From IMG/VR virus record IMGVR_UViG_3300035681_000034, positions 1-46,365 of that record: a DNA stretch of 46,365 nt. One strand, given 5' to 3'. The DNA is from a virus. How positions within the stretch are numbered: the first letter of the stretch is position 1; each line of letters opens with the position of its first letter. Both the position numbers and the translations under genes were made by a program. Of the stretch, positions 1 through 46,365 are shown piece by piece. The notes below the pieces were generated by a model. The model saw nothing but the letters and a program-made list of their open reading frames with translations. It was not told the origin of the DNA and did not search any database.

Positions 1-1896
1 GAAGAGTACGTCCGCGACCCGCGCTTCAAGGCGTGGGGGCTGTGCTGGAAGGTCGTCGGCACCGACGAGATCCCGGTGTGGGTGAGGGGCGACCGCATCG
101 GTCGCTGGAAGTCCAGCATCGACTGGTCCCGCACCGCTGTGCTGGCCCACAACGCGCAGTTCGACGTGACGATCCTCTCCTGGGTCTATGGCATCCAGCC
201 CGCGTTCATCTTCGACACGCTCAGCATGGGCCGCGCCCTGCGTGGCGTGGAGGTGGGCAACAGTCTGGCTACGCTGGCCGAGGCGTTCGAGCTTCCCCCC
301 AAGGGCAAGGCGGTGCACAGCACCGATGGTCTGCTGGAGAGCATTCCGTTCCACATCGAGCAAGAGCTTGCCGACTACTGCAAGCACGACACCTACCTGT
401 GTGAGCAGATCTTCCTGCGCTTGATCGAGGGCTACCCGACCAAGGAGTTGAAGCTCATCGACATGACGCTGAAGATGTACACCCGCCCGCTGCTGCAGCT
501 TGACAAGGAGATGTTGGCGCAGGCGATTGAAGAAGAAAGGACTGCACGTGAAGGACTCCTTGCAAAGCTCGGCATGGTGGAAGCTACTCTCGCTTCGAAC
601 CCGCAATTTGCGCAAGCGCTCAAAGCACTTGGGGTCGATCCGCCGACTAAGATCAGCAAGACAACAGGCGAAGAGACGCTTGCTCTCGCTAAGAATGATG
701 CACTGTTCCAGGCCCTGCTCAATCATGAGAATGAGGATGTGGCTCTTCTCTGCGAAGCAAGACTGAAGGTCAAGAGCACTAGCGAACGCACACGAGCGCA
801 GCGCTTCCTCGACATTGCTGACCGGGGCAACCTGCCGGTGCCCCTGAGTTACTACGGTGCAGCCACAGGCCGGTGGACTGCAGCCAAGGGCAGCGCGATC
901 AACATGCAGAATTTGAAGAGGGGCTCTTTTCTGCGTAAGGCGATCATGGCCCCTGAGGGACATGTCATCGTGGTCGGTGACCTCTCGCAGATCGAGCCGC
1001 GTGTGCTGGCGTGGCTGGCGGACTACGACGCGCTGCTCGACATCTTCCGCGCTGGTGGTGATCCCTACGCGCAGTTCGGTTCGCAGATGTTCAGTATCCC
1101 AGGCATGACCAAGGACAGTCACCCGGTGGAGCGGCAGTCGGCCAAGTCAGCCCTGCTGGGCGCGGGCTACCAGCTAGGCTGGGCCAGCTTCGCGGCCCAG
1201 TTGCTTACTGGGTTCCTCGGTGCACCACCCAAGCGGTACTCAAGGGAAGAGGCGAAGCAGCTTGGCGTTGTCGGCGCTGACGTGCAGAAGTTCTTGTCCT
1301 GGGACGAGAACCTCAAGAAGATGGAGGAGATCCCCCACACCTGCACCGACCTCGAGCTTGCCATCCACTGCCTCGCAGCCAAGGCCATCATCGACAAGTA
1401 CCGCACGGCCTCGGCCCCGGTCGTGGACTTCTGGGAACTGATGGGGCAACTCATCGAGCACAGCCTGTACAAGGGCAAGGAGTACACGCACAAGTGCCTG
1501 ACCTTCCGCAAGGGCGAAATCGTCTTGCCAAGCGGCATGTCTGTGCGGTATCCTGACCTCCGCCCTGACCAAGACGAGAAGGGCCGAGTCCAGTGGAGCT
1601 ACGCTGACGGCAAGGACGGCAAGCGAAGCAAGCTCTACGCGGGCAAGGTCACGAACAACGTGGTGCAGGGCACGGCGCGTTGTGTGATGACTGATGGGAT
1701 GCTGCGCATAGGAAAGCGGTATCCGGTCTGTGGAACCGTGCACGACGAGGCGTTGTGTATCGCGCCGGAGAGTGAAGCAGATGAGGCCAAAGACTACCTT
1801 CTGGCCTGCATGACCGTGCAGCCGAGCTACATGCCGGGGATTCCCCTGGCGGCAGACGGCGGTGCTAACAGACGATATGGACTGGCAAAAGGATGA
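1..1896 (+). CDS. polA: Family A DNA polymerase (3'-5' exonuclease plus polymerase), 5' end cut by the window
   Basis: Replicative phage DNA polymerase of the Pol I/T7 type. The frame is open from base 1 (the GTG at 76 is internal), so the true start lies upstream. Exonuclease motifs seen: LAHNAQFD (Exo II, about 145-170) and DYCKHDTYL (Exo III, about 373-400); Exo I is probably lost upstream or partly outside. Polymerase motif A is GDLSQIEPR (976-1002). Motif B is RQSAKSALLG (1132-1161), with Leu at the O-helix position that is Phe762 in E. coli. Motif C is VHDEA, with the catalytic HDE at 1741-1749. The stop overlaps the next gene as ATGA, which suggests translational coupling. Family assignment is certain; only the N-terminus is missing. 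Confidence 0.96.
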   Translation, partial: EEYVRDPRFKAWGLCWKVVGTDEIPVWVRGDRIGRWKSSIDWSRTAVLAHNAQFDVTILSWVYGIQPAFIFDTLSMGRALRGVEVGNSLATLAEAFELPPKGKAVHSTDGLLESIPFHIEQELADYCKHDTYLCEQIFLRLIEGYPTKELKLIDMTLKMYTRPLLQLDKEMLAQAIEEERTAREGLLAKLGMVEATLASNPQFAQALKALGVDPPTKISKTTGEETLALAKNDALFQALLNHENEDVALLCEARLKVKSTSERTRAQRFLDIADRGNLPVPLSYYGAATGRWTAAKGSAINMQNLKRGSFLRKAIMAPEGHVIVVGDLSQIEPRVLAWLADYDALLDIFRAGGDPYAQFGSQMFSIPGMTKDSHPVERQSAKSALLGAGYQLGWASFAAQLLTGFLGAPPKRYSREEAKQLGVVGADVQKFLSWDENLKKMEEIPHTCTDLELAIHCLAAKAIIDKYRTASAPVVDFWELMGQLIEHSLYKGKEYTHKCLTFRKGEIVLPSGMSVRYPDLRPDQDEKGRVQWSYADGKDGKRSKLYAGKVTNNVVQGTARCVMTDGMLRIGKRYPVCGTVHDEALCIAPESEADEAKDYLLACMTVQPSYMPGIPLAADGGANRRYGLAKG

Positions 1897-2105
1897 GCAC
1901 CATCACCGACTACGCCATGCCGCTCATGGAGATCGAGCGCATGGCCCGAGCAATCCACGACCTGTGCCTTGAGCGCAAGTATGGACAAGCGCGTGAACTC
2001 ACCACTCACCTGGGTGTTGAGAACCGCATCCTGCAAGCCACGCTTGCGTTACTCGAAGAAAAGGAGAAAGCCTTTGCAAACCCCCAAGAAGTTCAAACTC
2101 AGTAA
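1893..2105 (+). CDS. Small conserved-type phage protein, unknown function
   Basis: 70 residues, starting at an ATG that overlaps the polymerase stop (ATGA) and ending 32 nt inside the next gene, so it is in the same transcription unit. The sequence is mostly helical, with motifs such as MEIERMARAIHDLCLERKYG and a Lys/Glu-rich C-terminus (LLEEKEKAF). No cysteines cluster, no signal peptide and no membrane segment. I do not recognise a family. The tight coupling on both sides argues that it is a real gene. Confidence 0.75.
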   Translation: MSTITDYAMPLMEIERMARAIHDLCLERKYGQARELTTHLGVENRILQATLALLEEKEKAFANPQEVQTQ

Positions 2106-2373
2106 CAAGACGTTCACCGTGCGCATGGTGGACACGATGCCCTGCCGGGGGCACATGGGTGAGGTGGACCACGACACGCGTGTGGTCACCATCGCCACCA
2201 CCAGCAACCTGACGGGCCGGTCGTTCAAGACCGAGGAGGTGTCCGACACCTTCTGGCACGAGGTCACTCACGCCATCTTGCAGGACATGAACCACCGGCT
2301 GTGGAACAACGAGAAGTTCGTCACACGCTTTGCCAACCGGCTCAACGAGGTCATCAACACATCGGAGATCTAA
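2074..2373 (+). CDS. Putative HEXXH zinc metalloprotein
   Basis: 99 residues from a TTG start at 2074, chosen because AAGGAG (2061-2066) sits 7 nt upstream; the frame is open further 5' but has no ribosome site there and that stretch looks like a shadow of the previous gene. Residues 62-66 read HEVTH, preceded by SDTFW and followed by AILQDM, a typical zincin active-site helix. A third zinc ligand is not obvious, though the downstream helix (TRFANRLNEV) could supply one. It could be a small protease or a structural zinc protein. Its stop overlaps the next start (TAATG). Confidence 0.8.
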   Translation: MQTPKKFKLSNKTFTVRMVDTMPCRGHMGEVDHDTRVVTIATTSNLTGRSFKTEEVSDTFWHEVTHAILQDMNHRLWNNEKFVTRFANRLNEVINTSEI

Positions 2374-3044
2374 TGGGTAACGCAGTCACTTGGAGCCATT
2401 CAGGCCTGAAGAAGTTTGAGCAGTGTGCGCGGCAGTATCACGAAGTGACGGTGCTGAAGCGCTTCCCGTTCACAGACACCAAGCACACCATCTACGGCAA
2501 GGATGTTCACAAGGCCATCGAGGACTACGGGCGTGACGGCACACCGCTGCCGCCAGAGTTCGTGATCTTCCAGCCTGTGGTAGATGTTCTCCTTGCCAAG
2601 CCCGGGAGGAAGCTGTTCGAGCATGAGATGGCGCTGACCAAGGACTTGCGACCCTGTGACTTCAAGTCTGACGACAGGTGGGTGCGCGGCATCGCGGACC
2701 TGCTCATCGTGGATGACGACAACCTGACGGCCCGGGTGGTGGACTGGAAGACGGGCAATGACAAGTATCCAGACAGGGACCAGCTAACGCTGATGTCCCT
2801 AATGGTGTTTGCCCACTTCCCCCACATCCGCTCTGTCTCGTCTGCCCTGTTCTTCATCGTCAAGGGCAGCATGGTCAAGCACAAGATGTCCTACGAAGAC
2901 GCAGAGGCTGCGTGGTGGGACTACCGGGAGCGCGTTGCCAAGCTCGAGGCAGCGCACGAGTTCGACGTGTGGAACCCCTCACAGAGCCCGCTGTGCGGAT
3001 GGTGCCCCGTCAAAGACTGTACGTTCAATACGAAGAGGAGTTGA
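2373..3044 (+). CDS. PD-(D/E)XK nuclease of the RecB/Cas4 type with probable 4Fe-4S cluster
   Basis: 223 residues; the ATG at 2373 overlaps the upstream stop. The N-terminus has the RecB-nuclease-like signature SHSGLKKFEQCARQY. Catalytic residues fit Glu84 (FEHEMALT), Asp109 (GIADLLIV), Asp124 and Lys126 (VVDWKTG) and Gln137 (RDQLTLM). Cys18 plus Cys208, Cys211 and Cys216 (PLCGWCPVKDC) reproduce the one-plus-three cysteine layout of Cas4/AddB/Dna2 iron-sulfur nucleases. It probably acts on DNA ends during phage replication or recombination; it lies between the polymerase and helicase genes. The fold call is strong; the Fe-S cluster is an inference from cysteine spacing. Confidence 0.9.
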   Translation: MGNAVTWSHSGLKKFEQCARQYHEVTVLKRFPFTDTKHTIYGKDVHKAIEDYGRDGTPLPPEFVIFQPVVDVLLAKPGRKLFEHEMALTKDLRPCDFKSDDRWVRGIADLLIVDDDNLTARVVDWKTGNDKYPDRDQLTLMSLMVFAHFPHIRSVSSALFFIVKGSMVKHKMSYEDAEAAWWDYRERVAKLEAAHEFDVWNPSQSPLCGWCPVKDCTFNTKRS

Positions 3045-3045
3045 T

Positions 3046-3369
3046 ATGGAAAAAGACCGTCCCCTCGTTGGGTGTCGCCAAAGCGTTATCTCTCCTGTGG
3101 CACTACGCTGTAGTCAGGTAGCGTTTTACAGGGAACGCGGCGATACGTATAAAGCGATAGCCAAAAGATACGACCTGTCTGCAACTCGCATACAGCAGCT
3201 CGTTAGAAAGCACCGACGTGTGATGCGTGCCACAGCCTTACTAAGCGTCGGTGCAAGAAGCGCGTATAACTGGGACAAATGGGCCCCTGGCTATGAAAGT
3301 AGCAACGTCGAGGAAACCAACGCAATACTTTGTCTGCTTAAGCAGATGGCGGAAGGAGAAGCATCATGA
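3046..3369 (+). CDS. Small HTH DNA-binding protein
   Basis: 107 residues; ATG at 3046 with GAGGAG (3035-3040) upstream and one base after the nuclease stop. Residues about 27-56 (AFYRERGDTYKAIAKRYDL, then SATRIQQLVRKHRR) form a helix-turn-helix of the sigma-region-4/resolvase type, suggesting a transcriptional or replication regulator. Base composition and codon choice (many ATA, AGA, CGT and TTA-like codons) are more AT-leaning than the flanking genes, which hints at separate acquisition. The stop overlaps the next start. DNA binding is likely; the target is unknown. Confidence 0.8.
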   Translation: MEKDRPLVGCRQSVISPVALRCSQVAFYRERGDTYKAIAKRYDLSATRIQQLVRKHRRVMRATALLSVGARSAYNWDKWAPGYESSNVEETNAILCLLKQMAEGEAS

Positions 3370-3533
3370 CACGACAGGAGCTAGTGGACATAATGAAAAG
3401 TATCCCCTTGGACGACGATGACTGGGTACGTCTGTTTATGCGGAAGCTAAACGACGCTTTTCCAGAAATGGCGGCGGGACTAGTGCGACTAGCAGAGGAG
3501 CGATTAAATGACTCAAGTCAACGGCAAGCGTGA
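3366..3533 (+). CDS. Tiny acidic protein, unknown function
   Basis: 55 residues (begins MTRQELVDIM, ends NDSSQRQA). ATG at 3366 overlaps the upstream stop, with a strong site GGAAGGAG just before it. It runs 26 nt into the next gene. Acidic cluster LDDDDW in the middle; no recognisable domain. Overlaps on both sides and a good ribosome site support it as a real, translationally coupled gene, although its 3' overlap with the HNH gene is longer than usual. Confidence 0.6.
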   Translation: MTRQELVDIMKSIPLDDDDWVRLFMRKLNDAFPEMAAGLVRLAEERLNDSSQRQA

Positions 3534-3747
3534 CTACAAGCACGCGTACAAGCTGCAGAAGGCGACCGGAGAGACCGCCGATCAGATCGAGCGCCAACGC
3601 GCACGCAGGGCCTACGACAAGGCTGGTGTGGACCGCGCAGGCAAGGACATCGACCACGTCACACCGCTGCGCAAGGGTGGCAAGAGCACCCCGGGGAACA
3701 CACGCCTGAGAAGCCGCAAAGCAAACCAAGCGGACAACGGCAAGTAA
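3508..3747 (+). CDS. Small HNH nuclease-like protein
   Basis: 79 residues; ATG at 3508 preceded by GAGGAG. The C-terminal half carries an HNH-type core: DIDHVTPLRKGG (about residues 49-60) followed by PGNTRLRSRKANQAD, giving the D-H, N and N positions of the fold. The N-terminal part (KRDYKHAYKLQ) is basic and helical. No zinc CxxC pairs are present. HNH proteins this small in phages are nicking or homing enzymes or packaging-associated nucleases. Here it ends 17 nt before the intein-containing helicase gene, which may or may not be coincidence. Confidence 0.8.
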   Translation: MTQVNGKRDYKHAYKLQKATGETADQIERQRARRAYDKAGVDRAGKDIDHVTPLRKGGKSTPGNTRLRSRKANQADNGK

Positions 3748-3764
3748 AACAACGGAGAAAGCAA

Positions 3765-6209
3765 GTGGAGATATTCGACAACCGCATACTGCTCTTCAAC
3801 ACCCGACACCCGCACCGCTACAGCATCATCCCCAAGCACAAGGTGCTGCCCATCGAGGGTGGCTACCAAGTCGCTGTCTATTGGTCGTTAGATGAGGCTC
3901 GAGTGCTGCGCAATCTGGGCGTGAAGAACGTCCCCTCTCCCATCCAGGGGAGGTATGAGTGGCCTGGGCGCTACCGCCCGATGGACCACCAGAAGGAGAC
4001 CTCCTCCTTCCTCACGTTCAACCGGCGTGCGTTCGTGCTGTCAGAACCCGGGACGGGCAAGACCCTCAGCGCCCTGTGGGCGGCTGACTACCTGATGAAG
4101 CGCGGAGAGGTCAGGCGGTGCCTGATCCTGTGCCCCCTGTCGATCATGCACAGCGCATGGATGCAGGACTTGGGTAACTCCGTCATCCACAGGAGCGCAG
4201 TGGTGGCCCACCACGCACAGGCTGCGCGACGCATCGAGTTGATACAGGAGGACTACGAGTTCGTCATCACGAACTACGAGGGCCTGAACTTGATTGCCAA
4301 TGAGGTGAACAACGACGGGCGTTTCGACCTCGTAATTGTTGATGAGTGTTTTGTGGCGGGCACGTTCGTGGCTACGCCCCTGGGACGACGCCCAATTGAG
4401 CAGCTTCAGCCCGGGGACAGGGTGTTGACTTCTGACGGAATAGCGCCTATAAACCGTCTTGTACGCAATACTGCTACGCGATTGGTGGAGGTCAAACTTG
4501 GAAACGGAAAAGTCATCCGGTGCACCCCTGAGCACCCCTTCTTCACCGACGCAGGGTGGATCTGCGCCAAGAATCTTGCGGGAAGAAGGCTCGTGTCTGG
4601 TGTTGAGTTGTCTTGCCTGCGGGCAGGAATTTCGCCATCTGCGGCACCGAGTGTTGTGGGGTATGGCAAACAACCATCCGATTGGGTTGACTTGCTCGAA
4701 ATCCTGCGCACGGAAGAGATACCACTCTCAGAATCCCGGAGCCAGCTACTTCAACAAAATGTTGCCCGAGCAACGCGGCAGGTCTACGGGTCCGAAAACG
4801 GCGGAGCATCGAGCGAAGCTGTCCGCAACGCTGAAGGCCATCGGTCACAAGCCGAAAGTACGGGGCGGGAACGGCCAGGGTATGACACCAGCCGAGCGGT
4901 TGATTTCCGAGGTCTTGCCTGCGGGGTGGGTATGGAACTACCCAGTAGCGTTGGGCGGGAGGCAACCCGGCTTTCCTACGAACTACAAGCTCGACTTCGC
5001 GTGGCCCGACCGGATGGTGGGGTTGGAAGTGGATGGCAGCAGCCACACGTCACGGGCACGTCAAGAACAGGATCGCAAGAAGGAAGCGAAACTGGCGACG
5101 CTTGGGTGGAAAGTGTTTCGTATATCGAATGCCCAGGCGGCGTCGATGTCTTCAACCTCGAAGTTGAAGGGACACCTAACTACCTTGTTGGGGATCACTG
5201 GGTAGTACACAACTGCAACGCATATAAGAACCCACAAACAAGACGTTGGAAAGCATTGAACTCGATCATCAAGCCAGAGACGTATTTGTGGATGATGACG
5301 GGTACGCCTGCTGCGCAGTCTCCTGTGGATGCGTACGGTCTTGCTCGGCTGGTCAACCCGACCAACGTGCCCAAGTTCTACACGGCGTGGCGCGATCAGG
5401 TGATGCAGAAGATCACCATGTTCAAGTGGGCTCCCAAGCCCGACGCTGCTGACCGGGTCTACGCTGCGCTGCAGCCCGCCATACGCTTCACCAAGGCGCA
5501 GTGCCTGGACCTGCCGCCTGTGCTCACGACCACACGTGAGGTGCCGCTCACCCCACAGCAGGCCAAGTACTACAACCTGCTGCGCGACCAGATGGTGGCG
5601 ATGGCTGCGGGCGAGACGATCACTGCCGTGAACGCAGCAGGCGTGCTCAACAAGCTCCTGCAGATCAGCACCGGGGTGTCCTACACCGACAACCAAGAGG
5701 TGGTCGAGTTCGACGCCACGCCAAGGCTGAACGTCCTGCTCGAGGCGCTGGAGCAGACAGACCGCAAGGTCATCGTGTTCGCGCTCTTCCGCGCTGCCAT
5801 CAGCACCATCAGCGCCTTCCTCACCAAGAACGGTGTGGCCTGCGAGGAGATCCACGGCGGGGTCACGGCGACCAAGCGAGGCGACATCATCAAGCGCTTC
5901 CAGACGCAGCCCAACCCGAGGGTGCTGGTCATGCAGCCCCAGGCCACAGCACACGGCATCACGCTGACTGCTGCGGACACCGTGATCTTCTACGGCCCGC
6001 TGATGAGCGTGGAGCAGTACGTGCAGTGCATCGCCCGGGCCGACCGCAAGGGGCAGAACTCCGACAAGGTCACCGTGATCCACATCGAGGGGTCGCCGGT
6101 CGAGAAGCGCATGTTCAAGGCCCTGTCCAGCAAGGTGGACGACAACGCCCTGCTGGTCAAGCTGTTCGAAGAAGAAATTTCAGGAAGGGGGTTGCCGAAG
6201 CCAGTTTGA
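3765..6209 (+). CDS. SNF2/DEAD-type helicase interrupted by an in-frame intein
   Basis: 814-residue precursor from a GTG start at 3765 (CGGAG at 3753-3757). Helicase motif I is LSEPGTGKT (residues 92-100). Motif II is VIVDE then, after the intein, CNAYKN. Motif III is MTGTPA, motif V QATAHGITLTAADT and motif VI QCIARADRKGQ. This is the two-RecA-domain superfamily 2 layout seen in phage SNF2-like helicases. The intein occupies residues 195-483; splicing would leave a 525-residue enzyme, a normal size for the family. The unspliced protein has its Walker B box physically split, so ATPase activity should depend on splicing. It likely works with the neighbouring polymerase and primase in replication or recombination. 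Confidence 0.94.
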   Translation: MEIFDNRILLFNTRHPHRYSIIPKHKVLPIEGGYQVAVYWSLDEARVLRNLGVKNVPSPIQGRYEWPGRYRPMDHQKETSSFLTFNRRAFVLSEPGTGKTLSALWAADYLMKRGEVRRCLILCPLSIMHSAWMQDLGNSVIHRSAVVAHHAQAARRIELIQEDYEFVITNYEGLNLIANEVNNDGRFDLVIVDECFVAGTFVATPLGRRPIEQLQPGDRVLTSDGIAPINRLVRNTATRLVEVKLGNGKVIRCTPEHPFFTDAGWICAKNLAGRRLVSGVELSCLRAGISPSAAPSVVGYGKQPSDWVDLLEILRTEEIPLSESRSQLLQQNVARATRQVYGSENGGASSEAVRNAEGHRSQAESTGRERPGYDTSRAVDFRGLACGVGMELPSSVGREATRLSYELQARLRVARPDGGVGSGWQQPHVTGTSRTGSQEGSETGDAWVESVSYIECPGGVDVFNLEVEGTPNYLVGDHWVVHNCNAYKNPQTRRWKALNSIIKPETYLWMMTGTPAAQSPVDAYGLARLVNPTNVPKFYTAWRDQVMQKITMFKWAPKPDAADRVYAALQPAIRFTKAQCLDLPPVLTTTREVPLTPQQAKYYNLLRDQMVAMAAGETITAVNAAGVLNKLLQISTGVSYTDNQEVVEFDATPRLNVLLEALEQTDRKVIVFALFRAAISTISAFLTKNGVACEEIHGGVTATKRGDIIKRFQTQPNPRVLVMQPQATAHGITLTAADTVIFYGPLMSVEQYVQCIARADRKGQNSDKVTVIHIEGSPVEKRMFKALSSKVDDNALLVKLFEEEISGRGLPKPV
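4347..5213 (+). mobile_element. Intein in helicase motif II (289 residues)
   Basis: The insertion starts at Cys195 (CFVAGTFVATPLG, block A) directly after VIVDE. Block B is TPEHPFFTDAGW. Block F is VDVFNLEVEGTPNYLV, and block G ends VVHN, followed by extein Cys484. These give Cys1, the block B TxxH, terminal Asn preceded by His, and Cys+1, all that a class 1 intein needs. Splicing domain halves are about 4347-4590 and 5100-5213. The stretch between (about 170 codons in this frame) is Ser/Gly/Arg-rich with no LAGLIDADG, HNH or other motif; its information is in the +1 frame (4600-5205). Confidence 0.95.
4600..5205 (+). CDS. EDxHD (Vsr-like) homing endonuclease nested out of frame inside the intein
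   Basis: 201 residues in the +1 frame relative to the helicase. GTG at 4600 is preferred: GAAGAAGG lies about 10 nt upstream and the predicted protein then begins right at its zinc finger; the frame is open back to a TTG at 4459, but that part overlaps intein block B. Zinc-binding Cys4, Cys7, Cys32 and Cys36 (CLACGQEF, LTCSKSCARKRY); NUMOD3-like linker about residues 62-90 (GPKTAEHRAKLSATLK); nuclease domain 95-180 with Glu99 (PAERLI), Asp132 (YKLDFAWP), Asp145 and His149 (EVDGSSH), Asp158 and LGWKVFRI. This matches the Vsr-like EDxHD homing family typified by I-Bth0305I. It ends 8 nt before the intein ends. Whether it is made as a separate protein is inference. Confidence 0.88.
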   Translation: MLSCLACGQEFRHLRHRVLWGMANNHPIGLTCSKSCARKRYHSQNPGASYFNKMLPEQRGRSTGPKTAEHRAKLSATLKAIGHKPKVRGGNGQGMTPAERLISEVLPAGWVWNYPVALGGRQPGFPTNYKLDFAWPDRMVGLEVDGSSHTSRARQEQDRKKEAKLATLGWKVFRISNAQAASMSSTSKLKGHLTTLLGITG

Positions 6210-6234
6210 CAATGTACAGTGTTGGACACTAACT
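6206..6234 (+). promoter_or_regulatory. Possible promoter with operator-like dyad
   Basis: A perfect -35 hexamer TTGACA at 6206-6211 overlaps the helicase stop; 17 nt on is only a weak -10 (CTAACT, 6229-6234). Between them, 6213-6228 (TGTACAGTGTTGGACA) is an imperfect inverted repeat of the form TGTnCA-N4-TGnACA, which could be an operator. It precedes the strong AGGAG site of the gene at 6251. The weak -10 keeps confidence low. Confidence 0.3.
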
Positions 6235-6250
6235 CAAAAAAGGAGAAAGC

Positions 6251-6643
6251 ATGGAAGACGAATTGCCCGTAGACAGGCTGGTCCGCATCTACATGAAGAT
6301 GCGCTCGGCCATCCAAGACCTCGACGCCCAGATCGAGGCGATCAAGGAGCAGCAACAGTCCGTCAAGAACGAGATCAAGGACCGCATGCGGGGCACGGGG
6401 GTCAAGTCCCTGCGCACCGACCACGGCACCGTCTCGCTGATGGAGAAGACCCGGTACTACACCAACGACTGGGACAGCTTCAAGAAGTTCATGGTGGAAC
6501 ACGACGCGCTCGACCTGCTGGAGAAGCGCATCGCCCAGTCCAACATGAAGTTGTTCTTGGAAGAAAACCCTGGGTCCATTCCCCCAGGTTTGAACTCGGA
6601 CACCGAGTTCGACATCTCTGTAAGAAAACCGTCAACCAAGTGA
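6251..6643 (+). CDS. Coiled-coil phage protein, unknown function
   Basis: 130 residues; ATG at 6251 with AAAAAAGGAG directly upstream. Residues about 10-50 form a heptad-like helix (IYMKMRSAIQDLDAQIEAIK, continuing with KEQQQSVKNEIKDRM), followed by a compact basic/aromatic region (KTRYYTNDWDSFKKFM) and an Asp/Pro-rich tail. Length and layout recall the small helical proteins that phages encode next to their ssDNA-binding protein (Gp157-like in broad architecture), but I cannot assign a family. It lies 10 nt upstream of the putative SSB and is probably cotranscribed with it. Confidence 0.82.
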   Translation: MEDELPVDRLVRIYMKMRSAIQDLDAQIEAIKEQQQSVKNEIKDRMRGTGVKSLRTDHGTVSLMEKTRYYTNDWDSFKKFMVEHDALDLLEKRIAQSNMKLFLEENPGSIPPGLNSDTEFDISVRKPSTK

Positions 6644-6653
6644 AAGGCTACAC

Positions 6654-7634
6654 ATGAGCAACATTGCACTTTTCTCCGGCTCTGCCGTTCCCGCGTTCGC
6701 CAAGAAGGGCGAACTGTCTGCCCTCGCCAAGTCCCTCGCAGGGGGTGCCGGTGGTGGCGGCAAGCGCATCTCGATCAAGGGCGGCGTGTTCCGCTTGATG
6801 GTGGACGGCAAGGAAGTTGCCGCTGTCGATGAGCGCTTCCTCGATGTGGTTGTCGTCAACGCCGCTCCCAAGATCGGGCGCACCTTCTACATGAAGGCGT
6901 ACGACGGCGACACGCCCAGCGGCCCTGACTGCTGGTCGGCTGACGGCGAGAAGCCAGACGCCAGCGCAGCCACCCCCCAGGCCACCAACTGCGCCTCGTG
7001 CCCGCAGAATGTGAAGGGCTCCGGTCAGGGTGATAGCCGTGCCTGCCGCTACAGCCAGCGTCTGGCAGTGGTGCTGGCGAACGATGTGGACGGTGACGTC
7101 ATGCAGCTTCAGTTGCCTGCCACGTCCATCTTCGGCAAGGAGGAAGGCGACAACCGTCCGCTGCAAGCGTACGCCCGGTATCTGGCTGCGCAGGGCGTCT
7201 CTCCCGAGACCTTGGTCACGCGCATGAAGTTCGACACGAAGTCGGAGAGCCCCAAGCTGTTCTTCAAGCCGATGCGCTGGTTGAGCGAGGACGAGTACGC
7301 CTCGGCTGCGGAGCAGGGTCAGTCTGAGGACGCCAAGCGTGCGATCACCATGACCGTGGCGCAGACCGACAAGGTCGAGCCGATGAAGCTGGAGGGCACC
7401 AAGCCCACCCCCAAGGCTGCTGCCAAGCCCGCACCCGCTCCTGCGGCTGAGGAAGAAGAGGAAGAGGCACCGCCGCCTGCACCCCGGCGTGGCCGTCCTC
7501 CCAAGGCCAAGGCTGAGCCTGTGGAAGAGGCTGAGGAGACCGTCGAGCCAACCGTACGCAAGGAAGAGAAGGCTGCACCCGCTGCACCCAAGTCGTCTCT
7601 TGCCAAGCTGGCGGCTGATTGGGATGATGAGTGA
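6654..7634 (+). CDS. Putative single-stranded DNA-binding protein with AT-hook and acidic tail
   Basis: 326 residues. The N-terminal two-thirds (about 1-235) is a beta-rich domain with a cysteine set (NCASCPQN, RACRYSQR) and the stretch RLAVVLANDVDGDVMQLQLP. Next comes a Pro/Ala/Glu-rich linker with EEEEEE and an AT-hook-like core PRRGRPPKAK (about 275-285). The protein ends in an acidic tip ADWDDE, as in SSB proteins that recruit partners through the C-terminus. Its position after helicase and polymerase genes fits a replication SSB. The family call rests on layout and context, not on a recognised OB-fold motif. A terminator follows immediately. Confidence 0.72.
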   Translation: MSNIALFSGSAVPAFAKKGELSALAKSLAGGAGGGGKRISIKGGVFRLMVDGKEVAAVDERFLDVVVVNAAPKIGRTFYMKAYDGDTPSGPDCWSADGEKPDASAATPQATNCASCPQNVKGSGQGDSRACRYSQRLAVVLANDVDGDVMQLQLPATSIFGKEEGDNRPLQAYARYLAAQGVSPETLVTRMKFDTKSESPKLFFKPMRWLSEDEYASAAEQGQSEDAKRAITMTVAQTDKVEPMKLEGTKPTPKAAAKPAPAPAAEEEEEEAPPPAPRRGRPPKAKAEPVEEAEETVEPTVRKEEKAAPAAPKSSLAKLAADWDDE

Positions 7635-7641
7635 CTTTGAT

Positions 7642-7661
7642 GGGGGCTTCGGCCCCCTTTT
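7642..7661 (+). terminator. Rho-independent terminator
   Basis: GGGGGC-TTCG-GCCCCC (7642-7657): perfect 6-bp GC stem with an extra-stable cUUCGg tetraloop, followed by TTTT. It lies 8 nt after the SSB stop and ends the first early transcription unit; the next gene starts at 7668. Confidence 0.9.
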
Positions 7662-7667
7662 ATCACC

Positions 7668-7946
7668 ATGACCTACTCTGTCAAAACCGTGCTGGCGGTG
7701 AAGGACGCTCCCAAGAGCCTGGGCAACACGCTCGGGCGTCTTGCTGTGAGCTTGGACTTCAGCGTCTTGCGCCTCGCCAAAGCCACTGGGGCATCACGCC
7801 AAACCGTCTACAACTGGATGCTGGGCGGCGATGTTCTCAATCCGTATCAACCCCGCGTCGAGCGCCTGATCGAGATCCTCAGAGCCGCCAAGAACGCAGA
7901 AACCGCATGGGTGCAAATATGCAAGGAATTCAACCTTCAAGCCTGA
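7668..7946 (+). CDS. HTH DNA-binding protein (Cro/C1-like)
   Basis: 92 residues; ATG at 7668, just past the terminator hairpin. Residues about 33-55 (SVLRLAKATGASRQTVYNWM) form a classic helix-turn-helix with recognition helix RQTVYNWM, followed by a helical C-terminus (PRVERLIEILRAAKN). Such single-domain proteins act as transcription regulators or plasmid/phage replication control factors. It has only a poor ribosome site between the terminator and the start, so it may be read through at low level from upstream. It overlaps the next small gene. Confidence 0.85.
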   Translation: MTYSVKTVLAVKDAPKSLGNTLGRLAVSLDFSVLRLAKATGASRQTVYNWMLGGDVLNPYQPRVERLIEILRAAKNAETAWVQICKEFNLQA

Positions 7947-8059
7947 CGCCAGAGGAACTGGTCCGGTATGCCTACCTCAAGAACGACAACGGCTTGCCTA
8001 AGGACTGGTGCGATGCGCTGATCAAGGCGGTAGAGACGCTGCTGGACGACCTCAAGTAA
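7919..8059 (+). CDS. Small phage protein of the LTPEELVRYA type
   Basis: 46 residues from the ATG at 7919 (an in-frame ATG at 7907 is also possible). Key segment SLTPEELVRYAYL, then LPKDWCDALIKAVETLLDDL: two short amphipathic helices. Similar very short proteins opening with a (L/M)xPxELVRYAE-like segment are common in phage replication regions; no function is known to me. It overlaps the HTH gene by 28 nt and lies 15 nt ahead of the primase gene. Confidence 0.65.
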   Translation: MQGIQPSSLTPEELVRYAYLKNDNGLPKDWCDALIKAVETLLDDLK

Positions 8060-8074
8060 CCCCCCGGGAGCTTC

Positions 8075-10981
8075 ATGGAACCGCTTGAGTTTCTAGCGGC
8101 TGTGCTTCCGCCACCCGGTTTTGGGTACTACTGCGCAGCAGAGTTGTCTTCCAAGAAGAAGCAACACGTTTTTGTTGAAGATCTGAAGGAGGTACAGCGT
8201 CATGCTGACCAATGGCTGACACAGAGCAAGGACATCTATTTCGCGCTGGCGACGTTCGAAGAGTCGGGCAAGCGCACGGCAGACAACGCCGAGTACGTGC
8301 GATCCATGTTCATCGACATGGATGGCTACGCCACGAAGAAAGACGCGGCACAAGCGCTGGGTGGCTTCCTTGAGACCACAGGGCTTGAGGGGCTGGCTAC
8401 TCCGTGGATCGTCGCATCAGGCGGCGGGCTGCACTGCTACTGGGCCTTCACGCATCCCGTTGCTGTGGGTATCTGGAAGCCTGTGGCTGAGGCGTTCAAG
8501 CGCCTGTGCAAGCAGCAAGCGCTGTCTATCGACATGACGGTCACCGCCGACGCGGCCCGCGTGTTGCGCATCCCGGGCACGCTCAACTTCAAGAAGAAGT
8601 ACGCCACCCCACGCTCGGTCAAGATCATGACCGAGGGCACCCCGTGCAGCTTCGAGGACTTCGCTGAGGCCATCACTGCCGCGCTGGGGCCGACCAGTGT
8701 CAATGCGCCGGCACCGTCTCGCGCACCGCTCGACATCCCCGGCAAACGCATCGAAGCGCCCGTAGCCAGCAACGTCAAGCTGGTGGAGAACAGCGTCACC
8801 AAGTTCAAGCTGATCATGCAGCGCACGGCGGCAGGCGATGGTTGCGCACAGCTTGCGCACTTCGTTGAGCACGCCGCTGATGACGGCATGGAGCCCCAGT
8901 GGCGTGGCTGGCTGTCCCAGGCCAAGCAGTGTGCGGATGGTGAGCGTGCTGCGGTCTGGTTGAGCAGCCTGCACCCCTACGAGCCTGAGCGCATGCAGAC
9001 CAAGCTGCGCGAGATCAAAGGCCCGTACCCGTGCCTGAAGTTCGACAGCGAGAACCCTGGCATCTGCGAAGGCTGCAAGCACTTCGGCAAGATCACCAAC
9101 CCCCTGGCGCTTGGGCGCGAGATCCTGGCTGACAACACCGAGAAGCAGATCGAGATCACGCCCGTGGATCCGGACGACCCCGAGGCACCACCGGTCACAG
9201 TCACACGCCCAATCCCACCCAAGGGCTACTCCTACGGGGCCAAGGGCGGCGTGTTTGTCGAGCGTATGGTGGAGGAGGCTGACGGCACCAAGCGCAAGCA
9301 CCAGATCATGATCGTGCCCTACGATCTGTTCGTCGTGGACCTGCTGAACAAGGACGGTGAGCACACCGTGCACATGGTCGCCAACCGACCCGGCGCTCCC
9401 ATCGATGTGCTGATGGCACAGCGCTACACCGTGTCCAAGGACGAGTGCCTGAAGACGTTGGCACAGCAGAACATCATTGCCTCGTTCGGCGCAGGCAACG
9501 ACAAGAATCTGTTCGAGTACATCCGCGCTTGCATCGAGGATGCCAGCGTCACGAAGAAGGCCATCAAGATCCCAGGCCAGTACGGCTGGCAGGAGGATGG
9601 CACGTTCGTCTACAACGGCAAGGTGTATTTCCAAGACGGCAGCACGCGCACGGTGCCGATGCCAGACCTCGTCAATCTCACGCGCATCACGCGGTCACAG
9701 GGCACGCTGGAGGAGTGGAGACGCTTCCCACAGATGCTCATGCGCAAGAAGCAGTTCGACCTGCTGGGCATCGCCAGCATCGGGTTCGGTGCGCCGCTGA
9801 TGAAGTTCACGCAGATGGCGGCGCTGACGATACATGGCGGGTCCACCGACAGCGGCACGGGCAAGTCGTTGGCGCTGAGCTTGCTGAACTCGATCTGGGG
9901 CCACCCGATCCGCTACCGCACAGGCAAGAGCACTTCGCCTGTGACCATGCAGCAGCGCATGGGCAACCTCAACAGCCTGCCGTTCACATCGGATGAGATC
10001 ACGCACAAGTCTCGTCAGGACATGGAGTGGTTCCCCGGCTTCATCTTCGACGCCTCGGAAGGCCAGGGCAAGGAGAAGAGCGAGGCGCACCACAACCGTG
10101 AGCGGCTGAACCTCGTGTCGTGGGCAACGCTGGTCTTCCTGACCTCCAACACCCACATGCAGGACTACATGTCCGGGGCTCGGCAGCACACGTCTCAGGG
10201 CGAGTTGCTGCGCATGCTGGAGTGGACGCCTGAGGTCAAGCTGAACTGGACGCCGGAGGAGGAAGACCTTCTCAAGATCCCCATGCACAACCACGGCGTG
10301 GCTGGCGACATCTACGTGCGCTGGCTGGTGCAGAATCAAGAGACGGCGGAGCGCATCACCAAGGAGTGCATCCGCAAGATCAAGGTCGAGTGGAAGATGT
10401 CGGGCGATGAGCGCTACTGGGCCGCTGGCTGCGGCGCAATCATTGCCGGTGCGATTCTTGCTTCAAGTAGGTACGCAGGCATCATCGACCTGCCGGTGGA
10501 CAAGATCATCGAGTTCCTCAAGAGCTTGGTGGAGAAAGCCCGCAAGGTGATCAAGACGGGCGGGCGCACGGCAGAGGATGTGCTGAACGCCTTCACCCGG
10601 GAGAACTACGGTCAGTTCGTGGTGATCCGCCAGAGCAACGGCGCTCTGTTGGCAGCGCTGGGCTCAGGGCAGGAGATCGACCAGACGGTCACGCGCAGCA
10701 AGGTCATGGGCCGGGTGGAGCACGGCATCAACAAGAAGAACTACGTGGAGTACTTCATCGAGGAGCAGATGCTCAAGTCGCACTGCGTGGCGATGTCCTT
10801 CGGCTACGACGCGTTCAAGAAGCAGATACAGGCCATGCCCGGGTACACGGTCGGCTTCGAGCGCAAGGACATGATGGCAAAGACTCGAGGCCCGCAGATG
10901 CGCGTGCGCACGATCTGCATAGGCCGACCGATAGAAGAAGACCCTCACAATGCTGCGGCACTATCCGTGGGACCGGCTTGA
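8075..10981 (+). CDS. Primase-helicase: N-terminal AEP primase/polymerase, C-terminal DUF927-like ATPase
   Basis: 968 residues; ATG at 8075 with GGGAG at 8066-8070. Archaeo-eukaryotic primase motifs: IDMDG (Asp81, Asp83), SGGGLHCYW (about 113-121) and RIPGTLNFK (about 165-173). A cysteine-containing segment follows (YPCLKF, PGICEGCKHFGKI, about 310-335), likely zinc-binding. The helicase part has Walker A GGSTDSGTGKSLAL (Lys597) and a probable Walker B at FTSDEITHK (about 640), inside a DUF927-like domain. It would prime and unwind DNA at the phage fork, replacing separate DnaG- and DnaB-type proteins. It overlaps the next small gene by 32 nt. Confidence 0.92.
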   Translation: MEPLEFLAAVLPPPGFGYYCAAELSSKKKQHVFVEDLKEVQRHADQWLTQSKDIYFALATFEESGKRTADNAEYVRSMFIDMDGYATKKDAAQALGGFLETTGLEGLATPWIVASGGGLHCYWAFTHPVAVGIWKPVAEAFKRLCKQQALSIDMTVTADAARVLRIPGTLNFKKKYATPRSVKIMTEGTPCSFEDFAEAITAALGPTSVNAPAPSRAPLDIPGKRIEAPVASNVKLVENSVTKFKLIMQRTAAGDGCAQLAHFVEHAADDGMEPQWRGWLSQAKQCADGERAAVWLSSLHPYEPERMQTKLREIKGPYPCLKFDSENPGICEGCKHFGKITNPLALGREILADNTEKQIEITPVDPDDPEAPPVTVTRPIPPKGYSYGAKGGVFVERMVEEADGTKRKHQIMIVPYDLFVVDLLNKDGEHTVHMVANRPGAPIDVLMAQRYTVSKDECLKTLAQQNIIASFGAGNDKNLFEYIRACIEDASVTKKAIKIPGQYGWQEDGTFVYNGKVYFQDGSTRTVPMPDLVNLTRITRSQGTLEEWRRFPQMLMRKKQFDLLGIASIGFGAPLMKFTQMAALTIHGGSTDSGTGKSLALSLLNSIWGHPIRYRTGKSTSPVTMQQRMGNLNSLPFTSDEITHKSRQDMEWFPGFIFDASEGQGKEKSEAHHNRERLNLVSWATLVFLTSNTHMQDYMSGARQHTSQGELLRMLEWTPEVKLNWTPEEEDLLKIPMHNHGVAGDIYVRWLVQNQETAERITKECIRKIKVEWKMSGDERYWAAGCGAIIAGAILASSRYAGIIDLPVDKIIEFLKSLVEKARKVIKTGGRTAEDVLNAFTRENYGQFVVIRQSNGALLAALGSGQEIDQTVTRSKVMGRVEHGINKKNYVEYFIEEQMLKSHCVAMSFGYDAFKKQIQAMPGYTVGFERKDMMAKTRGPQMRVRTICIGRPIEEDPHNAAALSVGPA

Positions 10982-11171
10982 GAAGGGGCAGGGGTTCTTC
11001 GTCCCTGCGCTTGACCTAGAGGCCGTGCGACAGGCGGGACTGCTGGCTGCAGTCCCGCTTCACATCAAGGATGCCCGGGCCCAGTTCGGTATCAGGCAGG
11101 GGCGGCTTGGGGTTCTTTTCTTTCGAGTACCGCCCGTACGGAAGCAGCAATCTGAATCTTCGCAGCCTTGA
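10950..11171 (+). CDS. Small conserved-type phage protein
   Basis: 73 residues; ATG at 10950 inside the 3' end of the primase gene. Recognisable segments are YPWDRLEKGQGFFVPALDLE, VPLHIKDARAQFGI and GRLGVLFFRVP, a pattern common to short proteins near phage replication genes; function unknown. The last 80 nt overlap the end of the oppositely transcribed giant gene, and the C-terminal tail (RKQQSESSQP) looks less constrained. A perfect hairpin lies within its coding sequence (11034-11058). Confidence 0.72.
   Translation: MLRHYPWDRLEKGQGFFVPALDLEAVRQAGLLAAVPLHIKDARAQFGIRQGRLGVLFFRVPPVRKQQSESSQP
11034..11058. terminator. Hairpin at the convergent junction; possible bidirectional terminator
   Basis: Perfect inverted repeat GCGGGACTGC / GCAGTCCCGC (10-bp stem, 5-nt loop), located where the rightward early and leftward late units meet. 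There is no U-tract on either side, so classical intrinsic termination is uncertain; it could instead stabilise the 3' ends. Confidence 0.45.
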
Positions 11172-14100
11172 TCTGATCCACCAGCTTGCGCTTCTCTTCC
11201 TCGGTGAGCTTCGATCCACGGATGATGCGCTCGTTCTTGGTCAACTCACCCATCATCTGTCGGTACTCCCCCGCCATTTGATTCATCATGATCAACTGCA
11301 GGTTCTCCTGCAAGAACGCTTGCGCCTTGCCGGTCTCACCCTTCACGATCAGGTTGTCGTAGGTGGTCTTAGCCTGTGTGACTTTCTGGAAGTCCTTATA
11401 CACACCATCGATGATGTTGCTGGCGTCTGCGGGCTGGAACATCGGCCCCACCAACGGCAGTTCAGACCAGCGCTTCTCAGGCACCACCACATCCGCTTTC
11501 GGCAGCGGCAAGCTCAGTGCTTGGAGCGCCAGCAACCCCAGCCCGCCTGTGTACCCGTTGACAAGTGCTTCGATCCTGATTGGTGAAAAGTTCACCGACT
11601 CACCGATGTACTTGGCAATCTCAGAAGTCCGCTCCCGGTAACGCATACCCGGAACCTCTTGCTGCTCTCGCGCCGACTCAAGATCACGCCCAGTGAAGAA
11701 CGACTTGCCCAAGCCCACCTCGATGACGGGCTTCATGGCTGCAGGGATGGGCACCGGCACCGGGATCTTGGCTCCGCCAATCTCGATAGGCACCATGCTG
11801 CTGCCGCCTGGAACGATCTGGATCAGGATGTGGTTGAGCGCTTCAAAGGCTTCCTTTGCTCCTCGGTCACTCTTCATGCTGTTGTACAGCATCTCGGGCA
11901 GCGCCTTGAAGATGTAGCCGACTTCAAACGGGATCGGTACGCGCAGCGTGACCTTTTCTCCAGCCATTTCGTCAAGGAAGGGCAGGCGCACAAACCAATT
12001 GCCGTACTTCACATCGGGCGGAGCGTTCTTGTACTCCTCGTCGTCTTGCATGGCTGCGGCGTAAGCCATCGTGAGAGCGAACATCGACGCGCCACGCGTG
12101 AACAGCTTGCGCTGGATATCAAGCTTGTCGTTGAACGGCATATTGCCGGTCAGTGCCTTGTACAGCACGTCCAAGCCCTGGATCTGCGCATTCAGGAAAG
12201 GCACCAACATGCTTGCCATGTGCATGGTGGGTGACAACCCGCGCTTGCTGAAGTTCATCGACTCCAGCGCCATGAGTTCGGCTTCCATGTCGGACAGCCC
12301 CTGCGCACGGTAGCTCTCGTACTGGGACTGCCGCGTGGCGGCATCGGCCTTGTGCGCCATCGCCTCCATCTTGGTGAACGCCTTCATCCAGCCTGGACGC
12401 CCCTCCTGCATCTCCTTGAGCAGACGGCTGATGTCCTCGGTGGTGCCGGTGAAAGTCTGCCCGCCCGTGACGCCCCGGGCCTTCAGCGGCGATGCCTTGC
12501 GCAGTTGGTTGACGGCGCTCAGCAATGGAGGCGCATCAGAGCCGCTGAGCATGTAGGCACCCAGCGAGTCACGGAACAACTGCTTGGCGGCAAAGACCGG
12601 CGTGGAGGTCACTGCACGGCGCAGGATCTGCGCAGGGATGCCCATCAGACGCAAGCCCTGGGGCAGCATCGTCGGGATACCCGCCATGCCCTTGACCAAC
12701 AGGTCAGACGGCACGCCGATGTAGTCGGTGTCTACACGTACGAAGTAGTCCTCACCGTCGAGCTTGAACTCCAGCGTGCCCTTGGGAGCGCCCGTCTTGC
12801 CCGCTCTGGCGGGCTTGCTGGCAAGCCCTGCATCGGCAAGCTCGTAGGCCACGTTCTTGGCCGCGATGTTGCGCAACCCCATGTCGAGCAGCATCGACGT
12901 GTTCTGCACGCTGCTGGTGAGGAAGTCAAAGATAGGCTCTTCACCACCGACAAGCTCTTGGAGGTGCGGGCTGTCCTTCAGGTTGCCGATGCGAATGGGC
13001 GTCTCACCGCCAATCATCAACTCGGCGTTGCCTCCGCGCATGCGGTAGTACGGGATGTAGTCCTTGGCACGCAGCAGGCGGGCCGCTTCGTCCTTGCTGA
13101 TCGCACCCGTCTGCACCAAGAAGTTCAGCAGGTCGGTGTTGTACTCGTTGTACATCTCCCGCGCCTCATCGAACGCTTTCTTCAGCGTCGGGTTGGCGTC
13201 GATCTCCGCCTTGGCAGCGCGGAAGTCTGCCTCGGTGGGCATGCTGTCGAGGTTCTTCTCAAGGTACGCCTTGCGGGCGTTCAGTTGAGTTTTCTCTTGC
13301 GGCTCCAGGCGGGGGGAGGCAAGCTCACGCTCGATCTTCTGCAGTTCACTCAGCGCTGCGGCACGGCCAAAGTTCAGCTTGTCAAAGCCCTTGTTCTCGC
13401 CACGGATCGCAGACATGTACAGCGTGAACAACCGGTTGGCTGCGTCGGCGCTGCCTGCTTCCTTGATCACGTCTTTTGCCGCAAGGCGCTTGACGATGTC
13501 CTTGATGTTGGCCCCTTGGACCGCCTCGATGATGCGCTCCTTCTGGCCGTCAGGACGCGTTATCTCTTGGACCTGGGCGACTCCGTTCTCGATAGCCTCC
13601 TGCGTCATGTTGTTGCGCATGCCGTACTTGCGCAGGTAGTACATCATCTGCGATCCCTTGAGCGCGTCCATGCTGGTGTAGGCAATTTGCTCTAGGGGAG
13701 CCAGGGCGTCAATAACTTGCGTACGGAATGCCAACCCAAAAAGACTCTTCTTGATGCTGTCGAGAACGGTCGGCTGCTTGCCAATGATCTGGTTAGCTAC
13801 GCGTGATGCGGTGGGGAGGTTGCGGGAGAAGAGGATGCCTTCGGCGGGGCCAACACGGTCGATGTCCCACGCCACGATGGCAGAGCCTTCGTCCTTGTCG
13901 TAGAAGTCTACGTAGTTGAACTTGCTGTCTCTTGTAATGTTCCGATCTCGACTTGGCGCGTCAAGGTACTTGTACCCCGCAATCCCGTACTCACGAAGCA
14001 AATACGAAATAGCTTTATCGGAACGGCGCTTCATAGCCGGCGCTTTGCTCGTGGGTGCCTGCGTTGGTTTTGCGGGGATCCAACGCAGTGCCTCCGCTAA

Positions 14101-17100
14101 GTCACTTGCTCGGTCATCACCATCCATTTTTGCATTTAACACACTACGCAGTCTCGCTTTGTCCTTAACCGCGTCAGTACTGTTCAGCAGTTCAGAAATA
14201 GCGTTTTGCACTTTGGGTGCCTGCTGATCTAATGGCAAGTCTAGTACAAAATACTCTTCGTCGGGACGCGTTGACATTACACGAGCAAACGCACCTTTAG
14301 GCTCAGGAATTGGCGGTTCTGGTAATGGGTGATACACGATTGCATCAACGTCTATTTTCCGCAAATCTGCGGCTTTTGCGGCAAAATACCCGCTAGCTTT
14401 TGCAAGCTTTTCATAAGATGCGAGTTTTTCTTTGTAGACACGAGACAGCGCTTCCGCAACCGCCGCATACGTTTTGTCTTTTGCTTCATCTACAGCCGCA
14501 TCTACAAGGTCATCAATGTCCATCCATCTTTCAACGGGAAGAGTGCTCTCTAAATAATCTTTATTTTTATAGTAGGCAACATTATCTTGTAAGAGAAAAT
14601 CGCCTTGAAATGGCATCACGATCTTTAGATCGCCTGCAATTATGCTATCTACCGTTTTTTGTGCGGCAACTTTGGTTTCGTTGTCTAACCCAATCAACTC
14701 CCCTTTATTTGTGATATTTTCCGCTATCTTTGCAGGCGAAAGCTTAAAGTCGTTTTCTCTAGCTCTTCGCGCCAAAAGATCAAACACGTACGCATCTGCA
14801 AAAGCCTTACGGCTCGTATCCGGATCGCTGCTCTGTATGAGCTTTTGCAGCCGGTCTCTTTCAGAAGACAGCTTGCGCCCATCAAACATAATGTTTTCAG
14901 TCAGCGACGCTTGCCACTCTTTTATCTTTGGGTCGTTTTGCCACTGGCGAAGCTGCTTCTCTGCTTCCTGCCGTTGGTAAAATTTCGCAGTGCTGTGTGC
15001 GCTTGCACGGTATGTTCCCCAACCGAATACCTGGGCACCTTCGCCACTGCCCATGTACGTAAAGTCAAACTCCTTAAAGGGTTTGCCCGTGCCGTGCCAA
15101 GTGCCGCGAAGCTCAAGGTTGGCTGCACCGTAAGCCATATTGACGAGGTCTCCGACCTTCAGTTTTTGAGGCGCAAGACCAAACTTCTCCAACGCACGCT
15201 TGAAGCCGTCAACAATAATCCGCAGCCAGTTCTGGACCGCGTTGCCGCTCTTGACCCCGCTGGGCTCCACGCCAGCGTTGAAGGCCTCTTCAACGGCATA
15301 AGCAAGCAGTTCGTCATTGACCTGCTCTTCTGGTGTTTTTGCAGCCTCTACCCGTTCCTTTGCGGCGCGACCGATCTTGGCTTCAAGCGTGTTGGCTTTC
15401 GAATTGCTCCAGCGCTTAACGGTTTCAACCAGCGCGTTGTACTGCGCGGTATTGAAAAAGTTACGGAAACCGATGTGTGCGCCCACCTCGTGGAGCAGCA
15501 CGCCCAGCGCATGGTCCTTGCCGATGTTCTCGGCAATTAGGTATGCTTTGCCGTCGTAGACAAAACCCTTGGCATCATCAGGAATAGTGTCAAGGTTGTC
15601 TCTAAGCGCGGGAGGGAGCGATACACGGCGTTTTCTAAGCGCGGAAACTGGGACCATTTTACGCGCACCGACTTGCGTAGTTACGTTCCCTTCTTTAAGT
15701 TCTGCAAGGCTCTCTACAACGATCAGTACGTTTTGCGTATCCAGCAAACCCTTCTGACCAAGCGCACGCTCAAGTTCGGCAATCAGTTCCTCTTTGGTCA
15801 GCCCCTCGGCAGGCTTGCCACGGGAGAACTCAATGTCTCCCTCCGCGCTCGGCTTGCCTCGCATCGGCTCCGTCATGCGCTGGGTTGCTTCCCGAGCCTC
15901 TTCCTCCTTGATGCGCTGCACCACACGATCCGCAAACTCGTTGGCTTCCTTCTCAATCTGCCGCTGCGTGGCCTCGTCTATGGTCCCCTTCAATCGAGCC
16001 TTGTCTGAAAGCTCCTTCTCTTTCTGCTCGTAGTACTTGGTGCGCAGTTCTTCGGTAGCAGCCATCGTTGCTGCCACGCGCTTCTCGGTCTCCGCCTGGA
16101 TGGGTGCAAGCTCCGCTTTGGTCATAGTTGTGACCGGCGCTTGACTGATCGGCTGGCCCAGGCGCTCACGAATTACCGTGGTCTCAAGCGCATCCGCAAA
16201 CCGATCAAAGAACGACATGCTGATGCCGCCGCTAGGCAGGCGGCCACCGAGCTTGTCCACCGTGTCTTGTCGCATATCCTTGGGCAGCTTTGCCCAGATA
16301 GCACGCGCAGTTCTGCGCCGTTCTTCAACCGTGACTGGCGCAGTGTTGATAGCCTGCTCAAGTCCGTACAGTTGCTCACGAAGCCTGTTGAGTTCTTGGT
16401 TCTGCTTCTTGGTGCGCGGTGCCGCAAGCTTCTCTACGATCTCTTGGCGCAACCGATACGCAATGCCTTCAAGCGGAGTGCGCATCAGCCGCTCGGGCGT
16501 AGCACTCTTACCGCGTTTCTGAGGCCGAATCGCAGTGGACTTGAACCCTTGCTCAACCGCCATCTCAAAAGCTTGACGGTTGTTCTTGATGACGGCGTCG
16601 AGTTTGTTAGCGTCTTTGGTTGCTTGCGGCACCTCGCCTGTTTCGGCGATTGTGCGTTGTACACCAAAGATTTCCTTGGCGGCTTTACGCCGTCCTGCTC
16701 GGGTGGTTTCTTCCTTACCTGCTTCGCGTGCTTCTGCTTCTTCCCGCGCATCTTGTGCAGCCTGGGCTTGTTCAGACTCCGCGTAGTATTCCGTACCAAA
16801 TGTGCTTTCGCCTTTTAGACGCCCGATTTGTGCACGCAAACCGGCGATCTTCTCGGCAAGCGCCTCGCGCTGTTTCTTAGATCCGCGTTTCTTGAGTTTA
16901 GTCTGCGCTTTCAGTGCCCCTTCAAGCTGCGCTTGCAACTCAGGGATCGACAAGCCGCTGCGCTGCTTTTCAACTTCAGCGCGACGTTCGGCAGCGGTAA
17001 TGGCAGGGGTTGCCGCAGGCGCAGTAGCTTGCCGCTCCAGCGCGGCTTGCTTGTCTTTGAACCGCTGCACGCTAACGTCAAAGCGATCTTGCGCACCCTT

Positions 17101-20100
17101 CATCCACTGCTCAAGCGCAGATCCAGGGCTCTTGCGTGTGAACGGAACCGACTCTGCTTTCTTGCGCTCCGCAAAAGTCTTTTGTGCAGCTTCGAGATTT
17201 GCTACTGCGTCCTTGTACTGCGCACTCAGTGCAGCCAATTCCTGACCAGCAAGATCCGCACCCTCACGCCGCTCCATACGCGACACCAGCGCGTTGATGT
17301 CGCCGGTAATGCGGTCCACTTCACGCTTGGCTACCGCAACTTCCGTGTCCAGCAACTGCCGATGCAGCCCATCAATCTGGAGCTGAATGCGGTCGTATTC
17401 AGCCTGTGCCAGTTCAAGGCGGCGCTGCGTGTAGTCGCGGATTTCTGCCGGGGTCAACTGCCCAGCGCCGTACATGGGGCGACGCAGCGCGGCTTCGTGA
17501 GCGGCAAGCTTGCGATACCACTCCTTTGCCATCAGTTCGGCTTCAGGCAGCAACCGCCCCTGCGCCTCGCGGCGAGACAGGTACTTCTCAAGCGTAGCCA
17601 TGTGCGCCTGCACCTGCTCGATGTCAGATGCCCAGCCCTCGCCTTGCTTGGCGGCACTGACTGCTTGATTCAGTGCATCTTGTACGGGACCAACGTCCGC
17701 GTCGGTCTTTTCTGCCGCTGCACGACGGAAGACAAACTGTGCAGGAGAGTACTTTGTAGGGGCTTGTGACGTGCGTACTTGCGCACCGCGCCTACCGATC
17801 AGCGCCTGCAACTCGACAATTTTCTGCAGCAACACCATCGCACGCGGAGGCGTACGCACCTCAACGGCAGGCGTCTCTTTCTCAGCAGCAAGTCGGGCCT
17901 CAATCGCATCGACCGTGTTGTTCGCTGCGCGGCTGGTGGCCTCGGCGTTGCGTTGAGCAATCAGCGCGTCATCGGCAGCGGCACGAAGGGCTTCCTGTTC
18001 CTTCTCCTTGAACTCCGTTTCTGCCCCGCGCTTTGCCGCCTGTGCCTGGGTCAAACGGGTCTTAGCTGCAGCAAACGTACCTTCAGGCGCAATGCCAAGG
18101 TCCTTGCCAAACTTCTCTGCAAGACGCTGCGCCTGATCCATGATGGCAGACTTGCCGCGCATGCCTGCCATCGCCCTGCCAACCTCACTGCGTGCTGCCG
18201 CACGGCGCTCTCCTGCCGTTTGCAACTCGGCTTGTGCACGCTCCGTGGCTGCAGCAAACAAATCACCCGTAGCCTGATCCTGCGGAACGGCCTGCGCCTT
18301 GGCGGCGTCCACTTCTTCCTGGGTGGCGGGCGCACTGATGTTGTCGATGCGCTGACGCAGCGCGTCAAAGATCTGCTTCTTGCCCCGGTCTGAAGTCTCT
18401 GGTGTGTACTGCTGGTCTGCAGCCTCGTTCAGTTCTGCAAGCTCCCGAGCCCGCATATCCTCGACAAGCGCTTGTTCTTCGGGCGTGGCCTTGTACTCAG
18501 CCATCTTGCGCGGCTTGTTGTACCGCACCTCGGTGCCTTCAACCGTGGGTTCGTACCCAGTGAACGCACGCTCGCCAAGCACAAGCTCACGCCGCGCTTC
18601 ACGCGGACCCTTGGCAACAACCCGGGGCTTAGCTGCGCCACCACCCACCGTGTAGAAGTCCACAAGGTTCTGCAGCGTACGGTTAAGCTGCGCTGCCTGG
18701 GGCGTCAGCCCTTGCTGCGTGGACAAGCTCCTGTATGCCTTGTACAGGTTGTTCAGTTCCCCAACACGCTCGGGCTCAGACCTGAACGCAGACGCGTAAC
18801 CCAGCAGACGACCTGCACGGTCGCCGCCCTCAATCTGACGTATGCGGGCGTTGATACGCTGAAGCTGCTGCGCAATCGCTTCCTGCCGCTTCTTCTCATC
18901 GACCTTGGCTTTGCCCTTGGCCTGTTGCAGATCCGCGTTGAGCTTGGCTCTGAACTCGTTCTGCAGGTCCGCATCACTCTTGTCCAGCGGCACAAGCCCT
19001 GACGCATCGCGCTGCAGTCGAATCTCTTGGATGGCCGCAGCAATCGCCTCGTTACGCGAAGCTTGCGCCTGCTCCAGCATCGGGGTCATGCGCCGCTTAG
19101 CTGCCTCTGCCATCTCCGGCGTACGGGCAACTTCCGACAACCCCTGGGGAGTACCCATGTACTGGGTCAGCTTTTCGTACTGGGCAAGCTCAGATGCGTT
19201 CTCCGACACCTTGGCAATAGCCGTCTTGCGCGTGTCGGCCAGACGCTGGATACGGGACTCCAGTTCCTCCGCCGAAGCAGGCGCTGCACCAGCGACTTCA
19301 GTAAGCGCTTTGTCAAGCTGTGCTTCGGTTTCAGGAGACAGTACCGGGGCCGGAGCCTGCCCCACCAGAGGTGCAGGAGCAAACGATTCGTACTCTTTAC
19401 GGGCAGCAAGAAGCTGCTGCAGCGCACGGGGGCCATCGGGCGTACCCTTGGCTTTCAGGTACGTGTCTGCAGCAGCGCGGTAGCGTTGGCGTGCCGTCTC
19501 AAGCGCCTTGATCTGTTCTTCCCGCTCCGGGGAAATGACCGCCTCTTCCTTGCGGACAGGCGCAACCGCCATCGCCTCTTCTTCACGCAGACGCTCTTCC
19601 GCTTCAATGGACTGTTTCCAAGGCGCAAACGTGTCTGCGGTTTCACCGGGTCCGTACAGATCGGGCCGCGTTTTTTCAAGTGCTGCTGCTTCTTGTTGCT
19701 CTTGTGTGCTTAGTAACTCTGACAGCTTTTTATACAGCGAAGTGTTCTGCTTAGCTGTCAGGTTGGGGATGTTGGGTTTTGTGTTTACAAGTTGCCGCGC
19801 TATTACGGGGTCTTGTAGCAGATACTGTGCGTAAATATCTGCTTGCTCTTTTGGCTCTGCACTGTCAGCCAGCGCTTGCTCGTTTGCCAGCGCAATACGC
19901 TGCTTTGCATAAGCAAGCGTCGGGGCAGTTGGCTTGATTGCCGGGAAAATTTCATCGTCTTCAACCGTGGTACGCGCACGTTCTCCAGGCGCAATACCTT
20001 TGATTGGCGCAGTCTCGGTCTGCTCCATCTGGTACTCCAGTGGGCTCATCCCGGCAACGCGTTGCTGCTCCTTCAACTGAGCAATCTCTGCCTTGCGTGG

Positions 20101-21324
20101 CACGTACTCAGCAGCCAAGGGCTGCAGCACATCCTTGAGGTGCGCGTTGCGGGCATCGACGGCTTGCCTGTAGGCCATCTGCTCTTCGGGTAGTGCGTCT
20201 TTGGCGGGGCGCTTGGGCACCGCCGCCTGCAACTCCTTCATGCGCTGCACTGCCGCTTGGTAGTCAGCGTCAAGCTTGAGCGCGTAGCCCGGGTCTTTCT
20301 TCTTTTCTGCCTCTGCCTTCGCTGCGGCTGCACGCTCCTCAGCAGCTTTCGCTTGCTCTTCTACTGCCAGCTTCCTGCGGGCAGCACCGGGCTCAGTCAC
20401 GCGTGTGGCTGCACCGATGGTCGGGCCGACCAGACCGGCAAGGTAGGCGTTCTCGCCATACTCACTGAGCGCCTCAGGAGACAGCACGTCCAGCCCCGCT
20501 TGGCGGCGCTCGATAACCGCCTGCGCCACCTCGACTGGGATCTCAGCCAAGCCTACGGCAGCACCACGCCCCGCAGCACCCAGACGCGACCGTCCAGCAG
20601 CCTTGACAAGCTCTTCACGCGCCTTGGCTGTAGTCAGCGCCGCATCATCGGTGACCCCCAGAATACCCTTGACCACGCGTTTGCCCAAGACCAGCGCCGT
20701 GCCTGCGGCCTCGATACCGGCTTGACCTGCGGCGGCAGCAGCGGCAGCGCCACGGTCGATCTTGACCTGCTCACCACGCTCCATCTGCTCGGCAGCTTGG
20801 CGCTCGACGTTGGAGCCAAAAAACTGCGGCAGCAGCGTAGCGCCTGCACCCAGGATGCCGCCCGCAATCGTCCCCACGCCCGGAGCAACGGCAGTACCAG
20901 CCATCGCACCCAGCTTGGCACCACCGGCCATCGCAGCAAGCTGTGCACCCTGCCCAGCGACCGCCCGGGGGATCTGCGACAACAACTCGCCTGCGGCAGG
21001 CAACAGCCCCCGCTCCTCGTAGGCTTTGCGCAGTGCAGCAAAGGACGGGCCTTCACCGGCTTCAGCAGCTATCTGCTGACTGCGCTCAACACCGGCCCTG
21101 GCTGATTCCTCAGGCGTAGCCAGTGCACCGATACCCGTGCGACTTGTGGAGAAAAGCTGCTTGCCTCCCCGAACAAGCTCACTGCCGATGGTGGATTCTT
21201 TGGGTGCTGGGGCTTGTTGCTTCTGTTGTCGGTGCGTGTAGTTTGCCCACTGCCACGCGGTGGTCTCATCAGGAGCGTTTACTTCGTACGTCTTACCTTC
21301 GACCGTTACGTCATACGTGGGCAT
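11092..21324 (-). CDS. Giant polyvalent virion protein (3410 aa) with zincin and ADP-ribosyltransferase-like modules
   Basis: ATG at 21324 with TAAGGAGT just upstream. Layout: N-terminal YDVTVEGKTYEVNAPDE module; Ala/Gly-rich hydrophobic zipper about residues 120-170 (GTAVAPGVGTIAGGILGAGA), possibly membrane-penetrating; long charged coiled-coil region about 300-1800; zincin motif HEVGAH (His1945, Glu1946, His1950); ART-like module beginning WHGTGKPF (His2077) with GSGEGAQVFGWGTY and ending near NYVDFYDKDEG (about 2470); C-terminal helical LPD38-like domain (about 2500-3410, including RNIAAKNVAYELADAGL). Large polyvalent proteins of this kind are thought to be packaged and injected with phage DNA to act on host targets. 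Catalysis by either module is inferred from motifs. It is the last gene of the late block. Confidence 0.9.
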   Translation of the reverse strand: MPTYDVTVEGKTYEVNAPDETTAWQWANYTHRQQKQQAPAPKESTIGSELVRGGKQLFSTSRTGIGALATPEESARAGVERSQQIAAEAGEGPSFAALRKAYEERGLLPAAGELLSQIPRAVAGQGAQLAAMAGGAKLGAMAGTAVAPGVGTIAGGILGAGATLLPQFFGSNVERQAAEQMERGEQVKIDRGAAAAAAAGQAGIEAAGTALVLGKRVVKGILGVTDDAALTTAKAREELVKAAGRSRLGAAGRGAAVGLAEIPVEVAQAVIERRQAGLDVLSPEALSEYGENAYLAGLVGPTIGAATRVTEPGAARRKLAVEEQAKAAEERAAAAKAEAEKKKDPGYALKLDADYQAAVQRMKELQAAVPKRPAKDALPEEQMAYRQAVDARNAHLKDVLQPLAAEYVPRKAEIAQLKEQQRVAGMSPLEYQMEQTETAPIKGIAPGERARTTVEDDEIFPAIKPTAPTLAYAKQRIALANEQALADSAEPKEQADIYAQYLLQDPVIARQLVNTKPNIPNLTAKQNTSLYKKLSELLSTQEQQEAAALEKTRPDLYGPGETADTFAPWKQSIEAEERLREEEAMAVAPVRKEEAVISPEREEQIKALETARQRYRAAADTYLKAKGTPDGPRALQQLLAARKEYESFAPAPLVGQAPAPVLSPETEAQLDKALTEVAGAAPASAEELESRIQRLADTRKTAIAKVSENASELAQYEKLTQYMGTPQGLSEVARTPEMAEAAKRRMTPMLEQAQASRNEAIAAAIQEIRLQRDASGLVPLDKSDADLQNEFRAKLNADLQQAKGKAKVDEKKRQEAIAQQLQRINARIRQIEGGDRAGRLLGYASAFRSEPERVGELNNLYKAYRSLSTQQGLTPQAAQLNRTLQNLVDFYTVGGGAAKPRVVAKGPREARRELVLGERAFTGYEPTVEGTEVRYNKPRKMAEYKATPEEQALVEDMRARELAELNEAADQQYTPETSDRGKKQIFDALRQRIDNISAPATQEEVDAAKAQAVPQDQATGDLFAAATERAQAELQTAGERRAAARSEVGRAMAGMRGKSAIMDQAQRLAEKFGKDLGIAPEGTFAAAKTRLTQAQAAKRGAETEFKEKEQEALRAAADDALIAQRNAEATSRAANNTVDAIEARLAAEKETPAVEVRTPPRAMVLLQKIVELQALIGRRGAQVRTSQAPTKYSPAQFVFRRAAAEKTDADVGPVQDALNQAVSAAKQGEGWASDIEQVQAHMATLEKYLSRREAQGRLLPEAELMAKEWYRKLAAHEAALRRPMYGAGQLTPAEIRDYTQRRLELAQAEYDRIQLQIDGLHRQLLDTEVAVAKREVDRITGDINALVSRMERREGADLAGQELAALSAQYKDAVANLEAAQKTFAERKKAESVPFTRKSPGSALEQWMKGAQDRFDVSVQRFKDKQAALERQATAPAATPAITAAERRAEVEKQRSGLSIPELQAQLEGALKAQTKLKKRGSKKQREALAEKIAGLRAQIGRLKGESTFGTEYYAESEQAQAAQDAREEAEAREAGKEETTRAGRRKAAKEIFGVQRTIAETGEVPQATKDANKLDAVIKNNRQAFEMAVEQGFKSTAIRPQKRGKSATPERLMRTPLEGIAYRLRQEIVEKLAAPRTKKQNQELNRLREQLYGLEQAINTAPVTVEERRRTARAIWAKLPKDMRQDTVDKLGGRLPSGGISMSFFDRFADALETTVIRERLGQPISQAPVTTMTKAELAPIQAETEKRVAATMAATEELRTKYYEQKEKELSDKARLKGTIDEATQRQIEKEANEFADRVVQRIKEEEAREATQRMTEPMRGKPSAEGDIEFSRGKPAEGLTKEELIAELERALGQKGLLDTQNVLIVVESLAELKEGNVTTQVGARKMVPVSALRKRRVSLPPALRDNLDTIPDDAKGFVYDGKAYLIAENIGKDHALGVLLHEVGAHIGFRNFFNTAQYNALVETVKRWSNSKANTLEAKIGRAAKERVEAAKTPEEQVNDELLAYAVEEAFNAGVEPSGVKSGNAVQNWLRIIVDGFKRALEKFGLAPQKLKVGDLVNMAYGAANLELRGTWHGTGKPFKEFDFTYMGSGEGAQVFGWGTYRASAHSTAKFYQRQEAEKQLRQWQNDPKIKEWQASLTENIMFDGRKLSSERDRLQKLIQSSDPDTSRKAFADAYVFDLLARRARENDFKLSPAKIAENITNKGELIGLDNETKVAAQKTVDSIIAGDLKIVMPFQGDFLLQDNVAYYKNKDYLESTLPVERWMDIDDLVDAAVDEAKDKTYAAVAEALSRVYKEKLASYEKLAKASGYFAAKAADLRKIDVDAIVYHPLPEPPIPEPKGAFARVMSTRPDEEYFVLDLPLDQQAPKVQNAISELLNSTDAVKDKARLRSVLNAKMDGDDRASDLAEALRWIPAKPTQAPTSKAPAMKRRSDKAISYLLREYGIAGYKYLDAPSRDRNITRDSKFNYVDFYDKDEGSAIVAWDIDRVGPAEGILFSRNLPTASRVANQIIGKQPTVLDSIKKSLFGLAFRTQVIDALAPLEQIAYTSMDALKGSQMMYYLRKYGMRNNMTQEAIENGVAQVQEITRPDGQKERIIEAVQGANIKDIVKRLAAKDVIKEAGSADAANRLFTLYMSAIRGENKGFDKLNFGRAAALSELQKIERELASPRLEPQEKTQLNARKAYLEKNLDSMPTEADFRAAKAEIDANPTLKKAFDEAREMYNEYNTDLLNFLVQTGAISKDEAARLLRAKDYIPYYRMRGGNAELMIGGETPIRIGNLKDSPHLQELVGGEEPIFDFLTSSVQNTSMLLDMGLRNIAAKNVAYELADAGLASKPARAGKTGAPKGTLEFKLDGEDYFVRVDTDYIGVPSDLLVKGMAGIPTMLPQGLRLMGIPAQILRRAVTSTPVFAAKQLFRDSLGAYMLSGSDAPPLLSAVNQLRKASPLKARGVTGGQTFTGTTEDISRLLKEMQEGRPGWMKAFTKMEAMAHKADAATRQSQYESYRAQGLSDMEAELMALESMNFSKRGLSPTMHMASMLVPFLNAQIQGLDVLYKALTGNMPFNDKLDIQRKLFTRGASMFALTMAYAAAMQDDEEYKNAPPDVKYGNWFVRLPFLDEMAGEKVTLRVPIPFEVGYIFKALPEMLYNSMKSDRGAKEAFEALNHILIQIVPGGSSMVPIEIGGAKIPVPVPIPAAMKPVIEVGLGKSFFTGRDLESAREQQEVPGMRYRERTSEIAKYIGESVNFSPIRIEALVNGYTGGLGLLALQALSLPLPKADVVVPEKRWSELPLVGPMFQPADASNIIDGVYKDFQKVTQAKTTYDNLIVKGETGKAQAFLQENLQLIMMNQMAGEYRQMMGELTKNERIIRGSKLTEEEKRKLVDQIKAAKIQIAASVRAVLERKEPQAAPA

Positions 21325-21333
21325 TGCGACTCC

Positions 21334-23100
21334 TTACTGACCGGGCTTCAGTTTAACGGCTCCAGGGGGCGGAACACTACCGGGCGCGGACGAACTTGCG
21401 GCGCTCATCACCATCACGAAGTCGTTAAAGTCAGGGAACTTTTGCTGCAACATGAAGTTTTTGCTCCACTGCTCCATAAGCTCTTGACGCGTCTTAGGCG
21501 CTTGCTTAATACCCTGCACTTCTGAGAACAGCTTGCGATTCTCAGGATCGCGCAGCCACTCCATCAAGCGTACTTCTGCGGGAGTGCGGTCAACTTCACG
21601 CTGTACTTCACGGTTTGCTTTACCTTCAGCCGCACGAGCATCAATTTCCATCTGCGTACGTTGCGTAGCTCCGTATTGGGCCATCGCAGAGTCATATGCT
21701 TTACCTGCGATGTCTGCACGCTTTACGCCCAAGTCAATGCTGCCTTGTATAGCAAACTTACGGGAGGCAGCGAATGCATCAGAAGCACGCTGTTCAGCCG
21801 CAAGCATCGCCTTCGCATCATCTCTGGCTTCTGCACGGCGGGCTTCTTCGATGCTTGCAAACGCCTTTTGGCGTTCCTTAGCAGCCTTACTGAAATCTTT
21901 GAGCGCTTCTTGGTACTGTTTGGTACCCACCATTGCGCCTTGGGCGATGTTCTGAAGCGCATTAGGAGAACCGCCCGCCATCATGGCAAGACCCGCGTTG
22001 ATGATTGCAAAAGCCTTTGACTGCTCTATTTCCTTTGCGGAACCAGCTTCTTCTTTTTTGAGTAGCGCTTCCAGGCCTGCGCCTGCCTTGTCGTCGCGCT
22101 TAAGCAAGGTCTTTGCACGCGCAAGATCTGCAGCTATGCGTGCATCTTCGGCGGCTTGGTTTTCAGAAAGTCGCCGGTCAAGGCCTTCACTGTCTAAGAA
22201 CTGCGCTGCCGTCTCTTTTGCCCCTGCTACCGTGGGCTGTGCCATTACCGGTGCAGTCGGTGCTGCCGCTACGGGCCCTGGCCCTGCTTGTGGGCGTTTC
22301 CCTGGCCCTGGCCCTGGCCCTGGTCCAGGCTGTGGCGCAGCCGCAGGGGCCATAGACGGGCCCACATCGATATCTGCTACCCCTGTCTTGCCTTGGCGTG
22401 TAGCAACGGGGGCGGCAGCAGCCGCGAGAGCGGACGGAGCAGCGGCAGAAGTCGCAAGAGCAGGCGAAGAAGATTCTCCGCGCAAACGCGCTACTAGCGC
22501 GTCCAGCAGCGGACGTTCAACAAGCGATGTGCTCCCTGATGCCTGACGCAGCCGCGCCCTGCGAATGCGTTCCATGACGGGAAGACTGGGGTCGTCTTGC
22601 ATGTCTTCAGTCACGCTGCCCGTCGCCCCGTTATACCGAGCCACGCCGCCCTCGGCCATGCCAACAACTTCTTCCTCGTCGGGGTACCCAGCGATGCCGC
22701 CGTCAGCCATCCTAGCCATGCCGGTTTTGAGCGTAGGCAGTCCTGCAAGACGCGGATCTTGCGGTGGCATATTGATCTGCGGTCCGCGTTGCGGCGGCAT
22801 CGGCCCGCCTTGCGGCATCGGCCCACCTTGCGGCATCGGCCCGCCTTGGCCTTGTGGGGGCATCGGCATCTGCGGCATCTGGCCTATTGAAGCCACTGCT
22901 TGGTCTACGACCTTGGGCGGTTCCCCACCCATCGCCCGCGCTTGTGCCGCCATGCGCATCTGTTTACGCGCAGTGTCTTCTTGTATGGCTAGCGGCAACA
23001 AGAAGGGGTCGTTCTTGTGCATTGCAGCGAACTGCTGCAATTGCGGATCGGGCAACTGCCGCAGCGTGGAAAGGATACTTGCTATGTTTCCGAATTCCAT
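21334..23100 (-). CDS. Putative internal virion protein with Pro/Gly repeats and coiled coil
   Basis: 588 residues. The N-terminal helical segment (NIASILSTLRQLPDPQLQQF) is followed by a tandem GGPMPQ repeat (about 85-108) and two copies of the recurring GG motif (MARMADGGIAGY, GMAEGGVARYNG; about 130-155). A second low-complexity PGPGPGPGPG stretch lies near residue 270. The C-terminal half (about 290-540) is a long charged coiled coil (ARIAADLARAKTLLKR, FSKAAKERQKAFASIEEARR). No enzyme motif. Its place between the giant protein and a Q-rich protein suggests the set of proteins that fill or exit the podovirus core; this is inferred from position. Confidence 0.82.
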   Translation of the reverse strand: MEFGNIASILSTLRQLPDPQLQQFAAMHKNDPFLLPLAIQEDTARKQMRMAAQARAMGGEPPKVVDQAVASIGQMPQMPMPPQGQGGPMPQGGPMPQGGPMPPQRGPQINMPPQDPRLAGLPTLKTGMARMADGGIAGYPDEEEVVGMAEGGVARYNGATGSVTEDMQDDPSLPVMERIRRARLRQASGSTSLVERPLLDALVARLRGESSSPALATSAAAPSALAAAAAPVATRQGKTGVADIDVGPSMAPAAAPQPGPGPGPGPGKRPQAGPGPVAAAPTAPVMAQPTVAGAKETAAQFLDSEGLDRRLSENQAAEDARIAADLARAKTLLKRDDKAGAGLEALLKKEEAGSAKEIEQSKAFAIINAGLAMMAGGSPNALQNIAQGAMVGTKQYQEALKDFSKAAKERQKAFASIEEARRAEARDDAKAMLAAEQRASDAFAASRKFAIQGSIDLGVKRADIAGKAYDSAMAQYGATQRTQMEIDARAAEGKANREVQREVDRTPAEVRLMEWLRDPENRKLFSEVQGIKQAPKTRQELMEQWSKNFMLQQKFPDFNDFVMVMSAASSSAPGSVPPPGAVKLKPGQ

Positions 23101-23103
23101 GAC

Positions 23104-25116
23104 TTAACCCATTCTGCTGATAGCCAGTTCTGCCAACCCGGCGGGACGACTGTTTACTGCGCCACCTTTGGCGAACAGCTTACCAAAGCCTGCTGCTGCT
23201 GTGCCCAAACCCACCAACTGAGAGCCCATAGAAGGTGGTTGCTGGTACATCGTAGTCGCGCTCTGCGACATCGGCAAGCCGCGCAGCATGTCGGACATGA
23301 AGCCCAACTGCTTGTACGGCTGATTCTGCGCATTCAAGAAGTCTTGGTACTGCCCGCCAAGGATGTTCTGCGCTTGCTGTTGTTGCTGAACGCCGTACTG
23401 GCTCATCAACTGGTTCATACCCATGTTCTGGCCGAACTGCTGCTGCCCGATCTGCCCAAGCTGCCCTGCACCTTGCATGGCAGTCTGCAACCCTTGGAGC
23501 CCCAAGCCTGCGCCAAACTGCCCAGACTGCTCGTTAAGCTGCTGCGCAGCTTGCCCGTACTGAGCGCCTAGCCCTGCGCCCTGCATAAGCTGACCGTAAC
23601 CAAACTGCCGGGACTGCTCAGCCATCTGCTGCGCGTTCATCCCTGCTTGCTGGTTCGCCATCTGCGCCTGCAGACTCTGCCCTGAACCTAGCTGCTGCAC
23701 GCCCAACATTGCGGACAAGTTCTGCTGCCCGGTATTGAACCCCATCTGCTGGTTCGCCAGCGCCGCCTGCAGTGCCTGTTGCGCCGTCAGCCCCTGCGCC
23801 TGGAGGTTGTTGGCCGCGTTCTGCACCGCTGCCTGCTGCGAAGCGCTCAAGTTTGCCAGCGTTGTCTGCAACCCTGTCTGCGTGCCTAGTTGCTGAGTGC
23901 CCAGTGCTGACTGCAGGTTCTGCTGGCCCACGGTGAGACCTGCTTGCTGATTGGCAAGTGCAGCCTGCAGTGCCTGCTGAGCAGTCATGCCACTAGCTTG
24001 CAACTGCGCCGCTTGGTTCTGAACTGCTGTCTGCTGCGCAGCGTTGAGATTCGCCATGCCCGCTTGCAGACCTGTCTGCGCACCCAACTGTTGCGTACCA
24101 AGCTGGGACTGCAAGTTTTGCTGCCCTACAGTGAGACCTGCTTGCTGGTTTGCTTGCTGCGCAGCCAACCGAGCCTGTTGCTCTGCGTTGAACTGTTGCT
24201 GGGCCTGCTGGTAAGCAGACTGCGTACCCCGCGTCTGGATGTCTCCCTGCTGCATCGCAAGGTTGCGTGCCGCTTCTGCGTTCTCGATGGCCTGCCGCGC
24301 ACCACCAAACGCCCCGGCCTGGGCAAACTTAGCCCCTCGGGAAGTAGATGCAATGTCCGCCTGTCTTTGTGCTTCGCGCTTCTCGATGTCCACCACATTC
24401 TGCATGTAGGGCGACATGTAGGCCGACGCAGACCCGGGCTGCGCAAAAGACTGCGTGAAGACACGTTCCGCAGGCCCCATCTGATAGGCTCGAAGATCCG
24501 GCGCGTACTGCATCTGTGCTGCAGTAGCCGTTGGTGCCGTGACGGTGCTCCCCCTAACCTCCTGGGCAGGACCCATCTGATAGGCTCGAAGATCCGGCGC
24601 GTACTGTGCTTGCGCAGCGTTGATGGTCGGTGACTGCACCGCCATCGAGCGCACGCGCTCAGGGTCGCCCATCTGGTAGTACTTGAGGTCAGACGAGTCC
24701 ACGCCTGGAGCGGTGAACTGTGACGGCTGATACGCGGTAGGCGCAGCAAACTGGTTCGTAGCCTTCCCAGGCGTGTAACCGTAGTTCAGTGCGCGAAGAC
24801 CTGCAAGACCGGCGAGAGACGCTGCGTCCTCCATCGCCTTGGGCTGTCCCATCTGCTCTGCTTGAGCAAAAGCCTTCTGTTGCAGTGGACTGAACTGCGC
24901 GAAGCGATCGCCCTGGTACTGCTGGTACGGCTGAAAAGACTCCGGGATAGGCAGACCTGCCGCATCACGGGCGATGCCGTCTGGCTTCGACGGATCGGCC
25001 TTGTACTTATACATTGTCCCCGCTACGTCGCCCAGCAACTGCTCGACATACGGACGTGCATAGTCAGGGATTGTGGTCTGCGTCTGCCTGATTTCTTGGA
25101 TCTGTGGTTCAGCCAT
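23104..25116 (-). CDS. Gln-rich tandem-repeat virion protein
   Basis: 670 residues. N-terminal domain (about 1-130) is ordinary (DYARPYVEQLLGDVAGTMY). Residues about 145-225 hold three copies of a 32-residue unit ending YQMGxPxxV. About 325-490 hold three copies of a 66-residue Q/A/L-rich unit (GLTVGQQNLQSQLGTQQLG and TAQQALQAALANQ). The remainder is Gln/Gly-rich, and the C-terminus carries the recurring motif LFAKGGAVNSRPAGLAEL. Such Q-rich, helix-forming repeats fit an internal head or ejection protein; no catalytic motif is visible. It lies 3 nt upstream of the previous gene's start. Confidence 0.85.
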   Translation of the reverse strand: MAEPQIQEIRQTQTTIPDYARPYVEQLLGDVAGTMYKYKADPSKPDGIARDAAGLPIPESFQPYQQYQGDRFAQFSPLQQKAFAQAEQMGQPKAMEDAASLAGLAGLRALNYGYTPGKATNQFAAPTAYQPSQFTAPGVDSSDLKYYQMGDPERVRSMAVQSPTINAAQAQYAPDLRAYQMGPAQEVRGSTVTAPTATAAQMQYAPDLRAYQMGPAERVFTQSFAQPGSASAYMSPYMQNVVDIEKREAQRQADIASTSRGAKFAQAGAFGGARQAIENAEAARNLAMQQGDIQTRGTQSAYQQAQQQFNAEQQARLAAQQANQQAGLTVGQQNLQSQLGTQQLGAQTGLQAGMANLNAAQQTAVQNQAAQLQASGMTAQQALQAALANQQAGLTVGQQNLQSALGTQQLGTQTGLQTTLANLSASQQAAVQNAANNLQAQGLTAQQALQAALANQQMGFNTGQQNLSAMLGVQQLGSGQSLQAQMANQQAGMNAQQMAEQSRQFGYGQLMQGAGLGAQYGQAAQQLNEQSGQFGAGLGLQGLQTAMQGAGQLGQIGQQQFGQNMGMNQLMSQYGVQQQQQAQNILGGQYQDFLNAQNQPYKQLGFMSDMLRGLPMSQSATTMYQQPPSMGSQLVGLGTAAAGFGKLFAKGGAVNSRPAGLAELAISRMG
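23650..24145 (-). repeat. Tandem 198-bp (66-codon) repeats, 2 full copies plus 1 partial
   Basis: Copies begin near 24145, 23947 and 23749 (minus strand). The first two are alignable over their full length (QNLQS[Q/A]LGTQQLG ... TAQQALQAALANQ); the third is diverged and truncated. All are in frame, so copy number can change without breaking the protein. Confidence 0.85.
24476..24606 (-). repeat. Exact 35-bp direct repeat, 96-bp period
   Basis: The same 35 bases occur at 24476-24510 and 24572-24606 (each begins CCCATCTGATAGGCTCGAAG on the plus strand). They encode QYAPDLRAYQMG. A more degenerate third copy follows near 24660-24690. The exact identity suggests a recent duplication or gene conversion. 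Confidence 0.9.
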
Positions 25117-25125
25117 GATCGGTCC

Positions 25126-27882
25126 TTAAGCTGGGAGGAGGCGCTCGGTTCGCGTATTGACTGCGACCTTTTTCTTGCCAGTGGTTTTGCGACGTGCGCG
25201 TTGCACTCGGTCCATCATTGCATACAGCTTGCGTGCTCCAGCCTCGGTCGAGCCGTTGCCAAGCTCCGAGACGATGCGGGCAGGGACCACGAACTCACCA
25301 TCGGCAAGGCGTGCGGGTTGACGATTCCCAATGGTTGCCGGGATGCTGTCGGAGACGCCATCACCCGGGCCGCGCAAGAGCCTGCCGCCGTCAGAGTAGG
25401 AGCCGAGGTTGTACTGGCCTCCGGTAGCACCGCCCATAGCAAGGTGCATCAGGCCTCCGGCTTTTGCAGTTTCGCCCCCACCAAACCCACCACCGCCACC
25501 GCCATCGCCGGCATCACCAAGGCCACCAATACCCTCACCGCCACCATCCGTACTCGGGTTGGAGCTTGCTGCTTCCTCCAGCACCCACCCTTCACCCGGA
25601 GGCTTGAACCCTGCCGGGGCGTAATATCTATGTCCGGTTTGCGTATTGACCCAAGTTTGTATGCCGGAAGCCGTTCCGGTAGTGCCTGTGGTGCCTGTGG
25701 CCGAAGGCCGTTTGATGGGCTTGAAAGCATTGGGAGCAGTTGCGCCCACGGCTTCTACATATGGCTTCCACAACGGAGCGCCCCCAGGCATGGTCTGGTT
25801 CGTGGGATACGCGCCCTGGCCCATGAGGTAGTCGTACGCGGACTTTGAAGCGCCTGTATTGGACACGTTGTAATTGAAGGTGGGCGGAGCGTAGCGGTTG
25901 CCCACTTCCCTGTACACGTCTTGCGCGGTCTCGGTGCCACGAGAAACGCTGCCAGCGGTGCCCAATCCAGGCTGCGTGAGTGGGGCAAACGACGTCTTGT
26001 CCCCATACGTCTTGTCGTCGCCTACATAGCCGTCAAACTTGTTGGTGCTGGTGATTGTCGGCGCACGGCCTGTGGGTGCCGTCTTTTCGTACTCTTCCAG
26101 CGCTTTCTTCGTGTCTATTGCGCCCGTTACAGTGCCGCCTGTGATGGTGCCCGAAGGCACGCGCGTGATCTGCTCTGCGGGGGGCAATTGGAAGGTCGGA
26201 GTAGTTGATGTGGTGTTTGTTGTCACCCCACCACCTGTGACGGTGCCGGTGCCGGAATCTTGCACTGCTTGCCCGGTCCTGGGCAACACAAAGGCGGATT
26301 CTGTGCTTGTGCCGGGAGCAGCGGCGGTTGTGGTTGGCTGTGCTTGCGTTGTGTCTGCTCTAGGCAATGCGCCTATGCCCCCTTGAATAATCTCTTCGGG
26401 TGCGGGTGCGGCAGGAGCAACGGCTAACGGCGATGGAGCCATTTCCCACGGATTTCGCACTCCTGCAACCATCCGGTTGTAGAGAATTTGATTGGGGTCA
26501 ACTGCGCTTTTATCCGCCCTGTTTGGATCAGAGTACTTGTAGTACATCTTGTCGCGGAACTCAGGGTCTAGTGCTTCCAGCATTCCGGCTTGATTAGGCG
26601 CGTACGGATCAAAACCCAATGCTCGCATTCTGGCAAGCGTATCTGCTGCACTATTAGCATCGGTTAATGCGGTTCCAACATACTGGTTAAGAAGCGTATT
26701 AAGGTCTTGCTCGCCTGCCATGCCTCCGCCCATTGGCTTTTCTATTGTCAGTGCGTTCAAATACCGTGACACAGCGTCTGTCGGACTACTTGCATCTTGT
26801 ATTGCGTGGTGGTAGTGCCCGCCTAATCCTGTGAAAGAGCCGCCAAAAACAGACTGCAACCCTCGCGCAGCCAAGTCTTTTTGGCCTTGCAGATTTGCCG
26901 CCAGATCCCTACTAAAAGTGGGGCTTAATACGCTGTTGGGATTAACGCGCATTTGCTCAAACTCTGCAGGAGACATCTGCGATGCTAGATAACGCTCGAA
27001 CTCAGCACGCCGAGAATCCCCTGGAGCGGGGATGTCTCCTGTCCAGCCACCTCCGGCCAAAGCCACGATGCCACCAGCCGCACCGCCTGGAGGCGGTCCG
27101 TAGTTGATTTGGTTTGCAGCGATAGGGTCTAGTGTTGTAAATGATCCCGGAGCTTGCCCAAAGCTGCTCATGTCAATAACGCGGGGGCGGATGTAGCCGG
27201 TTTCTCCTGGTTTGCTTTCTCTAGGGGTGACTGTGGGCACCATCGCGTCTGCCGCGATGGGTGCTGCGGCCATAGCAGCAAGTACCTTAGGCGAGAAGCT
27301 ACCTGCAGGCAGGCCAGCAGACAGCGCTTTCAGCCCGCCCGGAGCAAACACCTCTTTACCGCCTGCGACAAGCTTGTCCAGAAAGCCGGAACCAGACACT
27401 GCGTTTTTCATGACTGCAGCCCGAGCGGCCTCTTCAGTCATACCCTGTTCCATGATGTTGCGAGCAATCGCTTCTCTGCCTGCTTCAGAGGCCGCTGCGC
27501 TAGCGCCAATAGCCCCTTCGCCCGCACCCATGAAGCCCGCACCAAGGCTTGACCCGCCATAAGCGCCCAGGCCCGCCATCAGACCTTTCTGCAAACTGCC
27601 TGTAGCCAGCGCAGTCACACCACCAACGGTGGCTGCAGCGCCCAGCGAGGACATCAAACCAAACCCGGCAGGGCCAAGCGCAAAGCCTGCCACCATCGGC
27701 AGGATCTTCTTCAGGAAGTTCGCCTCGGGCAGACCCGTTTCGGGATTGATGGTCAGCCGCCCACCATGCGCCAGAGCCAGGGCGTGCAGCCCGTGGACCT
27801 CGCCGGGGGTCATGTGGACCAGCATGGAGTCGCCGTTGCGACCCTTGGTGGCAAGGTGGTGAGCAAGAACGTCAAGGCTCAT
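25126..27882 (-). CDS. Large Gly-rich phage structural protein with conserved C-terminus
   Basis: 918 residues. The N-terminus DSMLVHMTPGEVHGLHALAL plus GGRLTINPETGLPEA is a recurrent phage structural signature. A hydrophobic glycine-rich region (about 60-130; AGFALGPAGFGLMSSLGAAA) could insert in a membrane. The middle is Thr/Pro-rich and low complexity. The C-terminus has GGGGGGFGGG, SYSDGGRLLRGPGDGVSDS and then RLADGEFVVPARIVSELGNG, a strongly conserved-looking tail, ending in basic KKTGKKK-type residues (RRKTTGKKKVAV). GG motifs recur (AAGGIVALAGGG, KAGGLMHLAMGG). Probably an internal or tail-tip virion protein; no enzymatic motif. Confidence 0.85.
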   Translation of the reverse strand: MSLDVLAHHLATKGRNGDSMLVHMTPGEVHGLHALALAHGGRLTINPETGLPEANFLKKILPMVAGFALGPAGFGLMSSLGAAATVGGVTALATGSLQKGLMAGLGAYGGSSLGAGFMGAGEGAIGASAAASEAGREAIARNIMEQGMTEEAARAAVMKNAVSGSGFLDKLVAGGKEVFAPGGLKALSAGLPAGSFSPKVLAAMAAAPIAADAMVPTVTPRESKPGETGYIRPRVIDMSSFGQAPGSFTTLDPIAANQINYGPPPGGAAGGIVALAGGGWTGDIPAPGDSRRAEFERYLASQMSPAEFEQMRVNPNSVLSPTFSRDLAANLQGQKDLAARGLQSVFGGSFTGLGGHYHHAIQDASSPTDAVSRYLNALTIEKPMGGGMAGEQDLNTLLNQYVGTALTDANSAADTLARMRALGFDPYAPNQAGMLEALDPEFRDKMYYKYSDPNRADKSAVDPNQILYNRMVAGVRNPWEMAPSPLAVAPAAPAPEEIIQGGIGALPRADTTQAQPTTTAAAPGTSTESAFVLPRTGQAVQDSGTGTVTGGGVTTNTTSTTPTFQLPPAEQITRVPSGTITGGTVTGAIDTKKALEEYEKTAPTGRAPTITSTNKFDGYVGDDKTYGDKTSFAPLTQPGLGTAGSVSRGTETAQDVYREVGNRYAPPTFNYNVSNTGASKSAYDYLMGQGAYPTNQTMPGGAPLWKPYVEAVGATAPNAFKPIKRPSATGTTGTTGTASGIQTWVNTQTGHRYYAPAGFKPPGEGWVLEEAASSNPSTDGGGEGIGGLGDAGDGGGGGGFGGGETAKAGGLMHLAMGGATGGQYNLGSYSDGGRLLRGPGDGVSDSIPATIGNRQPARLADGEFVVPARIVSELGNGSTEAGARKLYAMMDRVQRARRKTTGKKKVAVNTRTERLLPA

Positions 27883-27893
27883 GGTTTACCCTA

Positions 27894-29261
27894 TCACTGC
27901 GTCAAATCGTAGAAGGTCAAAGACCCGATGGCCGCACCGGAAGAGCCCGACAGCACCCGGATGCCCAGCGTATAGATATCACTCGTCCCCGTCAAGGAGG
28001 AGCCCAACTGAAGATCCCAGTTGTACGCCGCAGGCTGATTGATCGTCCCGCTGGACTGGTTGGTGGACTTCACGTACTGCAGGTCTACGATAGTGCCTAC
28101 CGTCATGGCCGTGGCAGAAGTGTCCTGCTCCACATTGGCATCGCTTGAGACCGCAGCCCAAGAGGCCCCAGTCAGCCCTGTGCTGTTCTTTGCCAGAATA
28201 ACCTCAAAATCGTCCCCCGTCGAGGTCGGCATCACGTTAAATTTTACGGGCAGCACCACTGCGTTCAGCGCGGTGGAAGCCAGCCGGATGGACACCAGAG
28301 GAAGAAATGTCGTGCCAATTGAAGTCTTGGTCGTTGTCCTGCGAGCCACGTGCTCGATGGATGTCTGCTCGTAGCCGCCTTCTGAAACCACCGAGGAGCA
28401 AATTTGCTTCAAGGACGAAGCGCTTGCAGTTGCTGCGGTGTTGGTAATCTCATACCTGACCGGCAAAATTGCCGTGGTCATGTAAACAGAAGTGATGTCG
28501 TTTGCATTCTCAAACGTGTGGCAGACAATGTACTGACCGTCAATGATGAACCCGCATCGAACAGACCCGACACCAAGCCATTCAAAGTCCATCCACAAAA
28601 TTTGTGCTTTGGTCAGGTCAAGGGTAAACCCGGAGTCTCCCGTGCCGTCAAGTTTGTCGCCGTTCCAGTTGTTTTGCGTCACGATCCGCGCATCACTGAC
28701 AGATCCTGAGATGTAAGACCGCAGGACGAATGAAACAGTACTGTCGTTCTGTTGGATAAACACGCCGTTCTGGGTCCCAAAGTACCCCACCCGCTGGCGA
28801 AGCCCCGTCTTGGCGGTGTTCATCACGAACGTAGCCAAACACAACAAACCCTTGCCGGGTTGGTACGGCATGCACCTGTAAGACTGCCTTACAACTTCAG
28901 AACCACTGGAGGTAGTGACATCCATCCGTACCGATGATTCGTTGGGCAGGTACGTGGTTGACCCCCCAGTGGCTGTGCTGGTGTCAAACTGATTGTCAAT
29001 AGCGTAGCGGTTCTGAGAGTCAAACAGCGTGTAAGGAGCGCTGGTTCTTAGCCGACCAAAGGCATCGACGTTGGTCCCGCCGATGGAGACTGGAACGGTT
29101 GCAGATGTGCTCACAAGTTGCCCCAGAAGTTGGTCTAGTTGGTTGAAGTACAGGCGCAGGACGCTGTTAAATTTGTCGAAGTACTTCTGGTCGTACTCTT
29201 GCGATGCCTGTGGAAGAGCCGGTGCAACGAAGCGCTTGATGACGTTGTAGATCAGCGGCAT
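27894..29261 (-). CDS. Phage tail/structural protein, beta-rich
   Basis: 455 residues. N-terminal helix (NVIKRFVAPALPQASQEYDQ and LRLYFNQLDQLLGQL) is followed by an extended beta-rich body with SIGGTNVDAFGRLRTSAPYT, EVVRQSYRCMPYQPGKG and EWLGVGSVRCGFIIDGQYIV. The body resembles large jelly-roll-like tail or collar proteins of uncultured phages; there is no lyase or peptidase signature. Its stop is 11 nt from the next gene's start, and its start is 2 nt from the preceding gene's stop, so it is firmly in the late operon. Confidence 0.82.
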   Translation of the reverse strand: MPLIYNVIKRFVAPALPQASQEYDQKYFDKFNSVLRLYFNQLDQLLGQLVSTSATVPVSIGGTNVDAFGRLRTSAPYTLFDSQNRYAIDNQFDTSTATGGSTTYLPNESSVRMDVTTSSGSEVVRQSYRCMPYQPGKGLLCLATFVMNTAKTGLRQRVGYFGTQNGVFIQQNDSTVSFVLRSYISGSVSDARIVTQNNWNGDKLDGTGDSGFTLDLTKAQILWMDFEWLGVGSVRCGFIIDGQYIVCHTFENANDITSVYMTTAILPVRYEITNTAATASASSLKQICSSVVSEGGYEQTSIEHVARRTTTKTSIGTTFLPLVSIRLASTALNAVVLPVKFNVMPTSTGDDFEVILAKNSTGLTGASWAAVSSDANVEQDTSATAMTVGTIVDLQYVKSTNQSSGTINQPAAYNWDLQLGSSLTGTSDIYTLGIRVLSGSSGAAIGSLTFYDLTQ

Positions 29262-29263
29262 AG

Positions 29264-31126
29264 TCAGCTTTTACGGCCATCAGGCTTGAGATCGATTCTA
29301 GGAGAACCAAGCTGCCACATCACACCTACACCGTCGGATTCAATCTTCATCGCCATCTGACGACCACGAACTCGGATGTTTACCTGCCCCGTGAACTGCT
29401 CAACTGGAACCACGGCTGAGCGCGTGATGGCCCCGTTGTCTGAGCCGCCGAGGGACGCCGGGTTGTTGTAGCCTGAACCTGAGTTCTGCAGGGGCAGGAG
29501 CGTCAGCGTGGCTGTGGGTGAGCCCGCCGTAGAGCCTCGGAAGGTGATGTCAGGCAGCACCCGCCAGACAAACGAGAAGTTGTGCCCGTCGTCAATGTCG
29601 AACTCAGACGATGTGATGTAGGACTCAATAGCCGCCGCAATACCTGTGGAGTTGTCATCCACACCGGACTCTTGGTACAGGAGTTGGTTACCGTAGGCTG
29701 CGATGGGGAAGTCGCTGATGATGCTGGCATCAATCCAAGTGGTGCGGTCCATCGTGCCGTAGTACCAGATCTTTTCCAAGTAGTTGTACACCACGTATTT
29801 GTCAGGAGAAGCGGTGTTGTTGTCTGCCGAGCAGTAGAACCACCAGACCTCGTTGAAGCGCTCTACCGTTGAACAAAAGACCTGCTCGGCTTGGTTGAGG
29901 TTGAAGTCACTGAACACATACTGCCGCAGATCGCAGGGGAGTGTCTGCACACGACCGTCGTAGACGTAGAACTTCTCTTCACCCATCCAGTAGGTCACAC
30001 CGCCTGCGGTGATCATGGCCCGGTCGCTGATGAGCGACACGTTGTCGGCCAGCATCTGAGAACCCCACACGATAGGCGGGCCAAGGTACTGCAACGAGTA
30101 CAGAGCGATGTCTGTCCAGATCAAAATTTCTTGGCGAACCTGGGCAACGCCTACGATTTCTGAACCGTGTGAAAGCGTCAAACTACCCGCTTGGTTTGTC
30201 GCGGCAGGCGTCCAACTGACCGCGCTTTCCTGATCAGACCAGCGGATCAGCATTAAATTTTGATCAGCGGTGCCGTAGTCGTTGCACCCGAAGGCCAGCA
30301 CAAAACGCGAGGCGTCCGAGACCATCATGAGGCGCTGCACCGTCGGGACGTCCGACGCGCCGGTAAGTGAGGTCAGATTGACACCACGGGTGGAAAGACC
30401 GGAAGAATTGTCCCAGTAGTACATCGGCCCGTCCTTGGGGCCAAAGATCAGATCCTCACCAAAATTCTGCTGGTTCCACACCCGCAGGGACTCAAGTGAT
30501 GTGCTCCCGATACCCCACGTGCCACCACCCCAAGGCCCCGCGCCCCATCCAGACAGAGGTGTTTGAATAGATGGACCTACGTTGACTTGGTAAGCGCCGA
30601 CTACGGAGGCTCCACCATTACCTGAGTCTGACGCATTGGCTGTAGCAGTGGCGGTGAACGTGTACGTGTTAACCGTCAGTACAGTGATTTGGTATTCTTG
30701 GTTTAGGACCGTAGCTGTGATGTTGCCGCCTAAAGATACTGCGCCGCTAAAAGTAACGTAGTCTCCAGTTATTGCTCCGTGAGCGGTGTCCGTTGCAGTA
30801 ATTGTTGAAGAACCGTTTGTAGCAGCAAATGTGATTGCTCCTGCAGGTGTAGTCTCTCTTATCGGCGTGATGTCAAAATACGCACCACCATACATGATGT
30901 AGAACTTCTCGTTCGTACCCATGCCCAGCAGAGAAGACCAAGGCCACAGCGAACGTGCTGTACCTTCAAATGTGTTTACGTTAGATACCTGACTCCAGCC
31001 ACCAATTTTCTCTGGTGTGCCGTAACGAAAGCGTACTTTGTCGCACTCAAACCACCCACCCTCCGTGGTGTAGCGGGTATTTTCTCTATTAACACCGGGC
31101 TTTAGCTGTATCTTTTTGAGTGGCAT
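29264..31126 (-). CDS. Phage tail / DNA-stabilisation-like protein
   Basis: 620 residues from ATG 31126, 2 nt after the lysozyme stop with GGGGTAA upstream; the frame is open to 31204 but that part lies inside the lysozyme gene. Opens with MPLKKIQLKPGVNRENTRYT and RYGTPEKIGGWSQV, a start seen in many podovirus-like tail hub or stabilisation proteins. An inserted beta module at about residues 97-165 (ITFAATNGSSTITATDTAHG) resembles Ig-like domains that phages move between structural genes, and its DNA is more AT-rich than the flanks. The C-terminal half has FYCSADNNT, FSFVWRVLPDITF and other strand-rich repeats, perhaps a propeller. Exact role unproven. Confidence 0.85.
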   Translation of the reverse strand: MPLKKIQLKPGVNRENTRYTTEGGWFECDKVRFRYGTPEKIGGWSQVSNVNTFEGTARSLWPWSSLLGMGTNEKFYIMYGGAYFDITPIRETTPAGAITFAATNGSSTITATDTAHGAITGDYVTFSGAVSLGGNITATVLNQEYQITVLTVNTYTFTATATANASDSGNGGASVVGAYQVNVGPSIQTPLSGWGAGPWGGGTWGIGSTSLESLRVWNQQNFGEDLIFGPKDGPMYYWDNSSGLSTRGVNLTSLTGASDVPTVQRLMMVSDASRFVLAFGCNDYGTADQNLMLIRWSDQESAVSWTPAATNQAGSLTLSHGSEIVGVAQVRQEILIWTDIALYSLQYLGPPIVWGSQMLADNVSLISDRAMITAGGVTYWMGEEKFYVYDGRVQTLPCDLRQYVFSDFNLNQAEQVFCSTVERFNEVWWFYCSADNNTASPDKYVVYNYLEKIWYYGTMDRTTWIDASIISDFPIAAYGNQLLYQESGVDDNSTGIAAAIESYITSSEFDIDDGHNFSFVWRVLPDITFRGSTAGSPTATLTLLPLQNSGSGYNNPASLGGSDNGAITRSAVVPVEQFTGQVNIRVRGRQMAMKIESDGVGVMWQLGSPRIDLKPDGRKS

Positions 31127-31128
31127 AT

Positions 31129-31611
31129 TTACCCCAGCAAAGCGATTTCTGCGGCTCTGCGTTTCACCAGACCGGGCAATATTTTGCCGCCACCGCGAAC
31201 CCACAGGGCCAGTTGCTCTTTGGCACCTTCCCAGTCAAGCGCACGGAGTTTGCGCCGCAGGGTGGAGGTCTGGAGTCTACCTGACCCCAGGTTGTAGGTG
31301 AAGTCTGCAATGGCGCAGAAGGCCCGCCAGTTCCCGTTGGTCACGCTCCAAGCAAAAAGCTCAGGACACTGCCTGATCACCGCCGAAGCGCAGACCCGCT
31401 GAAGCTCGTCCATGAGCCAAGCGTCTGCAATGTCGCGGGTAATCGGCGGGTCATCCATCGTGACCTTTTTGCCTGAAGGCTTGTAGACCGTTCCCCAACC
31501 GATGGTAGGGTAGCCTGCGGGGCAGATGTAGGGGTAGATCAGCCCGTCCTTGCCGAGCCGGTGCAGCCCCTCAAACTGCTTGCACAGCGCGACCGCTACG
31601 TCAAGGTTCAC
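31129..31611 (-). CDS. Endolysin, GH24 (T4-type) lysozyme
   Basis: 160 residues. Catalytic Glu14 lies in CKQFEGLHRL; Cys30 and Thr36 in YICPAGYPTIGWGT take the places of T4 lysozyme Asp20 and Thr26. The Asp-to-Cys change occurs naturally in some phage lysozymes and is compatible with activity. The C-terminal lobe has NGNWRAFCAIADFTYNLGSG and TLRRKLRALDW, the usual muramidase helices. No signal peptide, so release should depend on the holin whose gene overlaps by 4 nt upstream. It cleaves peptidoglycan at the end of infection. Confidence 0.93.
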   Translation of the reverse strand: MNLDVAVALCKQFEGLHRLGKDGLIYPYICPAGYPTIGWGTVYKPSGKKVTMDDPPITRDIADAWLMDELQRVCASAVIRQCPELFAWSVTNGNWRAFCAIADFTYNLGSGRLQTSTLRRKLRALDWEGAKEQLALWVRGGGKILPGLVKRRAAEIALLG

Positions 31612-32105
31612 GCAAGCCCTCTCTTTTCTAACGTGCGGTTCATGAAGTAGTAGTTGATCGTACCCGCCACCAATGCTGCGAAGTCAGGCGACATGGCGGT
31701 CTTGAACACTTCCACTGGCGGCATGCCTTGCAGCCAAGCGTTCCAGGCAAACCAGATGTGCACGAACGACCAGATGAACAGAATCCAGTAGGTGACCACC
31801 GGGCGTACCGAAGCGCTGAGCGAAGCAACCCAGCCGCCTGCGGCCTTGACCATCTCGGTCTGCTGATCCAGCGCGCTCTTGAACGCATCCAACACGCCGA
31901 CATCTACGGCCATGCCGTGCTGAGCGCCGATCTCCTGCAACTTCTGCGCCCCGCGCATCTGCTCCAGTTGGCACTGCTGCTCAAACATCTTGAGTTCGTG
32001 CAGGCGTTCGTTCTTGCGATCCAAGAACTTCAGCACCTCCGGGGCGAGGCGGAACAAGCCCCCAAAAATTGAGCCCAGCAGGCCCCCGCCGAGGATGTCG
32101 AGCAT
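31608..32105 (-). CDS. Holin, 3-TM type (GTA_holin_3TM-like)
   Basis: 165 residues. N-terminal glycine-rich hydrophobic helix (ILGGGLLGSIFGGLFRLAPE), then a charged coiled region (KNERLHELKMFEQQCQLEQ), then the family signature AGGWVASLSASVRPVVTYWI running into a membrane helix (FIWSFVHIWFAWNAW) and a final hydrophobic segment (FAALVAGTINYYFM). This fits the GTA_holin_3TM family. The 4-nt overlap with the lysozyme gene (ATGA) makes a lysis pair. Confidence 0.88.
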   Translation of the reverse strand: MLDILGGGLLGSIFGGLFRLAPEVLKFLDRKNERLHELKMFEQQCQLEQMRGAQKLQEIGAQHGMAVDVGVLDAFKSALDQQTEMVKAAGGWVASLSASVRPVVTYWILFIWSFVHIWFAWNAWLQGMPPVEVFKTAMSPDFAALVAGTINYYFMNRTLEKRGLA

Positions 32106-32109
32106 GATG

Positions 32110-32286
32110 TCAGTCGCTCAGACCAGCGGACTCGGGCGTCGGAGCAGGTACAGGCACCTGCGGCATGGCTTGCGCTTGGATCTCCTGCACCAGCGGGAAG
32201 ACTTCCGCGTAGGGGCGCGTACCGAGGTACTGCAGGATGCCGTTGACGAGGCCCAGTGTCAAGGAGATGGGGGTATCGGTTTTCAT
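32110..32286 (-). CDS. Small protein upstream of holin, unknown
   Basis: 58 residues from the ATG at 32286, which overlaps the upstream stop as TGATG; TTGGAG lies about 8 nt before it. A TTG at 32298 in the same frame is less likely. Sequence KTDTPISLTLGLVNGILQYL is moderately hydrophobic, then a Pro/Ala-rich C-terminus (PQVPVPAPTPESAGLSD). Location between a tail-associated gene and the holin suggests a lysis accessory or small structural protein; not recognised. Confidence 0.7.
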   Translation of the reverse strand: MKTDTPISLTLGLVNGILQYLGTRPYAEVFPLVQEIQAQAMPQVPVPAPTPESAGLSD

Positions 32287-32594
32287 CAGTTGCTCCAAGG
32301 AGTTCCAGAGGCGGTTGTGGGATTGACTTGGGCATCGATCTGCCCTTGCACTGCGGCCTCATACGCAGCGACTTGGTTGGCGCCCATCTGGTCCTTGACC
32401 CAGCCGATAACAATTTCTTCGGTCAGGTCTTCGTAAGGGATGAAGTCGGGGGCGTCGTGATCCTTGTGCGGCAACGAGATCGTGCCGTAGACGCTGCCAG
32501 AAGCAGTGCCGTCGGTCTTTGAAACACGCCAGTGGGCGGTGGTTACGCAGCACTCGGGAAGAGTGTGGTCGAGGGAAGAGATGGTCCAGTTCAT
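32286..32594 (-). CDS. Conserved-type phage protein (MNWTI...HTLP family)
   Basis: 102 residues. Opens MNWTISSLDHTLPECCVTTA with HWRVSKTDGT and SGSVYGTISL, then DFIPYEDLTEEIVIGWVK and a helical tail with QIDAQVNPTTASGTPW. This layout is common in phages next to tail fibre genes; its function is unknown to me, although position suggests a tail-associated or chaperone role. The stop shares bases with the next start. Confidence 0.82.
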   Translation of the reverse strand: MNWTISSLDHTLPECCVTTAHWRVSKTDGTASGSVYGTISLPHKDHDAPDFIPYEDLTEEIVIGWVKDQMGANQVAAYEAAVQGQIDAQVNPTTASGTPWSN

Positions 32595-32604
32595 GGTTGG
32601 ATCC

Positions 32605-34029
32605 TTATGCCAAAGTAATGTTTGCCACGCGAGTTGTCCCGTCCGTTCCGCGAACAGATATGCGCAAGTTTGTGTTGCTGGTGAGCGTAAACACCATCTG
32701 CTGGTTGCTGGTAAGCGTAGGTGCCGCTGTCTGCACTATTGGTATGAAATCACCCACGCTCGTGATGCGGGCAGCTTCGGTGGTAGGGTTGCGATAGAAC
32801 GTGAGTGGCCCGCCAGTGTTGTTCAACAACCGCGCTTCGCCGTTGCTATTGCTGTTTCTAAATTGAAGAAGATTTGGGCCAGCAGAAGTTGCTGTGTTGA
32901 GCGTCAAACCATAATCAGAACCAGTGTGGTCTACAGCCAGTCGGCTGTTAGTGCTACCGGGATCAGTTGTCGTCCCCACCAGCAGGTTACCCCCGCTCGT
33001 GATGCGGGCGCGTTCGGTGTTGTTTTGGTAAAAAAGTAAAGAAGTGTTTTCGGCTGAACCAAGAAATGTGCCGGTGCTATCTGCATAAAAAAAGGCAGAT
33101 GAGGTTCCTGCGCCTGTACCCCGATAAATGCGAAAACCACCACCATTAGTACTGTAAGCTCCTAGCGTTGCGTACCCCGTACCAAGCCCTGCAACGCTTC
33201 CTTCTGTACCAACAGTAAAAATACCGTTTACGTTTGCAGAAAGACGCGCAAGCTCAGTACCTCCAATGTTGAGGTTGATTGCAGTGCTAGTGGCGCTTGA
33301 CAAAGACAAAGCGGCTGTTGATGCGACAGAAGCAACACCAAGCGAAGTCCCATTAAACGTCAGCGCACTCCCGCTCGTCAGCATCTTGCTGCCGTTGAGG
33401 TAGGTCACGCCGTTGGCGGTGCCTGCGGAAAGCGTCGGATTCCCTCCGAGCGTCAACGCCGTACCGTCAAACGTCAGGTTCGCAGAGCCCACCAGCACCT
33501 TGGAAGCGTTCAGGTACTGGACCTGATTGGCTGTGCCCGCAGACAGCGTCGGGTTGGCTGCAAATGTTGCCGTGCCCCCCACAGACAAAGCTCCGCTCAG
33601 GGTCAGTGCCCCGGCAGAGTTGAACGTTTCAACTACATTGGTCCCATCGCAGTACAGGAACTTGTACTGGCCCGCTGGGACAGAAATACCTGTGCCCCCA
33701 GAGGTCTTCAGAGTCAGTGCAAAGCCACCCGTCGTGTCGTTCCTGAACACGTACATTTTGCTGACCGCAGGGCAGATGACGTTCTTGGCCTCACCCGGAG
33801 TGCCCGTCGCCACAATGAACATCCGGCGTGCTTCGTCCGCAGTGCCAGAATTGTTGCTCAGCGTGTACGCAACCCCCGCTCCACCCCACGTAGAGATCGA
33901 CGCCGTACCTGCAACCGCAGCATCAAGCAGTTCAGTAATGCCGGTGTTTACAGTGCTGCCCCAAGTGCCACTCAACTCCCCAGTAGCAGGAAGCGTGAGA
34001 CGCAGCGAGGTGGTGTATGAAGATGGCAT
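32605..34029 (-). CDS. Tail fibre protein
   Basis: 474 residues; ATG at 34029 with GAGGT upstream. N-terminus SLRLTLPATGELSGTWGSTV is a typical tail-attachment start. Two tandem repeats at about 157-230 (NPTLSAGTAN[Q/G]V[Q/T]YLN ... LTF[D/N]GT) and downstream fibre motifs (ERARITSGGNLLVGTTTDPG, AARITSVGDFIP) are characteristic of trimeric beta-stranded fibres. No C-terminal S74 chaperone/peptidase is visible, so folding probably needs none or a separate factor. Likely host receptor binding. Confidence 0.9.
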   Translation of the reverse strand: MPSSYTTSLRLTLPATGELSGTWGSTVNTGITELLDAAVAGTASISTWGGAGVAYTLSNNSGTADEARRMFIVATGTPGEAKNVICPAVSKMYVFRNDTTGGFALTLKTSGGTGISVPAGQYKFLYCDGTNVVETFNSAGALTLSGALSVGGTATFAANPTLSAGTANQVQYLNASKVLVGSANLTFDGTALTLGGNPTLSAGTANGVTYLNGSKMLTSGSALTFNGTSLGVASVASTAALSLSSATSTAINLNIGGTELARLSANVNGIFTVGTEGSVAGLGTGYATLGAYSTNGGGFRIYRGTGAGTSSAFFYADSTGTFLGSAENTSLLFYQNNTERARITSGGNLLVGTTTDPGSTNSRLAVDHTGSDYGLTLNTATSAGPNLLQFRNSNSNGEARLLNNTGGPLTFYRNPTTEAARITSVGDFIPIVQTAAPTLTSNQQMVFTLTSNTNLRISVRGTDGTTRVANITLA

Positions 34030-34037
34030 TTTTTACC

Positions 34038-34454
34038 TCAAGCAAATCGAATGACTGCCGTGGTGGCAGAAGCAACCGGAAGCTGTACCGTAAAATTTGG
34101 CCCAGCAGTTTTGTCAGAACCGAAGTCCAAAACGGCAATAGCACGGTCGGCTTTGGAAGTGTTGTAGATCAACGCACCACGGGTGACAAAACTAGACCCC
34201 GGCCACGCAGGGTTATCAAACGTGCAATACGCCGTGGTACCAGAAAGAAGGACTTGAACGTTGACAAGAACCTCCCCGCCTGCGGTGTAGCCTGTGCCAG
34301 ACGTTTCACCTGTGAGGGTGTAGGCCGTGGTGTCCGCACCAAGAGAAGCGGCGCTCGTGTAGAGCGCCATCTTCAAAACATCGGTATCCAGATCATGGAT
34401 ACCCAGCCATGACTCCTGTTTGAACGAAGAGCATAGCGTTTGTACCAGAGCCAT
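34038..34454 (-). CDS. Small beta-rich structural protein
   Basis: 138 residues. SWLGIHDLDTDVLKMALYT, then TSGTGYTAGGEVLVNVQVLL and ALIYNTSKADRAIAVLDFG. The shape (short helix, then repeated strands, ending TTAVIRFA) matches small fibre- or baseplate-associated proteins often found beside phage tail fibres. It ends 8 nt from the fibre start and begins right at the end of the upstream adaptor-like gene. Role inferred from place. Confidence 0.8.
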   Translation of the reverse strand: MALVQTLCSSFKQESWLGIHDLDTDVLKMALYTSAASLGADTTAYTLTGETSGTGYTAGGEVLVNVQVLLSGTTAYCTFDNPAWPGSSFVTRGALIYNTSKADRAIAVLDFGSDKTAGPNFTVQLPVASATTAVIRFA

Positions 34455-35102
34455 TTAGTTCACCTGTGTTCGTACCTGCCCCGAGCGATAACTGTCCTGC
34501 CTGTCGCGCCCGTCACCCAGGTTCTTCAACAGCGCCAAGGACTGCATGTACTCTTTGTCCATCAGCGCAACGATGTCCTGCTCCTGCTTCATGAACCGGG
34601 CAGCTTCCAGCATCACTGCGTTGAACAGCACCGAGTCAAAGTTGTTGCCCAGCCATGTGGTCGATGCAGTGACGATGCTCTCCGGGTAGTAGAAGTAGTT
34701 CAGTTCAGCCGTCAGCGCAGCGTTGGGCGTGGGCCCCAACAGGAAAGACTGCACCAGCGGAGTTCCGGTCTGCGTCCCGTACAGGGCGTAGTACTGCGGC
34801 GTCCCCGTTGTAGTTGAACTCGGGAAAGCCTCCCGCATGAAGTTCACATCTTTGTTCAGCAGGTAGCTGAACGTAGTGCCCGATGTAACCCCAAAGGAAA
34901 ACGCAGACAAGAAGTCTGTCGGCACTACAAGTAACGGATTACCAATGGTCAGCGTGAGGTTTGATGTCTTCCGCAAATTGGGAAGCTGCACCGAGTTGTA
35001 GATGCGCTGCTCTGCTAGCTTCGTCAGAAGCGCAAAGTCTGTCGCGGAAAACGTATTTTCCGTGCTGTCCTCAACGGCAGTCTGCAACTCGGTGTAGTTC
35101 AA
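34455..35102 (-). CDS. Putative head-tail adaptor
   Basis: 215 residues. TELQTAVEDSTENTFSATDF, then FALLTKLAEQRIYNSVQLPN and, later, LFNAVMLEAARFMKQEQDIV: the helical bundle plus beta core of podovirus adaptor (gp4/gp6- or T7 gp11-like) proteins. It would form a ring under the portal. Assignment rests on architecture and position between head and fibre genes. Confidence 0.78.
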   Translation of the reverse strand: MNYTELQTAVEDSTENTFSATDFALLTKLAEQRIYNSVQLPNLRKTSNLTLTIGNPLLVVPTDFLSAFSFGVTSGTTFSYLLNKDVNFMREAFPSSTTTGTPQYYALYGTQTGTPLVQSFLLGPTPNAALTAELNYFYYPESIVTASTTWLGNNFDSVLFNAVMLEAARFMKQEQDIVALMDKEYMQSLALLKNLGDGRDRQDSYRSGQVRTQVN

Positions 35103-35110
35103 GTTTCACC

Positions 35111-35302
35111 TCACGCCATCGGCCCACGAGACATGAAGCCGCGAGTAGCGGCACCAGATCCACGCTGCTTGATCCCGGAGGTCTTCGGCCCCGGAGCGGA
35201 CTCTTTGGAGATGCTGCCCACCACCATGCACAGGTCACGCGGATTGACAGGGCCTTGCGGGTATGCCTGCTTGGCAGGCGGCAGTTTTGTGATCTTGCTC
35301 AT
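35111..35302 (-). CDS. Small basic structural-type protein
   Basis: 63 residues, Pro/Gly/Lys-rich: KLPPAKQAYPQGPVNPRDL, GPKTSGIKQRGSGAATRGF. No fold can be assigned. It sits in a run of short late genes with no gaps; probably a minor virion component. Confidence 0.7.
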   Translation of the reverse strand: MSKITKLPPAKQAYPQGPVNPRDLCMVVGSISKESAPGPKTSGIKQRGSGAATRGFMSRGPMA

Positions 35303-35305
35303 AGC

Positions 35306-35467
35306 TCACCCCGTCTTCTGGTTGGCAGCGCGGGACAGATTCTTGCCCAAGCGCATACGGTCCTCAGAGGTGGGACCACCCTTCTTGAAGGCTTTCCCTC
35401 CCTTGGCAAGCTTGGTCAGCGGCTTGCCTGGGTGCATCGCACGTTCGTGCTTGTGAACATCTTTCAT
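35306..35467 (-). CDS. Very small basic protein with double GG motif
   Basis: 53 residues from the ATG at 35467; an adjacent ATG at 35470 is too close to the AAGGAG site (35474-35479). Core LTKLAKGGKAFKKGGPTSED contains two copies of the recurring GG motif; the rest is Lys/Arg-rich (RMRLGKNLSRAANQKTG). Likely a DNA- or capsid-associated virion peptide; unknown function. Confidence 0.75.
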   Translation of the reverse strand: MKDVHKHERAMHPGKPLTKLAKGGKAFKKGGPTSEDRMRLGKNLSRAANQKTG

Positions 35468-35476
35468 CATCGCTCC

Positions 35477-35869
35477 TTAGGTCGTGACAATTTGGACTGT
35501 ACCAACATATCCCTGCCCGACCAAGCTGTTTGGCGTCAGGGGCGCATCAAAACCACTGGACCCACCTATCGGAGCCCAGCCCCACTCAATCACCCGGCTA
35601 CCAATACCGATGGTGTCAATAACCGTCTGACCTGAAGAGTACCAAGTGTTCGTATCTGGACGGGGATCACGGATGGCCTGGGGGTCACTTACAGGGTACA
35701 TCCCGAGTTGCAACTGAGGATGATCTGGGGTCCAGCATTGAGGACACGCTTTGATCTGTGTTTGCTTGGTTTTGACTACGAGATTCTTGAGCTTTTTGAG
35801 GTCGAAACGGAACCCACAGACATCGCAGAAACCAAATGCCTTTGCGCCGTTTGCAAAGCGATTGCTCAT
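35477..35869 (-). CDS. Zinc-ribbon phage protein
   Basis: 130 residues. Two CxxC pairs (FGFCDVCGFRF and IKACPQCWTPD, about residues 15-45) make a zinc ribbon. Then HPQLQLGMYPVSDPQAIRDP and a beta-rich C-terminus ending VGTVQIVTT. The CDxCG...CPxCW-DPDHPQLQLG pattern is common to phage head-completion genes. It overlaps the next gene's end by 4 nt. Confidence 0.82.
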   Translation of the reverse strand: MSNRFANGAKAFGFCDVCGFRFDLKKLKNLVVKTKQTQIKACPQCWTPDHPQLQLGMYPVSDPQAIRDPRPDTNTWYSSGQTVIDTIGIGSRVIEWGWAPIGGSSGFDAPLTPNSLVGQGYVGTVQIVTT

Positions 35870-36534
35870 ATCATTCGCACCCGCCCGCCTTGGCGGTACT
35901 CATTGGGCATTGGAACAGCACGAAGCATTGCTTGTGCCTTCATTTTGGCTGCTTCTTCCTGCTGGCGCTTGCGTTGCGCTATCACGCCATTTGCAACAAC
36001 ACCTCCATGAGCACCTCCGGTTGCATCCTGCCATTCCCTGCGGCGCCGTTCTTGTTCATCTTCCTGCGACGGTTGCTGTAGGCTGAGCAGCCCCTCCGCA
36101 GCAGGCATAAAGCCGCCCCCCGCCCCAGGCGGCGGCCACGGTGCGTCGGACGGATAGCCTTCAGGACGGGGCGGCAAAGGCTCTTGAAACCCGTACTCCC
36201 CGTATTGCGCTACGGGCTGGAACCCCGTCACGCCTTCGCCCGTAACCATGCGGTCACCGGCCAAGTTGTAAATCTCGCCCTGCGGACCCACGCTGTAGTC
36301 GTCGGGCAGGTTGTAGTTGGGTCGCTCCTCGGGCAGGAACCCCAGCAGCCGCCCCAGCGGCTCAACGCTGCTGGCAAGCTGCTCGCCCAGAGTGCGGTTG
36401 CTGTACAGCAACCGCGCCACTTCCGGACTCAGCGTTCCGCTACCCAACCCGCGAATCGCCATCTCATTCATTATCGGCTGGGTGAGCTGGCTGCCCAGCA
36501 GCGCCCGCCCCACAGCAAACAACGGCCCTGCCAT
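35866..36534 (-). CDS. Unknown virion-type protein with C-terminal GG motif
   Basis: 222 residues. N-terminal helical part (SQLTQPIMNEMAIRGLGSGT and LGEQLASSVEPLGRLLGFLP), Pro-rich middle (QEPLPPRPEGYPSDAPWPPP), charged helix (QEDEQERRRREW; ANGVIAQRKRQQEEAAK) and a last segment NEYRQGGRVRMI. Not recognised; the terminal YRQGGRV is the same motif as in the neighbouring short genes. Confidence 0.78.
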   Translation of the reverse strand: MAGPLFAVGRALLGSQLTQPIMNEMAIRGLGSGTLSPEVARLLYSNRTLGEQLASSVEPLGRLLGFLPEERPNYNLPDDYSVGPQGEIYNLAGDRMVTGEGVTGFQPVAQYGEYGFQEPLPPRPEGYPSDAPWPPPGAGGGFMPAAEGLLSLQQPSQEDEQERRRREWQDATGGAHGGVVANGVIAQRKRQQEEAAKMKAQAMLRAVPMPNEYRQGGRVRMI

Positions 36535-36549
36535 TTTAAACCTCCATGA

Positions 36550-37245
36550 TCAACTTATGAACATCTGCCTTGGGACAAAACGTACTGCACTGCGGTCTCT
36601 GTCTTCCGTCGAGGCAAGATCCCAGTCCTCATCATATTGCGCCTTTAGCACCTGCATACGCTCCATCGCACCGGGGATCTTCATGGACAGATAGTAGGCA
36701 AGGCCGGACACCAAAGCGGGGATGAACCTAAACGGTACATCTTGTGTGTACGTCCCGCCCGCACCAGCGTCTTGAATCCTGCGCAAGCGCCAGTAGACGA
36801 GCGTGTACGTCTGAGAATTGTCAGGCGTGGGCCACACGGTGAACTGCGGCGCTGCTGCTTGGCGGTTGATCCAGATTTGGATCGGCCTTGCCTGCTGCAG
36901 CTTGTTCGGGATGGACGAGTAGGTAGAAACGCTGATGCGCGTGATGGTCAGATCAGTCTGTGTGGAAACATTTCCCGCGCCCGTACGAATCACATGCTCA
37001 ATCAGATCCACCGTATCGGCGGGCAGCGTGTAGGTATTGGTGCCAGCGGTCAGGACTTGTGTACCCTGCTCAATGGTCCACATGTTTATGCCGCGATTCG
37101 ACCAATCTGCAAACAGCAGATTTAGGCTACGCCGTGCAGTCTTCAGGTCATAGCCCGTGCGCAACTCAGCACCACAGCGCTCAAAGGCTTCTTCAACGTA
37201 CTCTGCCAAATCTAAATTAAACGTAGCGGTGCCGGATGTTGTCAT
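36550..37245 (-). CDS. Putative head-tail connector / tail accessory protein
   Basis: 231 residues. NLDLAEYVEEAFERCGAELR, KTARRSLNLLFADWSNRGIN and LVYWRLRRIQDAGAG, RFIPALVSGLAYYLSMKIPG: helical N-terminus then beta sandwich then C-terminal helices, a layout shared with podovirus gp4/tail-tube-A-like connectors. Conserved-looking and well placed between head and tail genes. Function inferred. Confidence 0.8.
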   Translation of the reverse strand: MTTSGTATFNLDLAEYVEEAFERCGAELRTGYDLKTARRSLNLLFADWSNRGINMWTIEQGTQVLTAGTNTYTLPADTVDLIEHVIRTGAGNVSTQTDLTITRISVSTYSSIPNKLQQARPIQIWINRQAAAPQFTVWPTPDNSQTYTLVYWRLRRIQDAGAGGTYTQDVPFRFIPALVSGLAYYLSMKIPGAMERMQVLKAQYDEDWDLASTEDRDRSAVRFVPRQMFIS

Positions 37246-37248
37246 GGC

Positions 37249-37476
37249 TTACTTTGCTGTCAGCGCAGAACGCTTGAAGGCTTTGGCAGTAGGAGCGCCG
37301 GGAGAACCCGGCTTGCGCATGGTTTCACCCGATCCAGCGGCAATCCGCTTGCGCTTGGCGTTGATGTTGGCATAGAGCCCGACCTCACCACCTTCGGCGT
37401 ACTGCTTAAAGTTGGTGTTGTCACGGCGCTTCTTCAGTTCAGGTCGAATGTCACCCATGCCACGGCTCGGCCTCAT
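37249..37476 (-). CDS. Small basic GG-motif protein
   Basis: 75 residues. PELKKRRDNTNFKQYAEGGE-V motif, then LYANINAKRKRIAAGSGETM and RKPGSPGAPTAKAFKRSALT. Strongly basic, low hydrophobicity, probably disordered and DNA- or capsid-binding. The overlap of its start with the next gene's stop (4 nt) places it in the operon. Confidence 0.78.
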   Translation of the reverse strand: MRPSRGMGDIRPELKKRRDNTNFKQYAEGGEVGLYANINAKRKRIAAGSGETMRKPGSPGAPTAKAFKRSALTAK

Positions 37477-37826
37477 ACAAATTTTCCCCTAGTCTTGCCC
37501 TGCCGCTCACAGCCGCCGCCACGAACTTTGCCGCCTTTTTTGTAATCATCACTCATGCGAGGAGTGCGAGTTTCAAAAAACTCATCTTCCCTTGGTTGAC
37601 GATAACGCATACGACCAGACAATTCTGGCGTGTATTCCGTTGGCTCTTTTGTGTCTTTTGCTGCTCGCGTTCCCGTTAAACGCTGCCCCGGAAATTTTGC
37701 AGTTTCTTTTGCTGCTTGCTGAGCAGATGTTTCTGCCGCTTCTTTCGCGGTCTGTTTTGCCGTGTTTTTTGCGGCATCTTTGGCAAGTTTAGAAGCTACT
37801 GCCCGAGCAATTACTGGTAATGGCAT
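37473..37826 (-). CDS. Basic protein with helical N-terminus and C-terminal GG motif
   Basis: 117 residues. The Ala/Lys/Thr-rich N-terminus (KLAKDAAKNTAKQTAKEAAE) predicts a long amphipathic helix, followed by YRQPREDEFFETRTPR and the tail DDYKKGGKVRGGGCERQGKT. The C-terminal YKKGGKVRGGGC type tail recurs in many uncultured phages, to my knowledge without assigned function. Composition is histone-like in its Lys/Ala content. Confidence 0.78.
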   Translation of the reverse strand: MPLPVIARAVASKLAKDAAKNTAKQTAKEAAETSAQQAAKETAKFPGQRLTGTRAAKDTKEPTEYTPELSGRMRYRQPREDEFFETRTPRMSDDYKKGGKVRGGGCERQGKTRGKFV

Positions 37827-37836
37827 CTCAGGCTCC

Positions 37837-38142
37837 TCAGCACTTACCGCCGCCCATCATCTTGACTATCTTGGCGGGTTTTTTACCCTTGGACTCAATG
37901 CCGCCGCCCTTGGCGTAACCCTTGGCTTCCTTCATCTCGTGCTTGATCATGGACTTCGGAGCGCCCTTCTTCTTCATGAAGGCCACTTCCTTCTTCATCA
38001 TTTCCTTGGACTCTTTCATACTGCCTCCTTCGGCATGTGCTTTGGGACCAACAAACTTCTTCGCTACGCTGGGTGAGACATCTGTCTTGCCTGCAAGTGA
38101 AGCATACATAAACCTGCGCTGTTTTTCAGACTGGACAGGCAT
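37837..38142 (-). CDS. Lys/Met/Gly-rich GG-motif protein
   Basis: 101 residues starting MPVQSEKQRRFMYASLAGKT at 38142, chosen because its ATG overlaps the upstream stop as TAATG; an upstream in-frame ATG (38160) lies inside the neighbouring gene. Contains HAEGGSMKESKEMMKKE, a basic stretch KKKGAPKSMIKHEMKEAKGY and YAKGGGIESKGKK, ending MMGGGKC. Two GG motifs. Probably a virion-internal basic protein. Confidence 0.78.
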   Translation of the reverse strand: MPVQSEKQRRFMYASLAGKTDVSPSVAKKFVGPKAHAEGGSMKESKEMMKKEVAFMKKKGAPKSMIKHEMKEAKGYAKGGGIESKGKKPAKIVKMMGGGKC

Positions 38143-38318
38143 TACTTCTTTCCTCGCCATCCGCGAACTGTTTCTGTCTCCCAGATGCGAATTGCGGTCC
38201 ACACAATCGTAAAGATTGCTGCAACAGCAGGTAAAAATTCCACGAGCGTGCCAACCACTGTAACGACTGATAGGGCGTCAACAGCATGTTTTGTGCTTTC
38301 AGAAACTTCGTGTTTCAT
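38142..38318 (-). CDS. Small membrane protein, holin-like
   Basis: 58 residues, from the ATG at 38318. MKHEVSESTKHAVDALSVVT, then VVGTLVEFLPAVAAIFTIVW and TAIRIWETETVRGWRGKK: one long or two short hydrophobic helices with a basic C-terminus. Class II/III holin-like layout. It begins one nt after the preceding gene's stop and couples to the next gene through TAATG. Confidence 0.78.
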   Translation of the reverse strand: MKHEVSESTKHAVDALSVVTVVGTLVEFLPAVAAIFTIVWTAIRIWETETVRGWRGKK

Positions 38319-38319
38319 G

Positions 38320-38577
38320 TTAACAGTTCCACGCCCTCAGGCTTTTATTGATACGAGAGTTCGGATCTTTGGCCGTCTTCTCGCTGGTAAGTTTGGCCTT
38401 CATCCCTGACATCCGGGCGCAGAATGACTTCTTGCGCGGGCCACCTTCGGGCTGCGGGGCTTTGAGCCCAGGCTTGCCGGGGTTAGCCTTGTTGTAGGAG
38501 GCTCGGCCTTTGGCGTTGAGGCCGCCAGCCTCGGCTTTGCCTTCTTTGCGGGTCCAAGCAGGCGACTTAGCCATCAT
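38320..38577 (-). CDS. DUF6321-like small protein
   Basis: 85 residues. SPAWTRKEGKAEAGGLNAKG, RASYNKANPGKPGLKAPQPE and DPNSRINKSLRAWNC are hallmarks of a widespread small basic domain in phages and bacteria (DUF6321, from memory). The AGGLNAKG segment resembles the GG motif of its neighbours. Function unknown; highly basic, likely nucleic-acid-associated. Its start overlaps the upstream stop. Confidence 0.82.
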   Translation of the reverse strand: MMAKSPAWTRKEGKAEAGGLNAKGRASYNKANPGKPGLKAPQPEGGPRKKSFCARMSGMKAKLTSEKTAKDPNSRINKSLRAWNC

Positions 38578-39368
38578 CAGTCCTTCAGAGCCAGGAACTG
38601 GGGGAGGGTCAGGCAGTCATTGCTGCCCGAGGTTAGCGTGCGGCTCACATAGGTCCACACAGCTTGCGCAAGCGTATCGTAGTCTACTCCGCCAGATGCT
38701 GCAAGGTTCAACTTGTTGCCCATCGTGCCACTGTCGTTGTACTGCGCTGCCAGGGCTTGCCACACTGCCGCTGCCAAATTTTGCGGGGACAGCACAGACT
38801 CGCCCGTGATGTCAGCCGACAACTCTCCAGTGGCGTAGGGGACGAGCGTTAGCGTGCCTGTGCCTGACAGATCTGCTTGTACAGAAGCAAACGCATTCAG
38901 CACGGCGGTGATGGCACCAGCGCCCGTCAGATCGCCAGATAGATTTAGCAGCGCCAGCAAATTTGGTGGGGGCGAAATGTCGCCCGCGCCAGTCAACGAC
39001 GCAATCAGGTCGGCAATCAGCGACAGGAACGCATTGGTGACCGTGCCTGATCCCGTCAGATCCGCAGTAGCGTTTCTGCCCCCCGCCAGATCGGCGACGA
39101 TGCTTCCCAAGCCATAGATCTGGTTGCTTGCTCCGATCTGACCAGCTTGTTGTGGGATAAACCATGTCAGGCTGGGGTAGGCCCCGTTCGGCAGCGCGTA
39201 GTACTCCAGCGCCGTGGTGGTCTGGTCCTGCATCATGCGGCTACGCACACGACCTGATTGAGAAAAATTACCCCGGTTACCTGACTGAATAGCCGTGATA
39301 GCGCTGGACCCGCCGCCGTACTTCAGCGGCAGCTTGTCGTAGACGGAGTAATTGCCGATCAGAGCCAT
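38577..39368 (-). CDS. Putative virion structural protein with repeated GxxxLTGAG strands
   Basis: 263 residues. N-terminus NYSVYDKLPLKYGGGSSAIT; the middle holds repeated short units such as DLTGSGTVTNA, SLTGAGDISPP, DLTGAGAITAV and DLSGTGTLTLV (about residues 90-190), a beta-helix-like pattern; C-terminus ends TLTSGSNDCLTLPQFLALKD. Probably a tail- or capsid-associated adhesion protein. Not recognised as a family. Confidence 0.78.
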   Translation of the reverse strand: MALIGNYSVYDKLPLKYGGGSSAITAIQSGNRGNFSQSGRVRSRMMQDQTTTALEYYALPNGAYPSLTWFIPQQAGQIGASNQIYGLGSIVADLAGGRNATADLTGSGTVTNAFLSLIADLIASLTGAGDISPPPNLLALLNLSGDLTGAGAITAVLNAFASVQADLSGTGTLTLVPYATGELSADITGESVLSPQNLAAAVWQALAAQYNDSGTMGNKLNLAASGGVDYDTLAQAVWTYVSRTLTSGSNDCLTLPQFLALKD

Positions 39369-39369
39369 G

Positions 39370-40491
39370 TTAGCCCCAGGCTACATCAATGCTGCCGTAG
39401 TAGGCGGTGTTGACAGGAGTAGCTGCGCCTGCGTACATCAACCACTGCAAATTTGCACCGTCAAAAATTCTCGGCATTGACGGCAACTGATTCACTAAGT
39501 CGCGCTCCGACGCCACACCAACCGTCGTCAACGGTATCGTCAACAAAGGTTTACACAGTACAAGAACCAAACAACCCGACGTCATTGTGGCGGACAGGTT
39601 GATAGACTGGACTGACAAAATGCCCGTGTCACCCGCCGCAAGGGGGAGGAACGGTCCGTACTTGCCCGCGCCCGTACCGGAATAGATGACCGACCCCACC
39701 GGAGATGTGGTGGTGGCAGTTGGCAAAACCGGGCTTGCAGGAGTCAATCGACCTGATGTACTCCCCACGTTTGTGTAGTTAAGCTGGATTGTCGGCGTGC
39801 CAGCACCCATCACAACAGAGGGCACGATATACGCCTGTAGGCCCGCACCCGTTGCATAACGTGGCAGCGTCTGTGTACCCGTAAACGACTGAGCGCCTGT
39901 TGTAGTGACAGAAGAAATGGTAAACATCGCCACCTGATCTATCAGCATCAGAACGGCGGGTGAGCTGGTCGCTGCGGCTGAGTAGGCCGATATGTTCAGG
40001 ATGTTCTTGACAGACGGCGAGACATCGCCCCCCGTGTACAAACCGTTGGTGGCAGAGGTGCCTGTGATGGTCTGCGAAGTAACCGTCTGAGAAACGCTGA
40101 CGGTGTAAGTACCGCCGTTGTTTGCGCCTGTGCCCGTACCCAGCGCGGTGATAAACGTGCCCGCCGAAACACCTGTGCCGGTCAACCGCATGCCAATTGT
40201 GAATCGACCCGTGCCGTGCGTGGTGTCGGTGAACGTGGTGCCCGAGATGCTGCCGCTTGTCGCCGCCGTTGTGGCAGTTGTGGTCGTGGTATCAGACAGC
40301 GATTGGAACGCTAGGTTCGTCGTAGACCCGTGCGTCGAGTTCTGAAACGGATTGCCTGCGCCGACTGAGAGGTCATACCAAACACCTGCCGTTTGCGCGG
40401 TTGTTGGCAGCGCGTTTTTGTTCCAATCCGTGCGGTTGAACTGCCCTGCGGTGATCGCAGAGATGATTTGATCCATTGACTGCAGCGGCAT
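39370..40491 (-). CDS. Structural protein, paralogue A (with inserted beta domain)
   Basis: 373 residues. Shares with its neighbour (40495-41376) the segment [35 protein letters not shown] and a terminal [10 protein letters not shown]. About residues 75-150 hold an extra beta module ([40 protein letters not shown]) not found in the neighbour, which explains the length difference. Likely arose by duplication followed by domain insertion. Role in the capsid or tail is unproven. Confidence 0.82.
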
Positions 40492-40494
40492 GCT

Positions 40495-41376
40495 TTACCC
40501 CCAAACGGTTTGAATTGTGCCTATGTATGAGGCTTGGCTTGAAGCGGATTGCCCAGTGTTCAGCAATATTGACAGATAAGCATTGTCTGCAATCACTGGC
40601 AAATCAAAAAAATCTATGGCGGGGGTGCGCTCACCTGCTTGCGCAACCTCACGCAAAATGATCTGCTCTAGCGGCTTGACCAGCACAAAAGCGAGCAGGC
40701 CAATGTCAGGGGCATCAAATGTTACGCTCTGAACACTTCTGATCCCTGTATCCCCTGGAGCCAGAGTAAGAAATGGGTAGTTACTGTTTAGTCGTGCAGC
40801 CGATGAGTTGTTGCCGGTTACCAATGCGCCAGTAATGGTCGCTGACCCACAAGTTTGTGTGGGCGATGTTTGAAGCACACCGCTCTGATTGATGTATGTA
40901 AACCGGAATGTTGGACCCCCAATACCCAGCATACCTGCCAACTGAACCGCCATGACACTCACGCCTTGCCCATCCGTATAGCGTGTCAAACTTGCCGTGT
41001 TGTCAAGCACCTGTTCGTCAGTAATACCTGTGTCTACAAACGGGTAATAGAACAGGTAATCCATCAGGATCATCGGACCCGTTGCCACACCTGTTATTGA
41101 TATTGGGACTACTGTCAGTGTTTTTAAGTATGTCTTGTACCCCAAACTTGCTACAGGAGGGTTGTGCGGTATCCCGCCATTTGCTGCTTGCCCAATTGGA
41201 GCGCCAACAAGTGGCGTAGAGGCGTAGTAAAAAGGAAGCGGATTACCAGGGCTCAAAGTCACATCAAACCAAGCGCCAGCACCTGTGGTCTGGTTGATTG
41301 CCTTACGAAAGCCGCCAAAAAACGTCTGCCCGTTCTGTTCGGCGTCAACCAAATCTTTGAACGAGTTGATAGCCAT
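40495..41376 (-). CDS. Structural protein, paralogue B
   Basis: 293 residues. DLVDAEQNGQTFFGGFRKAI, LTLAPGDTGIRSVQSVTFDA, LLAFVLVKPLEQIILREV and the end YIGTIQTVWG align with paralogue A. Beta-rich, no signal peptide. Stop lies 3 nt from paralogue A's start. Probably a surface or decoration protein of the virion. Confidence 0.82.
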   Translation of the reverse strand: MAINSFKDLVDAEQNGQTFFGGFRKAINQTTGAGAWFDVTLSPGNPLPFYYASTPLVGAPIGQAANGGIPHNPPVASLGYKTYLKTLTVVPISITGVATGPMILMDYLFYYPFVDTGITDEQVLDNTASLTRYTDGQGVSVMAVQLAGMLGIGGPTFRFTYINQSGVLQTSPTQTCGSATITGALVTGNNSSAARLNSNYPFLTLAPGDTGIRSVQSVTFDAPDIGLLAFVLVKPLEQIILREVAQAGERTPAIDFFDLPVIADNAYLSILLNTGQSASSQASYIGTIQTVWG

Positions 41377-41547
41377 TTACGTTACCGCGCTGGTGCCACG
41401 CAAAGCAGCTTCCATGTTAGCCAAGACCGGCGCGTCCTTGTGCCCGCAGGGCTTGTAGACGATGTGCTGCACAAGAAACACCGGCTCATTGCACTGAGCG
41501 CACAAATACTTGGGCAACTCGCCCTTGGCAAGATTGGGCTGGTCCAT
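41377..41547 (-). CDS. Tiny zinc-binding protein
   Basis: 56 residues (ATG at 41547, immediately after the upstream stop). LAKGELPKYLCAQCNEPVFL and IVYKPCGHKDAP give CxxC plus CxH, a compact zinc ribbon. It abuts both neighbours without a gap. Function unknown. Confidence 0.75.
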   Translation of the reverse strand: MDQPNLAKGELPKYLCAQCNEPVFLVQHIVYKPCGHKDAPVLANMEAALRGTSAVT

Positions 41548-41979
41548 TCAAGTCTCCGTGACGGTCAGAGCCGAAGCATTGAACTGCGGTTGAATGCCTG
41601 ACGCAACCGCCAGCGAACTGTTCAACGCGCCAGCGTACAGCACGTTACCCGCACCACTTGCAGCCGTCCCAATTGCCACATGGGTCAGCGTAGCGCCCGT
41701 AGCACCGCACTGGGGGAACTGGATCAGCGCAGCGTTGACCGCCGTATTGGTTGAAACCGTCCAACCTGCCGACGTTCGCAACACCGCAATCCGGGTGTAG
41801 TTTGTGTAGCTGGTTTCGTTGGTGGTCTGGTTGTTGCCGGTGCCCGGATCAGCCGTATACAAGCCAACGTACAGATTTGTGTACGGCGACGAAGCGGCGT
41901 TGTCCGCCATGTTCGCCCAAGCCGTGGCGTTGAAGATCAGCCTCAACAGGTTGTTGCAAGTGGTTATTGACTTTGCCAT
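41548..41979 (-). CDS. Conserved-type phage structural protein
   Basis: 143 residues. LIFNATAWANMADNAASSPY, LYVGLYTADPGTGNNQT, YTNYTRIAVLRTSAGW and THVAIGTAASGAGNVLYAGA, ending ALTVTET. This order (LYVGLYTADP...Y.R.AV.R...FP...THVAIG) is a recurrent phage virion-protein signature. Beta-sandwich expected. Exact location in the particle unknown. Confidence 0.82.
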   Translation of the reverse strand: MAKSITTCNNLLRLIFNATAWANMADNAASSPYTNLYVGLYTADPGTGNNQTTNETSYTNYTRIAVLRTSAGWTVSTNTAVNAALIQFPQCGATGATLTHVAIGTAASGAGNVLYAGALNSSLAVASGIQPQFNASALTVTET

Positions 41980-41988
41980 TGGTTACCT

Positions 41989-42246
41989 CTAGACATTACT
42001 CAGTTCTTGGAACGGCGAATATGTCAGCGTCAACCTGTTCGCCCATGCGGATGTATACGTTGTGTAATTAGGATTGTTGGACACATTAGCCCACCCCATT
42101 ACACCTGTGCTTGTGCTAAACCTCTGAACCAACCAGCGACCACCGGAGTCAGTCACTTTCCCAACATACAGCGGATCGCCATCAACAAAATTGTTGAGGT
42201 AATAACTGTTTGCCGGGAATAGATGTGCTACTCCAGAAACCGACAC
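41989..42246 (-). CDS. Small structural-type protein
   Basis: 85 residues. GVAHLFPANSYYLNNFVDGD, LYVGKVTDSGGRWLVQRFST and MGWANVSNNPNYTTYTSAWA. Beta-rich, likely a minor virion protein. It pairs with the coiled-coil gene just upstream in the operon; unknown family. Confidence 0.78.
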   Translation of the reverse strand: MSVSGVAHLFPANSYYLNNFVDGDPLYVGKVTDSGGRWLVQRFSTSTGVMGWANVSNNPNYTTYTSAWANRLTLTYSPFQELSNV

Positions 42247-42249
42247 GGT

Positions 42250-42768
42250 TTACCCCAGCCTTGCACGCAGCGTATCCAACGCCTTTTCCGCTGCAACCTT
42301 GCGCTTCTCAAGGTCTTTGATCTCCGCTTCCATCTCGGCCTTCTGAGCCGCCGCATCGGCTTGTGCCTTCGCAACACTTGCCTCTGCTTCTTGGATGGCT
42401 TGCGTTGCTTTTTCTTGGGCGTCTGCAATAGCCGCCTGAATGCGACTCAGCGAAGCATCACGGTCAGCCTCAATCTGCCTTGCTTGCTCGGCAAATTTTG
42501 TGCGAGACGCTTCAATCTCTTCCCTCAAAGCCTGCTTCTCTTTGGAAACCGCTTCAAGTTCTTGATTGATTTTCTCAAGCCGCTTGTCCGCTTCTTCAAA
42601 AGCCGAGGCAATGCTTTTCTCAGCAGCCTCAAACTCTTGCCGCTTCGTCACCAAAGCACGGTTAAGGTCTGCTTCCTTCTCAACCATGTTGATGACCGCA
42701 GGGATAGTCGCAATGACCGGCCCCCACGTATCTTGGAACTTTCGCAGTTCACCAATGCTAATGGTCAT
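42250..42768 (-). CDS. Coiled-coil protein, possible scaffold or assembly factor
   Basis: 172 residues. N-terminus MTISIGELRKFQDTWGPVIA, then an almost continuous coiled coil from about residue 30 to the end (AEKSIASAFEEADKRLEKIN, ALREEIEASRTKFAEQARQI, EAEIKDLEKRKVAAEKALDT). No membrane or enzyme motif. It could be a scaffold, tail-assembly or needle-type fibre protein; position does not decide. Confidence 0.75.
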   Translation of the reverse strand: MTISIGELRKFQDTWGPVIATIPAVINMVEKEADLNRALVTKRQEFEAAEKSIASAFEEADKRLEKINQELEAVSKEKQALREEIEASRTKFAEQARQIEADRDASLSRIQAAIADAQEKATQAIQEAEASVAKAQADAAAQKAEMEAEIKDLEKRKVAAEKALDTLRARLG

Positions 42769-42771
42769 AGT

Positions 42772-43107
42772 TTACCTTCCAGGCATACCTGCTTGAATCA
42801 GCGTCATGGTTGCAGTACCCGACGTATACGCGGTGATCGTCAGGCGCACCGCCCTGACAGGATACGCATAGTTTCCGTCAGACGATGCCGTCTTGGCGCT
42901 CAAGCCCGTATTGGGGAACCACGTTGCCGTCGCTGCAGAAAAGCCACTGTCAAACGGATCACTGAAAGTGTGCTCTACCGTGTAGGTCATCGTAGCGCCC
43001 GCAGACAAAACTACGCCCACACCCACATTGAACGGCTGCTTATAGTGATCCAGTGGGACCACCGTAGATGATCCCGCTGCACCTACGCTTACAACTACTG
43101 GACGCAT
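42772..43107 (-). CDS. Small beta-rich structural protein
   Basis: 111 residues with TAAGGAGT upstream. MRPVVVSVGAAGSSTVVPLD, FNVGVGVVLSAGATMTYTVE and VRAVRLTITAYTSGTATMTL. Predicted beta sandwich; typical short virion protein. A GC-rich hairpin lies between it and the upstream gene. Confidence 0.8.
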   Translation of the reverse strand: MRPVVVSVGAAGSSTVVPLDHYKQPFNVGVGVVLSAGATMTYTVEHTFSDPFDSGFSAATATWFPNTGLSAKTASSDGNYAYPVRAVRLTITAYTSGTATMTLIQAGMPGR

Positions 43108-43121
43108 GCCGACTCCTTACT

Positions 43122-43137
43122 GGGGGCCGAAGCCCCC
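43122..43137 (-). other. UUCG-loop hairpin between structural genes
   Basis: On the minus strand it reads GGGGGCTTCGGCCCCC, the same 16 bases as the terminator at 7642-7657, but followed by AGTAAGG rather than T residues. It lies between a stop (43142) and a ribosome site. Perhaps an attenuator or RNA processing/stability element. Confidence 0.7.
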
Positions 43138-43141
43138 GTCA

Positions 43142-43636
43142 TCAGTTCTGGAACACGGTCGGAGCTTGTGCGCCGTTGTCAGCACGCTGGATGTACTCAA
43201 TCGTCACCACAGCAGCACCAGCGGTAGGGTCACCGCCCGTAGCGGTAAACGTACCCGTCACAACCACATCAGAAGTGCCAATGTTGTTGGTAGCCGAGGA
43301 AACCAGCGCAGCGTCCAGCGTAGCGCGAACTGCTTGAGCAGTCGTCAGACCAATTGCAGCAGAAGTCTGGTATGCGGTGGCAGACGATGAATTGCCGAAC
43401 GTCACGGCCACAGCAGAAACCGAACCGCCAGAGATGGCGGTGGTCTTCTCAACCGTGAAACGCAGGATCTTGGACCCAGCAGGCAGCGTAAACAGATTCT
43501 GCGCCGCAGGGGTCTGGAGCATCACCGAGGAGGCGACGTTGGCTGATTGCGTCAGAACCGGCAGGCCGGTGTTGGTCGCGGAGCCGTAGCGCTGAGTGCC
43601 CATGCGTACAGGGCCAGAGAAGGTCGAGAAGCTCAT
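43142..43636 (-). CDS. Virion structural protein, capsid-proximal
   Basis: 164 residues. MSFSTFSGPVRMGTQRYGSA, NLFTLPAGSKILRFTVEKTT, SAVAVTFGNSSSATAYQTSA and VVTIEYIQRADNGAQ. Beta-rich with a pattern common to small head or neck proteins; possibly a capsid decoration or minor head protein. First gene downstream of the HNH cassette. Confidence 0.8.
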   Translation of the reverse strand: MSFSTFSGPVRMGTQRYGSATNTGLPVLTQSANVASSVMLQTPAAQNLFTLPAGSKILRFTVEKTTAISGGSVSAVAVTFGNSSSATAYQTSAAIGLTTAQAVRATLDAALVSSATNNIGTSDVVVTGTFTATGGDPTAGAAVVTIEYIQRADNGAQAPTVFQN

Positions 43637-43748
43637 GGCTTATTCCTCAAATCTGCGCCCGTCGTCTCTGAGGAGAAGTCTGCCGAGTCAGTCGGCGGGC
43701 TGTGGTGAAGCTCGGTTTACAAGAGGGTAGCATAGAGTCGGGGCGGGG

Positions 43749-44582
43749 TCAAGCCCACTTCTCCAAGTATTTTGCGGCGGACAGAAGCCGATCACGCGCA
43801 TCACCAAACATCCCTAAACCACGGTTGCATTGTGTACACAACAAACCTCGGATGCGCCCGGTTTTGTGGCAATGATCTACCGGCATACGTCTTGGAGCAC
43901 CATCTTTGTTTTTGGTAGTTTCTTTTCCACTACATATTGCACAAACCCCGTTTTGCGCGGTCAATAACGCTTCGTACTCCTCAAGCGTTATGCCAAACAT
44001 CTTTTTTAGCTCGTTACTTTTGGCTTTGTCTGGATTGTTATTGCGCCATTGACGTTGGTAATCTGCAGCACTTTCAGACTTAATGGGCTGTTTCCAATAC
44101 CAATTACCGTTACCAAGAGGTCTAGAGGTATCTTCGCGTCGTAGCGTATACCCATCTGGTCGTTCACCAACAGCTTCAACAAAAGCCCAAAAGTCCGCTT
44201 TCCACTCTGAGCATAAACCGTCTTTTACGCGCTTGTGCCATGTCCAAATTTTGTAAAGCGGATGCTTTTCTCTTGCGCCCCAATCATTTGGGCGTAGGGC
44301 ATCTAACGATGCATGCGACCTTGTTCTAGATTCATGCTTGCCGCACAGACCCAATGTGACGTTTTTTTGCGGGTTTGTACATCCAGGCACGACACATTCT
44401 TTGCGTTGTGAAAGTATGTAAAGACGATAGTGCGTAATGCACAAGTCTCCACGGTACGTTTTTTTGTCACATCCAGAAACAGAACAGGGAGCAGCCGTCT
44501 CCAGCCGCTCCCTTTCATAGTGCTTACGGCACAACAATCTAGAAAAAATCTTGTTGCCGCACCCCGCCGATTTGCATTCCAT
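43749..44582 (-). CDS. HNH (Endonuclease VII-type) homing-like nuclease with three CCCH zinc fingers
   Basis: 277 residues. N-terminus holds three tandem C-x4-C-x9/11-C-x2-H units at residues 3-21, 33-51 and 63-83, with a period of 30. A middle DNA-binding module follows (YKIWTWHKRVKDGLCSEW, RPDGYTLRREDTSRPLGNGN). The C-terminal Endonuclease VII-like HNH core has CAICSGKETTK and MPVDHCHKTGRIRGLLCTQC, then NRGLGMFGDA. The gene is more AT-rich than its neighbours, sits directly after the capsid gene, and has its own promoter. It is best read as a freestanding mobile nuclease. Confidence 0.92.
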   Translation of the reverse strand: MECKSAGCGNKIFSRLLCRKHYERERLETAAPCSVSGCDKKTYRGDLCITHYRLYILSQRKECVVPGCTNPQKNVTLGLCGKHESRTRSHASLDALRPNDWGAREKHPLYKIWTWHKRVKDGLCSEWKADFWAFVEAVGERPDGYTLRREDTSRPLGNGNWYWKQPIKSESAADYQRQWRNNNPDKAKSNELKKMFGITLEEYEALLTAQNGVCAICSGKETTKNKDGAPRRMPVDHCHKTGRIRGLLCTQCNRGLGMFGDARDRLLSAAKYLEKWA

Positions 44583-44605
44583 ACGACACCCCCAGTGAAG
44601 GAGGT

Positions 44606-44634
44606 ATCGTAGTCTGGAATCCGTGAGGTGTCAA
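44606..44634 (-). promoter_or_regulatory. Sigma-70-like promoter for the HNH gene
   Basis: Reading the minus strand: TTGACA (44634-44629), 17-nt spacer, TACGAT (44611-44606). The -35 overlaps the stop of the capsid gene. Transcription would begin near 44600, about 18 nt before the HNH ATG. Confidence 0.65.
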
Positions 44635-45539
44635 GCCCCAGGACTTGCAAACATTCCCAGGGGATCAGAGACGCCGAACGAATACCGCTCTCGCGCCTTG
44701 TACCTGTTGTTCCCGGTGTCGAAATCTTGGTCCATTGAAGTAGCCAAAGGCACGCGGACGAAGTGCTTCAGACCGTTGGGCACATCGGTGGTCAGGAACC
44801 ACGCATTGGTGTCGGTCAAGAAGTGGTTTTTCGTGTAGCCTTCCGGGATCGAACCGTTGTTCTTCAGCGCGTTGATGTCGTTGTCGGTGGTGCCAACGCG
44901 CAGGCTGGTTTCCAACAGACGAGTAGCAACGAACTGGAGTTGCGGAGGAACGATCAGCTTGCGGGGCTTGGCAGCGATCAGCAGACCACGCTCGTCGGTC
45001 CAACCAGCGATCTGGATCACAGCCGCTTCGAGGGACGTTTCGTTCAGGTCAGCCGCCGTCGCGGGACGGTTGCTGTTGGTGCCGCCAGAGATCAGCGGGT
45101 GGGCCGTCGAGAACAGGGCTTGGCCGTCACCGTAGGTGAATGCCGAGTTGAAGCCGTTGTTCAGGATGGACGCCGCCTTGACCTGCTTGGTGAAAGCCAT
45201 AGCCCGTGCGAGGGACTTGGTGTACCGAGCAGCCAGACTGTCGTACAGGTTGTCTTCCATCGCCTCTTCGGTGATGGAAAAGCCCATAGCGATGGTCTCG
45301 TGGTTGTAACGAGCGGTCCAGGCTTCCTGCGCATTGTCATACGCGATGGCTGCACCTTCGTTCTTCACCGGGGCGGCAGAGAAACCAGCAAGCTTGGTCT
45401 CTTCTTCAAACGAGCGCTCGGAGGTCTCCGTTTCGTAGATCTCCTTATGCTCTTCACCGTAGGTCTTGTACTCCATGCCAAACAGAGCGTTCAGCCCGGG
45501 CAGGAGTTCCTTCAGTAGTTGGGCACGTGAAATTGCCAT
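44631..45539 (-). CDS. Major capsid protein (Mu gpT-like, HK97 fold)
   Basis: 302 residues; strong AAGGAG site before the ATG at 45539. EYKTYGEEHKEIYETETSER, FEEETKLAGFSAAPVKNEGA, TIAMGFSITEEAMEDNLYDS, DGQALFSTAHPLISGGT, KLIVPPQLQFVATRLLETSL and the end GVSDPLGMFASPGA follow the Mu-like gpT major head subunit family. The N-terminal helix is too short to be a delta-domain, so scaffolding must come from another protein. Confidence 0.92.
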   Translation of the reverse strand: MAISRAQLLKELLPGLNALFGMEYKTYGEEHKEIYETETSERSFEEETKLAGFSAAPVKNEGAAIAYDNAQEAWTARYNHETIAMGFSITEEAMEDNLYDSLAARYTKSLARAMAFTKQVKAASILNNGFNSAFTYGDGQALFSTAHPLISGGTNSNRPATAADLNETSLEAAVIQIAGWTDERGLLIAAKPRKLIVPPQLQFVATRLLETSLRVGTTDNDINALKNNGSIPEGYTKNHFLTDTNAWFLTTDVPNGLKHFVRVPLATSMDQDFDTGNNRYKARERYSFGVSDPLGMFASPGA

Positions 45540-45549
45540 GATTCACTCC

Positions 45550-46365
45550 TTAGGCGGTTGTGCTGCTGTAGTAGCCATGCACCAGCAGGTTCATCTTCAC
45601 CAGAATTTCTGGGTACTGAGTGAACACGATGGTAGAGGCCGAGGGAATGGCAACGACGCTGCCAGGAACTGCGATGGCTGAGTTCAGCGTGACCGAGGTC
45701 GCGCCAGCCGAAGCCGCTGCCGTCACGAAGGACGACGTTTGGATCAGTTGCCCGTTAGAAGCAACATACGCCACGCTGGTGCCAATCGGGATCGCCGCAG
45801 GCAAGCCAGAACCCGTGAGGGTGATGGTTGTACTAGACGACGAACCCGTTGCCGACACGCTGAAGGCCGTATCTTCAACCACGCCAACACAGCGAACCGG
45901 CAGGATCGTAGACACAGGCGTAGCGGTCGGGGCCAGCACGGCGTTTGCCGAGTTGCCCGTGTTCACGTTGCCAGTGTTGTTGATCATGCTCAGGTTCGTG
46001 CCTACCATCGCCAGAGCGCCAGAGGCAATCGCCGTGGTAGCAGAGCAAACCACAGCCTTGAACACCGTGTCAGGATCGTCAGCAACAACCGCTGCCGCAT
46101 CGCCAGCCAGCGTAGACGCGGGCCAGTATTGCGAGAAACGCTTCTGCTTCGTCACCGGGTCGGTGTACGAACAACCGAGGAAAATCCCGGTGACTTGGTT
46201 GGAACCCGTGCCGGTCGTGACCGAAGCGCGAGTGATGAAACCACGACTGAGCACCACGAATTCACCGTAGAAGATGTCCGTAGCGTAGCCGTACTGAATC
46301 GGCAGGGAACGGGTAGAACCCGCAAACACCTGCCCACCGATCAAATTGATCGGCTTTAGCCCGTA
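45550..46365 (-). CDS. Head structural protein (decoration-like), 5' end cut by the window
   Basis: The frame is open to the right edge; the residues before the TTG at 46344 read YGLKPIN, so the true start lies beyond. Visible part: LIGGQVFAGSTRSLPIQYGY, TDIFYGEFVVLSRGFITRAS, LGCSYTDPVTKQKRFSQYWP, then a beta-rich, Ser/Thr-rich domain (SSTTITLTGSGLPAAIPIGT) and the end VKMNLLVHGYYSSTTA. Position immediately upstream of the major capsid gene fits a capsid decoration or stabilising protein; the name is an inference. Confidence 0.82.
   Translation of the reverse strand, partial: YGLKPINLIGGQVFAGSTRSLPIQYGYATDIFYGEFVVLSRGFITRASVTTGTGSNQVTGIFLGCSYTDPVTKQKRFSQYWPASTLAGDAAAVVADDPDTVFKAVVCSATTAIASGALAMVGTNLSMINNTGNVNTGNSANAVLAPTATPVSTILPVRCVGVVEDTAFSVSATGSSSSTTITLTGSGLPAAIPIGTSVAYVASNGQLIQTSSFVTAAASAGATSVTLNSAIAVPGSVVAIPSASTIVFTQYPEILVKMNLLVHGYYSSTTA

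Follow-up and report, generated by a model that had tools for sequence, protein, structure and literature searches.

A phage helicase intein with an endonuclease gene in its +1 frame

Two reading frames in the helicase intein

The window, that is, the whole 46,365-nucleotide stretch of viral DNA analysed here, encodes on its forward strand an 814-residue helicase whose open reading frame begins at GTG 3765, ends at 6209 and is free of stops throughout (PF00176, 2e-18, and phrog_62, 2.4e-98, for the whole ORF). The N-extein of this SNF2-like phage helicase (3765-4346) extends up to the Walker B residues VIVDE, which directly precede Cys1 of a 289-residue intein (4347-5213). This intein runs from CFVAGT to a terminal HN, and the C-extein that follows (5214-6209; Helicase_C, 7.9e-16) has the +1 cysteine as its first residue (TGC, 5214-5216), so that the predicted spliced product has 525 residues. 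Within the insert, all on the forward strand, frame 0 comprises an N-terminal splicing region with C1 and the block B motif TPEH (4347-4595), a filler (4617-5096) that is open and predicted to be disordered, and a C-terminal splicing region ending in VVHN (5097-5213), which overlaps the C terminus of the nuclease described below. The ORFs and model matches agree with the preliminary description of this DNA in its coordinates, the 525-residue product and the character of the filler. Just upstream of the helicase gene, at 3508-3747, a 79-aa ORF contains an HNH-like DHVTPL motif, recognised by eye, and matches phrog_4590 (function unknown).

Frame 0 was recognised by intein models from two collections. 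Pfam returned Intein_splicing (5e-9) and Hint_2, the latter in the N-terminal splicing region, both above cut-off; NCBIfam returned TIGR01443 above cut-off in the C-terminal region and TIGR01445 in the N-terminal region, at 23.1 bits just below its cut-off of 24.5. The intein residues C1, T60, H63, H288 and N289 are invariant across 27 aligned rows. In an AlphaFold2 model built from 24 aligned sequences, pLDDT (in 10-residue blocks) is 70-95 over residues 1-90 and 80-94 from residue 251 (approximately 251-289), and falls below 50 in the middle, at residues 90-205 and 215-249. The best PDB matches of this model in Foldseek were inteins and intein-like domains, headed by 2lwy (E 5.2e-7) and the gp41-1 intein 6qaz (E 7.4e-6). 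With the signature residues and predicted HINT fold of class 1 inteins, and with an in-frame position at which homologues are intein-free, the insert most probably splices as a protein.

Read at +1, this DNA stays open between TTG 4459 and the stop codon TAG at 5203-5205 and contains a gene, 4600-5205 on the forward strand with a proposed start, for a 201-aa homing endonuclease of the EDxHD/Vsr-like type. The frame has matches to DUF559, which exceeds its cut-off (1.4e-6), and to MTES_1575, which falls short of its own (3.5e-7). Across 32 aligned rows E143, D145, H149 and D158, which we take to be the catalytic residues, are invariant together with C32 and C36, and C4 and C7 are almost so. The AlphaFold2 model of the nuclease has a mean pLDDT of 84.8, and its residues 94-201 resemble both I-Bth0305I (3r3p; Z 10.8, rmsd 3.0, 91 residues aligned) and Vsr (1cw0; Z 10.7), although a mitoribosomal chain (11.2) and a RAP-module chain (10.2) reach similar Z values against the same residues. 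Foldseek ranked 3r3p second (E 2.3e-3) after a mitoribosomal chain, and a sequence comparison with I-Bth0305I gave no match to the nuclease at E 1. It is thus the conserved E, D, H and D, combined with a predicted fold like that of I-Bth0305I and Vsr, that place the +1 product in the EDxHD/Vsr-like group. The two models, whose prediction had been proposed at the outset, are therefore confident for the ends of the intein and not for its middle, and suggest a Vsr-like nuclease. With both frames open, intein models matched in frame 0 and nuclease models at +1, the earlier observation that a homing enzyme lies out of frame within an intein stands. A NUMOD3-like linker, which the preliminary description had also assigned, was not recovered, as no Pfam NUMOD3 model matched at E 0.1.

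Selection on the two frames and the nuclease start

We compared the number of stops in the host frame with a null model in which the nuclease codons were shuffled synonymously. Over 56 clusters of relatives no host-frame stop was observed against 445.5 expected, while the third frame of the same clusters contained 770 stops against 724.1 expected. For the window sequence itself (represented by locus L001), shuffled versions averaged 5.8 host-frame stops, and only 0.15% were stop-free. An open host frame was the criterion by which nesting was recognised; the zero-stop result is nevertheless not due to the selection of loci, because every strong match (defined below) passed that criterion.

Codon-position variation was scored in 30-nt bins for 13 of the 14 distinct close sequences, L014 being omitted because of an indel. 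The third position of the intein frame is the most variable in all nine bins of 4347-4616, and the pattern switches after approximately 4600: 4617-4676 is mixed, and from 4677 to 5096 the nuclease third position is the most variable in 13 of 14 bins (with one tie). At 5097-5213 the intein C blocks dominate, and variation is low at all three positions. As had been predicted, changes thus concentrate at window positions divisible by 3, the third positions of the nuclease, in 13 of the 14 bins of 4677-5096, but not in the mixed and intein-ruled stretches on either side. Values of dN/dS, calculated as ratios of pairwise means from related sequences with some sites near saturation, are 0.10 for the N part of the intein and 0.22 for its C region; over 4600-5127 they are 0.21 in the nuclease frame and 1.01 in the intein frame of the same DNA, which leaves the filler protein nearly unconstrained, and the nuclease tail has a value of 0.73. 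Given these codon-position and dN/dS patterns, the nuclease governs the middle and the intein governs the ends, with the filler mainly staying open. The filler is less variable at 4917-5006 than elsewhere, and to say that it has no job may therefore be too strong. Taken together, stop avoidance, the codon-position switch and the dN/dS pattern uphold two earlier proposals, namely that the open intein frame is itself under selection and that one contiguous intein is held open over a separately framed nuclease gene.

These data also bear on two other readings of the insert. It might be an intron that acts at the RNA level and carries a nuclease ORF, and nucleases of this sort are indeed common in phage introns; the open frame, however, matches intein models and has low dN/dS at both ends, and an Rfam search over 3700-6300 found no intron, its two unrelated matches both lying below gathering scores, and we set this reading aside as highly improbable. 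Alternatively, the nuclease frame could be a decaying fossil, open only through maintenance of the intein frame. Nuclease loss does occur, as demonstrated by L324:2501-2944, a 147-aa mini-intein whose +1 frame has lost the nuclease except for a zinc-finger motif and the C-terminal portion. In the present case, however, dN/dS is far lower in the nuclease frame than in the intein frame that it overlaps, the catalytic residues are invariant in 32 rows, and near-identical relatives with an empty site exist (see below), all of which makes decay very unlikely.

The proposed start of the nuclease is GTG 4600, alternatively TTG 4603. It is preceded by the Shine-Dalgarno-like GGGAAGAAGG (4580-4589, forward strand), in which only AAGG, at a spacing of 10 from GTG 4600, fits the consensus, a modest match; across relatives the enrichment holds, with matches of at least 5 bases in 17 of 54 clusters compared with 5.8% of sham sites (Mann-Whitney p 2.7e-7 for match length at nuclease starts versus sham sites). 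An ATG occurs no more than 25 codons ahead of the first CxxC in 59 of 95 distinct loci; another 32 offer GTG or TTG only and 4 offer none of these, counts that are slightly unsure because L066, L070 and L111 lack the CxxC; in L008 the sole candidate starts are a TTG 11 and an ATG 20 codons ahead of the zinc finger. TTG 4459, where the open +1 frame begins, was rejected as a common start, since six loci (L007, L010, L011, L013, L014 and L015) have stops between this codon and 4600. Independent initiation, as originally suggested, is thus supported by the Shine-Dalgarno enrichment across relatives, and less so by the window, with its GTG or TTG and modest Shine-Dalgarno match; internal initiation is our best guess for this virus.

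Alternatively, ribosomes translating the intein N region could undergo a programmed +1 frameshift, which would yield an intein-nuclease fusion. Consistent with this, in the window no ATG lies a short way ahead of the zinc finger, start codons differ among members of the family, with none in range at the four loci just mentioned, and a conserved patch, CCAAAAATCTT, lies immediately upstream. This patch, together with the low third-position variation at 4557-4586, may leave room for frameshifting or for a regulatory element. The ATG present in range at most of the 95 loci and the enrichment of Shine-Dalgarno matches before nuclease starts argue the other way, and we regard frameshifting as unlikely. 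Upstream of the nuclease start, at 4458-4465, all 14 distinct close sequences share CTTGTACG without variation, in intein codons that are degenerate.

Empty sites, relatives and a second nuclease family

Of the best 80 of 599 helicase relatives, 78 could be scored, and 77 of these have an exact empty site (gap 0); the other, L192, which lies on the same contig as L003, has an 867-nt insert. Among the empty relatives, seven (L154-L160) show 92-97% identity for the N-extein and 95-99% for the C-extein. Relative to one of them, L156, there are 12 mismatches within 150 bases, 9 of which fall at -13 to +12 around the site and include the replacement of GCC (Ala) by TGC (Cys) at the +1 codon; GCC is the +1 codon in four empty relatives. 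In L154, L155, L157 and L160 the differences spread over a wider stretch, and the conversion tract is therefore not sharply bounded. The sequence at the site is DEAN at 76 of 77 motif matches in the helicase relatives. Comparison with L002 gives 87-93% identity for the intein N part, the filler and the nuclease, 41% for the N-extein, and 61% for the C-extein taken together with the last intein residues. The helicase insert is mobile, and these comparisons show its horizontal transfer; cleavage of the empty helicase site by the +1 nuclease would be the expected route.

Relatives were found by searching with the nuclease only, and their surroundings were inspected afterwards. The samples (at least 27 loci; the best 80 of 263; at least 48 bacterial loci; and 6 opened of 41 matching phage records) were pooled to 153 loci, of which 129 exceed 100 bits and 128 remain as strong matches once the window's own copy (L028) is removed. 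The 24 loci below 100 bits (L129-L131 and L133-L153) were excluded; they match mainly the catalytic domain and showed no surrounding intein. Among the matches listed, the nuclease lies at +1 within a longer open host frame in all 128. Of these, 98 are on viral contigs, 24 in bacterial assemblies and 6 in named phage records; around the nuclease stop they amount to 100 distinct sequences, and they form 56 clusters below 60% identity. L001, which agrees with the window at every position across 6615 nt, and L035, on the same contig as L001, are not independent of the window. The bacterial records are mostly metagenome-assembled and may contain phage DNA, while those of Roseicella and Azospirillum carry no such label. 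A sequencing or assembly frameshift, with the nuclease really in the helicase frame, is hardly credible; nothing was found in its favour, and it was ruled out by the common +1 offset, which is the same in 128 of 128 loci, including the six named phage records; moreover, the host frame continues into the intein C blocks and C-extein. The arrangement had initially been viewed as an intermediate between in-frame and split designs. This view finds no support in the EDxHD family, in which none of the 128 is in frame and none is split, and because all are nested at +1 the arrangement looks like a lasting, recurrent one.

The intein immediately follows DE in 121 of the 126 loci scored, with two further loci lacking an intein-N match. 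The +1 residue was scored as Cys or Ser in 124 of 126, with the scoring pattern having chosen the wrong end in at least L033 and L034 and probably L071. Pfam found helicase domains in the host genes of five of six loci scanned (weakly in L126) and nothing at all in L123; further hosts are DnaX (L124) and a helicase-methylase fusion (L073), and for L341, L360 and L328 Pfam gave intein models only. In the fusion (L073:614-4783) two intein-like regions are seen, the first with the +1 nuclease. In another locus, L023:1299-2582, upstream of the dual-frame intein, appears by eye to be a second intein, placed at the P-loop of the helicase that holds the dual-frame one and bearing LAGLIDADG-like motifs in frame. 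Among phage records matched by the EDxHD family at E 1e-5, the only actinobacteriophage is phi673 (two records). In the 8 named phage records inspected that have a nested nuclease, the annotation over it is that of the host gene only, and annotation therefore tends to miss such nucleases.

A search with the intein-N profile gave 80 loci, many on contigs already in the first EDxHD sample: 65 have an EDxHD nuclease or a fragment of one at +1 (fragments in L324 and L347), 13 have an HNH nuclease at +2, and two are cut-off contigs. In L325, L327, L328, L330, L337 and L351 the intein sits at a site that is not DE, and its +1 nuclease is divergent (55-105 bits).

The second family consists of HNH_3 nucleases with zinc fingers (L341:2501-3470 and L364-L443; Pfam HNH_3 in the two scanned), nested at +2 or, in some cases, lying between split intein halves. 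In the best 80 of 490 loci, 55 are nested at +2 and 25 are not nested, and no HNH was found at +1 or in frame with the intein. An intein-N match is present in the host ORF of 53 of the 55 (far from the HNH in L432 and L435; L387 and L426 lack one). Over 42 clusters of this family, 1 host-frame stop was observed against 80.3 expected, with single-cluster p <= 0.05 in 18. Both intein halves were matched in separate ORFs, some weakly, in nine of the 25 non-nested loci (L392, L398, L401-L404, L408, L413 and L414; eight inspected), which appear to be split inteins with the same HNH nuclease as the nested loci; L424 has only the N half and L416 only the C half. It is in this family, as judged from sequence, that a link to split inteins appears. 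Among named phages, TJE1 and Highwayman carry the HNH at +2 within a CDS annotated as large terminase, and BP10 has it freestanding.

Relation to known systems and interpretation

In canonical inteins the splicing domain is fused in frame with a homing endonuclease. As in these, splicing domain and homing nuclease here belong to a single mobile element that occupies a conserved site; unlike in these, the nuclease lies in another frame, +1 in 128 of 128 loci, and therefore outside the intein polypeptide. Fractured genes, reportedly described by Dassa et al. in 2009, are said to have split inteins with a freestanding nuclease, in some cases EDxHD, between the halves. They share with our locus a nuclease separate from the splicing domain, but here the intein is contiguous and the host ORF open over 3765-6209, rather than two ORFs with the nuclease between them. 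Kinship with gp41-1-type fractured genes was considered and rejected: none of 50 fetched loci convincingly matches the nuclease (best E > 1), the nuclease looked GIY-YIG-like by eye in three of these loci, and no homology is claimed. I-Bth0305I, an EDxHD enzyme that shares the predicted catalytic fold, is intron-associated, whereas the nuclease described here sits inside an intein in another frame.

The closest published case is the ShiLan insertion, an out-of-frame HNH nuclease for which no splicing domain was found (PMC11855218). The two systems have in common an open host frame, a homing-type nuclease in another frame and a patchy distribution; they differ in that intein models and a predicted intein fold are present here, with splicing blocks flanking an EDxHD nuclease, while our second family places an HNH inside intein blocks. 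For overlapping frames, the ShiLan paper cites a preprint that deals with non-canonical intein architectures in actinobacteriophages and may already report out-of-frame nucleases in inteins. A genome announcement reportedly describes an out-of-frame HNH in a methylase (PMC12613952). No close reports beyond PMC11855218 and PMC12613952 were found in the literature searched, a scope outside which most subscription papers and bioRxiv fall, and absence from print is not claimed.

We propose, with a probability of about 0.9, that the locus is a mobile dual-frame intein. Translation of frame 0 would give a single 814-aa precursor, in which the two ends of the 289-aa insert would form the intein domain and splice out, so that Walker B of the helicase is restored. 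This mRNA would also be read at +1, most likely by ribosomes starting within the intein coding region near 4600, to give a separate 201-aa zinc-finger EDxHD/Vsr-like nuclease. This nuclease would cut intein-free helicase genes where they encode the DE(x)H box; the repair that follows would bring in the whole insert with a few flanking bases, which would supply the Cys+1 that splicing requires. Little or no structural job would fall to the middle of the intein frame, where selection would chiefly remove stops.

On balance, we also lean towards a broader view, in which dual-frame inteins are a general and old class of mobile element with the nuclease overprinted on a contiguous intein linker. 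This class would have at least two origins, EDxHD at +1, mostly at helicase Walker B motifs and once in a clamp loader, and HNH at +2, in terminases where annotated, and would extend across phages and assemblies of many bacterial phyla. Nuclease expression would be uncoupled from splicing, and loss of linker openness could yield natural split inteins. An intein and a homing nuclease can thus share DNA in two frames, with neither a single polypeptide nor a physical split being needed. This makes testable the uncoupling of homing and splicing, the persistence of overlapping genes under a constraint that is mostly to stay open, and one possible origin of natural split inteins.
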